Assembly (NCBI GenBank): GCA_025266875.1
Contig: JALLLT010000006.1
Span: forward strand, 1,178,001-1,242,000
Direction: 5' to 3'
From: Fennellomyces sp. T-0311
Lineage: Eukaryota > Mucoromycota > Mucoromycetes > Mucorales > Lichtheimiaceae
DNA: 64,000 bases
The notes under the pieces were generated by a model. It was not told the origin of the DNA. It ran no database searches and was given only the letters and a program-made list of their open reading frames with translations. A program made the position numbers and the translations under genes. Positions 1-64,000 of this stretch are shown piece by piece; the stretch's first letter is position 1, and each line of letters begins with the position of its first letter.

Positions 1-647
1 GATTCATGGATCTTGCTACACCGCAACCGATGGAACCGATGAAAAACATGGCGACGAGTAGTAGCATGATGGTTTTGCGTCCAAATACATCCGATAATTT
101 TCCAGCTTTCAACATGTTACCACAACAACGGATTACAATGGCATTTCTTTAGACAACACTTACCCAAAGGAATTGTTGCAAGGCAGCTCATTGCATAGGA
201 TGTATGAAGCCACGTGGCCAAATGCGCACTATTATTCGGGAGTCAACTTTGTCACTCCTTCGGGCCCCCAAACAAAGAAGCAAAATACCTCTGAAATTCT
301 GTTCCGATCTCGTTCATGATAGTAAATATAATAGAAATATCCAAGGAAGGGAGACATGCTCCAACACATAAACTATGAATGTCCTATAGTTAAATATCCT
401 GTATTTTTTTTTACATCCGCCCATTCAAAAAGCAAGTTTACCATATGGTAATAAGGGCCAAGTTGATACGATCATCAGCATAGGATAGTCCAGATGAAAC
501 CCGTGGAAAGCTGCTGTACGATGAATGAATTTGTTCTATTCTAGATGACTGTATTGCGTCATGGGAAGCAGATGCTCTACTGCTAGCCCTGCTACTACTT
601 CCGGCATTTGATCGTAGCAACGGCTGTTTTTCTCGATCATTCACCAT
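1..647 (-). CDS. MFS transporter, 5' part only (runs off the window start)
   Basis: N-terminal part of a major facilitator superfamily permease, probably a drug:H+ antiporter or related exporter in a membrane. Exons: 647-442, 372-289, 228-164, 105-1 (open). The first exon is a serine-rich cytosolic tail of about 60 residues starting MVNDREKQPLL and ending in the first residues of TM1. Exon 2 gives the TM1 signature LDISIIFTIMNEIGTEFQ, exon 3 SAHLATWLHTSYAM, and exon 4 the MFS motif A GKLSDVFGRK followed by a hydrophobic helix. Splice phases (2, 2, 1) join into one frame. Exons 2 and 3 have exactly the same lengths (84 and 65 bp) and phases as those of the complete MFS gene at 14339-16417, so the two are related. 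The substrate cannot be inferred. The intact first exon and motif A argue against a pseudogene, but the C-terminal part is outside the window. Confidence 0.85.
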
Positions 648-2776
648 AATAAATATTAAAGTGAGGAGGGAAAAAAGGGAAAGCGATCTGTATGTTTTCC
701 CCGGACAAAAAAGTACTTTTGGCTGATCTCAAATAAACATGCATTCAGTTCAACTGCTTGCTATTTCTTTGCATCGATGGACCATGTGAACAGAATCGAT
801 GATATCCAGGAAATCCATTTACCAGAGTAACGTAATGTCAGGGGAATAGTAATCGTTAGGATATTCATTGATGCCGGAGATGGCATACACCTTATTTTTC
901 TTTTTGCATATTAGTTACATACGGTTCACCAAAACGAGATCTAAAACGCATAATGAAAACCTACTGCTTATTTATCGGCTCTATTTAAAACAAAGCTAAT
1001 GCACTTATATAGGACCTTTTAGAAAAATGGCGAGTGAAAAAATAACTGATCCAGGTCGATCATGGTCAGTTTTTCTCTTGCATACGGAAACTATTTTAGG
1101 TTTGCAACCCATCAGAATTAAAGTTCTCTCTTAAACTGAAGCAGAAAGCGATTCATCTCGATAGTTTCAAAGACTTTATGCTTTCATGTGAGCATTACGA
1201 AAATTCGTGAGAAACGAACGACCAAAGACAGCTATTCTAACAATGAGGATCAATGGTGATTATGCAATGGAAACCCATTACTCGATACTGTCACTGATTG
1301 TGCAACCACTCTAATTAACTTTATTATTTTGGAGGAGCTGATGGGGCAAAATCACATAAAGAAATGCGTCCATCAATTTTACATAATAATTAAATGGCCC
1401 AATTTTCAAGTGACAGATCCACATGCGGGGGCCTATACCAAACCATCTATGCGGTTAGTGATGATTGAACACTAGTGTCCGCTTTCGGACTACACCGGCA
1501 GATTTTGCGTATCAAGGTTCATGGTGGTGATATTAACCATGGCAGAAAACTCCTTAATTTTGAAAGAACACATGTACAGCTGAAGGCAATGTTTTGCAGT
1601 TCTTTTTTGATGTGTCAAGTCCGGTTCCTGTTCGTCTCCTTTTGCCTTCTGTCGAAGGCTTTTAGTAAATTTGATTTCGCCCCAACCCATAATACTAACC
1701 TCAATAGATCAAGCCCGATAAAAAAAATTCACATGACAAGCTTTAACGCCACCTGCGCAAAAGGAACTGCTGCGATTTGTAATATGGGTGATCCACATGC
1801 ACAGGAGACAAAGGAATTCAAAGCGGGGCTTCCCCTCGGCCCCCTCCTGACACGTACACACGATGAATGATCCCTCAGTATATTAGGTTATTAGTAATGA
1901 TAGAGGATCGTGACCGTAGGATTAATAAGCAGCACATATATGGGCAAAATAGAAAAAAGCCGAAAGGAGACTGGCGTTTATTTTTTGTGTGTGCCCGGAC
2001 TTGGTGTTGTACTGCTTATAGACAATTGGAAGCCTGTTGATGCGGCGGATACATTTTGCACAACATGGGCTAAAATAGCATAATTAGAAACACGTTGTAC
2101 AGGAGGATGGGCGGGTTACCAGAGGGTTAGTAATACGATTACGTATGGCTCCAGCAGCCAGCCGGAAGGAAAAGATGGTAGCTTGGGAGCAAGAAAGGCA
2201 GGACAGAAGCAATGGCTATTGTTGAGTAACGCTCTATGGTGGCCGAACGAGACGGTGATTGGTTTGCCGGCATCGATTATATAAAATCTTACGTAATCGG
2301 GCCACTCCGGTTCGATTGCGATTTCCGAGTGGTTGGATGTGAGGGTTGGCTGCCCCCGCGTCGGACCAGCGATCTATTATGGCATAACTGAAGGGCAGGC
2401 ACGGCGAGGGGAGGGGCAGGAGGGGGGAATGGAGGTGGAGGGGAGAGGATGTGTAGGTGATCGTGGAGCAGGTGTGTGTGTAAGCGCGAGTGTGGTAAAA
2501 ATTGATTAAACTTATCGCTTCTCACCTTTGTCTCCCTATTACCTTTCCCGCTCGACAACCCTCGGTATGCTTTCCAAAGCCGGCAACACGAGAGGTAATT
2601 GGCTGAGTCAGCGCAGCATGCTGGGACCGCTGGACCCTTTATGAAACTTTGCTTTTTCTTCTTCCTCTTTTTACTTTTTCACCCCTTCTCTCCACAACGT
2701 TTTACAAGTTATACCCCCATTACTTAATCAGCTTTTTGGCAGTTGTCCGATCCAATTCAACAATCCACACCACACA
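648..2776. other. intergenic region, no supported gene
   Basis: About 2.1 kb between the MFS start and the bZIP start. A 131-codon open frame at 1475-1870 (+) has no recognisable domain, is cysteine/phenylalanine-rich and has no codon pattern that persuades me. The last ~150 bases before 2777 are C/T-rich, as is common in fungal 5' leaders. I see no RNA gene here. Confidence 0.5.
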
Positions 2777-3454
2777 ATGAGCAACAATTCCAATGGAAGT
2801 GACGTGGAATCCTCGTCGTCCTTTAATTCTCAGCGGCGCAAAGGCGTCATTGACAGTCGGCGAGCAGAACAGAACCGTGCAGCGCAACGGGCGTTCCGTC
2901 AACGCAAAGAACGCTATGTCAAGGAGCTGGAGACCAAAGTGCGAGACATGCAAGGGCTGCAGGAGCGAGTAGACAAGCTGGAAGAAGAGAACGAGCGGTT
3001 GAGACAGCGTATCTGGGAGCTGGAGCATCGACCAACAAATGCAACCACGTCTGCGCCATCCACCACCACATCCGCCTGGACAAGGCCTACATCACCATCG
3101 TCACCGCCCAGAGTGGCCCCCATTCCACAGCATACATCAAGGAGTCCATATCGCCATCACCCGTACTCACCGCCTACGCTGCCACCGCCGTCGTCAAGCA
3201 TCAGGACATCGGTTCCACTGCGCTTATCCGACCAGCGTCCAAAGCCTTACTTGCACGGCGATGAACAATCAGCACCACAGCAACAGCCGCCACATTTACC
3301 CGGCGCCGAAAAGGGCCGTGTGCTCGATGATCTTATAAGCATTCTGCGTTCACGCCATCGCCCACCCATTCCTGCACACCTCGACTCCCAGTCCTCATCG
3401 TCCCCTCCCTCCTCGGCTGTAGATACTTGCAAAATCGAAACATCGATCCATTAA
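2777..3454 (+). CDS. bZIP transcription factor (AP-1/Yap-like basic region)
   Basis: Single-exon gene of 225 residues. The basic region (about residues 24-45) carries RRAEQNRAAQRAFRQRKER, the NxxAQxxFR signature of the fungal Pap1/Yap AP-1-like class, followed by a leucine-zipper coiled coil (about 46-85: spaced leucines/valines in VRDMQGLQERVDKLEEENERL). The remaining half is low-complexity, rich in Pro/Ser/Thr/His, and probably an activation or disordered region. A nuclear DNA-binding role follows from the family. I do not see the cysteine-rich C-terminal redox domain of Yap1/Pap1, so oxidative-stress sensing cannot be assumed. The start is the first in-frame ATG after a C/T-rich leader. 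Compared with Yap1-type proteins this is short. A (TA)n tract follows about 45 bp after the stop. Confidence 0.85.
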   Translation: MSNNSNGSDVESSSSFNSQRRKGVIDSRRAEQNRAAQRAFRQRKERYVKELETKVRDMQGLQERVDKLEEENERLRQRIWELEHRPTNATTSAPSTTTSAWTRPTSPSSPPRVAPIPQHTSRSPYRHHPYSPPTLPPPSSSIRTSVPLRLSDQRPKPYLHGDEQSAPQQQPPHLPGAEKGRVLDDLISILRSRHRPPIPAHLDSQSSSSPPSSAVDTCKIETSIH

Positions 3455-3499
3455 AAACTTGCTTTTACAACACTTCCCTCGGCTTGTATAAATCATGAA

Positions 3500-3519
3500 A
3501 TATATATATATATATATAT
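3500..3519. repeat. (TA)n microsatellite
   Basis: About ten TA units in the 100-bp gap between the convergent bZIP and mL57 genes. A CT-rich stretch follows it. Confidence 0.9.
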
Positions 3520-3556
3520 TGACTCTCTCTTTCTCTCTATATATACTGTGCGCTCT

Positions 3557-4196
3557 CTACAAGTGCTTTTGCACAAACTGGCGGGCCGCAGAAAACCCCT
3601 ACACATAAAGTCAATTTCTTTGTGCCATTTGTCATCATTTGTCATACTTGATCATGGTACACTGCGCCAACAACCGCCTTGTATGCACCGGCCTTTATCT
3701 TGGCCGTCGCTCCATCGCTCTATTTTTACTCCTCCGTCAGTATAATTAGAAACGCGCGATGGCTTGCCAACACACTCATACCAAGTGGTACTGCAATCCA
3801 GGCTCGAGGTTCAACGCGTCGAACTTGATTGCCAGGTTGTCCGCGCTTATTTGCTGTCTGACTTGCTCTTCCACGTCGCTGGCGTTGGATTTGACAGCGG
3901 TCTCTGTGGCGAACAGACCGAGCACGCGGTTGCCCAGATACTGCAGCCGCTCGTTGCTGGGCACCTGTCCATGCTCGAACGATTTGTGGGTTAGGGCCCG
4001 TTGTAAGATATCGGGCGTTGTGAACGACACGCCGAGGCGCTGGCTGGCCGAATCGACATTGAATTCAGCGGACACTGCTTTCTTTACGCGGTTGATCTGA
4101 GTGGTGTGGAATGCCCGTCGACCTGCTGCAGCATTAATACAGGCGTTGAGTGAGTGCGTTGGTGTGTGGTATTTTACCCAAGACTGCTCGCAGCAT
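3557..4196 (-). CDS. MRPL15: RNase III-fold mitochondrial ribosomal protein mL57 (Mrpl15-like)
   Basis: Four exons: 4196-4178, 4125-3782, 3719-3648, 3598-3557, giving 158 residues; all splice phases agree (1, 0, 0). The N-terminus MLRAVLAGRRAFHTT is a typical mitochondrial presequence, basic and free of acids. The RNase III-like core follows: LQRALTHKSFEHG, NERLQYLGNRVLGLFATE, then KAGAYKAVVGAVYHDQ and the final helix ARQFVQKHL. In active RNase III the motif is NERLEFLGD; here the acidic residues are replaced (LQYLGN), so catalysis is not expected. This matches the structural, non-catalytic RNase III-fold proteins of the mitochondrial large subunit. A larger member (mL44) also exists, but that has a double-stranded RNA-binding domain that is absent here. 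The tiny first exon was chosen because it supplies an ATG and the presequence in frame. Confidence 0.82.
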
Positions 4197-4402
4197 ATTT
4201 TTATTTTTTATTTTGTGTGAGGTGAAAACTTCAAACAAATGCAAGTGTCGTCACAGTGGATACGTTTAAGCGGTGCAATTCGATTGGTCTCCAAAGCGTC
4301 TTGTCGAGCCGTTATCCGCGGAACAACCCTTTCCATTTCCCTGAGGGTACCCTTTTTTTTCTTCTCTTTCTTTCTTTCGTCACTTTCCCTTTACTTTTGA
4401 AA

Positions 4403-5572
4403 ATGCAGCATGACGACCCGCAACGATTTCCCAAAGACTCCCCCCTTTCTGTCATCGATTCCTCAGGGCGACAAATAAGCCTACTCAACGACGGAGCAGC
4501 AGCTGCGGCAGCGGCGGCGGCGGCGGCGGCGGCAACAGGTCCTACAGCTCGCCCGCCGTTGTACACCCCGCAATCGATGGACTATGAGTCAACGCCGTCT
4601 AGGGACCAACCCTACGCCTACAACGTATCGCCCGCTGCGTCGTACTCGCCGTCATCGTCGAGCTCATCGTCCATGGAAGAAAACAGTAATCGTGACAGCA
4701 ATGCCCCTGAACAGCCATCGTGGAATTCGACGCAGGCTGCTCAGCCGCCCGCACCACAACCGCAACAAAAGTCGACGAACGGGCGGCGCAAATACCACTG
4801 CACAGAACCTGGCTGCAACAAGAGCTTTACAACAAGGTAAAGTAGTTTCGCTTGGTTATTTTTGGTAATTGATAAATGTATAACCAACACCCATCATCGC
4901 AGTGGCCACCTTGCCCGGCACAACCGCATCCACACCGGCGAAAAGAACTTCCCCTGCCTGTTCCCGGGCTGTCAATCACGCTTCTCGAGGCAGGACAACA
5001 TGATGCAACACTATCGAACACACATGTCACCCAAATCACGGCGGTCGCAGCGAAGCAAAGCCGCCGCCGTGGCCGCTGCTGAAGAAGCTCGACCACGGCC
5101 ACGGCTGCATGCACACCATCGCATTCGGTCTGATCCTTTCGGCGTCGAGCCACCACTGACCATCGACCAACATCTGAACAACTACCACCAGTCGCTCTTG
5201 TCACCCTCTGCAAGGACAGAGCGGTTCTCGCCCACGCGATATACGCAAGAGCGACAACGCACACCATCCACCCCTTCGTCTTCCACCGCCGCCACCTCCA
5301 GCAATGCAAACGACTCTAATAATACCAGTTCCGACAATACCTCGACGCCCGACAAACAGCAAGAAGAGCCATCCGCCATCTTTTACCAGCACCGCCCGCT
5401 CACGTTGCATTCGAATCCTGCTGGCCAGGGTCCACCTTTCCCTTTCACACTTCTGCACCCGCCGCTGAAACAGGATTCTGATGATCAGAATAAAGCCGCG
5501 CCTCGTGAGAATGACGATACTTCCGAGGGTGGTCTTCTTCAACTGGCCCACGTCGTCAGCACTTTCGGCTAA
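4403..5572 (+). CDS. C2H2 zinc-finger transcription factor, Nrg1/Nrg2-type
   Basis: Two exons, 4403-4836 and 4903-5572, 367 residues. The ATG at 4403 is the first true ATG in the frame. The N-terminal half is low-complexity with a run of about 13 alanines encoded mostly by GCG (around 4496-4534), then Ser/Pro/Gln-rich. Two adjacent C2H2 fingers straddle the intron: YHCTEPGCNKSF...SGHLARHNRIH and FPCLFPGCQSRFSRQDNMMQHYRTH, joined by a TGEKN linker. The SGHLARHNRIHTGEK and SRxDNxxQHYRTH signatures are those of yeast Nrg1/Nrg2, glucose and stress repressors. The nuclear repressor role is family inference, and target genes are unknown. A basic, Ala-rich stretch follows the fingers (KSRRSQRSKAAAVAAA), then a disordered Ser/Thr-rich tail. 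An unrelated family member with the same finger pair is possible. Confidence 0.85.
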
Positions 5573-6723
5573 AAAATCATCATCTTTTTATTGTTCTACT
5601 ATATACTCACACACACACTCTCTCTCTTCTTCCTCTTTATTCTAAATATATATTGTCATGTTTTTTTTGCACTCGTTTTCGTTGCCTAAAAGGGAGATTG
5701 AATCCCGCGGGGCTTATTTAAACCAGCTGATTATGTAACCGACCCCCGCCACACAGAGTGGAACGTTTCTAACGATGCCATGGATCTGGAGACTAGACCT
5801 TAACCCCTAGTGATTGGTCATGTTTGGTATCATATCTGTGTCCTTTTTCTTTTGCAACGAACGGTGTCTACAACACCAGTTTCTTGTTGATCCCGCTTTC
5901 TATTTTTTGTATACCTTGTTCTATTTTGGTAGCTGATCACGAAAGCCGATCGTGTGATTACTTGGCTCACTTTCGATTTATATAATCACGATTCTGCAAT
6001 CTTCAACTGCGAGAATGAGGGTCAGTTCTACGGGTCAGTTTATTACTACTATTAGAGTAACCTTTGTCCTCCCTTAATATCAGACTATTTCCCTGTAATG
6101 AATAATCAAAGGAACTTTATGCACATATGTAGCTTACCTGATCAGTTGAGCAACGATGATTTGAAAGGTCAAGCGGAACCAACTCCGTACTTTCATTCCA
6201 TTGGTCATGGAATTTACGTAATGGTGTGTACCTCTTTAGCACGTCCGCCAAAGCAGTGTAATGGATGCCTTTTATGTCAATTCTTCCCGATTCACTTTGT
6301 GGTCAATTGCCATGGAGCACGTCCCTGGCAACACAAGTGGATCCGGTCCAGACACTGGCACCTTATGCTTTACACCATCGCGTTCAAGATCTGATTATGT
6401 TATTTATTCCGATGTACCGTCCTACACCAATATTTACAACCATATCCCGTTTAATTCCTTCCCATTCCAACGCGACGTGCTGCGTGAACTCGGCGCAGTC
6501 GTACATGGGTGTCAGGTCCTGTCTGGAGCGCAGTCGGCATTGTATACCTGCATGAAACTTATTGATCGTGCATCAGGAAATACAAATGACTATTTATAAT
6601 AAATTACAAAAAGGAAATAAAGGGTACACTAGATAATAACGTAGGGGGAAATGATAATAATAAATAAATACACAAGTGAAATGCTATGGTGTTGTATATG
6701 CGGAGGGAGTTACTTTAAATGAT
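5573..6723. other. intergenic region between convergent genes
   Basis: About 1.15 kb between the Nrg1-like stop and the Boi-like stop. It starts with CA/CT dinucleotide-rich 3' sequence and contains a possible small coding stretch at 6261-6599 listed separately. AATAAA-like motifs occur near 6597-6620 and are in the wrong orientation to serve the Boi gene. Confidence 0.5.
6261..6599 (+). CDS. possible small hypothetical protein, unrecognised
   Basis: Open frame starting MDAFYVNSSRFTLWSIAMEH and ending NTNDYL, 112 codons. No domain is recognised. The codons favour C/T third positions, unlike the surrounding AT-rich DNA, which is the only support. A second open frame upstream, 6098-6394, begins MNNQRNFMHICSLPDQ and has a possible GTAATG donor near 6220, but I could not join the two in phase. 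It may be a real small gene with misplaced exons, or a decayed one. Confidence 0.25.
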   Translation: MDAFYVNSSRFTLWSIAMEHVPGNTSGSGPDTGTLCFTPSRSRSDYVIYSDVPSYTNIYNHIPFNSFPFQRDVLRELGAVVHGCQVLSGAQSALYTCMKLIDRASGNTNDYL

Positions 6724-9594
6724 TTAATCTTGCTTCTGATGAACGCTTTCTTTTGCGTCAGCCCATTCCTTGATCACCTTAAGCATAATCCTAATCTTAT
6801 CCTTGTCACCGCTAAATACATCTAATGAACGAAACAGAGTCAGAAACAATAATCAATCCCTGGGAGATGGTCGTTGCTTACCTTTGATAGTGAATGTACC
6901 ATCCACCCTGATTCCTTCCCGTCCCATAAAGCGAAAGCCCGCTACTATCGCATCAAGGATTACCATGCTAGGCGTCTTGGACTTGTCATTGTTCTGTCTT
7001 CGCACAGTCTTTCCACTCAAACTCTCAAGCAGCGTGATGAGTGGCTCACCCAATCGTAGTTCCTCAAGATTCTGGATCGCGCTGGGATAGATATGTTCAT
7101 TGACCCACTGAACATCCGGATCAACCAAGTTCTCGGCCGACTTTTCCGCGTACTTAGATATATCTCCTTGTTGCGGATCGATCAAGTCCTCATCATCTTC
7201 ATCCGGTACATCATAGACGGTACTAAGATGGGTATGAGTTGGAATTTGCTCTTGTGGTAGCCGAGATCGACCAAATGTATCACTGCTGCCAGTTGTGCTT
7301 CTGCTCAAAAAGCCTGATTCGTCGCTGCCGTTGCTAAGTGGATGGACATGTCGTGACAGCGGTTGCATAGGTGGGCGTGGAGATGATACAGTGTTTTCAG
7401 AACGAGACTGACGTATCGCTGGAGGAGGAGGAGGGCTTTGCATAGTCCGTGTTAAGGAGAACGGTCGTGAGGATTCTGACAAAGTTCTTGTGAGACCGCC
7501 ACCACTTTCTTTGCTTTCCATGATCACTGATGGTGGTCGTGGTTGCATACGTCGTGCCATTTCAAGTGATACGGTAGGTATAGAACTGGAAGATAGCACA
7601 GGTTCTAATTATGTACATCCTTTTAGTACAAAATTTCCAATGATACTATATACCCGCTTTTACCTGAATAATTGCGAGAAATCGTAGCCTTCATCAAAGC
7701 GCGCATCCAGCTTCTCAAGATCTTTTCAGAAGTAGTGTAAAAGTAAAACGTCCGTTCCTCCTCATGTTGCATTTTAAAACAGTATTTGCCGGGATTGATC
7801 GTCTCGTCCGTGATGATGGTGTATCCGGCTAGGTTAACTATCCCTTTTACACGCAAATCCTTGGTCTACCGATTAGTTCAGCTGACTTTTCACATACGTT
7901 TTTCAATAGTACTCACTTTTGGGCTTTTAAAGTAGAAAAGGTTTGGTCCCTTGAGAACAAACCATCGCTTATTCCATGTTCTATATTTATCGCTCTGTTT
8001 ATGCAGCCACCCTTCCATGTCGGGCTTTCCCTGATTCCCAGCACGTTCATTTCGTTTGGCGACCACATCATCGACAGGTTCGCGTGCCAATGACAGTATT
8101 CTGCCAGTTTTCCCAGTATTGGTACTAAAAAATGACCCGCGAAAAAAACTTGGCCGACTGAACCCGAATTACTTAAGCTTTTTCCTCCTTTTGCGCATAT
8201 AAGCTACTCCTTACCTGCTGGTCTGACTCGTTGCGAAAGATGAAAGCTCATCCGTAGATCGACCCTAATACACAGACTTTAATCAATAAAACTGTCATCT
8301 GTTTTCAACTGATACTTACGGGTGATTGAGGGAAATGATATGTGGGACTCATTGGAGGACTGGCGGGACCGAATCCAGGTTGTCGATAGGCATATTCGGT
8401 GGTTGATCTCGGAATGCTCGGCGCTCGTTGATGATGAGAGTTTAAAGGAGCTATGCATCGAGAACGAAAGCTTAGTTATTATTAAACTCTCAATGCCCAT
8501 CATTACCTGAAATGGAAGGCGCTCTGTTGAAGTCGCCTCTATGTAGATCCCTCATGCTGGTTGACACGCTACTCAAAGCACGACGTTCAAGTTCTGAGTG
8601 ATGAAGAACATTCGATGATCCCGAATTTGCCGAGCGGTTTCCATCCATACTTGGTCGACTGCCATGACTACTTCCATCCACTGTTCCATTTGATGTCGCC
8701 ATATATCGGTTCGCTGGTTCATTCTATTTGTACATGTTTTGGGAAGCTTAGTAAAAAAAAAGAGTAAAACAAACTGAAAAGCACAGATCGGAAAGGTTAT
8801 TACCTGAGTTGTTTCGATCGGGCGCAACATCTCTTGCCGTAATGCCTGTATTGCATTATGGATCTTGAAGCGCTTTCCAAAGGTACCAATTCCCAACTCC
8901 TTTAACGACTGCTGTGTCAGTTCCAATAGGATATCGCCTGTGATTTCTTGTTCTGGAGTTGCCAAAAAGATCGAGTCAGGCGAAACCCAATCTCCTAAAT
9001 CATTATATTACCTCTAAATGTATCAATAGCATCCTTAAATCCCAATGCGTCTAACCACGAGGCCACCTGATCGATCGTCCACTCATCGGGAGACGTATCG
9101 CGTAATGCGGGCGATCCCAAGGATGCCGCAACCATCTGGTGAACATTCCGTCGCCCCGATCCCGCTCTACTACTTGTATTCGTGCTACCGCTTTCCGTGC
9201 TGCTTCGACTTTTCGACGAAGACGGGGTTGCCAAATTTGAATTTGGATCAAGTGATGGTGGCGAGGACGTCGGCGAATTGATTTGCATAGCTGACAACGT
9301 ATCTTCCAAAGTCCCAAACTTTTGTTCAAGTGAAGAAGGCTTTGGTGCTGCCAGAGAGATATAATTCATTGGAAACAACCCAATCTCGCCATGAGCATTG
9401 CGACCCTTTGTTTTTTTGACATTAGAAACAATAAACCTACTTCTGAAAAGATAACAGCTTACCCGCCACCAACCGTCTTGAAAATCTTCGTCTTTTTCGA
9501 TAACGTAGACAGCTTCGCCTTTCTTTAATGGGATCTCGTCTTCATTTTCGGCAACAAAATCGTGAGTGGCATAAACAATTTCAAAATGGTCCAT
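6724..9594 (-). CDS. BOI1: SH3-SAM-PH polarity scaffold, Boi1/Boi2-like
   Basis: Ten exons: 9594-9463, 9405-9012, 8952-8804, 8723-8507, 8450-8320, 8264-8215, 8124-7917, 7865-7664, 7604-6882, 6821-6724. They join in phase to 767 residues. Domains in order: SH3 (about 5-62; ALYDY-like region YATHDFVAENEDEIPLKKG, GWWR, GLFPMNYI), SAM (about 158-222; WTIDQVASWLDALGF...IHNAIQAL), Ser/Pro-rich linker, PH (about 390-490; MEGWLHKQSDKYRTWNKRWF, final helix Trp in KILRSWMRALM), and a conserved C-terminal helix region. Yeast Boi proteins share the SH3-SAM-PH order and act at the bud cortex with Cdc42, Bem1 and exocyst; a hyphal-tip polarity role is inferred. The ATG was chosen because it sits immediately before the SH3 domain. 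The second intron-like segment (57 bp) keeps the frame open, so unspliced RNA would read through. Confidence 0.88.
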
Positions 9595-12151
9595 GACACA
9601 TTGAGTTGGTAAAGAAAAATAATCGAAAGACAAAAGAGACGAAAGGTGACACCAAACCAAACTATTTTGGTCTGGCAAAAGATCATTGTTTCAGCTTCCT
9701 AAAATGATAGTCAAAAACCTTGTTTTTTTGACTTAATAATCATGCGCCCTTTTTTTCATTGCGCATTTCAAACATACAAGACATAAGCACTTCCTCATTC
9801 GTGACAACATTCCATCGCCCCTAACAACAATTTGCTCGTGCAATCTTGGCATTGCGTTGCCATGACAATTAGAAAGTATTGGAACAAAAACTGTTGACCT
9901 CGTGCATGCGTGTCAAAAAATGGCAATGGTAGGACAGATTATCGGCATAACACAATGAAAACCCATCCGAAATGGTATAGCAATCAATATCACTGCTAGA
10001 TTCACGTGCAACACTTATGACATCGATGCTAAACCGTGAGGTCAGCACTATATAATGCAACCAGGGGAGATTGTGCTCAGCTTTTGTATAGTGCAGTGTT
10101 AACGTATTTCAAAGACAACTTGTTTCCATCTATTCCTGCGCGATAAAGAACAAACGTTAATTAATACGCAAATGCGTCATTTTGTGATTAAGTGTCACTC
10201 CTTCTTTCATAAACGGTACCGTTTTTAATTTGTTGAAAAATAAGTTGCAATAAAATATGGTAGCGGTGAATTGCGCGTTATTAAGTGATTTAAGGAAGAC
10301 TGGTAATTACCAATTCGCCCGGGTCACAAAAAAAAAGTATGTGCGCAATTAAATCATGCTGACATACCATTTACGGGCTGTGGAGCGAATGCTTCATTAC
10401 AGAATACGATAACTAGACAGCTGTGTTTCGACTGCAGATTTATTGTGGGTCGTTACCATGCTAGGCAATTGGACGATCAGATGGCACGATGCTTTGAGCA
10501 AAGGCTTCAGTCGTGGAGCTATGCTTCTTTTGGACAACTGGAAAAGACAACTGTCATCGCTACGTCAAATGAAAAAAATCTTTTTAGTCCAATTTATACG
10601 TAATGACATTAGAAATTTGATAGGCACATGGAGAACCAATACCAAACGCTGCTGACTGATGAAATGGTGTTATGAGAAACTAAGCGATGCTCAAGCGGGT
10701 GAAGACGCGCAGCCAAATATGCTGTCTCGCCTTCATGCTGATTCAAACGATTCAATGGGCAACCAATCCGTCACTGCGTATCGGCATCGGATATCTGCAT
10801 CACTAATATAATGAAGATGTTACTTTCGAAAAGTGTGAGAAGTTGCGAATATACTACTTGCGAGCTTATATTACTGTCATGTTGTTCCAGCTAGGTTTTT
10901 TTTTTTACAATATGAATTACGTACAGATTGAGAATAGGAGAGCGTAATGATTTCATCCGTATCCATATAGTGTATTGCACCCAAAAGCAATATATATATC
11001 GAAAGTGGGGAGCTGGAATTTCCTAGTTGAAGAACAATATACCAGATAACAGTATTGCTTGAAACCAATCTTTACAGCAGCACTTTTCACCAACAAATAA
11101 TACATAGTATGTTAAGTACCAGTTGCAATCACAGGAAGAACAATGTAGTGTCGTATCGTCCTTTCTGGAATTGGTGGGAGTAACAGAAGTTTTTGCTCAG
11201 ATATTTTTATTTCAAATAGTACAAAGCAATTGTTCCAGTAAAAATGCAACAATTCTTTGATACCGGCTACATGTTATTAGCTATTACGTGCGTTTATGGT
11301 TATACTGACAGCTTGTTCATTGCGGCTTTTCTGCGGTAGAATGATAAGAGCATAGAGTGAGGTTGACAACAAAGCTACACATACACTTTAACGTACGTAC
11401 ATTATGCGTACAAAGTCAAAGCAGAGACTATATTTGCTGATAGTATAGTATAATCTAATTCTCGTTAATAGTGTCTATGTACGAGTTGGTGCATAATCAG
11501 GCAAAAGCTGCGACCAAATGCGAGTGTGGTGACGAAAAAAAGGGTAGCAGCCTAAGGAAGCTGCTATCAGTTTAAACCCGGCCACGCTCGAGGTTGACGG
11601 GATAATGAGGGACATAAAGAGACGTTTAGAAGTGTACATAGCTTTTTGCTATGTAAATATTAAGTATACCGTATATTTGTAAATGAATTTGATTCTGTAT
11701 TGTTTTTGCTTCTGAATTTCAATGTTATCTACTGATAGTGCATATAATTCAAAGAATATTATCAAGTTGGCTGACACATGTAGCTTGTTTCTATACAGTC
11801 CATACACTGTCTTATATACCATGCAAAACATATATACTTGGGAAGTTTATGCACAATCGCCCATAAATAGAGTAATGGAGCGGCTTCAACTATTTTATTG
11901 TGACACCAAGGAAGATAATATTGTACCAGTACTGCAAAACGATTCCGTGCTCCACTCACAAGTGCCAACGTATTCTAAATAAATATTAGCCCGAGTACAT
12001 TAACTTTTAAGAATACTGCGATCGGATAAGGTAGGACATGCTGGCTTATATTGTAGGCAGGAGGTACGTGCTCTTTGGGGTCGTCATGATTACACGGGTG
12101 ACCTAAACAACGCTGGTTGGAACTGCGACTTATAAAGATTGCCTTTTCCAG
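9595..12151. other. intergenic region, no supported gene
   Basis: About 2.5 kb upstream of both the divergent Boi-like gene (-) and CMC4 (+), so it should hold both promoters. Open frames here (for example 10443-10655 +, 11722-11982 +) are short, lack recognisable domains and lie in AT-rich sequence. Confidence 0.5.
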
Positions 12152-12396
12152 ATGTCATCCAAGATGCCGCCGTGCCAGAAATATGGTATAGAAACGACGG
12201 CTCGAAACACCAGCAATATGCAAACTCACATTTGCGATTGGTAGCCTGTGACATTCAAGATTGTTTATCGAAGAACAATTACCAAGAATCCAAATGTGAA
12301 CGGGCGATCCAAGCTCTGAGACAATGCTGCGAAGAATTGCTTGCGAATGGCGGAAGCAGTGCTTGCTGCCCTAAAAAGAAATATGGTAAAAAGTAA
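12152..12396 (+). CDS. CMC4: CMC4, mitochondrial twin CX9C protein
   Basis: Two exons, 12152-12185 and 12245-12396, 61 residues. The 34-bp first exon gives MSSKMPPCQKY, and the junction restores ACDIQDCLSKNNYQESKC. Cysteines form two CX9C pairs, C8-C18 and C29-C39, with extra cysteines at 40 and near the C-terminus (SSACCPKKK). Family members are small intermembrane-space proteins oxidised by the Mia40/Erv1 relay; the PCQKxACxIQxCL core matches Cmc4 closely. An unspliced reading from 12139 would replace the first CX9C cysteine, so the spliced model is preferred. The F-box/WD gene starts 172 bp downstream on the same strand. Confidence 0.88.
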
Positions 12397-12568
12397 AACA
12401 GTCGACCGCTTGCGAAGGCAACGGATCCCCTTCAACGGACACCCTTTGTCGTTTGGATCCACGTACACACAGTTGCTTATTAAATTTTATATTTCACTAA
12501 AGCCGTTTCAACTTTTTACTGCTTTCTTATTTTCGTTCTTTTCTTCATACTTTTTCTCGGCTGAAACG

Positions 12569-14264
12569 ATGCCCGGCTCTTACACTGACGATCGTCGTTT
12601 TCCAACAGAGCTTTTACTCGCGGTGTTTGTCCATCTCGACGGATCGAGCCTGGCATCGTGTGCTGCTGTCTGTCGGCAGTGGCATGGCGTAGTCAACAAT
12701 TATGACCATGTCATATGGAAAGCATGTGCCCATCGTGATTTCCGCAAGGGAAGTGCACGGCGATTTTGGTCGCTTCATTTTCCAAGCCCTCAAGTTTATA
12801 ACCAACTCACACCGTCTCGAAAACGAACATGGCAAGACATGTACCGCGTTACCAAGAACTGGTTTACCGGAAACTGCTATGGCTCGTTTCCTGAAATGCA
12901 AGAGCCTGCCAAAGCATTATTTCCTCATGTCGTCGTTGGTTTGCCCCAAGAGCATACGTTTGGGACCACATTGACAGTGACATCTACGGGTCATATTGTC
13001 CGCTCAAATCCAACCTATCGTGGACCCGATGGTTTACAGTGTCTCATGATCCAATGCCCGTGGACGCATGAAAATCAGTATCTTGGAGCAACGCAGGGGC
13101 AACGTATGCATACTGTTTTTTGTCATTACACACACCCTGCCTCGAAATGGCTAGTCACTGGCAGCCTGGATGGAACAGTGGCGCTATGGGATGTCGGAGA
13201 GAAACGTATGGTCCGTTTATGGGATGGACATCGGGGACGTGTGCTATGTGTTGCCATGAACGACCAAGGTAAAATTTGCTGCCATAGTGACACAAGGTTG
13301 CGACATTAATATGCGCATTTTTCTAGTCGTTGTCAGTGGTGGCTCAGACAGTATGATTCGGGTGTGGGATTTAAGCGAGGATACGGGTGCTAGACGCGGC
13401 ATGATTGACATATCGTCGTATTTGTCTGCACGAAGCGATTGGATCCAAGGCGTAGGTGAAATTGCTGTCAATGAACATTTGGTTGCTTGTTCTCCCGATG
13501 CTTCGGGTCCCATTCTTGTTTTCTCACTGCTGACGGGTTCGCTTGTATACGAATTGAGCACAGCAAAGACATCCTTGCGGTCAACGCTTGACTGGGACTC
13601 GGGAGAGGAGGAAATGACGGGATTCACCAAGCTTTGCTTGACGCCATACTTTTTGTTGACGAAAGGGAAGTTACCGAGTCCCAGCGACGATGTGCCTGTG
13701 CTTCCACGATCATCCAAAACGCTGGTTCGTGCTACAAGCGGAACAAAAGACCGATCATCCTTCGGATACATTGCACGTTTAGACGACACAATGCCACCAC
13801 CACCAGCAACTGCTTCTCAAATGACACCCTATCAACTATACCAATACTACCAATCCATCAATCATGAACCATCTTCTGCATCTTTATCATCATCGTCCGC
13901 ATCATCCTCGTCGTCAACGGAAGCAGACAACGCAAAACATATCCGTGGTTGTATAAACGTTTGGGACTTGCAGACGGGCAACATTGTCTATCGACTTGTG
14001 CCCGAGTTTGATCAACCGCCAGAAACTGGATATATCATTACAGATATTCGCGCAAGTCCCGATTCTTCAAAAGTTTTTGCTTGTGTCGAGTTGCGAAGGC
14101 GACATCATAGACAAGAAAAGCTGTACTGTTGGGACTTTGCAGGAGCACAACGAGACTCAGCTCCTGATCTTCAAGTCACCGTTGTACAAATGGATGGTCG
14201 CAAAAATGCCGATCCATGTCGTCATCGACAAACAGTAGGCAATTCCTGGATATGCTTTTTGTAA
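12569..14264 (+). CDS. F-box / WD40-repeat protein
   Basis: Two exons, 12569-13268 and 13327-14264, 545 residues. The F-box is at about residues 9-52 (FPTELLLAVFVHLDGSSLAS, then CRQWHGVVNNYDHVIWKAC). After a linker come WD40-type units: the clearest are HPASKWLVTGSLDGTVALWD and, across the intron, VVVSGGSDSMIRVWDL, with weaker ones near INVWDLQTGNIVYRL and KLYCWDF. A low-complexity poly-Ser stretch (about residues 425-445) interrupts the propeller. F-box/WD proteins serve as substrate receptors of SCF ubiquitin ligases; the substrate is unknown. The ATG at 12569 was chosen because the longer open frame upstream overlaps the CMC4 3' end and is not F-box-like. Orthology to Cdc4 or Met30 is not supported, because repeat conservation is too weak. 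Confidence 0.82.
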
Positions 14265-14292
14265 AAGATAAAGAGGAATACATTTGCATTTT

Positions 14293-14318
14293 GTATATAT
14301 ATATATATATATATATAT
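14293..14318. repeat. (TA)n microsatellite
   Basis: About 12-13 TA units in the short gap between the convergent F-box/WD gene (stop 14264) and the MFS gene (stop 14339). Confidence 0.9.
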
Positions 14319-14338
14319 CAACTAGTAGATACTATTTT

Positions 14339-16417
14339 TCATCTGCTTGAAGGTTTGGACCACAGTGCGTGGTTTTTCATAAAGGTCAATACAATAAAGA
14401 ACGTTGCGATCGTGCAAGCAACAGCAAACCAGAATGTGCGTTGAATCGATAAACCAAGCCCTTCAACAACGATATTTTGGATATCTGGAGGAAGCGTGTA
14501 GACTTTCCGAATGGATGTTCGGATAAATTCCACCAACCGGTCAGCATCATCACCTTGGATATGTTGATGGAGAAACACTTTTAAAGTGCCTTGCAAAATG
14601 GCCGAGGAAATGGCTACACCATTCATGTAGCCCATCACACGACACATGACGACCATGGACGAAACCACAGAAACCTCTGTTGGCTTTTGTTAGTCTTTCA
14701 TTGTGTATCACATACAAATGCAACCTACCCTCACGTGGAATTTCGGCAGAGGCAGCCAAGAGTGTGGTCACAACAAACGAACCGCACATGTAACCTTCAA
14801 TAATAATGCATGCAATGCCTAACATGAATGGGAAAGTAGTTGAGGTCCACAGCGAAATAACCCCTATGGCCACTGCATAGATGGCAACTGCCGTAAGTAC
14901 ATAGGCACGGTAACGCGGCCAGTGGCGAAGATACAGTCCTGCGCCCGCGCATCCTGCTGCATTCGACACGGATTCAACCATGATCCATATACCCGATTGT
15001 GATGGATGAAAACCAAGCACACCCTGTATATTTCATGATCAGCTCATGGCTATATCATCGATTTAAATTAAGTCTGCTTACCATAAAGAGCTGCGGCAGT
15101 GCATAGAATGAAACAGAGGTACCCAAGCCCCACAGATGATTGGCAATGCAAGTACCAATGACGTTTGAATTGGATACAACAGCGCGTGACACGAGTGGAT
15201 AAGCTGCACCGACGGCTTCGTAAATTCCAAATGTCAAGAAAAAGAGGACAGCCATGGTCAACATGGATAAAATGAAGGGATCCGTCCATGCTCTCGTGTT
15301 TCCACCGAGCGTGACACCGGTAGTGAAGGTTGTGTTGGCAGCTCCTAAAAGGATAGCCCCCAAAAAGTCGATCCTATACAGCTTCTTGAACACGCTGGTA
15401 TTGGCTGCTGTATCATTTTCACCACTGCCATCGTCAAGACTATAATTGGGAAGTCGGAAACAATATACATAGAGAATAATCAGAAACGGGATAATGTTAA
15501 TCTTGAAGCAGTAGCGCCATCCAAAAGTTTCGGTGATGAACCCGCCGATAGGTGGTCCGAATGCTAAACCAAGCTATGGATCCAAAGTTTAATTGGCGAG
15601 AACTGTCAGTGTAGAAGCGACTCACCGTTTGCGCAGTGTTTGCATACGACTGGTACTGGCTTCGTTGTTTCGCAGGCAAAAGATCATGGAGTACCGTAAC
15701 AATCATGACTGTAGCTCCACCACCACCTATGCCTTGAATGACTCTTGCTACAATCAGCTGAGAAAAACTTGTTGCATAAGAGCATCCAGTGGATCCAATA
15801 AGGAAGAACGCAGCGACGCATATCAGCATGGGCTGCCGTCCAAACAAATTTGACAAATTGGAGTCTAGATTAATAAAGTCAGAGTAGCGGCACTATTTGT
15901 TTGCCCATTAACTCACAGAGGAGCGCGGTCATCACTGTGACCAGCATATACGATGTGTGGACCCACGCCGCAATATTCGAGCTAAAATCCGTGCATATAA
16001 GTTTATCTTGAATTTCATGGGCCGCTTTTCCCTTTCTCACCATTCAAACTCTGTCCCGATATCATTCAACGTGGTGAAAATCACCGTTGCATCAAGTGAT
16101 GTGAAGAATCCGGTCGTGTATAGGCTGAAAGGAAACTTATAAGCATACTCGATGGAATTTCGCAAATAATTCCTTTACCAGACGATTAAGGTTGCCATGC
16201 TCAAGTTCCCCAACCTGTCTTTGTACAGACGATCATCTTCGATATCATCTTGCGTAGTGATACAAGCTTCGATTGCGTTGTCTTCCTTGGACGAGATGAG
16301 GTTTTTCGCATCGGGATGAGCGTTACTCGGGATACGTTCGTCGTCTGAAGGTCCCTGCCCATCTCTAACGACGGTCTCTTCGCTTGAACTATTCGGTATA
16401 CTGCCATACGAAGGCAT
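14339..16417 (-). CDS. MFS transporter, 14-TM drug:H+ antiporter type (DHA2)
   Basis: Seven exons: 16417-16179, 16124-16041, 15981-15917, 15864-15626, 15573-15082, 15023-14729, 14676-14339; all phases agree, 583 residues. An acidic, Ser-rich cytosolic tail of about 75 residues precedes TM1 (FFTSLDATVIFTTLNDIGTEF). Motif A is present as YSNLSNLFGRQP, the TM4 arginine motif as LIVARVIQGIGGGG, and antiporter motif C as LGLAFGPPIGGFITE, followed by WRYCFKIN. These are hallmarks of fungal DHA2 multidrug or siderophore exporters; the substrate is not predictable. The gene ends 74 bp from the convergent F-box/WD gene. Exons 2 and 3 match the partial MFS gene at 1-647 in length and phase. Confidence 0.9.
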
Positions 16418-16715
16418 CGGTGGGGAGCAGAGAAAAAAAAGACAAATGAGAAGATAGCAGTAGATGAAACAAGCAATAGTCCCAGACGCCACACGGAGGT
16501 CGCACAGAAAAAAAAAGCAGGACTGTCCCCTTCATGCATCAGTTCGTACTTTCGGGTTCGGTCACATGCACAAAGACTAACTTTAAAGGTGATTTACACA
16601 ACACTTGGCTTCCTTGTCAGCTTCCCGCGGGTTCTACCATGTCTGCGTTGACCAAGTACTTCCAAAAAAAGATACATGTTATTTAAGTGTATAAACAGGC
16701 GTACGGCTATTACAG
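16418..16715. other. short intergenic gap, MFS promoter / Gyp7 3' end
   Basis: About 300 bp on the minus-strand path between the Gyp7-like stop (16716) and the MFS start (16417). It should hold the MFS promoter and the Gyp7 terminator. No distinct element was identified. Confidence 0.5.
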
Positions 16716-19693
16716 TTACAACTTCTCAGTAAATTGCTTATCTGCGGAGGCATCATCATCAGAATAGAGCCTGCGTAGCAATTCACTTACAACAGGCAAC
16801 TTGGACAGTTCCTTCTCTGCATTCTTTCTGTCCTCAGCGTCACCAGCCTCCTTGCTCTTTGACGAGAGACTTTGCTGCAGCTTTTCCCTCTTGTTGTCAA
16901 CCGCTTGGACGCGCTGTCGGAACTGATAGTAAAGGATTTCAGCTCTTTGAAGTGTCTCCTGCAGGTTGATGGAGAGTGACAAATCGTTGATGTACTATCA
17001 AGCCATCATCAGTTCTGTTCGATATCAGCATGCAGTTTCTTTACCTTTAGGATTTCGTCAAAGCTTTGTAGGTAATCGATCATGGCGTCACGATGCTGAT
17101 CGAGGATGGATAGCGCGACAAAGAAGGTGAAGTGCTCCGTAAGATAATCACTCCACAGAACCTCCCACATTGTCAATGTATCATCCCAGGAGAGCTCGCG
17201 CTTGAACCACACGAGGAACCATCGGAAGCAGAAGAATAGGTTGTCGCTATCCGTACGCTGCAAGTGCTTGAACAGCTTTGGGTCCATAAATTGAAGCAGG
17301 GCGTCCATGGTAAACAAGTGTCGACGCATGCCCGATTGGTCCATGTAGAAATTCGATTTCTAAAACAGCAGGTAAGCCTTGCGATGTGAGCGACGATCAT
17401 AAAGATTACATACAGTTCGGTTCATGAACCCAACGAATGCCTCGAACACTAGATCGTCCTCAATCACCATGTACAGCGGCGACAAGAGGTCCGACATTCC
17501 TTGGACGTATCCTGGCAACGGTAATCAGTTTTCATGCAGCGCTGGATCGCGTGCTGAGGACTACTTACCGAGATCGTTGTCCAGCATATTGTATGTGCAA
17601 AGCAGCTCCTTGAGCTTTTCCAGGTTCTTGTTGGTGCCGACGTGCATGATTGGATCAGGGTTTGGCATGTCCTCCTTGGCATAGAATGCGATGGTTCTGT
17701 CGGTTCGATGGACATCCTTGTCTATTCGGTGCTTTTGATCCATAAAGGTGGCACTTTCCCTCACTTCGGGGTTATCCAACCAACGGCTCCGGATCTCAGC
17801 GTATGAAGCTCTGCGATAGACAATCAGTAAAAGACAAAACACTTGGCAACATTGTGCTTACCTATACTTGTTGGCCAGTTTCTCTCTCTCAGCTGCCGTC
17901 GAGTCCCATGGGAAGACGTTGTTCAGGAATAACCATCCTTCCTTTCTGATTTCGGGATCGAGACCACCACAGAATATCCGCTTTCGCACGTAAGGCTCGC
18001 CGACAGAAAGCTTGCCTGCTTCATCAAAGAAACTCTTCCACTCTTCTTTGGAAATCGGTTTGGTGCGAGTGTGTGTAGGGATCGAAAAGTCGTTTTCAGA
18101 CTAAACGGGGTGAGCATTGCGAAGAAGGATGGCCCGTCGTGTCCAACTTACGTTCAATACTTCGAAAACGCCGAGTGCAGTTTCCTCCTCCCACGCATCA
18201 CCATGTCCCCAAATGCCGACATGACGATACCGTCTCTCCAAAGGGGTGTCCTGTTCCGAGCGCGCAGCTAAATCCGCAGCCCATTTGGCAAGGTATATTC
18301 TGGCAGAATCGTACTCTTGCGTCGTTGCTCGAACAGCGTCTGTGTTGAGTGCCGCTTGCAATTGAGGTGGGAGGCGAGGCACGACCTGATCAGCAGCAGC
18401 TAGTTGACCAGTAATCAGCTGTTGAAGCTCTCTTTTTTTTTGGGGGGGGGGAAAGATCCCCACTCACCTGCAGTGGTATTCCGGGTAAACGTGGTGATCC
18501 GAGAAAGCTTCTCGAGCGCACTCCACTTGAACTCCTTCCAAGTCTATAGTGACAGTGTTAGCATAAAACTTTGACGAAAGGGGGACTCTTACTGCGACCC
18601 ATGGGTCCATCTGCGCCGAGTCAAACACTGAAGTATCGTATTGGTGCGTGATGCGCTGGGGCTTCTCAGAACTTGACTCTGGGGCGTGCTGCGCTTTCGG
18701 GTCCTTGTCGTCGCTTTTCTTTGGGATATTCTCACCGACAAGGTAGAGATGGACATCATCCTTTGACCTGAAAAGACAGCATATTAGCAATGGCCCTGCC
18801 TGATGGAGAGAGGATGCTTACTGTTCGATGCGGATCAACTGGCTCAGCCTAAACATAAACTCATCGCCACCCCACCGCAGCTGGCTTCCGCGACCGCCTG
18901 ACTTTTCGCTGCTATCACTGAACTTCCCACCTTGCGTGTTCTTTTGCAACACCGTGCTGCGGCTCTCATCATCGTGGAACCAGAGCGGCGCAGACGACGA
19001 CCCATCCTGAAAGTTGATCACAATGCTTCCGTACCACTTCGTGAACGACGGGGGGTGGACGAGGAGCGAGCGAATGCTGCTTACGTTGGTTGATATGGCA
19101 TAGAGCGAGCGCTTATCCGGTAAATCGATGATGGACGACAGCATGATCATCGATGCAGCTGCAAGGAACAAGGTTCAATTATCTCTTGACTACAGAAGGG
19201 AGCGCCTTACCGTCGTCTGCTTCTTCGGGATTGCTGTCCACCTTGACGTAGGCATCCATGTCTTTGGACAATATCTCTGCTTCGGGCGTCCACGCGACCA
19301 AGTATTCACGTGAGGCCTGCGCATCACCTCTCCCTTTCAGTATACCGTTATGCTGAGAAAACATTGCCAAGACCCATACCTTTTCCACAATAGATATGTA
19401 CCCCGGAATGTAGTCGCGGGCATGTGTTGACGGATGAACGTACACTTTGGATTTAGAGTAGAGTAGCTTGACAGAGATCTCTTCACCTGCGTCCGGCGTG
19501 TCAAACATCGACGCTTTGGTGGTTCGAATGGAAGTGACGCTTGGGTCATTGACGATCTATAAAGATCAGGCTGTTATTAGCACCTTTCTCGATTGGGGCC
19601 TCCATTAAATCCTGCTTGCATCAAATTCGTCGTCTGCAACGTTGTCCATATTGAAGAGCACGGAAGAAGAGCAATCGGAGTTACCAGCAGCAT
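16716..19693 (-). CDS. GYP7: Rab GTPase-activating protein, TBC domain, Gyp7/TBC1D15-like
   Basis: Twelve exons: 19693-19685, 19556-19380, 19316-19211, 19158-18822, 18767-18593, 18543-18468, 18399-18152, 18100-17862, 17810-17569, 17511-17414, 17359-17045, 16994-16716; 766 residues. The N-terminal half is the Gyp7-type lipid/PH-like region (LLYSKSKVYVHPSTHARDYIPGYISI; SSIRSLLVHPPSFTKWYGSIVI). The TBC domain (about 390-680) has KRIFCGGLDPEIRKEGW, the arginine finger in RIDKDVHRTDR (IxxDxxR) and the glutamine finger YVQGMSDLL, so it should be catalytically competent. Yeast Gyp7 stimulates GTP hydrolysis by Ypt7 in vacuolar fusion, and the same target is inferred. A basic coiled-coil tail follows. 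Uncertain points: the 9-bp first exon, inferred from phase and an ATG, and the exon-7 acceptor, where CTAG at 18400 is preferred over a closer GAG. Confidence 0.88.
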
Positions 19694-22400
19694 GATCTTT
19701 TTTTTAACCCGCTGACAATGCATCCACTGCTGTCATTGTGCATGAAGCCCCCTCGCTTTGACACGCATCTATCCATCGACGATTATGTGCAACTAGTTAA
19801 ACGTAACTAATCTTTTTACGTGCAAACAGACTGGCTTTGGTGAATGACTATTTGCTATCCCGCCATTCCAAGCCGTCGGAACCTGTTACTAATCGAGTTA
19901 CTTCCCGTAAGTCGTGCCTACAATGTTATAGATAGTTTAGATCGTGTAAAGCATCAATTAAATTAACAGTAAGAGTGACACAATCGATTGTCCTACAATC
20001 AAGGATCAAATCGTACATAACAACTGCGCAGCACCTTTCCTGTCCTTGGTGGCTCCACTATATATGTCTCTCCTAAATGCTACCGTATCATTGAACGCCT
20101 TTATATACTCGAGTGTTAGTCTATTATATCATAAAACAAAAGAAGTCCGAGTTACCACCTGTGCTTTTTTACCTAAGTGCGTTTGTATATAGTAAAGGCG
20201 ATAGAAGCCTATTCTACTCGTGCGTATGTGTAGCTGCTACCGACAAATTCAAAGGTTTCTAGTTATTGAGTGGTACCACTGAATGATACAGCTCAGAATT
20301 CAATTGGATATCCGTATATAAGCGCTTAATAACTGAACGACGTACACGGCATGAGCTGATCGAGCAGGATTGGTTGAAGTCACGTCTTATCACCAGAGGA
20401 TCGATGAGTTGTAGTGAAAGCCAGATGAGTGAAGCCATTGTACCCTGCCACTCAAAGCATTTACAAAAGTCAAGGGAATGTGAGAGGAGAAGAAATCAGG
20501 CTGCTGCTATATTAGCCAACCAGCTTCTTTAGCAACATGCAATCAATGTGTTACAGGTCCAAACACCAAAGTTTATTTGAATGCACAGCACTTCTGGTCT
20601 GGTAACCATTCAGTTACTAGGGACCATCATGAGGAGGGGCAGTAAAGAAGCGTTGGTAATGAAGAGAAGCCGGGTTGCTTGCACGTACCAGTTGGAATTG
20701 CACTGCGCACGACTGTAATGAGAGGTGAGGAAAGCACTGCACAACGGAGGAGCAGTAGTGAAGAGGGAACAGTAATTTCCACTTACCTATTTGTGTTGCA
20801 AGAGCTCTTCAACTAGGTTACTAAAAAGTGCACCACAGTTTCTGGCCAGTGTGCAAAGAAGCTTTCGCAACATGGCCGCCAATGTCACTTGGGATGCGAA
20901 ACCAACAATGCTCCCTGAAAATACGTTACCTGCATCGTAAACGACCCTAATGGGAGCTTAACTACAGAATCGAGCGGCAGCTTTGAAGGGAGAGGATTAT
21001 TTTTGCATTGCGAAAAATTCAGGTGAAAGAGAGCGGCGCGTGCGTGTGCTTGGTCCCGACCCGCTTAATTTATACCTGTGATCGGCTCAGCGCCCTGTCT
21101 CGCCGAACCGTGACAGGACAGAGGCTATAATTACAATGGGTTCCAAGGCCAGGAAGCAATACAGTGACCACTGGGATGTGCATATGTAACAAAAAGACCA
21201 TGGAATGGTGCTTGCTTGTATTTCTCCATTCCAACAATGGACAAACTTTACTGCATTGCTGTTTAAGTGGTCTGTGCGCGCTGAAACAGGCATGAACTAC
21301 GTAGGCTAGTGTATATCATGGCAACTGTTCCGAGGACAGTCTTGGTTTCCAAGATTTCGTTTCACATTCTTGCGCTTAAAGCCGTAGTTTCGTAGGACTG
21401 CGGTTCATGATCCCGTGCAAAAGACAGCAATCGATGCATAACGTGAAGCGGGAATGCCAGTATCACGTTGAGCTTGCGAAACCTAACGATAAAGTACTCC
21501 GTTTCTTGCCGTAGAAGGCGTTCTCATGGACAATTTTCTTGTCGGCGTGCTCTCAGCAAATATATGCTTGTCTTTATCGAACGTGCCTTTGCTTTGGTCA
21601 TTCAGCTGTTTCTTGGCAGCAGCTTTCTCAAAAGGGTCACCTTTACTACGTATATAAAACATGACTCTCTTCATACATCATTCCAGTCAAACACTACCCG
21701 GTATACTTAGTGTTATAAGTTTCAGGGACAAAGCAAAAGCCGCTTGGGTTGATGCTAATAAACAGCCTAGAAGATATATGAAGTATCAATTATGAGAAAG
21801 CTGATTGATGTTCTGTGTTTCAAGTAGGCCCTTGTTGAAACGGTAGCGGATTCAGCAGCCTATGGATGCCGTGCGTTGACCATTATACTCAGCAAACCTC
21901 AAAAACCAATTCCGCGAAAAATATCATTGTAACACATAGCAAAGTAGCAGCTAAAGCGAAGTAGCGAGATAATATTTTGAGCTTTAACATATATTCGTAC
22001 GGTACCACATAATATTAAATATTGGGGCGTGGCTGAATCATGCAACTACCGCTTGTTGACGACCTTCAAGCAATTATTTATAAATCAAGAATTTTCTGGA
22101 TCCGAATGACGCTCAGACACCCACCTCTGTATTCCATGAGCAGTTCAGACCTTCATATGTGATCTGATTAATCCTACGCAGATGCTTCCATACCAACGAC
22201 TGCACATAAGCGCCTAACCTATAAAGTACGCAGTGTTGTTCTCCAAAGGGAAGCGGCTAGTCAGATTAACCCGGTCAACAGTATACCAAAGATTTGGAGA
22301 AGATTTCTACGCCTGTGTCATGATTCAACCTTATATTCTGATGAAGACGTATGTAACTCGACCAGGGATGGTCCAATACAACAGAAGCATGGCAACGCTT
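19694..22400. other. gene-poor region, part 1
   Basis: Starts with the Gyp7 promoter. No open frame above about 80 codons and none with a recognisable domain. AT-rich sequence dominates. I see no repeats with clear boundaries. Confidence 0.45.
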
Positions 22401-23700
22401 TTGCCATCTATCCACTTCGACCAAAGATGTTCAGAATATGCTTCTGGAACAGCATCAGCTATCCCATTCTGTATATCAAATATGCATCCATAAGCTTACT
22501 TTGGAGTATGAGCGCATCTGTGCCAGTAAAATCCTTGTCTGGACGTCATGACGTGTCAACTGAAATGGTACTCTGACTGTCACCCGGTGCATTTCGTGTG
22601 CAGCTACACGGTCAAGTTGAATGGCGAACGTGAGGTCAATGTGTTGCGTATTCAGTGCCTGGTATATGACGCGTCCGCACGATATTAGCTGTGTCAGGCA
22701 TATGTTGGATTTCCATGGTCGGATGTCGATCGCGTGCCAGTAATATTGAGATTGCGACATGGCAGGAACGAAAGGGTGTGGTCATGAATCGCCATCACTG
22801 GAATGACAAAGGATGACGCGAAGGTCGACGTGGTGTAGCGGACGGAAAAGAGATTCGTGTCAAGCTGAAATAGTCTATCCATTCTATTGCCAGACTGCCG
22901 GGTGCCCAGAGCTGGTGCATTTGGAGGCGAGAGAAAGCATTATCGTGGAAGGTTGCACACGTTGTTGGTGGATGGTGGTGCTACTCTGAGCTCTCCGCAT
23001 ACGACATGGCCTGCCGGATATGTATTTGCGAAACGGGTACTGATTGGCGTGTGTGCAGGGATAATCGGTTCAGCCGGCGTGGACAAAGGGAGGTCTGTGC
23101 ACTGTGCGTCGTCAAGCGGACTTGTCGGTATGACAGTAGTGTGGATCAGCAACGAAGACCAGCAAAAAAAAGCTACCTTTCAAGCCATACAACGCCTTTA
23201 TTCCCCTTGCACACCGTTTGCTGTGGGTCATGGCCTGTTGCTGCGGCGTAAAACGTCATAACCTGGGTGACTGTGCTGGCATGTGAAAAAAAGAGGGACT
23301 GCTCGCTTTCAAAAAGGTATAAAAGGAGGTCAGAATCGGCAGCTTTTTTCTTTCTTTTCTCAATAAACCTGACACCAGGGTCTCCAGTAAAAGGATGGCA
23401 TAAACAGATGAAGAGATAGACTTCCCCTCAATGCTCTTTGTCTGGTTGTGGTTAATTACTGCTTGAGATTCAAAAATACCGAAGCTGCTTTGGTGGCTCC
23501 TGGTCTTCCTTTGGACGGCCTGTCCTCGCTGGAGACTTGATCAACCTCCTTGGAGGCTTGCTGCTCTTCTGGGGACTGTAGCCTTCCTTGTGGAAGGGGC
23601 AGCTTCGGGGGATATGGGAATTGGTGGCCCATCTACCCAATCAAACAAGAGAACGAAAAAAAAACTGGAATGGTTTTCTGGAAGCCTTTTAATTGGCTTG
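22401..23700. other. gene-poor region, part 2: overlapping open frames on both strands
   Basis: GC content is visibly higher than in the flanks. Open frames include 22887-23261 (+, 124 codons) and 22476-22760, 22694-22882 and 22940-23152 (-). A Lys/Pro/Arg-rich frame without an ATG runs on the minus strand from about 23630 to 23472, reading ...RRLIKSPARTGRPKEDQ... before a stop. None matches a family I know. They could be fragments of a decayed gene or mobile element, and I do not call any as a gene. Confidence 0.3.
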
Positions 23701-26700
23701 CTGTTCAAGTGACCCGTTCCTGTTGGTGACTGTCAGTCGGGGTCTCGATTCAATAAAGTCATTGCTTTTTTTTCCATGTGCTCTACGCGCTTACTACTTG
23801 ATCGACGCGTTGTCTTTGCCACTTGCCGCTTGCATTGGTGCGGTTTTTCCCCTAATAAAGTACAATCCGTGTTCGTTCCGGCCCTGCCCAGTCAAGTCGT
23901 TTTTTTTGTGTGTCGACTGTTTCTTTCACATGCGGTCACGACAAGCGTCGTGGCGTTCGGTTTATGATGCTTTTCGAGTGAGATCTCGTGAACTATGTGA
24001 AGCTCGCTCGCAATGGGCACACTGGAAGACCTGGTTGAAGCGACCTTCTCTGGTGTTCCATGTTTGATCCTACCCGGTCTCTTCGCGCCTAGCCAAAAAA
24101 AGCGCCCGGTAACAAAATGTCAGCTACTCTGGCAAACCATATGACATGAATCTTTGTTTGTTTTAACTGACATGGACCGAAGCGAGTGGGTGATGGTTCG
24201 ATTAAGACATGCATGATTGTTCGTTGGCACGCCGAATTTATATCCAGCATGAATACTGGAACAAGCATCGCCGTATCCTGTGCCAAGAATAACGTTAGAA
24301 CAGGTTATGCGTAGCGCGGGTCACTGTCATCCCTCCTAAAAAAAGAGTTCTGGACCAGACGACAGAACAATCGGGCTCAAGCGAAACACCCAGTTTCACT
24401 TTGCCTTGGCGCCTTTGTCACACTAATCAATGCAGTAGAGCATGGCCGATACTTTTACTGGTGTTTGGATGTCTCCATGGAGACCACTGCATGCTTGAAG
24501 GCCTCTTCTTATTAATTCGAGCTTTTTACGGAATGGTTTGCAGACACCGTGTTATGTTTGGGTAACATGGATCGGCGTACTACTAGCGAACTGACACAAG
24601 CTGCGCGTGGGTTAGGACTTGGGTATCCACCTTTTTTCGATCGCAGCGCTTGAAAAGAGAGGAACGTGATCCACCTGGCAATGCCGAGCGATTGTTCACA
24701 ATTGATCAGTATAGGCAGGGGAGGGAGGGAGAGGGCTGTCATGACCAAAGCGTCTTCACGCGTTCAGCAGACTGATCCTGCTCAATCCCATTGGATGCTC
24801 TTATGTCCAAGCGCATGGCAAGCAAAGACTACACCGCACAAGACTGTACTTTTCCGGTACGCGTTATTCGGGCAAAAAGGTGCTATAAAAGGTGTGTTGG
24901 TGGAACTGGGAATCGACACCGAGGTGATGAAGGTTCATAAGCTCTACGCAGATACGCTTTTGATCTGACTCAATTCGCAGATCTTTGCGCAAAGGGAGAC
25001 ACATTTGTGTTCTTTCTTATATGAAGTTGCAAACATTTGTATATGTATATATATAGGTATGCAAATTGCTGCAGTTTGGCATGGTCTCCTTTTCAGATGC
25101 TTGACTTTTATGCCTTGGATAACCTAACGCTTTCCATCGCTCACATACTGTATGGCCAATAGATTGTCAGAGCTTTTTCAGAGCTCCGCATTCGGTAAAG
25201 TAACTTTCACCCAATGTTTTACAAGCAGGTGCCAGAAATCGAAGATACGTCTGTATGAGTGAATTTCTCCAAAAGAAAAGTGAGAGATAGCCGTTCAGAG
25301 ATAATGAGCAGTGGTTATGTCCACGTTGGATCAACTACTATTGATTAATAGTAAAGACTGGCAGGAAAAAAAGGTATACAAAACTTTGGATGCAAAAAGC
25401 GCTCATCAATAGAGCTACCACATAATATTATTTTACTACTGTAGAACTGCGATTTTCGTGTCCCTGACACGTCTCTCTTTTCTTTGACGTACATTTCGTT
25501 GCATACAATGACATCATTAATTTGTACATTGGCTATATTGACTGCTTGCTACAGTGCCTTCGAATGCCCTCTTATCTTAGTGGAGAAAGTTAGCCATTCA
25601 ATTTAAATACTATTACGGTGAGCATCAGAGAAACGCTGTCCATTCTATGGCAGTTTTCGAAGAAGAAGATGGTTCTCTTGAAACTGAAAGTTAACGCTTG
25701 AAGGTTGATACTCAATCTACAAAAATTTCTTGAAAAAAAAGCTGTCCAATTTTGCTTTACTAGTCACCAAGCATGCTTAACAGAATGAATGCTTTTATAA
25801 ACCATATGATAAAGTCGTCTAGTCGTCTGGCTATCAGATGCTTTTTGTTTTATGTAAAATGACGGTGATTCCATGGATATATAAAGGATCAAACTTTGTA
25901 CGTATTTTTCCGGCCGGACGTTAGTATAAAAAGACTAAGTAGTGCAGTCAGTGATATGAAGTCGCCAAAATAAGTGCAAGGTAATATGTCAAACAGCGCA
26001 GCTCCTGCTTTGCAATGACCCCGAAAACTCTTCTCGGATCATACATGTTATTGGCAGGACTCAATGCTTTTCCTTAGGGTGTACAAAATTTTGCACTATT
26101 TTTTTGATGTTAAAGTCGCATTTACCTATTCCGACTGTTTAAATTATATACTTTATGACATTTTTAAGTACAAGTGTATTTTTAGATTTCTTTAAATTAC
26201 AAGACCAACAGCTCTTTTACATATAACCACGATGTTATTGTACACGAGTAGTCTGTAAGTCTATTCACTGTTAATATAATTAGGTGCATATCAAGCAGTT
26301 ATCTTCTGTTGGTATATTTAGGGTCTTACTCCTCATTGTAGATTCCGTTGAGTTTAGACAACCGTGATCTTTTTCATGGTATGCATTCATACACCCGTTT
26401 GTTGATGTGTGCATTGAACCCCCTTGTTCTTGCTTCGCCTATTTTCCTTTGCGAATATACCTGATTTTCCCAAGATTTTACATCCGCGGCACCGAAATTT
26501 ACAATTCTTGTAGAGTCACAACAAGCAAACGCACCGGAAGGAAATCTGGTGTTGCGTCAGTGGTAGACAACTAAGGCCACGCTCCATCCACGTGTGGCCT
26601 CTGTCGCTGCGTCTAATACGTAAAAAAATAAAAACAAGCCTCTCACTCTCATTGGTGGCATCGCTTGTAAATGTCAGTACCTATTATCCCAAGAATACAT

Positions 26701-27882
26701 CTTATTTATAAATAGTGCTCAACATGAGTGAATGTAAGGATATGTGATTGGGTACAGGGCATATAAAATAGTACGATGGTTTATTTGTAACCACCAAGGA
26801 TATATAATCCATTACCATCCCGAAAGTTATCTTGCTTTTGTTATGATGTAGCTCTTAATCTGTATAAAACTATTTATTAATGCCTCCAAATACTGAATAA
26901 CCGTCAGCGCTCAGATCGTGTCCTTAAGTGTAATTGTGCACGCTAAAGTTGAGAAGGTCGCCACAAGAGCTACAGGAAGAGTAGGGTGAAAATCTGTAAG
27001 TATTGACCCACTTTCGCGAATGATCTCATCACTTTGTTAGTTGATGAGTTGAGCTTTGTTTCGACATGTTTCAGTGAGCTTATTGCATCGCATCGTCCGT
27101 GGATAGTCAGAGTAATGTTATATATCTGTGGTTCATAATTGTACGATGTCTTTTATCGTCTTTAGGGTATGGATATGCAAATGGTACATCGTTCCAAATG
27201 ATATTTGTTATATTGGTGAATACGGTACTTCTGTACTTAAAAGATGTAATGTATGTAACGGTCCATTCATCCTATCCAATACTCATAGGGCGGCTAATTC
27301 GTGCTGGGAGGGGAGTTGATCGGTTTACGCTGGGGTCTCCAGATGACAAACACACTGCAGCTGTTAATTCTCACTTTCCAGCTTCTCTGGGATAGAAGAA
27401 CGACTTTTTCGAGGCAATGCTGATCGCTTAAAAGAGAACAATGAGTGAACGAAATACACTCAACGGAATATGTCGCATCAATAACACCAGAAATGCGTTC
27501 AAGCAACACTGTGATATGGTGATACGCGTTCTAAACAAGCTTGGAGGACCTGTAAAGATTTGAATTTCATGCCAGCTGAAGTGGAACCTGGGCCTTTGCG
27601 TGAACCAAAATGGTCGTGTCGACAAATGAAATCAATCTTTACCGAATGCTTACGCGATGTGAGCAACTGGTAAACAGTGAAAGTGAATGGAGTGATATAG
27701 ACAAAGGCAAATTTGTCGCGGTACGCATTCATCGTATTCTCTCATACACGAATGAAGTAAAAAGCCAACAATGGCTGTAACCACCATAGTATGTACGTCG
27801 TTTGCAGAATTTACAGCATGAACCGGATGTTACGAACAAGTAAGAAAACGAATCGCGCTAAACGAACGACTATTGACTTTTG
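23701..27882. other. gene-poor region, part 3
   Basis: About 4.2 kb, very AT-rich from 25000 to 27000. The few open frames (23693-24067 +, 24666-24968 +, 27099-27395 +, 27499-27732 -) lack recognisable features. A short imperfect hairpin lies at about 26574-26598 (GGCCAC ... GTGGCC). The last part should contain the USE1 promoter. Confidence 0.45.
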
Positions 27883-28781
27883 ATGAGCAGATATGGCACT
27901 CGGATTCAACGTTTAGCAGATGCAGTAGGAAGTCGGGGAATGGCAAGTTGCAAGGAGAGAGAAAGAGAAGCCTTTTTTTTTTTTACTAAAGTTTAGCACG
28001 ATCAGACGGTAGCTGTGAACAAGGGCATATTGGAAGCACGAATGACGAAACAGTCGTTACTGGATGGATTGAAGCGAGCGCAGCAGCCAGACGAACCTGA
28101 ATGGCTCGAAAAGATCAAAAGCACACCTGACGAAGAGATCACCTCACAAGAAAAGGTAAGCCAACTCGGTGGCGATTGCAATATATGCTAACGAGATGCA
28201 GGATGACAAGTCGGATAATGAAAGTACGTCAATAAGCGCTAGTAAGCCAGGTAAACGTGACATGTTTCCGCATAAAGAGGTTCTGAAGCAGCAACGCGTT
28301 AGAAGAAGAATCGAATCAGATGCGTCGGCGGCAAGGGTAACAATGTCAGCTATTGTGAAACAGGCACTAATCCGAGCCCTAGGTCCGGAATGACTCGGGA
28401 AGAGGAAACGTCGAATATTGAACACGTGCTGCAGCATCATAGACAGATGCATGATGAACTGACGACGGACCTGAGCCGTATGGCCAAGCAGCTCAAGGCG
28501 AACAGCCAGTCGTTTGGGGACACACTAGCGAACGACGACAAGGTAAGAAGTCTGGCGGTCGCACAAGAATAGGCGCTAATGGGTATTGATGTTAGGTTTT
28601 GCAAGATGCGCAACAAGCGGTGGTGGACAATCTAGAGCGGCTGCGCAAGGAGCGACAACGACTGGACGCGCACTACTCAAAGTCATGGGGTACAAGCTTC
28701 ATGACGATGGGAGTGGTGCTATTTGTGTGTATCATGTTTATACTCGTTTTCTTTACAATTAAGCTTTTGCCAAAGCCATGA
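27883..28781 (+). CDS. USE1: SNARE protein USE1 (ER-Golgi retrograde traffic)
   Basis: Five exons: 27883-27924, 27997-28155, 28202-28336, 28405 (or 28383)-28542, 28596-28781; about 219 residues. The conserved C-terminal half is diagnostic: IEHVLQHHRQMHDELTTDL, then a SNARE-like heptad helix (VLQDAQQAVVDNLERLRKER), KSWGTSFMTMG, one C-terminal transmembrane helix and a short luminal LLPKP tail. USE1 is an ER t-SNARE acting with Sec20, Ufe1 and Sec22 in COPI-vesicle fusion. The N-terminus MSRYGTRIQRLADA resembles the family's amphipathic start. Oddity: intron 3 has a good CTAAT...CCCTAG acceptor at 28382, but using it shifts the frame. Only a weaker GAG acceptor at 28404 keeps phase. This may be a non-canonical site, a sequence error or a real lesion. 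Convergent with YPD1. Confidence 0.8.
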
Positions 28782-29167
28782 GACCGGTCTCCTCCCCCCA
28801 CAGCTCCGCACTCCCCTCAGTACCTTCATTAGCCTTTTACAGTTAGCGCCCTTGAGAACGACGTAACGGAAAAAACGATATTAAAAATCCCACCGGTGTG
28901 ACAAAGCGATCCATGTCACTGCTGACGTTTTTTTTTACCCAAGCGAAAGGTGACTTTTTTGGCGAGTAAAAAAAAGAAACGAGGAAGAAGTATTTGGGAG
29001 AGAGTACAAGGTTTTTGCATAAGGAGAGGATAGAACTGGAGGTACACCAAGGGGATGCGAGTGGGTGCATGTGTTGCTGGGTGGTGGAGAGCGAGAGCTA
29101 AGGATTCGCTTGTAAGAAAACTGCGAGTGTGATGTTGAGTGTTGCTTTTGCGGTCGTATTAAACTTT
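28782..29167. other. intergenic gap between convergent USE1 and YPD1
   Basis: 386 bp holding the 3' ends of both genes. Contains poly-T/A tracts; no gene seen. Confidence 0.5.
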
Positions 29168-29838
29168 CTATCGAGAATCCACCGGTGCCGTTTCGCCGTT
29201 GTAGAAGGCTTTAAGATACCCTTCGGCTTCGTTGTATTCGTCCTTGACTTGTGGCAGTAACTTTTCAATCCGCTCCAATGCTTCCTTCGACTCTAACGTG
29301 ACGCCTTCATCGTCTTGCCGATTTCCAATGTTCTGGATCTTCTCGCACGTTGCCTTGACCTTCTTCAACCCAATAGCCGCCGAGCTTCCTTTCAGAAAAT
29401 GGCCCAATCGAGACAATTCCATCAGATCTTGCTTCTTACTAGGGGGGCAAATCACCATGGTTATTTCCTGATCGTTGCAAACGAGCCCGGCAAATACTTT
29501 ACAATGCAGCATCCATATCTTTAAACGTGGCCTCGGCTTGCTCAAAGTAGTTGAGTACAATGCTTAATGAGAATTCATGATCTTCTTCATCGTCCATGTC
29601 CAGTAGCTGCTCGAAGGTGTTCATATCAATAAGCTCTTCGACATCCACGAACTTTTGTTCGTCATTGGCAACGTCGCTGATTAAAGCCTTTTCCGCGTCC
29701 TTGACCTTAATATGTTCATTAGCACGCGTCGGATGTAGCTCGGTTTTCCAAAGGCCCAACGGCGAAAAAGCAGACGATTACCTTTTCCTTGATGGATTCC
29801 TCGGGGACTGATTCAGCTTTCGGTTCTTTGCTGGACAT
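29168..29838 (-). CDS. YPD1: histidine-containing phosphotransfer (HPt) protein YPD1
   Basis: Three exons: 29838-29782, 29705-29503, 29438-29168; 176 residues with phases 0 and 2. The N-terminus is acidic. The HPt helical bundle begins at IDMNTFEQLLDMDDEEDHEF, the usual substrate-response-regulator docking region. The active-site helix RLGHFLKGSSAAIGL puts the phosphorylated histidine at about residue 100, followed by the VKATCEKIQNIG helix. Ypd1 relays phosphate from hybrid histidine kinases to the response regulators Ssk1 and Skn7, controlling the HOG pathway in fungi; the same role is inferred here. Length is close to that of yeast Ypd1 (167). The His, Lys and Gly residues around the active site are all present, so it should be functional. 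Confidence 0.92.
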
Positions 29839-32800
29839 GAAGGATATTAAAGGAAAAAGTTGAAAAAAAGTACGCAGGTAGAAATTGGAGTCTTTGGTTT
29901 TGGAAGACGTCACCGTACTTGCTATTTTGGAGTTACTTTCCTTTCATCCGATTTTTCACGTTTTTTCCTCAACGCTTCGGCAAGCATCCCTTTTTTTCGC
30001 TTGCTCTTGGCCAGGCCGAGAACCCTCTTTCGTGATGGCTCAGAGGTGCGGGAACCAGCAAGGGGGGTGTGCGGTTCATGGACTGGGTGTTCCTGTGCAA
30101 CCGTTATTCTGGAAAGATTAGGAGTAAAAAGTAAAACGACCAGCGTTGCCTTTTAGATTGGCTCGCCTCGTTGCGTGACAGTGTGTTGTTTCTGTGGTGA
30201 TATAGCAACGCGCTATGGAGAGGCCTTGTCCCTTTCTGGATGGGCTCTCCTTTTCACGTCAACTAGCAGATTATTTTTTTCTGCGTAGAAAGCGGCTTTG
30301 TTTGTTTGAGAGCTTATTCTCTCCGATCTACGACAGCAGTTAACTGACATGATCCACGCGAATATGTCATGGGTTTTTTTTTGTTCTTTTGCCACTCCTA
30401 CTTCTTGTCCGCTTCAGCATGGCGTTGTGTAGATCGACACATGACCAATGCACGGCAGTTAGTCAATGCGTCCCCTGGTCCGTGGCAATATAGTTTACCT
30501 GCACGCCTTCGGGGCGCTCAGAAAGGGGGCGTTGAGATGCAATTACTTTCCGTGTACGTACGTACTGTCTCGGACTGAAAGCCAGCGTGCCGATGTACGC
30601 GCGCACAGATTAGCACCTACTCAGTAGCGTAGCAATTCTCTTTTGATCTGCGCGTCTCAGTCAATTTTCTACTGATCTACCATATCACAGCAAGCCGCAA
30701 TATCACCTGGTACTCTCCAAACACTTTTTCGACGTACTATCTAGAAAGATCAGTCAATTGCACTGCGCCCGAGGCACGATCCACCATCACAGGGCACAGC
30801 TGCGCTCAATATAAAAGATGCTGCGCGAAAAAAGTCCGCTGTGCAAGAACAGAAAATTTATTTCGGTCGGTGTCTGACGGCCGCGGTGAACCATGCATAC
30901 GACGATTTACCAGCGCGAACTGGTTGCCTTGTGCTTACCTTTGGCTAAAAGGCGATAGTGGCTCATGGCTTGGAGAGAGGGCTGTGGTAACCATCGCAAT
31001 CGCTATCGTCATAGAAGCACTTTTGTCCGTTGGAAACGAGCTGTGGCCGTTTCGTGCAACGCTGCAATCGTTATTCATGCATATAAGAGTGAGCCATGAC
31101 AACCAGGAGGGTAAACTATTGAAGAAAATTAAAATATACCTTGCTTGCTTTAAATGAAGGATGACTAGGTCTCCTTCCATGCGTTCAGTCTGAACTTTTG
31201 ACCACCATAATGATGGGGCCCCGGAGAAAGGATACCAGTACCCGCCTCTCCAGTTGTCATGGTAACTAGAATCACTTTTTTGGCAATCCTGTCTTCTCCG
31301 CGATCCTTAATCGGACCCAACCTCGCTCTCTCTTAGCGGTACTTGTGAAAACTCTTTTACTTTTGTATTGTTTGATGCCGCGACTCATTATTGTAGCCAG
31401 TAATGCTGCAGTGTATTGCGTTGTACAAGAAGGATCTCGACCAAAGGCTAGTAATCCTAACCATGCTATATGTAAGCACAATTACCCCTTGTTTGTCGAG
31501 GTCAAAGCATTAGTCGTACGTAAGCATTTCCCTAGAGCGTTTCTTTCGCGGCAACGACTTTGGCGCCATTCTATGTGTAATATTAATCAATACTACTGCG
31601 ACGACGCGCTAAGGTTGTTGTACTCACCTGCTTCCTGCACAACACCCTTTTTAGATACGTTCGAGTACCCGAACACTCGTAAGTATGCTCATTCAATACC
31701 GTAAATGAATTGTCAAATATTGCGATCTCCAGAAGCACATTGATTTGAACAAGATTGATGACCAACGCGTTATATGTAAGCCAGCGTCGCCACCAACTTG
31801 TTGAAAAGATCTGTGTGGGTTTACTACTTTCCAAGGCGGTGGCTCAGAGGGGAACGACAGGCCTGCTTTGTGCTGCATCTTCAGTACCCTGTAAAAAATG
31901 CTACTCACTTGTCAACTTCAGCTCCAAAGTAGTATAACATGTTCGCTATATAATAAATACGTAGCTATGCTATTTTTCTAAATAAAAAAAATACCCAGAT
32001 GATGAATTAAGCTACTTTCTTACGTGCGTACTGGAAGTGCTGCTGAGCCGGAATGAGCGATCAACCATTCCTTGATAGAGCCTGATCTGTACTATAATAG
32101 ATAAAATTGTTTGCACTGATCGCTCTACATAGTTGCTCTTGGAACTGTGGATGATATGTTGGGTTCGTTTTAATCAAGGTGCGTACCATAAAGTATTGTC
32201 ATGTTATTGCTAGCTACAAGCTTAACCTGTCTATAACAGCATGTGTATTTAATGGAAGTATACGGGTTACATATATACTTCTTGTGGTAATGCTTCTAGC
32301 AATTCGCCGTATAAGTATACTTTTATGGATTTCAGCGGATGATATTTGGATAACTATTGAATAAACAGAGTGGCATATTGTTATATTCACCAACGATCAT
32401 TCATGCTATTCTTCTATCTTATCTTTGGTTGCATCCTCTTATTTAGTACTTGCAACATCAACTACGGTATAGTTATCGCCTAACAAACTGTATCTTTGGT
32501 TTACGTACAATGAATACCCTGATGTGAGATCCCAGCGATAACATTGAGCTACGCTGTGTCACGGGGTATATATAGAGATGCCTTCATATATAGTAAGTAT
32601 CGGATATATTTGACCCAACTTCAAACCGTGTATCAGAGGGCGCACGGTTACGGAAACGTCTCATCGATTTACTTGCAATAAGCCCGGCCACTTGTACCCA
32701 ATGCTGATCTAGGCGCGTAAGAGTACGCAGCTGTAAGACACGCAATATTATTGGCTGTGAATAAAGCAGAAAATTTTTTTTGGATAGGAGGCGCGGTGCG

Positions 32801-32938
32801 GGTACAGATGGGCGGGGCTGCTGGCTACCAAGTGGTTCTTTCTCTTTTTCCTTCTTCACCTGACCGTATAGCAAAGTGAGTACTGTGACATTTTCCATTG
32901 CCATCTTGAAAACCGGCAAACTAAACACAAAGCAAAGG
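29839..32938. other. intergenic region, divergent promoters of YPD1 and eIF5A
   Basis: About 3.1 kb. Open frames such as 29860-30156 (+), 30870-31157 (+), 31583-31834 (-) and 32584-32994 (-, antisense to the eIF5A 5' end) look spurious. The segment just before 32939 is C/T-rich and contains a GTGAGT at 32877 that might be a donor of a 5'-leader intron. Nothing else is recognised. Confidence 0.5.
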
Positions 32939-33559
32939 ATGTCTGACGACCACCACGAGACCACCTTTGACACCGCTGATGCCGGTGCTTCCAAGACCTA
33001 CCCCATGCAGTGCTCTGCTCTCCGTAAGAACGGTCACGTCGTCATCAAGGGCCGTCCTTGCAAGATCGTTGAAATGTCTACCTCCAAGACTGGCAAGCAC
33101 GGTCACGCCAAGGTTCACTTGGTTGCCATTGATATCTTCACCGGCAAGTAAGTAGTGCACGCATGTCCATCAAAAGGGAGGGCACGTTTACTCAAGCACG
33201 TTGCGGATCATGATAGAAAGTTAGAAGATCTCTCGCCCTCGACTCACAACATGGACGTGCCCAACGTTGTCCGTCGCGAATACTCGCTCATCAACATTGA
33301 TGACGGCTTCCTCTCGCTGTTGCTCGACGATGGTTCCACCAAGGACGACGTCAAGCTTCCCGAGGGCGAGATCGGTGCCCAGATGGAGGCCGATTTCGAT
33401 GAGGGCAAGGAATTGTTGGTCACGGTCGTGGCTGCTATGGGTGAAGAACATGCCTTGTCCTGTAAGCTGAATGGAGGGTGGGGAGTGTGTGTGCGTGGAT
33501 GTGTGTGGATTGTGGAACTAACGCGCATATGCTTTACAGTCAAGGAGGCTCCCAAATAA
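32939..33559 (+). CDS. EIF5A: translation factor eIF5A (hypusine-containing)
   Basis: Three exons: 32939-33147, 33217-33461, 33540-33559; 157 residues, the usual family size. The KOW/SH3-like N-terminal domain carries [14 protein letters not shown], where the hypusine-modified lysine corresponds to K53. The intron-1 junction restores [21 protein letters not shown]. The OB-fold C-terminal domain follows ([12 protein letters not shown]...[10 protein letters not shown]). eIF5A relieves ribosome stalling at proline-rich and other slow sequences and aids termination. The acceptor at 33216 is the only one that keeps the conserved block in frame; an apparent TAG at 33223 would not. Codon use is strongly biased to C-ending codons, consistent with high expression. 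COX11 starts 253 bp downstream. Confidence 0.97.
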
Positions 33560-33812
33560 ATATAGCCTGCCGTATCGGTGTAATGAGACCTCACATCCAA
33601 GGAAACTGCTCTTTTCTCTCTCTCTTCCTCTCTCTGTCCCTTTATCTCCTCGACTTGTTTCAAAAAATATATATAAAAACCCTTTTTTTTGTTCGAACAA
33701 ATGGCGTGCCTGTGAGGACTTGCAAAGCCTGGCAGGAGTTCGAAATGGCTGGCTGACAGGAGAAGTAAACATTCGACAAAAGTTGCTGTGCACACAGATT
33801 CCCTGGAAACCC

Positions 33813-34505
33813 ATGTTTTCGCGAGCTAGATTATTGCAGCGAGCCTACACACCCGTTGCATTGCGTTACGCTCAACAGCCCGTTGCGCGGCGCTGGCTGA
33901 CTCAATCCAGCAATGCCAAGCAAAAGAAGGGTGGAGACAATGTATCGTCTGGCATGTACGCGACGGCCATCTTTCTGTCAATGCTGGGGCTGTCGTATGC
34001 AGCGGTTCCACTGTACCGCTTGTTCTGCGCAAGCACAGGGTACAGCGGCACCCCGGTGACAGACGCCAACCGATTTTCAAAGGAGCGGTTGGTTCCTCAC
34101 AACGAACAACGACGGATACGTATTACCTTTGAAAGCAACACTTCGGATGCGTTGCCATGGTCATTTAAGCCGGAATTGCGCGAAATTTATGTGGTACCCG
34201 GTGAAACGGCATTGACATTCTACAAGGCTAAGAGCAAGGCCAAGGAGGATATTGTAGGCATCGCCACTTACAATGTCACACCTCATCGTGCCGGCTCCTA
34301 CTTCAACAAGATCCAATGCTTTTGTTTCGAGGAGCAGCGATTATCCCCTGAGGAAGATGTGGATATGCCCGTGTTCTTCTTCATCGACCCTGATTTCTTA
34401 GATGACCCGTACATGAAGGACGTCACTACCATCACGCTTGGTTACACTCTCTTCAATGCCAAATATGCCAAACATCTGTCTCCAGTGTCTCCACCAACTG
34501 CATAG
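33813..34505 (+). CDS. COX11: cytochrome c oxidase assembly protein COX11
   Basis: Single exon, 230 residues. The first ~35 residues are basic and Ser/Thr-rich (mitochondrial targeting). One transmembrane helix lies at about 48-66 (GMYATAIFLSMLGLSYAAVP), followed by PLYRLFCASTGYSGT and an immunoglobulin-like copper-binding domain. The copper motif CFCFEEQ has cysteines at 169 and 171, and the earlier conserved cysteine is in RLFCAS (72). COX11 is an inner-membrane protein that delivers copper to the CuB site of Cox1. The ATG at 33813 is the first that gives a targeting peptide; the longer upstream extension is untranslated leader. It ends 89 bp from the convergent PH-domain gene. Confidence 0.96.
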   Translation: MFSRARLLQRAYTPVALRYAQQPVARRWLTQSSNAKQKKGGDNVSSGMYATAIFLSMLGLSYAAVPLYRLFCASTGYSGTPVTDANRFSKERLVPHNEQRRIRITFESNTSDALPWSFKPELREIYVVPGETALTFYKAKSKAKEDIVGIATYNVTPHRAGSYFNKIQCFCFEEQRLSPEEDVDMPVFFFIDPDFLDDPYMKDVTTITLGYTLFNAKYAKHLSPVSPPTA

Positions 34506-34594
34506 ATTTATATAATATATATATCATTCTCGCTCTCTTTTATAAAAAAAACTGCTATTATTACGTCTTATATACATTAGAATCGGGAAAAATA

Positions 34595-35694
34595 TTAGTT
34601 GGCTGTAGACGACTGACCACCCAGAGTAGGTGTCGTTAGCACACGTGGAAATCGATCGACGATCGAATCTGTGCTGCTATCTGACATGACCAAGGAGGAG
34701 CATGACTGGCCACGTGAGAGTCGATTGGGATTAGCGATAGGTGCGACTTGCACATTTCGTCTGGAAGCCAATGACTGTCGTTTTGTACTATTATTATCGT
34801 CATCGTCGTAAACTTTATTGTATTCGCTGGGATGGATGATAGGGAGAGCCGGTGCAATTACCACAGGCTCCACCCCTTGTTCGTCCTCTTCTTCTTCCTC
34901 CTCCTCCTTGGCAATTGGAGGTGGCGATGGACTTGCGCCACGGGCTGGTGACTTTGAACGGGGCCAATGATGGAACAAACTAGCAAAGAATTTATTATTC
35001 GCCGGAGATGAGGTTGCCGATGACAACGTGGATGGATTAGACGTTCGTCGCAATTCCGCAAAAGATGATCGATGACTTGTAGTTGCAGTCGAATGTGATG
35101 CTGTGGAACTGACGCTGCTAGCCAATGATTCGGATGATCGATGTCCGCGTAACGGTGGACGAGGTTGACGTTGTTGTTTGGGTGATAGCAATGATGAAGG
35201 GTGCTGCGGTGGTGTATTATTGTGCATATCGTCCAATCGCTCAAGCCATTTGTCCAATACGCTCGTCGAATCGTTTAATTGCTGCAGTTGCAATGCGTTG
35301 ACCCAGATATCCAGCTCTTCTTTGGTCTCGGCTTGCAAGAAAAAATCCGATCGGTCGCTTTTTTGCTTGTCATTCGATATCAATAGAAATGTAAATTGTC
35401 GTTGTGGCTGTTTTTTCAATATCAATGGTAATGCAATTGGAATCACATCAGTTACTACTTGGTAACTGTCCAGATTGATTACACATTGCGGGATACTATC
35501 CATCTATTCAATACTTTTGTTATTAACTCTATACGTATTTCTTATCTAATGTATCTGCTAACCTCGCTCTTATAGTATCGAAGTTCATTGCCTTCCAGTA
35601 CAAAGAACCGTCGAAGCCAGGATTTACAAATCCCATGTCTTTGCTTCAACAGCCATCCTTGCACTTGAGGAGTGTAAGAGAAACTGCTCGACAT
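34595..35694 (-). CDS. PH-domain protein with disordered Ser-rich tail
   Basis: Two exons, 35694-35563 and 35503-34595, joining in phase 0 to 346 residues. The PH domain fills the N-terminus (about 8-125): VQGWLLKQRHGICKSWLRRFF, LRYYKSE, VINLDSYQVV, FTFLLISNDKQKSDRSDFFLQAETKEELDIWVNAL with the invariant C-terminal tryptophan. The remainder is disordered, rich in Ser, Pro and Gln, with an acidic run (EEEEEEEDEQG, about residue 244). Binding to phosphoinositides is a family expectation; no catalytic domain is visible. I do not recognise a named orthologue. It could be an adaptor for membrane or cell-wall signalling. Confidence 0.8.
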
Positions 35695-36756
35695 GAGAGA
35701 GAATAAAAAAAGGCGATTCGGGTGCGAAAGGGCAAAAAGTTGGACAATATATATATTAGCCTTTATATTCTCTCTGCCCCCTTCTAACGAAAATAACCCC
35801 CATATAAACATCCCGCGTGCACCCTCACCATGTCCCTTATCCCTCCTTCTTTTTGCCTCCCCTCTTAGACAGTTACACCACAATAAATCCAAAAAGATTG
35901 GACCCCTATGGCCCCCAAATATGATGTGTTTGGCCCCCTCTCGCAAGGCCAACAATTGGCGCGGTACTTTTTTCACTTCTCCTTATTTTCTGAGATACAC
36001 TTAGAAACAACTGACGAAAAAAAACGCGGCCGCCATGAGCTTCAACGTGGTTTCCAGGAGGTGACAAAAATAAGGGGGTTTGATTAGGGTGCTTTTAAAG
36101 TATAATGACAAACATTTTATTCAGTTGATGAATTTTCCGCTTTATACGATCGCGCGAACAAGTTTGACTTTTTTTTTCGATCCGATACGAAGAGACGTGC
36201 AGTTAATAAAATGGAGTTAGTCATTCCGAATGAACACAGGTTTCTAACTGAAATTAACCGTTAAACAACATAGTATTACCTCCTCTTTCAAGGGTCAAGC
36301 ATTTCTCTATTCTTCTTTGATGTTGAGTTCGCTATGGTGACTCAAAGGGAGCATCGAGAAAGTTGAAATAACCGGTTTTTTTTAGAATCATCTCTTTTAT
36401 CACGCTGTTTTATAAAAACATAAAGACAAGACGCAAGAAAGGAAGATCATTTTTTTCCATTCACGAAAGGAGTATATTGACAGCTTCCGATTTTATGTAG
36501 AGGAGCCCCCTCCCTTTTCCTTTTTGCTTTTCTTCGTCCTACATCTCTTTGCAGGGTCCTTATGTAGTACCAATGACCGGCTTACTGCTTTTTCATTTCG
36601 GTAGGGTCACTCTACCTTCCACATGTAAAACCAAAACTACGTGGGAGATCCACCATAAATAAGGGAAAGTACAGGTTTGGTAGTTTCGTTATCACCCAAT
36701 ACATCGTCATAGAAAGAAAAAAAGGGAAACCCTGCATCAATTATACTCTATTCACT
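35695..36756. other. intergenic region, PH-gene promoter and RhoGAP 3' end
   Basis: About 1.06 kb. A pyrimidine-rich segment at 35700-35990 lies in the PH gene's upstream region (an antisense 103-codon frame there looks spurious). No RNA or other gene is seen. Confidence 0.5.
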
Positions 36757-39700
36757 TTACCCGAAATTCAAGCTTCTAGCCAATCTGCTGCTATCACTAT
36801 CCGACAAGGATTCTTGACTGCCTGCAGGATTTTCAATAATTACGGCAGATGAAGGTATATGTGCAGACCCGCCCATGGCAATTGTTGGTGTCTGTGGTCC
36901 AGTCGTGGGGGCAGTGCGTTGAGGCGCCGGTTTGGCAATCGGAGTAGTTGTGATGATAGGAGGTGGTAAGGGAGGAGCGGGCTGCTGTTGCTGTTGTGCG
37001 GCAATTTGTTGACGCGTTACACGTAATGAATCTTGCCGCGGTGGAACACTTTTGCCTGCTTTGGCTCCAACTACTGAAGAAGGACGTGACGAAGAAGGTT
37101 GATCATCTGCTGGTGAAGTAACAGGTGAATAATTATCAACAGTCGGAGCGGTGGTAATCACGGTAGGGCGCGTATCAACAGTAATGCCACGTAATCCGCC
37201 ACCCATGGCGGCTTCTGACTTATGTTCTAATGCACCAGACATTGCGGCCATGCCGATCCATGTGGCGGCATCTTCGTTTGCTTCGGCAGAGTATTGACTT
37301 TCAGGAGATGCTATAATAGCTGGCTGCGAAGGACGTCGATCCATAGGTCGTGTGGAAGGTGTTCCCGTGGCAGGTGCGGCAGTATTGAGGGAAGCGGACC
37401 TAGGTTGCTTTTGTGCGTCGACGGGCATGCGTGGTGGATGTGGTGGTGGTGGTCCCCGATACATTTCTTGTTGCGGTGATGTTAAATTACCTGGGTGGAG
37501 TGGCTGTGTCAGAAGCATCTGTTGGCTGCTATTAACCAAAGTGGCAGTGGATGATTGTGCAGATACCAATCCTCCTTGTGGGTGGTGCGGTGCATGCAAT
37601 TGTTGCTGTGATTGTTGATGATGATACTGTTGTGAATGTTGTGCCGCATTTTGACTTTGTGCCTCAGCATACGTAAACAATGGCTCGTGGTACAATAACA
37701 TATCCTCAAACACGCAATCCGTTCGCCATTCACCTGGCATCTCGGCTTGATTGTGATCGTGGAAAATGGCCGGCGTGAAAATAAGCGACAGGTTCTGGAT
37801 ATTCATCTTGTTGACTTGACTATGGTTATTCACACTGCACAAACAAATCAGTCAACTGTTTTCATCTCGCCAGTCTGCACACTAAACTTACTTTGCGAGA
37901 TGTCGGATCAGAGCGTGCAATGTGTCTCTGTGAATCTTTGGCAGGGATGCAAGCTTATTTTGCAAAGCAACCAGTCGCCGCTGCTTCTCCAGAGCTAAAA
38001 ATAGCCCCTCCAAGTCAGTTTTACGCCATACGTTTTGAGCCAAAAATAATCCCACTTACTGGCGTATTCCATTCGGGTCTGTACGCTCAAGCTGAACAGC
38101 GGCGTCTGGAGCTCTCGTAGGTAAATTTTGAGAACAGAAGCAATCGTAACCACGTCAAACTTGGAGCCTTCCAAAACGATCTCTTGCTCGTCCTTTTCGA
38201 ACTTGTACTTTAATGCCTCCACATTGCTTTGTCGGCCGGAAATTCGATAGATTCCTTCCTTTTGCAACCCTCCCATACGTTCGACCGACTCGATACATTT
38301 GCTGACAATCATTGGAACCGTCCGATTGTACTCCATGTAATATTCATCGAGCGACATGCCAAACAGCAGATCTGGTCATACTTTCTTTAGTCCAACGCTA
38401 TAGCGGCGGTGCGAAATTACCTTTGGATTTGCCATACACGGCGTGCTCGTAATAAATGCGAGATGGCGCTATGTATCGTTTCTTTTGGTATTCTGCCGAG
38501 AAGAGGTATATGTCTTTCTGACTATCCACATCATCCACCGACCGTGCCGTAATCTCAGCAATCTGATAACATGTCCATTCAGCATCCCTTGCATTATCAC
38601 CACTATCCAGTATCACCTACCCTAGCTTCCTCGGCAAGCATGGCGCGCTCTTGGTTCAATACCTCGGTTAATGAGGTTTTGGTCAGATTTATCTTGTCAG
38701 CAAAGATAGTTTCCAGGTGCTAAAACATCCGCCTTTAGCCATGTGCTTTTCACATAACCCGAAAAATACTCACCTTTAATGCTGCGGTTGCTATATGGAT
38801 TTGAGTTTTCCGAAGTCGTTCGAGAGTGCGAATACCAACACGGTATTCCTGATCTGAATAAGAGTGTTAGGGCACCTGTTGCTTTTTTCCAAAATAAGCC
38901 ATTTTTTTACCTGCAGTGATAATTTCATTGGTGATACGAGCCACTTTGGCGCCCTGTTTCGTCATATCCTGAACAGCGGCGGCAGCAGTAGCATTTGCGA
39001 TCTGGGTGCGCATCTGGGCCATGAAGTTCTGCATACCCTTTCTCAAGGTTGTATCGTTGTTCAATGACGAAATGGAATCGTTGTCGGCTGATAATCTTGG
39101 ACGCGGTTCTTCTGACGAAAGTCGAGTGGGTTCTCCGTCTCTCAGATCCAAGTCGCTACCATGGTTGGACATGGGTGATAAACTGCCCTGTTGGTTCTGG
39201 AGGAGCTGCTGCTGTTGTTGTGTTTGCAATTGTTGCTGGGCATTATCCAATTCGTTGCATCGGTTCGTATAAGCTCTGTGCAACTAGAACGGATTTAGAT
39301 ATTTCATATGCACGCTCAAATTAGCCTCTCAATTACCTTTGGGACTTCGCGCGTGCGGTATGAAATGTAGTTTTGGTTGGCTTCGGCAAGTTTCGATTTC
39401 ACTTTCTTTCGTCGTGTCTCTTGATTGTCCTGTAATTCCATGTAAGCATCCATAAAGCTGACGCGGGCTCTTTGTCTATTACCTTGAGTTGTTGAAATTT
39501 GCTTATTTCCGCCCACATGCTGTGAATAAGAATCTTTCGAGACTTGATTGTCTGTTCTATTGAACGTTCGTAGTGAAGCGTGGCTCTTCGAAATGTCGTC
39601 TCGGCACTGCCAAAGCAGTTAAAGTTGTCGACCTCAGCTGTGGCATGAGCTTTGCTAACTTTCATCAGTTGCTGGACGTATGCTTCTTCGGCATATGCTC

Positions 39701-40029
39701 TAACACCAAAAACCTCGGAATAAGTCTCGGTATATCAAAACGAAACGCTTATGCGAAACATACCGCCCTTTCAGTAGATTGATGAATCGGTCGAGATCCG
39801 ATATACTCCATTTTAACACTCGGTTAATGTATTCGTGATGAGCTTCGATGCTCGCTATCTATTGCAATGGAACAGATGAACTTGGTATCTTGATATATTA
39901 CCCGTCGCGACCATCTTTCTACACGAAAACATAAACCCCCCTATTCTCTCCTATTACGCTCCTAACACAAAAACTACATACTTCTTCGTCTTGAACCTGT
40001 GACACACTCCGAGGTCTGGTACGATGCAT
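36757..40029 (-). CDS. RGD1: F-BAR / RhoGAP protein, Rgd1-like
   Basis: Eleven exons: 40029-39982, 39858-39764, 39699-39483, 39429-39337, 39283-38911, 38853-38774, 38719-38621, 38562-38421, 38371-38060, 37994-37892, 37834-36757; 879 residues, every phase consistent. Residues about 17-300 form an F-BAR helical module (HHEYINRVLKWSISDLDRFI; RATLHYERSIEQTIKSRK; RTREVPK), interrupted by a Gln-rich loop (about 160-240). The RhoGAP domain (about 385-580) holds GLQKEGIYRISG with the arginine finger near R425, KIYLRELQTPLF and NKMNIQNLSLIFTPAIF. The long C-terminus is Gln/His/Pro-rich. Yeast Rgd1 has this architecture and inactivates Rho3/Rho4 at growth sites; the same is inferred. The S. pombe Rga7-9 group is an equally good relative. 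Intron 1 (123 bp) is longer than the rest. Confidence 0.88.
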
Positions 40030-43000
40030 GGTGGAGTGGGTCGAAAAGATGTTGCAATGGAAAGAGCGGAAGAGTTGTCTCCTTCAAGCAAAAGGTTGAA
40101 TGCCCGCTAATTTGCGTTTTTTCTTTCACCACTTTATTATGTGTAGCAACCGTGTTCTTGGCAACTCCTACCTACTGACAACATTTATTTTTGCTTGGAT
40201 AATGAATGAACTGCGCCCCTGCGTTTGTTGTTGTGATACGTGGCTCGAGTGGTGCATGCCACACAGCCTCACTCCCGAAAGTTTTTCCTGTCCAACCCCA
40301 CTATTTTGATGCAAGTATTACATGAGTCCATGATCTTGGCAGCATATCTTACTTTTTTCAGAGCAAATCCAAATATTTTATTGTTTTCATCACTCGCAAT
40401 TGCGATTTTGGGAACGGCATCACGAAGCGCGCGGAAATATCATACGACATTACACAACCGGAGCGGCTCAGCATGAATACTGGGAAGCTGTGATTTTTCG
40501 AATTTGGGGAACTGGGCTTCTTTTTACTTTTGGAATCAGGCTATTTTCGTCTCGGGAACAGTGTGCTTTTTAGTATTGGAAGCTAAATAAGAAAAAAAGT
40601 GTATTGGGAAGTGGTTTGGGTGTAAGGGTACTTTTTGGTCAGGAGTTCCGGAAAATACATTTGGGCGCAAAAGCACCTGCTTACTGAGACACTCATATAA
40701 CCGCTTTGTGAGCACTACACAAAGGTAAAAGGACAGTTGATAATAGAAAAAAAGTTATTCTTCCATATAGTGTACTATTTATCCGGTGAGCTTAGCATTC
40801 TATCTATAATAGCCAGGTAATTCTTATACGTACATCCTGTCGACAAACTGTCGATATTCAATAAGGTTCATCAGGTACAGATCTTTTTAGACGGATGTGA
40901 TTATTGGAGTTGTTGGAGCTGGATTAATCAAAGTCACTGATCTTGTTGCTTGACCTTTATTTCTTGCAATTGTATGTACTCGTTTTATAGCTACATACAT
41001 ATATTGCTTGACTACAGCAATAACGGATAGTTTGGAGTCACATCATACCCATAACAAATTGGATTGGCCTTGCTCCAAATCGGAGCAACTTGGGAAGGAC
41101 AGAATGCGATGATGCTCGCACATTTCTTCAATGACAAGTCAGTAATGTTATTTTCGAATCCGTCTAAAAATTTGTAATATGTGAGTACCAAAGCACTTTT
41201 CATTACCTTAAAGTTCATACATGCTGTTTATTCTACCCGATCAAGGGTATCCTCTTGCATCTGACGGCTGCTCGCTTCCCGCGTCTCTTGCTGTATCACG
41301 TTTCGATGATACTTAAGTTTGTCATAAGTGCCAAAGTCATCGTGGATCGCATGTGGGTCTGGGATGTCATCTGTGTGCTTGCTCAATCCATTATAGAGCT
41401 TGCTAGTTGTGACGACAGCACTGACAACGATCGCTACATTGAAGGACGCCTGCTGATCGAACCAAAGCGTTTTTTGGGACGAATTCGTACGGGATGATGG
41501 TTTTGAACTTTCCTGAGAACTGGTGACAATCCGTGGGTCCTGGTATCATGGAAAGGGTAAGTATATATAATATTCGCATATCATATATGCCAGTTCATTT
41601 TCACATGAAAAGTATCATTTTTGACAATTCTTAATTGCATCGCTGCTTGAACATCCGTGATATAAGTGGCCATCTCCTCGAGCACAGCTCTCCGTGGTAC
41701 AGACGATGAGGTCCACGCATTTCTTGGTAACAGAATAAAAACTTTCTCTGTAGTGCTTGGTGTTCTGGTGGCGCATACTAGCCGATGTGCGTATACTTGA
41801 TAAGAACAGGCCAGTATGCTCAGCATACGAGGTAGCAATGGTCAGGACATCCACTCCATCAAAAAATTCAGGAAATTGGTCCTCCACACGTTTGCGTTCG
41901 TCAAAACTTCGACATACTGTCATCTATGATTACATGCTTTCCTTTAGCTCTTAATAATACCCACTGTTATTACGACATTAACAATCGTACAGTTATTGTT
42001 TGCCCTATTTGCTTTATGCGCAACCTTGACCCGGGCATTACCGATCATGTAAGGTAATTCCGTAAACTTAGTCTCAGATCTTGGTCTCTTCGACAATATG
42101 GCAAGATCATATGAAACTCGGTGATAGCATGGATATTTAGTGCTATCACACAAAGCAAGCGATACCACATTGGCTTGATATGGCCCCAATCAATTTACTG
42201 GAGTAATGGCATAGGCTCAAGGAAAAGTGTAACATATTTTACAACTACGGATCTCATTGTCAACATGAATTTGCATATCTTGAGCAACGACCTGGAAGCG
42301 CTTTAACCAGACACGGCTGATATCCTGACAAAATTTCAGTATTGTGACTAACAAAGCGCATGTTCGTGACGATATAATCTTTAAGTGAAGCTGGTTGCTG
42401 TGAGGTTTGACATTCTTCAAAATAAGAACGACTAGCTGCGTAATCGCACAGCAAGTAATTACTAAGCTATCGTTAATATGAACCGAAACTGACGTATAAC
42501 TGTTAAAATGAATATAAGTTTTCTGCTCTTTGGAACTGGATGGCGAACCAGTAGTTATCATGACAATGAGGTCAGAGGTAGGTTACGTACAGATTCTTTT
42601 TTAAGGGACAAAAGTCAGTTTTTACTTGCCTATACGTAATATTAATAGTTGAAGGATTATGAATCTTATCGTGGAAGGTATTATGCCTGCTCCTATAGTA
42701 TTAGGTTTCTCCCTTGCGGTACGGAGAATTCGAGAAAGAGTACGTATAATGTACAGACATCATGCCTGAAAGAGCCAGAAGGCGAAAAAAGGCGGATTTA
42801 AGTAGAATTGTAGGGTATAGAAAGGATTAATATGAGCATAAAACCTAAATGAAAAAAAGCTATCGAATACGCTGGATTTCGCATTAGTATGTGTGTTTTC
42901 CTGGAGTAGGCAGTTGCGCGGTTTGCAACGCTTCTTCCAGTGCCGGCTCGCCTTCTTTGCCCATAATGTTGTCAGTCAGGTAGCTCACCCTGGTCAATCT

Positions 43001-44233
43001 TGCAGAGAACATGGATTAAGGTTTTACAGAGCGGTTTCCACTTGCCACAGGCTAGACCACTCCCATAATACGATTGGCGATTCATCATATCGTCTATAGC
43101 GTGCATTTCATCTGCCAGCTCCGGTATTGGGTCAAATACATCAATAAGCTCTGTGAGGAATGAGCTTAGCAATTGACAGGTGGCATAGTGCTCTCTCAAA
43201 GCTGCAAGTGCTCCACGGTGGCAACCTTTCAATGGGTATGATGGTAGCCGACGCATACTCTATTTAAATAGCCGGTGTTGGACACTGGAAAGGCGGTCAG
43301 GTATAGTACCAGATCAATTTGACATTGTGAATTGAGATGGCGGACGGTTTGTGCCTTTTGGCTCATGATGCAAATTCCTCGTCCAATTTCTTTCCAGTTG
43401 CCTTGGTAACTGGGTCTGACAGTGGGTTCTTTCGTTGTACTGTTGATAGAGTGGGTTAAACGGGATCGCATAACTTGTCGGTAAGCTTTGATGGTAAAAA
43501 TTATCGTCAAATTCTCGTCACCTCATCAAGTTATGACGGTATCGTTGAGCTATAAGTAAAACATCTGTACTACGGTCGTAAGGTTGTGAGATGCGGTGAG
43601 TAGTGTAGCAGATCTCTGATGCGATTGACGATGTTGGGGTTTGAAAAAGGAATAGATAGCCTCAAGTATGTCAGTGATGTCATGTGTGGCGAAGATAGTC
43701 CTGCTAGCCGATCCTCAGCGAATCCTTCCCCAACAGATATGTCGACATCGCAAAGGTTTCTGCAGGTTGATAGAATATCCGCCAAAAGGGGCTGTTGGAT
43801 GGCAGAGTAGTTGCTGACATATAAGCGCGTCAATGTGCTAGCACTAGCAGAATATACGCAGCACCCATATTCCCATAAAAGTATCCTGTATGTCCTGGAT
43901 TTACACCGGTGAGCTTGGGTGGTCACTTAAGTAGCGTATCACTTTACGCAATTCATCGTCTGCGCATTTAAAGTTTGCGGCACCTCCTCGACTGGTAGTC
44001 GCCTTTCTTTCTCACTTTCCAAGCCGTAACTGACTCCGCCATTCTCCCTCTCTTGACAAGCCAGCTGTATGCCATCCGCGTTCCGAACAGCATGTGAACC
44101 GTTCGACCGTGCCAGACCACCTGCATTAACCCATTGGCATCCACTCTTCTTCTTTGTCGAATGTTTCTATGCTTTGGTACCGTTCCGCGTGACACAGCGT
44201 CGCCCACGACTGCCCGACGGCGTGGCAAGATCC
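40030..44233. other. intergenic region with scattered unrecognised open frames
   Basis: About 4.2 kb. Minus-strand frames cluster at 41581-42561 and 42972-43926, including a 102-codon frame at 41615-41923 (DERKRVEDQFPEFFDGVD...) and a 94-codon frame at 42972-43256. None has a family I can name and they do not join into one gene by clear splice sites. The LRR-like stretch at 43570-43926 is listed separately. Confidence 0.4.
43570..43926 (-). pseudogene. possible leucine-rich-repeat gene fragment
   Basis: Frame of 118 codons with a leucine-rich pattern: ASTLTRLYVSNYSAIQQP, LLADILSTCRNLCDVDIS, SSPHMTSLTYLRLSIPF, LLHYSPHLTTL. The spacing (about 26-30 residues) is like the C-terminal LRRs of F-box/LRR proteins that are numerous in Mucoromycota. 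I find no F-box upstream, and stops occur on both sides. Further frames downstream on the same strand (43229-43510, 42972-43256) may be other pieces. Either a decayed F-box/LRR gene or chance. Confidence 0.3.
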
Positions 44234-45049
44234 ATGTACGATCTACAGCGTGTCATTGACAAGGTCATGGAGAATCAATTGGCGCTTGAACAACTTGAAC
44301 ATGGCATCCATGCGATCAATCTACCCATCGACAATCCATCCTTTGATCTCGAAGCCATTAAACGAAAACATGCCGATGCTATGGACCGATTAAAACGACA
44401 TCATGAAAAAGAACTCGATCGGATAGAAGCCGAACATAAAAAAAAACTGGATCGACTCCATGAGAATCACGAACAAGTATATGAGCGAATGAAAGAACAT
44501 CATGAAGATGTATACCGGCACTTAGAGCTAAAGCATCAAGACGCGTTGGATAGAACGACAACACGATACGAAAAACGCAATCAAGAAGCCGAAGATAGGG
44601 TAGCGTACTTGGAACAGCAGTTGGCGAATGAATCATCGCGCAAGAAACAACTCGATCTGCTTGTTCGAGAGAACGGAGAAGAAGTCCAACGAGTTACTGC
44701 CGAGTTGATTCAGCAGCAAGAACAAATCGACATCTTGACGGAACGATTGGCACATCAACCGTCTGTTAACGATGCGCATGTCCAAACGGATCCGTTAGAA
44801 CAAGAGCAGCTGCGTGAGCAGCTGGGCTTTTATAAGCAGCAGGTGCAGGTGCGGATGCAGCAGTTTTATGAGCAAGAAAAGATGGTCAGTCGCTTGCAGG
44901 AGCATGTGGCTATCCTGCATGAGCAATTGGAACGGAAACAAAAGCAATCAAGTGCAAGGGAGGCCAGGATGCTGGATCTGATGGACAAGACGCAGCAGCT
45001 GAGAGAAGAGAGGGAGGCATGGGTATCCAGACACACATCGTTAGTCTGA
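44234..45049 (+). CDS. coiled-coil protein with hendecad (11-residue) histidine repeats
   Basis: 271 residues from MYDLQRVIDK to SRHTSLV; single exon. Residues about 43-108 are six perfect 11-residue units with histidine at position 4 (for example KRKHADAMDRL, KRHHEKELDRI, EAEHKKKLDRL, HENHEQVYERM), and a seventh degenerate unit has Tyr in that place. Eleven-residue periodicity favours a straight or right-handed coiled coil. The rest (120-271) is a second helical stretch rich in Gln and Glu (YLEQQL, QQEQIDILTERL, QVRMQQFYEQEKMVSRL). There is no membrane segment or catalytic motif. The frame stays open upstream to an ATG at 44069, but that extension is Pro/Phe/Arg-rich and looks like untranslated leader. 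The stop overlaps the BABAM1-like gene on the opposite strand by 9 bp. Function unknown; a structural or tethering role is a guess. Confidence 0.75.
   Translation: MYDLQRVIDKVMENQLALEQLEHGIHAINLPIDNPSFDLEAIKRKHADAMDRLKRHHEKELDRIEAEHKKKLDRLHENHEQVYERMKEHHEDVYRHLELKHQDALDRTTTRYEKRNQEAEDRVAYLEQQLANESSRKKQLDLLVRENGEEVQRVTAELIQQQEQIDILTERLAHQPSVNDAHVQTDPLEQEQLREQLGFYKQQVQVRMQQFYEQEKMVSRLQEHVAILHEQLERKQKQSSAREARMLDLMDKTQQLREEREAWVSRHTSLV
44360..44590 (+). repeat. seven in-frame 33-bp coding repeats (11-residue units)
   Basis: Tandem units of 33 bp from 44360; six keep CAT/CAC (His) at codon 4 and a hydrophobic-Asp/Glu/Arg-Arg-hydrophobic end (e.g. LDRI, LDRL). The DNA has diverged between units while the protein pattern held, which suggests selection on the helix rather than a recent expansion. 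The seventh unit (44558-44590) has TAC at codon 4. Confidence 0.85.
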
Positions 45050-46043
45050 CAAATAAATGGTTTCTGGTGGTTTTGTCACAAGGTCAGTCATTCGTTCTTG
45101 GTCGCCCCGTTGCAATGGATGCGCAGTCAGCTGTGCCATTGCTTTGGTCAGTGCACTTTTTCCAAGTCGCGCGAACTCGAAAAACCAGCTGGAGACGATC
45201 GTTGGCTCCAAGCTGATCCAGTAGTCGTACACGTCCTATGGCACAAACGACATTAGGTTGCATGCATCGCAAACGGCAAGGCTCTACCTGACAAAAGGCA
45301 CTTTCGCGTGTGGGAGCATGCAGAAACAAGAGGTCGAAGGTAAAGTTGGTGCAGCTGCGGATCCATCCGTACTGGTGTGCGATGGGCTGCGGCATCACAT
45401 CCGTGCGTCCATAAAACACAATAGCGTGGACAAACTGGTTCGCGTCGTTTAGTGCCGCGTGCTCGTGGATGGTCTTGAATAAGCTCGTTGTATCTATTTC
45501 CGTTAGTAAGTCGCAATCCATCCGGAACGAGAAAAAGGGCGCGTACATACCAAAATCGGCACACTGTTCTCGTGGTGAAAGCGTATCTAGGTGCTTATCG
45601 ATCATCTTTGCGTCCGCTGTGAAGTCCATCATCTACGTCGTAACCTTGGTCAAAACCACAAGTGATGAGTTGTGATTGCTTTCGTGTTTACCCAGAACGA
45701 GTACTCCATCATTGATATCAGTCCATAGGTATCGTTGGGCGCCAGCAGCTGGTTCATGGCCACGTACCGCCGGATCAAGCTTAAGACGGTTTCCAGTCTA
45801 GTGCTAGTGCAGGGTGAGCTGAGGCTTGCACGTGAACATAAAACACACGCACCTGGTGTACGCAAGGCTCTGGCTGATGCTGCCATCAATGGACGGGGCC
45901 AATGAATCGCCCATTTCGCGCGAAATGTCGATGCAAAAGATCTAGAGCACGGATTGCAATCAGAATGGGGCTGGGTGGCTGGGCGGGATGGATGCGAGAC
46001 TTACGATCTGTCTGGGCAGGGCTCGCTGCAGTTGCACGGACAT
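45041..46043 (-). CDS. BABAM1: MERIT40/BABAM1 homologue (BRISC / BRCA1-A complex subunit)
   Basis: Six exons: 46043-46005, 45941-45853, 45803-45692, 45632-45551, 45493-45288, 45235-45041; 240 residues. The protein is a degenerate von Willebrand A fold: RQIIFCIDISREMGDSL (strand 1, MIDAS-like DxSxxM), RLETVLSLIRRYVAMNQLLAP, YGLISMMEYSFW, VHAIVFYGRTDVMPQP, FTFDLLFLH, and the closing helix with KAMAQLTAHPLQRGDQ, nearly the MAKLLAHPLQR signature of human MERIT40. MERIT40 scaffolds the K63-deubiquitinase complexes BRISC and BRCA1-A. Exon 3 has two possible acceptors six bases apart (CACTAG repeated). The final 9 bp of coding sequence overlap the stop region of the coiled-coil gene on the plus strand. 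Orthology is strong at the C-terminus; partners in this organism are not in the window. Confidence 0.85.
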
Positions 46044-46092
46044 GGTAAAGCCAGATGATTTTATTTCACGCAACGTATAGAGAATGATAGAA

Positions 46093-46120
<28 letters not shown>
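46093..46120. repeat. (AT)n microsatellite
   Basis: About 14 AT units in the ~200-bp gap between the PSP1-domain gene's stop (46244) and the BABAM1-like start (46043). Confidence 0.9.
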
Positions 46121-46124
<4 letters not shown>

Positions 46125-46243
46125 GTTTATAGTTGTAGTATTATGAACTGCTGTTGCTGCTTTGCTTGTTTGTCTGAGGATTCACAGCGCACCTACGCAG
46201 TCAAGGTTAAGGCTATCTAGTCAACTCACAAAGAGAACGGCGC

Positions 46244-47876
46244 TTACATCCAGATACGCGTTTTGTAAACTTTGAAGAGCTCACGGACCAGCTCTCGGAA
46301 ATCAATGCGTCGTTCGGCAATAAAGTAAAACGTCAGCTTGCGACGATCCCTAACGGTTGACGCGTGTTATATGTCTCGACGAGCAAGCCGCATGATTGTT
46401 TATTACCACTGATACTCGGCATCCACCACGTCCATCCGCAATTTCCGCTGCTTGATTTTCTGCTGACACACCTGCAGAGCGCTTTGTTCGTCCTGCTTCT
46501 TCACCAGCAGCTGATTGACTTCATCGGGTTTGGCGAGGCGGCATATCTGCTTGATGCTCGAGTCGTTGGTGAGCGATGAGGTTGAATTGGAGGGCTGGGG
46601 GACGGCGTCAGTGGATGCCTCGCTTTCGTTGCTGGACTTTTGCGATTGGAGCAGCGTCACCTGTTCAGACGACAGGTTATCCATGGCCACTTTGCCCAGA
46701 TCTTTCCCACGATCGGCTTCCACAATAACAAGGTCGCCGACTCGAGGTCGTACTTTGGGATCTGAAATATAGAAGAAATCCGTGCGCCCCGCCTTGAACT
46801 CGACCATGTACAATTTGCTGCCCTCTTGCGTGTCAACCGCCTTTTCCGCAGCCTTCTCTGCAGGCGACGCAGGCCCCTCGTCGGGGGCGGGCGTTGCAAT
46901 GGGCTCGACGTCCTTGGCGGGCTGTTCCTCGGGCACCTGCTCAAGGTATGGCGGTGGAACGTAGCTGCCGACACTGGGCGGTGAGAGTGGCACGGAGGGC
47001 GACGGCAGGGGCGACGAGAAGACGGGTGGTTTGGGATCAAGGGTAAACGGGGATGTGTCCAAGCTGATGGGTGTCGGTGGAGGTTGAGCCGGGAAACTGG
47101 AGGTGGACGACAGCGAGTTCCGTCGATGCTGTTGATGGAACAAGTGCGGGTAGCTTTCACAGAGCAGTTCAGTTTTCAAGACTGCCGTTTGGCACGTTAA
47201 AAGATTAGGTACCTCATATCCACCTGGGCAGGGTCAGGAAACACATAGGGTTGCGAGGCACGGCGTTGGTGAAACAGGTCAGAGAAACGGGGCTCGGGAG
47301 AGAATAGCGGAGGGAATCGATGAAAGTAATCCTCATGCTGTTGCTCAGATCGCCGTCTTGTGTAGGCAGGGGCACGTGGGTGCCAGCCAGGCGTGAGCGG
47401 GCCAGCCGAAGAAGACGCTCCCGACGACTGCGATCGAATCCGCATTCCACTCATTTGACTTTCAAGCTGGTCCTCTTCCACAGCTGCGTACTCGTCGTAC
47501 CCAAAGTTGCCCAGATCTTGGCCCATCGAGAATGACAGGCTGCGTTGCTGACGGTATGCGGGCTCGGGGTCAGTAAAGATGGACGGGCCGTCCCATTGGA
47601 ACGCTCCAAACGACTTCCAGCTGCTGTTGTGGTCAGATGAGCTGTGAGACCGTCGCCGATCGCTCGCCACCTCCTCTTGCGAGGCCATGCTGCCTCTGCG
47701 TGCCGGGCTGCCAACCACCTTCCACGCCTTATCTTCTTCTTCATCTCCTTGCTGCTGCATGTTAAAGTCCGCCTGCTGGTGGTGCTGAGCACTTACAGAG
47801 TTCCACGCCTAAAGCCTTTGCTCGTTATACAAAGAACATTTATTTATTATGCATGCATACAGACCTGTGCCATCAT
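46244..47876 (-). CDS. PSP1 C-terminal domain protein
   Basis: Four exons: 47876-47865, 47808-47213, 47153-46407, 46349-46244; 486 residues. The first ~290 residues are disordered, rich in Ser, Pro and Gln. The PSP1 C-terminal domain then runs to the end: [53 protein letters not shown], and [12 protein letters not shown]...[19 protein letters not shown], which also marks the natural family end. Yeast PSP1 was found as a suppressor of DNA polymerase alpha mutations; related proteins are associated with mRNA granules, and the biochemical role is not settled. The start is uncertain: exon 1 (12 bp, MMAQ) uses a weak GTCTGT donor. The alternative is the ATG at 47760 inside exon 2, which loses about 20 residues. 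Confidence 0.85.
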
Positions 47877-48294
47877 ATTTCAAAAAGAGTGAGAGAAAAG
47901 TGTGTGTGTGTGAGAGAGAGAAGAGTAATCCAAACTCACTACGAAAAAAATCGGCTGCATGAATTTATGAGCCCAAAGTCGAGTGGCACCACTTACGCGA
48001 TATTATGCGCACCACGCTCTTTTTTTTTGGACCACAGGAATGCGAAAACTTATTTTGAATGGCATGTCCACTGCTGCAATCAATTCAAATTACCTTGCAC
48101 AAATGAGCGAAACCGATTGTTTATAGAGGGCTTGGGAAAACGGGGCCGACTGCCAAAAGAATGAGCAAAGTCCAAAATCAAGCAGTTGCGCTAATGGGTA
48201 GAAGAGGAGGAAAAGAAAGAGAGAGAGAGAGAGAGAGTGCTGGACCACGCAAGTAAATACAATGCGTAGCACTACTTATGCGGAAAACGCCTTT
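47877..48294. other. intergenic gap, PSP1-gene promoter and Snl1-like 3' end
   Basis: About 420 bp with a CA/GA-rich microsatellite patch at 47901-47924 and a (GA)n run at 48217-48238. No gene seen. Confidence 0.6.
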
Positions 48295-48732
48295 TTAAGG
48301 CAACACCTGTTTGCATTGATCCACTCGATCAAAGTCTCGTTGGATAGATTGGATGATCTGTCGCTTGCGCTTCTTTATGTGTTGCATACGCTCCTCCTCA
48401 AACGCCGTCGCCTGGTCGTGCTCTTGCACGATCGCCTCGCGCGGCCGTATGGCGTCCAGTCGCTCCAGCAGTCGCAGCAGCAGCTCGTTGCACTGTGCAA
48501 GCATGTATTCTCGCTTCTTACTGTCGCGGATGCTGTCAATGCTGTCTAAATCTTTCCGGATGGCTTCCTGGTCACGCTTAATTTGTTGCAGGAGCTGAAG
48601 TGCATGCTTCTCGTCTGCGCGTGTTCGTTTCCGTTGTTTCATCTGTCGATCATTTTGTACTACGTAATAAACTGCTCCAATCACGGCCATCGCTCCCATG
48701 CAACCAAATAGGTACGCTTTTAGCACCATCAT
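48295..48732 (-). CDS. SNL1: membrane-anchored BAG-domain co-chaperone, Snl1-like
   Basis: Single exon, 145 residues. An N-terminal transmembrane helix (about 5-25: AYLFGCMGAMAVIGAVYYVV) is followed by a basic linker and an all-helical region with the pattern of a BAG domain: LDSIDSIRDSKKREYMLAQCNELLLRLLERLDAI, then KRKRQIIQSIQRDFDRVD. Yeast Snl1 (159 residues) has the same layout: ER/nuclear-envelope anchor plus a cytosolic BAG domain that binds the Hsp70 ATPase domain as nucleotide-exchange factor. The assignment rests on architecture and the helix pattern rather than a long identity, so another short coiled-coil membrane protein is possible. The gene starts 107 bp beyond the LSG1 stop on the same strand. 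Confidence 0.7.
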   Translation of the reverse strand: MMVLKAYLFGCMGAMAVIGAVYYVVQNDRQMKQRKRTRADEKHALQLLQQIKRDQEAIRKDLDSIDSIRDSKKREYMLAQCNELLLRLLERLDAIRPREAIVQEHDQATAFEEERMQHIKKRKRQIIQSIQRDFDRVDQCKQVLP

Positions 48733-48838
48733 CTCCTGGAATTTGATTTGAAGGGGAGAGAGAGAGAGAGAAAGAGAGAGCGTTGTGAAACTTTGCTGCT
48801 AAAAACAAATTGTGTATATTTCGGAGATGACATCACGG

Positions 48839-51105
48839 CTACACATAATCACCGTAGCCAGCCCCACTTCGGCTCTTTTGGTTTTTCCTGCCCTTCTTGT
48901 GATGTTTCTTGCCTGTTAGCAGCCCTGCCTCCGCCGCATTCTGTTGAACCATCGCCATTCGCTCCCTCCGTCCCTGGGGCAGCGGCATGCCGTCTTCGCC
49001 TGTCATCTTTTGATGCGGATACAAAGTGACGCGTGAGAATCCGCCACGCATGGATGCTGCTGCTTTGCCCCGAACGCTGGGTGCTGCCATGTGTCGACTA
49101 AAGAATGACTGATCTACGGCTTCCGTCTTGGAACCGCGCGTCGCGCCACTAGGCGATGAACTGCCGGCTGGCGCTACGTAGTTCAATGCAGTGGAAGGCA
49201 CACGCGTCGTCGGTGCCAACTTCTTCTGTATTTGAAGAGCAGCGGTATGGTGTTCGTCGTTGAACGTGCCAGTATCGACACCGGGTGGCGGATGGCAGTA
49301 CAGCAGTTTGCCATTGACGTAATCTTTGAGGATATAGCGTGCAGCACGCGCTTCGTCTGGATTGCCCTGACTTGATCGAAAGTAGCCCCTAGCGACTGTT
49401 TTCCAATGGTTTAGACCACTGTCAGTGTCCACAACAGCAACTTACTGGCATAAGCCGAACATAGCTCGGCGCTTGTCGGAACACCCGTGCCGCCGTCCTC
49501 TTTGGGCTGTGTTCTAATTCTTATACCGTATGTTGCTTCAATCACGGCCTGCGGTATCCGCTGTGCTACCAGCGACGTAGGCCCGGTATGCTCGCGTAAC
49601 TGATCAATCGGCAGCACGCCATTGCACACTTGATCGGCTTTGGTGGTGGAAAAGGTAGGGAACACAAGGCCAGGGCAGTCGCAAAGAACCAGCTTTGGTG
49701 TGAGATGGATCGTTTGGAAATGTTTGGTTTTGCCAGGCGTGGACGACACAGAGACGCGCTTTTCACCGATCAAGGCATTGATTGTGCTGGATTTACCGAC
49801 GTTAGGATAGCCAACAAGACCAATAACGATCTTTGGTTCTTCTCCATCTTCTGCTTCTTCTACAATCCTTCCTTATCAGCCCTATGCCCATACAAACAAA
49901 CACTACGCTTACGTTTTGGCGTTTCTTCGATCAGCAAGTCCAGCAGATCAGTGGTCGTACGGATCCGAATGCGTTCATCCTCCTCCTTTGGTTCTTCCGC
50001 TGACAGCTTTGTCTCCGATAACGTTTCCGCTACTTCATCTGCCTCTTCGTCCTCCTCTCCGTCTTCCGAGCTGCCATCTTCCTTTGCTTTTTGTGCCGCC
50101 AACAATTTTTCATGCTCTTCCTTTTCTTGTGCCAGTCTCTCCTCCTCCTGCTGCTTGGCCGCCAACGATGCTGAGAAAAAGGTATATCGGATGCCACTTG
50201 CGTCGAAATAATCGGCCCATTTCCGTCTATGGCAAATCCCATATTAATCTCATCACATACCGCATGACTAAAACCGTGGGTACCTTTGCATTTCAGTCAA
50301 GAAATCAGCCTTGTTGATCAGCAGCAAGTTGTTCTTGCGTGGGTCAACTTCCTTGACACTCTTATCCAAATCAGCACTGCGGAAAAGTAACGGATTGCGA
50401 GCATCCACAATCTGAACCACCAACTGCGATCGTTCAATGACTCGCCACAACTGGCGCCACACTTCCAAGTTCTTTTCGTACGGTGTCAGCAACAATCCTT
50501 CATCTTCTTCCAACCTAACCCTCTATCAGCACCAACGATCCTCTTTAAAAAATCCTTCACACTTACTGTGCCATGCCACGACGCCAGCCCAGGAAACTTT
50601 CTCGCTCTCGTTGATGAAGTTGTTCAGCCGTCATGGATTTATCCCATTCGGGTCGTCGAGGGACCGTCAACTTGTCTATGTTCTCGACATGCTTTGCAAT
50701 TGTATTCTTTTCCTCTTCCTCGGTCAGCAAGAACGGATTCTTATAGGAATCTTGCACCACGCGCACATTCAACTTTTCTATGCCCAGTTTAATCGATCGA
50801 TCGTTACTTATTCGAAAGCCTTCTTTCCAAACCTGCTGTGAATTCCGTGCCAGCCAGCGCTGCAGTGCTAAGAAACGCTTCGAGATCATTCTCTTGCGTA
50901 ATACTTTGCATTTTCACCCATTTCGGTTCCTCGGCCTCTGTCGTGTGCTATACACTCCTTTTTTAGTCGTTTAACTCAATTTCCTAAACAACGTGGAACT
51001 TACCAATCTGCCCTCATCGACTTTGATAGATCGTTGACCTTGGAATCGAGACTTTATCACCGCGCGACCCAAGCTGCTTTGCTGTTTCTTGCCCTTCGGT
51101 GGCAT
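48839..51105 (-). CDS. LSG1: LSG1, cytoplasmic 60S-subunit biogenesis GTPase
   Basis: Seven exons: 51105-51004, 50947-50833, 50777-50567, 50514-50284, 50226-49913, 49859-49446, 49395-48839; 647 residues, all phases consistent. Start [18 protein letters not shown] is typical. The N-terminal part carries [17 protein letters not shown] and [17 protein letters not shown]. The GTPase is circularly permuted: [13 protein letters not shown] and LLINKADFL (G4) come first, then an acidic insertion ([12 protein letters not shown]), then G1 [10 protein letters not shown] and G3 DCPGLVFPT. The C-terminus ends in a basic Lys/Arg tract ([15 protein letters not shown]). Lsg1 releases the export adaptor Nmd3 from pre-60S subunits in the cytoplasm. 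The acidic insertion is usual in this family. Nothing suggests loss of function. Confidence 0.96.
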
Positions 51106-52343
51106 TCTGGCTTAAAAAAGTAGGTTTTTTAAAGCAAACGGAAATCCCAAAATTAAGGTGTACTTATTACTGCGGAAAAGCCACAGCAGGTTTTAGACTG
51201 CTGGTTACCAATGCATGAATCGCTTAATAAGCTGTCCCATTCTTGATCGTGGACACGTAATCCCGGTTGCTTGCGCCTCTTTTTCATCGGGAATAGTCAA
51301 ATAGCGCTATCTCTATCTATGAGTGATGAAATTGAGTATACCAGGCACATGTGTACTCGGTCCTTTTCGTCATCACAATTCCACTCTGCTTCGAGGTGGA
51401 GTGCGTAGCTCTCCAACGCTGAAGTACTACAAGTTGTCATTGGCGGCGCTAGTTGAGAAAGGGACTACTACCGGTGCACAGGTAATTCAGTGGCATATTG
51501 GAAGCGTATCACCTCTTTCTTTTCGAGACCACCATGCACCAAAGTCATTACAACGTCTTGCACTACTCCAAGAGCGTTGGGATTTCTTATGAACTACAAG
51601 AATTGCGTATCAAAGTACACGCTTTACACTGGAACATTTAATCGACTTGTTTGGTACACTTTAAGTGCTACACATTGTAGCACTACCAAAATATGCATAC
51701 TTTGGACTATATGGATTCCGAAGGAGACAGAACGGCACAATGTTTTGCTGGCTTCTCCACTCTGCACCATCAATATACACCGACTTTATGCCGCATAAAA
51801 AGCAAACTACCCCGCGTGAGTATGAAGATAATACAGTACATTGATGCTTCCAGGCAAGCGTTATATACTTATTTGAAGTCAAACCAGCAATACCTTGTAC
51901 GAAAAGCTTTAAAATGCGCAGCGTAAAGACCGCGATCACAACCACTTGTCCATTGCTTCGACGATGACAATTGATACTATGTAACTCTTGCTGACATAAA
52001 TATGGAACATCCATTTTCCCCTGTTTCTGATATCTGTGCTCAATGATATTACAATCGGTACGAAATCAATGGCAAACCATGAAGAGGTGCTGGAGATGGG
52101 TACTAGATAAATGGTTGAACTGCGATGGATGGTCATTACGCCCAAAGAATTAGATCGATTGCTGGAAATTTGTCACTATGTATATAATCACGCGGAAGCT
52201 ACGTTCATGGCTCTCTATGTAATATGCCATGTATACTTAACGTGGCTTTTAGAAGATCGAAAAGAAGAAGGCGTCGACATTCAGCCTTAAAAAATTGTAA
52301 CGAGACGACTAAAGTTAATAGATGTATCTATGTAAGAGGAGAC
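51106..52343. other. LSG1 upstream region up to the transposon
   Basis: About 1.2 kb. Open frames 51323-51592, 51490-51798 (+) and 51661-52014 (-) lack recognisable features. A short frame at 52111-52290 is listed separately. Confidence 0.45.
52111..52290 (+). CDS. possible 59-residue hypothetical protein
   Basis: Open frame beginning MVELRWMVITPKELD and ending EEGVDIQP. The composition is protein-like (helical, charged, few Cys/Ser runs), with a helix-forming segment LDRLLEICHYVYNHAEATF. In the same frame just upstream, a stretch starting ATG (MANHEEVLEMGTR) ends in a TAA directly before 52111, so this could be the intact end of a broken gene or the last exon of a spliced one. It stops 54 bp before the transposon's target duplication, so the insertion does not interrupt this frame. 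No family recognised. Confidence 0.25.
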   Translation: MVELRWMVITPKELDRLLEICHYVYNHAEATFMALYVICHVYLTWLLEDRKEEGVDIQP

Positions 52344-52347
52344 GTAA
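52344..52347 (+). repeat. target-site duplication, left copy (GTAA)
   Basis: GTAA directly before the element's CACC end; repeated directly after the other end at 57538-57541. Confidence 0.75.
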
Positions 52348-52373
52348 CACCAAGGGAAAATTTCGTTCAAAAG
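52348..52373 (+). repeat. left terminal inverted repeat of the transposon
   Basis: Begins CACCAAGGGAAAA. Aligns to the reverse complement of 57512-57537 with one gap and a few mismatches. Confidence 0.8.
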
Positions 52374-52415
52374 TGTTCGCTTTTTGTGCAACTTCCAACA
52401 ACCATTAAAAAATTA

Positions 52416-52476
52416 CACTTTTTGAACACTACTTTTGTGCATTTTTCGTTCAGTTTTTGCACACTTTTTGAACACT
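52416..52476 (+). repeat. left subterminal repeats of the transposon
   Basis: The 15-mer CACTTTTTGAACACT occurs twice, at 52416-52430 and 52462-52476. The core CTTTTTGAACA recurs in inverse orientation at the other end, within 57455-57469. TTTTGTGCA-like words are interspersed. They are probable binding sites for an element-encoded protein. Confidence 0.75.
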
Positions 52477-52948
52477 TTAGTTTAGTTTTGCAGAGTAACA
52501 TGAGCATTCATTGGACAAAGAGCATATGGTTTGGCTTGATGTGTAGATGTTATTGGCCAAAAGTGCAAGCAGCCATGTAATTATTACAATTCAATTGGAC
52601 GTATGTGAATGAGTATTGTGGTATGTATATATAATAAGCATTTTATTTTTTTTACAAAGTTTCAGCTACGTCTTTGCCTGGATGAAGGTACAGACAGCAC
52701 TAGAAGAAAAATTAAAGTCGTTAACTACGTTGAATATTCACATAGCAACTAATACTAACTTTCGACCTACGTAGAAGTAATGCTAGAGGATACATATTAT
52801 GAAGTACAATATTAGTATCTACCTTACATTGTTCGTGAATTGTGGAATAGGCAAGCAGATCTCTTGCAAGAGTTGATAATCGACTTGTTTGAGCTATAAT
52901 TACTAAGATTGGCTTTGCTTACCTTTCATCCACCAGCACCCAATTTCT

Positions 52949-54086
52949 TTACTTTCGGCGTTTGTTGGATTTCTTTGTCTTCTGACGCTTTTTCGGCTGT
53001 TCAGCATTATCCTCACCTAGGAGGAAGAAGCACCGAGTGACGATTATTAGCAACAGGGTGCCAATCAAATAAATTTACAATACATACCATTTCCACCTTG
53101 CTCACCTCGACTACCATTGTGCTTGGATCGTTTGCGCGATGGTTTGGGTGGTGGGAGGCTTTCTTCCTCATCCGATTGTTGGACATCTGGGAGAGGAAGA
53201 GAGAGTACAGGAGAAACATTCGCTCCTTGAATCGACAATTCTCTAAAGTATATATATGCATTCAGTACATACCTCATTTATAGCCATTGCAGTCATTAGA
53301 ACTTTTAGTTGCACTTACCCCTCCTCTCTCTCGCCTTCTGCAATAGCAGCCGCGGGCTCCCTGGTGCCCTCTGCGGCTGGGTGGCCTTCCGCGCATGGTG
53401 ATCGCGGAGCAACTTCTTCTGCTGGTACTTCTGGATCCACTGCTGGTGGTAGGGAGACCTCTGCGTCAATATGATGGTGAATTTGAGACCTCTCATACAA
53501 AGTATAGCTTACTGGCCGGTCCCGTAGCACTCTTCTTGTATGGCTTCCAAAATTTTCTCAAGAAGAGACGAGCGCCTAGCTGCAGCTCATCTGGTACTTC
53601 GCGCCAGAGATCAGGAACCTCACCCATTTTTTCAAGGCATTCGTCTCTGAGTCTAGCACCGGCTAACTTTGCGATTGGCCTACAGTTAGACTTCGCTGTC
53701 CTGAAGAACTTCGCCTGGTAGTCATCGCCAAGGGCTTGCTTCATAAGATCCTTGTATAGTCCCCAGCTGAACTGTGCGTCCGTGGTTTGACCCCTCTTGT
53801 TTTTGACAGTGGGGATCTTCACACAGCGCTCGAGCGGGGGGAAAGTAGGCAGCTCCGAAGACGGGGGAAGATGTCCCCCAAGGGTTGGAGGTGTTCCGTC
53901 CTGCTCCTGCGAACCCACATGGCGCGCTAGATTGCGAAGCTCTGAATGCAAATCACTAATTGCCGTCTTGAGCTCCAATCGTTCTTGTTTCATTTCTGCG
54001 ATTATGCTTTGGAATGCTTCGCGGTCTTGTTTAGACTTTTTCTTCAACTTTTCGTAAGCCTTGGACAGTTTTTCTAATGAAGCCAT
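52949..54086 (-). CDS. transposon accessory protein (coiled coil, basic tail)
   Basis: Four exons: 54086-53513, 53460-53319, 53242-53088, 53016-52949; 312 residues with consistent phases. The N-terminus is a coiled coil (MASLEKLSKAYEKLKKKSKQ ... ELKTAISDLHSELRNLARHV), followed by a Pro-rich linker and a compact central region (FSWGLYKDLMKQALGDDYQ; CLEKMGEVPDLWREVPDEL; FLRKFWKPYKK). An acidic/Pro-rich stretch and two basic clusters with nuclear-localisation character (PKPSRKRSKHN; PKKRQKTKKSNKRRK) close it. I recognise no Pfam-type domain. Plant CACTA elements encode a second protein (TNPA) that binds subterminal repeats; the same role is inferred from position only. It could instead be a regulator or capsid-unrelated helper. 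Confidence 0.7.
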
Positions 54087-54353
54087 GGTGAGTAAGTACT
54101 TATTTGAGTAAGGTGAAAGAACCAGAAGGAGCAGAGAAGAGAGTACGTAGGCAAGTGTTACTGATTGACATAAGCCATATTAGGAAGTTGGTAAACAACG
54201 CACCATATGTGGGACAGTGACCAGTCAAGTTTCGTTATTCTGGTCAATCATACGTACATAGAGAACAACTCGTTTGAAATAATACTTATATTGTTATATA
54301 TATGTGTGGGTTATGTCATGATTCTAAATTAATATCTGATCAGCGGTTTCTAT

Positions 54354-57300
54354 CTAGTTGTATAACAAGTTGGGATCGAAGATGAGCTGAGACTTATCCG
54401 AGGCTGGGTTATGTGGATAGAAGATATACTGTCGCCCGTTATCTGACTCTGCCCGTCCAGCAGGAGAAACGATTGACTTAATGTCAACAACCATTGGTTT
54501 TGTTTGAGTAGAGGCTGTCTTGTAAGGCCATATATCACTCATTCGGATCCGAACTGTATTGACAACTGCAAGCAGTGCCTGATCATCTCCTCGCTTATGA
54601 CGGAAAAAGCATAAAATGTCACCGAAATAAGTAACATACTGCATGTTCTTTCTCTTTGATCTGCTTCGGTCTGTGTTGAGCTTCACCCATAAGCGAACGA
54701 AAGAGTTGTTTTGTGACCTGTGGGCATTCTCTCTACCAAAAGTGCTTCCCCAAATATTATTATCCACCCAGCATCGACTTGCAACTCGGATCGATTCCGT
54801 ACGCGCCACGGTGACATTTCTGTAAGTGCCTAAACGATTTGCCCAGTAGAATACAAGGGCATTTTCGATACCTAATTGGCCAATGGTTTTTTCATCGTAA
54901 GGGCCCCAGAGTTCTCCCAGATCGGGATCCAGCAACGTTATTACATCCGGCGTTCGTCGTGGTTTAGCAGCAGGTTCGTTTCGTTTAGCATATCTGATAG
55001 CAGCCAGAGCAACAACCACATTTTGCGAATTGGCCACAGGATCCTTCTTTGACGTGATATTTCGCTTGATCTCGCCTATTGTCCTTTCCATTGCAAACGC
55101 TGCATATACAGGCAGAGGTCCCATGAACTGGATTACCTTAGACAAGTGTAAGAGATAATGTTGAGATATAGTGAAGACCTTAACGCTGATTTTTTCTTCA
55201 TCATGGAACTTCAAGAGAGAGCGCAACCAGATCAAAGAATGCTTCTTGATGTCCTTGATGTCTTCTCCAGTAACCTTTCGACGGCACGCAAGGTTGTACA
55301 GGGTTACCAGGGATATCACCGCATTTTTCGCTTCAATATCGTGGATGTGTTCCAACACCAGTGTCGGTACGATATAACGCATAAAGTAGATCCATTCCAC
55401 TGCTTTAAAAAAGCCAGCCTTCTTTGAAATGTTACCACAAATACCTGCGAATTCACTAGGAACTAATGACTTGGATCTTTCCATGGAAATACCAATCTTT
55501 GACAGTGTAGCAGGCGGTAAGTAGAATGGGTTGTTGGCCTTCCCGAATCTCCCATTAAGAAGTTTGTAGAACTGCCGTCCAACTCCTGGGCCAAGAAGGT
55601 GCATCAGATCAATAGGGTAGAAGAAAGGGCTATGGAACGATGGAAGCATAGCCAAGATGGATCCTCTGATGTCCTTTTCTGCTATCGTTTCTGTTGCCTC
55701 AGCTTCAACAGAACCGTCGTCTGTCACCGACATTTCAGTACCCGAATCATCAAGATCTGATTCTTCTGATTCAGGCTGCTCTGAAACATGAGGTTGTTCA
55801 GACGGATCAGCTTTTGGGCAGAAGGTTTGGTTTGCTCGTAAAGGAGACATAGATGCGCCTTCGGGTGGAGGCATGAATACCATCCGGTTTTCCCTTCTTT
55901 CGCCGTAAACTTCGCAAAATCTGCATCCATAATGTGCCATGTATCCTCTATGTCCACACATCTTCGCCACTGCTGGTATATCACCGCCAGCAAACAAAAG
56001 AATCGCCTTAAATCCGATTTCCTTGTTATTGTTGGTCTTGACAGACATTCCTTGTGTGCCTAGTGTAGTTAGCTCATCAATGACCGGTGACAGAAAGCTG
56101 AACAAATCCTTCGGCTGCTGTAATCCAGGTACTACACACGTTTGGAGCATGTACTTGTTTTCATATCGAATGGATGGAGGAAGGTTGAAGATGATAAAAT
56201 GAACGATCGTCATGGACCGTCCTCCGTTCTTGAATGGATTGAATCCGTCAGTGTACATGCCCAGATGAATCGTGTTGTTATCAGTGCGTTGGTAGCGTTG
56301 AAGCAACTTGAAGGCTTCTCCATCGAAGATGTCTGCCTTCGCTTCTTCATTGCTTGGCACGCCTGAGATGAAATGCTTTCTCACTTCCTGATCGTTCAAC
56401 ATGAGTGCGAGCTGTTTCGCCAAGGACAAGTACTTCATCTTCTGCTGCGGCTCCAAGCGGGTTTTGTCTTTGAAGCGGTCTTTTTTACAGTGCAAGCACT
56501 GTTCATCCGGATCGCAACGAGGTTTGGTAAACAGCATACATCCGTCGGGACACATATCATAGACTTCTGGCTGGAGGGGGTACTGCTTCAACAAAGACTC
56601 CTTCGCCTTGTAATTGCTTGGCAGTGCTGGAAGATAGCCATGGATGTACTCATTGAAACGATCAGTCATCTTTTCCATAAAGCGGCGAGGAACCTTGTAC
56701 TCTAAACCAAGTTGATATAGGTCAGTGGAGAGTGCTACATTTTTTTCGATCGTCAGCTTCACGCGTGAGGAAAAATCGAATGTTGTATTCAAATTCGTAT
56801 TGGCGGCGGTCGAGAATGGAGCGGGTACCGAGGACGCACCAGTGATTCCCAATCCCGGTGTATCATCATATCCATCGGTGTCCGATAAGGAGCCCTCTTC
56901 CGATAAAGTCGCCACCGCCTCCTCCTCGAGAGGTGCAGCGAATTCGTCGTCGTCATCTTCATCAATGGCGGGACAGCTCGCCACAGCATTACCTTGAACA
57001 GGTCTTGCGCCCTGTGCTATCTGTGTGTCATCCTCGAGTGGTGGTGATGGTGCTAGTGACACACCCAAGTCCATATCCACATCATCCCCAAGATCGTACA
57101 TCTGTTCAGTGGGAAGTGCAGTATCTCTTCCAGCATTGATGGATACATCGCGTTGCGCTTCCTATTGGCAACCTTAGCGCTTCTGTGGCAAGGAGCGGAA
57201 AACATGGTGATCTTACATTAGAAACACTGATGCTGTGAGCCCTGGAATCGATTTCCTCGTAGATGCGTCTGGCCATCACGTCGCCACATTCTTCTAAATG

Positions 57301-57378
57301 CTGCGCTTTCGGTGTGGTTTGATTGTTGAACCAGGTACCGCAGAAATCGCAATGGTATTCGAAATTTTTTGAAGACAT
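54354..57378 (-). CDS. CACTA transposase, Tnp2 family (Transposase_21-like)
   Basis: Two exons, 57378-57217 and 57161-54354, 989 residues. Exon 1 encodes a C2H2-like finger (YHCDFCGTWFNNQTTPKAQH...C). After an acidic region come the Tnp2 landmarks: CPDGCMLF with a following CLHCKKD (about 258-280), YTDGFNPFKNGG (first catalytic Asp, about 359), LLFAGGDIPAVAKMCGH (second, about 448), the zinc-like GCRFCEVYG, and FYPIDLMHLLGPG (likely third, about 571). The catalytic assignment is by analogy with the DDD/E superfamily. The long exon has no stop, so the enzyme may be active. The finger-bearing exon was found by following the open frame across a 55-bp intron to an ATG at 57378. Confidence 0.88.
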
Positions 57379-57454
57379 GGCTGAAAAAAGGTTCAGGTGA
57401 TGTGCCTGAGTGTTGAGTTTATGTTTAAAAAAGCGCACAGTTTGTGTGCAGTAA

Positions 57455-57537
57455 ATGTTCAAAAAGCACACATTTTCTGCACATTGAACACAACTAGCAC
57501 ACTTTTGGAAATTTTTGCACAAATTTTTCCCATGGTG
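57455..57537 (-). repeat. right terminal and subterminal repeats of the transposon
   Basis: On the minus strand the end reads CACCATGGGAAAAATTT, then TGTGC/GAACA words and, at 57455-57469, GTGCTTTTTGAACAT, which matches the left 15-mer over 11 bases. Confidence 0.78.
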
Positions 57538-57541
57538 GTAA
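57538..57541 (+). repeat. target-site duplication, right copy (GTAA)
   Basis: Direct repeat of 52344-52347 at the outer edge of the right terminus. Confidence 0.75.
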
Positions 57542-60500
57542 ACCAACGATAAGTAAATCCAGGGTACTGACGCAACACGCAAGGATAAAGGAGTAGCACA
57601 TGTCGATGTTGCCTCCTTTTCTTCCTCCAGCGGCGAAGAGGTAGTACTAGAGGTGGAAGAGGCAGTTGCTGTCAGTAACAGCGATGTTAAGGTGAACTAA
57701 TGTGTAATAACTTGCGTAACGTGATACATTTCCTTTAGATTTAAGGGCTATGAAAGTTCGTCAACAGGACTGGAATGCTAGGGAGAAGAGGCAGTAAAGC
57801 AGGAGAGGATGACAAGAGAGAGGTGCTGGAGGTGTGGAAGTGGTGAATCAGAATTTTTAGACTGAAATACATAGAGTCGAAGAGAAAGATTGCCAGTATG
57901 AGGAGACGAAAGGTATAAGAAAATATTCCTCTGGAAAAAACTGAATATTGGGATAAGGAACAGTGGATTATCATCCTATGAAGAAAAAGCGCCACATAAT
58001 GCTGGAGAAAGTTGCCGAATTCTTGTGAAAAGTAAACCGACGCAAACAAAATGGCCATGTGTAAATTACATGATATATTTACAAGTTGTTGAAGTGGAAG
58101 CACCAAATACTGAAGTAGAGAAAGAAGTTGACGCAAGTGGATGTTGGCAGAACCAAAAGCTTCGTTCTTATACGCAAAGCATAGTACGAAATGAAGACTT
58201 CTGAACCTCAAACAATCAATTCGACGTCAGCGGCTGAATATACTACTAAAACTCTGCGGAAAAGGCTAATATTTTTAGCATAAGCCATCTTGAGCGTTGC
58301 ATGTGACGATTCTGCTACCCATTCCTCCTCCTCAATCCACATACACATGCGCATGTCATTGCACATACCCAAAACATCCTGAATAACGGGATCAATTGGA
58401 TACACCTACATGCTGATTGATTTTTGTATGTACATAGTTGTTATTTTCAATATGTAGCAACAGCATTATAATATTCATATAGGGTGAGTCTAAAAGACAT
58501 ATGTACGAGCTTTGCAAGAATAATATATTTCATTTAATGACAAGTAGCATCGATTTCTATGCGCTGGTGTCCTCAATGTATCGCCAACGTTCTGCTGTGC
58601 TATACCACAAAGATCAGTTGGACATTCAAAAACGAGACCAAATGTATCCCAATGCTTTATAATAAGGGAGATGCTTCCATATCGTACCCATAGATTCATG
58701 TTATCGCCAAGATTTCACATGATTGGTTCTTCTGGATTTCTAATAGCCTATATCAGGGTTTTGATGATACACAAACCAGAGAGTCTTATGCCAATTGATA
58801 TCTATGTGTTTGCCGATATAGTCGTGATACTAGTGGATACTACGAAAGCTGGAATAGACATGCATAAGCTATGGATGATCACGGTGGCTGTAAGACTCAT
58901 GCGGTTTGGTCATCGTAATCACAACTTCCGATCGGATACAGGGATATAAACGACAAGTCCATTTTTGGAGCCTCATAATCTCGTTCAGTTTTCATAGAGG
59001 TGCTAAAAAGTGTACTTATAAAACTGTGTTATGCCAAAAGTCCAAGTAACTGAGCAATCAAATTGAGCATGAGGCTAGTCGTAAAGCTTATCCCGTCCAT
59101 AAGTCTTGGCAATATATGTATTGACGATCACAAATATGTATTCCGCCTTGGCTTTTGTTGTTAATTCTTTTTCTCGTATAGCCACAATGCTGCACAATTA
59201 CTTGGTATACTGTCGTTGTAATAAATATTGGATATTCATTTGTTGTTGAGACCGCTATGCTATGTCTTCTTTTTTATTTCATCAAACATTACGTTTCACG
59301 ACCGAGAAACATGCCTTTGGACCTATAGTGTATTGCAAGTGTCCATATACATTTACACCATTAGGTATTCGGACCACCTCAGTGTTCATTCGATGATCTG
59401 AATAGAATTGTTTGAGTTCAGTCGGCTACGTAACAGGATGATTATGTAGCATTGAACCCGTATGTTTTTTTTATCTCGCGTCATGATCCCGTTAGGTGAT
59501 GTACACTTGATTGTATTGAATGTAATGAGTCCCAAAATCTTTGCATAACCCTGTAGAAGTGGCCGTCGTGTGGTGAATCCCTTTTTTTCACATCGCTTCG
59601 TGAGTATCGCACTACTTTCATACCAGAAATACGGACGATCCAGATAGCTTTGAATAGCAGCACCAGTGCTGCGTACATGAGTTAACGCTTAAGCAAATAT
59701 ACGTAAATAATCCAAGACGCTACGTGCTAAAAAGTTAAATAGACTAAGAGCAGGAGAGAAATAAGCGGCATTATTCGTACCGTTGCTCTCCATAGTACAA
59801 GACACAGGTACTACATACTACATTGTAACATTTTGAGCTCCAGTACAACAGCTTTTCTTTACAGTGTATACGTACATTACCTTGAACCCTCTTATACTAT
59901 CGTTACGATAAGAGGCTATGAGCGATACATTTTAAAGCAAACATGAACATAGAAAAGAAAAACCAAATGTGAAAGTGAAAGAGATGCGCGGGGATAGTGA
60001 AAACAATAAGATCTTTGTCCCACAAATAAATGAAACAAGTTCGCAAACCAAGCCAAATATTGAAGCTTGTTTCACAGGATTTACATATACACGGGTCCGG
60101 TGCGTTTGTCTAAAGTAAAAAGCGATATTTAAATTATGAAGTAATCAAGTTTGCTATGGTATGTAACAAGCAAGTAAGTGGCTGTCCAAAGTAATGATAT
60201 CATGTACGTGGTCACTTGACAAAGGACGGGAACCAACATAACTGTAAGAGCACATTTACATATTCGACTATTTCTCTACTTGTATGTTTGGATTCTTTTC
60301 AGAAGAACCAATATAGTGACAGCAGGCTCCTGCATATCAGACCACACATTTTTACAACACCAAACGTGAGACAAAAATAAATACTTTTTTAATTTCACAG
60401 GGTACGAAACGTGTGCCTAATTCGCGATCACTGTATAGAGGATTATCGTTTTCCTTTAATGTTATTTGATGACTCCAAAATGTAACGCAAATACTTTTTT

Positions 60501-63500
60501 AAAATGATCGGGTTATTCACCAATACTAATATGTAATGATATATTGCTGTAGTTCGCTCGTTTGTTCAGTATATATTTGAAAATGTAGCACCTCTTCTAC
60601 TTGATATGGTAATATCTTTTTATCATACAAGGTTGGAGGAATACGAATGATATATTGGTTTAACATGCGGACGATGTTCCTTAATACTTTACAACGCTTC
60701 AATTGGTCAACTTGTGCACAGGAAACAACTCCTATAAAGTATGAGGGTGAGAGAGACTGGCGGTTATCGGGGGAAGAAGGCTGTCCAGAAATGCAAAGTA
60801 GCTGCTGATACTAAGGAGCTTCTGGCAGTGTATCACTTGCTTATCATAGTTTTTTAGCTTGTTTCGAGACTCCTATTCCTGCAAAGTACTTTTGATCGAA
60901 GATTTTCAATGTACCTATGGGAAGATTCATAGAACTGCAAGGAAAAGTTAAGGATACATTACAGTTGAAATGATATGTAGATCTGCTCCTATAGGCATAT
61001 GGTTACTTTAGGGCGCGCTATGTTGCTTTCAAATTAATAGTAAATTATATCCGTATAAGTTACCGTTTGGGAAGCTTGCACAGCAAAGTCAAGCTTTAGA
61101 TAGAGAACGGGGTATTAGAGACCACTTGCCGGAAGCACCAATGTCCGCCAATTGTCGTAAAAAAAGGATAAACGTATGCGCGGATAACAGTAAATAGCTA
61201 TGGCTATTTGTAAACACTGAGAATGGGCGTAACTCATTCATGAAAGCCTATGCATCCATATGTCTACGTGCAGCACTCCAGCTATTTCAAGCACACTTTC
61301 TTTAATCACGACAGGTGCCCTGTTTGGTATATGGACCTATGCACAACGTCACACATATATTGCCAGTTTTATGTTTTCGTATCTTCTCGCTCAAGCTCCC
61401 TTCCCAACTGCAATCCTGCGTTTCTTTAGGAACAAGCTCTCCGCTCATTTAAATCATAAGTATAACACAGCTTCTGTGGTATACAAAGATTGAAGAAGTA
61501 ACTGAATAAAAGGTACTACTTTCAACACAGTGCTTCTTAGCAGGTGTATGTACCAGAATGGCGCAAAAGAAAGTTAAGAACTTTTTGTAACACAAAGTAG
61601 ATCAGGAGGAGCAGGAAGCAGTGTCCTGCAATATTGTTGTTATAATACCCTCTCAAAAGTCAATAACTATGCCTATCCAGGATTAGTTTTCACATTCATG
61701 TAAAGGAGAGTCATCGACGCGCATAGTCGGTTATGTAAAAATCTAAAAACGAATAACACGTTACATGTGCCAACTAAAAAAAAAATAATATGGCAAAGGC
61801 AGCCCTAAAATTTTCCCAAACAGGACAATTACCTATAATCCGATGAAGTGGGTCATCCTCCGTAAATAGGAACATATCGACATCGGAAAAACGTATCCGA
61901 TAAGTGCACGGATACTAAGGACATGGACTCTTTCGCTACTCCTGCTCTCTTTCGCATCGTTATGTACGCACTTATCAAAAAATAACTAATAAAGCAGCCC
62001 AGGAGTAATGTGTGCAAGGAGTATTTGATCAATACATGAATACAAAACGTGCAGTATACAGTAAGCCAGTTTTTGTACCAGCTAATCACATGGATGACGT
62101 TTTATTATTTCCTCGATATCGCCTTTTGCCCCGAAGATGCATTTAAACTAGCTATGTAGGGATAAAAGTTGCTCAATTGTCGCGGACGATGCAGGCCTAG
62201 AACATGATACAAAACAACAACAGGAAATAATTCGGTCTCTGCAGCAGCGTAAGAGATATTATCAATAACGTACTGCGTGTATGAGTGATGCTTATTATAA
62301 TAGACTATGAGTAACCTACACTACGAGAACTTCTTTTGTAGAGATAAAGGTAGGGTGCGTATATACTATATTGATAGGAAGAAGAATATATGTATATGTG
62401 TGATTAGGTTTAAGGAATCCAACACATGTACATAATCACGATATTGTCAAGACGCTAAAATTATATGTATGTGATGTACGTTGGATCATGTGGCCTCATT
62501 CACATTCTATAATGAAAGCATCCAGTTTTTCAAGTGGTGACGTGCACATAACTACATTTTTATTATTAAGCATTCGTAGATCAATCCAGCCAAACTTTTA
62601 TTGTATTATGCGTCATTCGCATTGCGTAAAATGGATAGTATTATTCCCAACGATAAAGAGTCAGCATAGCCGTAGTAATCATTTATGTGCGTGTACGAAT
62701 ATTCCATCCTCCGGATTGTAAGAGTACATTGGCTTCGATTGATTTCTATAGATAAAACATGCCAGCCTGCGGGCTGGTGACTCCATGCTAGATGGAAATT
62801 GGGGAAGTGAAAATTGGGAACAGAAGGATGGATTGGGCTACCATGTGCTAATGCATGTCATTGCTTATTTCTTAAAAACTTTGAATATCACTTCTAAACG
62901 AGAACGAAAAAAAATTACTCATCAGGTGCAACAAAAGGCAACATCGATTAATTCATCCCCTATTACCGATCATTTGCATCAGCCTAGCACCGTGCAAAAA
63001 CCGACTCTACGATATCTATATGACCAGGGTTTTCCTAATGTTTGGTTTAAACGTATCACTCTGCTATCGATGGGCAATCTTGATTGATAGCAAGTACTAA
63101 GGAGACTCAAATGTCAACAACGCTTACCTCGTGAATTACACAAAAGAATGTTTACTTAAAGTTATTCTTTCATTTTCTTTTTAGCATTAGCTGTTACCAA
63201 TCTGAGAAACAATCAAAAAGAGTTCAGGCGAGGGATATGTATCAGCTGATATAAAAAAGCCCAGCCCTTGATCGGCTATCATGCCGAATGGCATCCAACA
63301 TCAACAAATAGCCGCCCCCGTCTCTCTATAATGGCCATGCAGATGCTGGGGATAAAAGAAATTACATGTTTTTTTCTTTTCAATGCTCTGATAGAGGGGC
63401 TTGAAGAGCTTAATATGGAGGCGATACAAAAAAACTCCTGTCAACACAGCTAAAAGAGATCAAGGGCCCGGGCCCCAATATAGTAGCTATGGGGGGAGGG

Positions 63501-64000
63501 GAGCCAAGGAGCATTATAGTGCCGCTGACACAGTAATGCACTAAATAGCAAGTGTTACTTCACTGTGTAAATGAGATATGTGAAATAAAATGCATGCACA
63601 AGCAGGATCACCTTTTTTTTAGCCAACTTTTTTTAAGTTATACGTTAACGACCAGCGCCATATAGGTGTCACATCACCACTTTATCTCCCCCCTCCCTCC
63701 TTTTTTTAGCGATGCGAGATCTCGATAAGCCAAGCCCAAGTTCTTTACCCATTTCGGATATCGAGATCTCTTGGTAACATGAAAATGCAAACCTGGAGCC
63801 ATTCCGCCTGGTACAGAAAGCATTGAAAAAAAACAAATGTATGTAAAATAAAGCCTCGAACCCAACATTTAATTCAAACGTTTCAGACAAACACAAGCAA
63901 AAAAATCATTAAGAATAATATTAAGAGAAAAACTCATTTAACGTTTCCTCTTTCCTCGTGCATGCACGTAGAAAGAAGGGACTTGACAAAGGTGGATCGC
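57542..64000. other. AT-rich intergenic region to the window end
   Basis: About 6.5 kb. Frames 57741-58211 (-, low-complexity), 58671-58949 (+), 61260-61493 (+) and 62785-63087 (+, MLDGNWGSENWEQKDGLGYH...) have no recognisable domains. An atypical run of coding-like codons reads on the plus strand at about 57600-57700 (DVASFSSSSGEEVVLEVEE) without a start. Short GC palindromes stand out: CCAGCC/GGCTGG at about 62763-62778 and GGGCCCGGGCCC at about 63464-63475. I call no gene. Confidence 0.4.

Follow-up and report, generated by a model that had tools for sequence, protein, structure and literature searches.

A CACC-ended CACTA-type transposon in a Mucorales mould, from a subfamily whose insertion stagger has probably changed from 3 to 4 bp

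A 64,000-nucleotide stretch of DNA (the window) from the Mucorales mould Fennellomyces sp. T-0311 contains a putative transposon with CACC ends and flanking 4-bp repeats. This locus raises the question of whether a mobile element is really present and, if so, whether the CACC ends and the 4-bp duplication belong together. We conclude that positions 52348-57537 of the window (5190 bp) are a real cut-and-paste CACTA-type transposon. In our preferred reading, to which we assign a probability of about 0.7, it is a CMC/CMCT-group element with a CACTA-type Tnp2 transposase, and a 4-bp stagger is a feature of its subfamily.

Bounds of the element and its copies

The left end, CACCAAGGGAAAA, begins at 52348 and the right end, CACCATGGGAAAA, reads inward from 57537; over their first 25 positions, the terminal repeats agree at 21. 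These ends, and the GTAA repeats flanking them, were all found where the original prediction had placed them (Table 1). As a null model, we shuffled the 4 kb of sequence surrounding each end 200 times, preserving dinucleotides. A CAC..GTG pair that matched at 12 or more of 13 bases occurred at least once in 30 of 200 shuffles, whereas such a pair with an abutting 4-bp repeat arose in 0 of 200, which rules out a chance origin of the ends. The real sequence has one pair at that threshold, with an abutting 4-bp repeat. On these counts, the terminal match by itself is not very rare; it is rare once joined with the repeat and with copies that have the same ends. Subterminal repeats had also been claimed, and indeed all matches in the element (up to 1 mismatch) to TTTTTGCACAC, TTTTTGAACAC, or CTTTTTGNACA are confined to roughly the outer 175 bp at either side. 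Together, these data support a bounded CMC-group DNA transposon with CACC ends and an abutting 4-bp repeat.

Table 1. Features of the element and its flanks (window positions)
Feature	Position	Strand	Remarks
Left 4-bp direct repeat	52344..52347	.	GTAA
Left terminal inverted repeat	52348..52372	+	CACCAAGGGAAAATTTCGTTCAAAA
Left subterminal repeats	52419..52475	+	TTTTTG[AC]ACAC at 52419, 52454, 52465
Accessory gene (BJV82DRAFT_596480 in another annotation)	52952..54086	-	312 aa; exon pieces approximate
Accessory exon pieces	about 53511-54086, 53303-53467, 53086-53241, 52952-53017	-	
Junction of 69-bp in-frame deletion	53570..53577	-	23 codons; GCGCC microhomology
Transposase exon 2	54354..57161	-	915-aa ATG frame 54354-57101 plus 20 codons upstream
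Predicted transposase intron	57162..57216	-	55 bp, GTAAG..AATAG
Transposase exon 1	57217..57378	-	54 aa
Right subterminal repeats	57366..57522	.	element positions 5019, 5108 (reverse), 5165
Right terminal inverted repeat	57513..57537	-	CACCATGGGAAAAATTTGTGCAAAA, inward
Right 4-bp direct repeat	57538..57541	.	GTAA

The original prediction expected other copies to start and stop at the same bases and to be flanked by their own 4-bp repeats. The first expectation was confirmed by both two-ended near-identical copies, C94:133279-138557 and C139:791086-796372 (C139:791k); partial copies have the right end (C27) or the left end (C149) in common with the window element. The second was confirmed only for a relative, C57:401834-407178 (69% identity to the window element), and failed for C94 and C139:791k. 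The window copy and C57 are separate insertions. C27 and C139:791k are 100% identical over 4592 bp, which points to recent movement. C54, from the same clade, has CACT at its right end. When up to 2 mismatches were allowed, the end pattern matched 84 genome sites and the reversed pattern 32; flanks were viewed at 30 of the 84. The left-end variant CACCAAGGG is unique to the window copy, which has a private A at position 6 of the terminal repeat; C94, C139:791k, C149, C57, and C46 have CACCATGGG.

Coding capacity

A 989-codon Tnp2-type transposase without a stop had been predicted, and this was borne out once a 55-bp GT..AG intron was removed; the 915-aa frame joined to exon 1 across the intron gives 989 aa and accounts for the number. 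Only one of three acceptors tried (AATAG) restores the full frame, which is open in the window copy, C139:791k, and C27. Read by eye, exon 1 has a zinc-finger-like motif, C-x2-C ... H-x4-C. The product matches Pfam Transposase_21/tnp2 (PF02992) with an E value of 3.1e-19, better than the curated cutoff. It retains the DDE, C(2)C, and H(3)H residues, as that motif is defined in an excerpt of PMC12730594: D285, D374, C393/C396, and E672 (915-aa numbering) were taken from an alignment with sister families and with Rhizopus, Ceratobasidium, and plant proteins, and H648/H652 from the sequence and the A2 consensus. Among the matches listed, the nearest relatives outside the genome are Rhizopus proteins; the others are from Ceratobasidium and plants, and several are named Tnp2 or CACTA.

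These matches bear on the possibility that the element is of the Chapaev type and lies outside the CACTA line. Chapaev elements (CMC) have CAC..GTG ends and 3-4 bp duplications according to the relevant portion of PMC4079192, and both traits fit the ends and repeat seen here. However, the match to Transposase_21/tnp2 and the Rhizopus, Ceratobasidium, and plant relatives, in an analysis whose tree is without Chapaev sequences, make such an assignment very improbable.

The element also carries an accessory gene, whose first ATG frame spans 53493-54086 and whose product has a predicted coiled coil at the N terminus and a basic C terminus. A Pfam search with this protein gave no match of note, and its database matches are to Fennellomyces only. 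Related proteins occur in sister families fam A, C117f, C154, and E. A profile search found the protein in 13 of 21 scanned loci, including a CACTA-ended family; 5 of the 13 had gone into building the profile, and several scanned loci are too short for the gene. Families D and E, both CACTA-ended, had no accessory match listed in a search of the genome itself, and a tie between CACC ends and the accessory protein was therefore considered. This tie was ruled out, since the profile detects the protein in CACTA-ended family E (E value, 5.9e-10). Structure models of the transposase and the accessory protein reached mean pLDDT values of only 43.7 and 43.6 for the pair, and this low confidence made them unusable.

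A 69-bp deletion in the accessory gene of the window copy was absent from the original prediction. The missing stretch is retained in C94, C139:791k, and C27 product P0017, and a motif within the 23 lost codons is kept in 7 of 7 other aligned rows. The element had been called intact; with this loss and the private substitution in the left terminal repeat, that description does not hold.

In plant CACTA elements, TNPA helps bind the subterminal repeats. Here, the transposase would cut at the CACC ends and join these to the target at positions staggered by 4 bp, and the coiled-coil accessory protein would, like TNPA, help bind the subterminal repeats. On this model, the GTAA repeats would have arisen when the window copy inserted and the deletion in its accessory gene would have come later, so that this copy would probably need accessory protein supplied by another.

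Length of the target-site duplication

Four copies of the subfamily were testable (the window copy, C57, C94, and C139:791k), with the one-ended C46, C54, C117, C27, and C149 left out. Exact 4-bp repeats abut two of the four, GTAA at the window copy and AGTT at C57, and no copy has an exact 3-bp repeat. There is no exact abutting repeat at C94 (TAAT..ATAA) or C139:791k (CCGG..ACCA), although the latter is a recent copy. Could the two repeats be coincidental, in a subfamily that no longer makes a defined duplication? Two of four copies without an exact repeat, one of them recent, would fit this explanation. However, with equal base odds the chance of at least two exact 4-bp repeats in four copies is about 9e-5, mismatched pairs of left and right flanks gave a 4-bp match in 0 of 240 cases, and the shuffles gave 0 of 200. 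We consider coincidence hardly credible.

No empty site of the window copy was found, both of its flanks being single copy in the genome. Searches for empty sites gave only partial or weak repeat matches for the C94 and C139:791k flanks and a single weak match for the one C57 flank searched. A flank swap between near-identical copies is unproven as the cause of the missing repeats; among the flanks compared, no left flank matched another copy's right flank.

Five sister families (fam A, C117f, C154, D, and E), whose transposases are 35-43% identical over the matched parts, provide a comparison within the genome. In contrast to the exact 4-bp repeats at two of four copies of the window subfamily, these families have exact 3-bp repeats at 9 of 12 copies and exact 4-bp repeats at 0 of 12. 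Like the window element, fam A (C1/C95/C97), C117f, and C154 have CACC ends, whereas D and E have CACTA ends. The original prediction had treated CACC and 4 bp as a joint mark of a divergent lineage. That proposal fell because the three other CACC-ended families leave 3 bp; the two are separate traits, and CACC as a sign of a 4-bp lineage is ruled out. Within this genome, then, CACC ends are widespread, and we consider it likely that the 4-bp stagger is the window subfamily's own.

The 3-bp duplications of the sister families also allow the repeats to be read differently: the stagger would be the usual 3 bp, a loose left-end cut would carry 1-2 donor bases, and a 4-bp repeat would be 3 bp plus a matching carried base. 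A 4-bp repeat fits C94 only with one extra left-end base, and a 3-bp repeat fits C139:791k only with two. When 1-2 left-end bases are allowed, all four copies have at least 3 bp (GTA+A, AGT+T, ATA+AT, and ACC+GG), and among 240 mismatched pairs a left offset of 0-2 yields 3 bp just 5 times. However, this explanation arose post hoc, from inspection of the data. It requires a lucky match to the next flank base in both the window copy and C57, about 1 in 16 together, as well as a fourth match in C94, and carried bases are unnecessary in the 9 sister-family copies with exact 3-bp repeats. We regard it as possible but unlikely.

In a phylogenetic tree (7 of 30 rows dropped beforehand), the window clade has support of 100/100, with the group labelled 4 bp comprising 7 rows, only 2 of which show the repeat. 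The window, CACC/3-bp, and CACTA clades are each well supported, but their branching order, on which a single origin of the CACC ends would depend, is not; the Rhizopus proteins are closest to the CACC/3-bp clade. We lean towards the interpretation that one CACTA-type transposase clade moved its strand-transfer spacing from 3 to 4 bp while CACC-ended sister clades in the same genome kept 3 bp. Thus, the insertion stagger of this CMC subfamily has probably changed.

Significance and relation to known elements

If this is true, related CMC transposases with matching ends and different duplication lengths exist side by side in one genome. Such a set would serve as a natural experiment on the part of a CMC transposase that sets the stagger, and the responsible residues could be sought by comparison and domain swap. 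The analysis also provides CACTA families with clear bounds in Mucorales, in which an accessory protein described by no Pfam family is conserved, and it indicates that searches for such elements in these fungi cannot take CACTA ends, CACC ends, or 3 bp as a constant. In the literature searched, fungal CACTA elements were nowhere described with CACC ends or with a 4-bp duplication; Repbase may well record such a family.

The CMC/CMCT group (EnSpm, Mirage, Chapaev, Transib, and kin) is defined by 5'-CA..TG-3' ends and 2-5 bp duplications, and the element has CACC..GGTG ends, with GTAA or AGTT at two of four copies. Like plant En/Spm-type CACTA/EnSpm elements, as described in part of PMC8978399, it has a Tnp2 (Transposase_21) transposase, subterminal repeats, and a second gene; an excerpt of PMC1636069 covers the TNPA and TNPD roles in those elements. 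The strict definition of CACTA/EnSpm has CACTA or CACTG ends and 2-3 bp duplications, with 3 bp reported in plants. The window element, in contrast, has CACC at both ends and an apparent 4 bp (exact 4 bp in 2 of 4 copies and exact 3 bp in 0 of 4, with 3 bp fitting if bases are carried). A further difference lies in its accessory protein, which has no notable Pfam match and whose database matches are all to Fennellomyces. The element has the CAC..GTG ends of the looser rule in the pertinent section of PMC12730594, which gives Puccinia EnSpm such ends and a 3-bp duplication; Cryptococcus CNIRT6 has CACTG ends and 3 bp (PMC12810828, in part). It resembles both in its fungal CMC transposase and CAC..GTG ends and differs from both in its CACC ends and in the 4 bp at two copies. 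With Chapaev it shares the end triplet and the duplication length, but its transposase is of the Tnp2 family.

Ends and genomic copies of the element

The original prediction was a complete CACTA-like transposon with CACC ends and a 4-bp GTAA target duplication. The element begins with CACCAAGGGAAAA and ends with the inverted CACCATGGGAAAA, GTAA abuts it on either side, and its left and right terminal repeats are identical at 21 of 25 positions. A comparable terminal pair occurred in 30 of 200 shuffles, and a pair with an abutting 4-bp repeat in 0 of 200, in agreement with the predicted ends and flanking GTAA. Matches to a short subterminal motif were confined to regions near the element ends, as had also been predicted.

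Fennellomyces sp. T-0311 belongs to the Lichtheimiaceae (Mucorales). A search of its genome (45.6 Mb, 182 contigs) yielded 22 matches to the element. As expected, other copies are bounded at the same bases: those on contigs C94 and C139 match from first base through last, the C27 copy keeps the right end and runs off its contig on the left, and the C149 copy keeps the left end. The C27 and C139 copies are 100% identical across 4592 bp. A relative on C57 (69% nucleotide identity) has both ends, relatives on C46 and C54 each lack one, and a one-ended relative on C117 is present twice as an inverted duplication (opposite directions, identical scores, same outer flank). In the C54 relative, the right end is interrupted by 1483 bp of inserted DNA, flanked by TA, whose long terminal inverted repeat matches at 99 of 100 positions; this is probably another DNA transposon nested in the relative. 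Separately, a repeat on C2 and C17 that starts (A)CACAGTGGGAAAATTTTCC resembles the element end; its copies are 97% alike across 1401 bp, with different flanks and no obvious inverted partner.

Coordinates of the element and related features
Feature	Location
Element (5190 bp)	window 52348-57537
GTAA repeats	window 52344-52347, 57538-57541
C94 copy	C94:133279-138557
C139 copy	C139:791086-796372
C57 relative	C57:401834-407178
C117 inverted duplication	C117:623309-635450
Insertion in C54 relative	5893-7375 of retrieved stretch L014
Repeat resembling element end	C2:712637, C17:17785 (from 1500 of retrieved stretches L042, L045)
Accessory-protein-like frames (examples)	C1:1016819, C117:133555

Target site duplications

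Both flanks were available for 16 copies in six groups.

Target site duplications by group
Group	Ends	Copies	Duplications
Window subfamily	CACC	4	GTAA, AGTT (exact 4 bp); C94 and C139 copies none
C117f family	CACC	4	TTC, TGT, ACG (exact 3 bp); one none
Family A	CACC	3	TTA, CTA, CAG
C154	CACC	1	CTC
Family D	CACTA	2	TGC; one none
Family E	CACTA	2	GAC; one none

Of 240 mismatched flank pairs, 3 showed a 3-bp match and none a 4-bp match. Set against these pairs, the exact repeats indicate 3-bp duplications in the sister families and, apparently, 4 bp in the window subfamily. The expectation that other copies carry their own 4-bp repeats thus held for a second subfamily copy but not for those on C94 and C139. 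With exact 4-bp repeats in only two copies, the duplication might really be 3 bp, with 1 or 2 carried bases at the left end; permitting such bases gives at least 3 bp in all four subfamily copies, and in 5 of the 240 mismatched pairs. That reading requires the carried base to have matched by coincidence in each of the two exact copies, and we therefore prefer a 4-bp duplication.

Transposase and accessory genes

The predicted 989-codon, stop-free Tnp2-type transposase was confirmed: removal of a 55-bp intron gives 989 amino acids, 915 of them in a single ATG frame, with a Pfam Transposase_21/tnp2 match (E 3.1e-19). The frame is open in the C139 and C27 copies and broken in C94. Sister families of the same genome share the catalytic D, D and E and a C(2)C pair in alignment, as do proteins from Rhizopus, Ceratobasidium and plants wherever they cover these regions. 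A protein search (7991 candidates scored) returned 14 relatives, the first listed being a Rhizopus delemar protein (28% identity, 69% of query); no solved structure matching the transposase by sequence was found. Tnp2 relatives are abundant genome-wide (at least 80 matches, with 50 of 584 candidates scored), and in several families copies are identical across the stretches compared, a sign of recent activity.

The transposase shares its strand with a second gene, whose product, an accessory protein, has a basic tail and, by prediction, a coiled coil at its N-terminus. This gene adjoins the transposase in several sister families, and the protein is annotated in this genome on C139, C94 and C27. 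An in-frame loss of 69 bp lies at a GCGCC microhomology in the window copy; the 23 missing residues include PLxxCxxxW, kept in all seven other aligned rows. Because of this loss, the description of the element as intact applies only to its ends and transposase. Frames weakly like the accessory protein (mostly 195-288 amino acids, 27-31% identity) lie at about 26 places away from the listed Tnp2 matches, and perhaps represent another transposon family, one whose transposase differs or went undetected.

Ends, genes, signature residues and copies were observed. In the mechanism that we propose, the transposase would bring the ends together and cut at CACC, perhaps with guidance from its own N-terminal zinc-finger-like motif and from the accessory protein acting at the subterminal repeats. 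It would insert the element at a target site opened by cuts staggered by 4 bp, and repair would yield the duplication.

Relationship to known elements

A transposase tree (23 of 30 rows used) contains three clades, each with 100/100 support but in no well-supported order: one unites the window subfamily and the relatives on C57, C46 and C54, another the CACC families with 3-bp duplications plus C112, and the third the two CACTA families. CACC ends thus occur in two clades and, judged from the tree, would be either old in the group or have arisen twice.

EnSpm elements were found in all Mucorales sequenced in PMC7928374. As described in the sources cited, CMCT elements mostly have CA..TG ends and 2- to 5-bp duplications, with 3 bp in fungal EnSpm (PMC12730594); Cryptococcus CNIRT6 has CACTG ends and 3 bp, and CNEST has CACGG ends and 2 bp (PMC12810828); and animal SmTRC1 has CCC ends, 7 of its 14 copies showing a 2-bp duplication (PMC1636069). 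End letters and duplication length are therefore already known to vary across the group. Chapaev, with CAC..GTG ends, already spans duplications of both 3 and 4 bp (PMC4079192). Given this variation in ends and duplications, we conclude that the window element is a variant and not a new kind.
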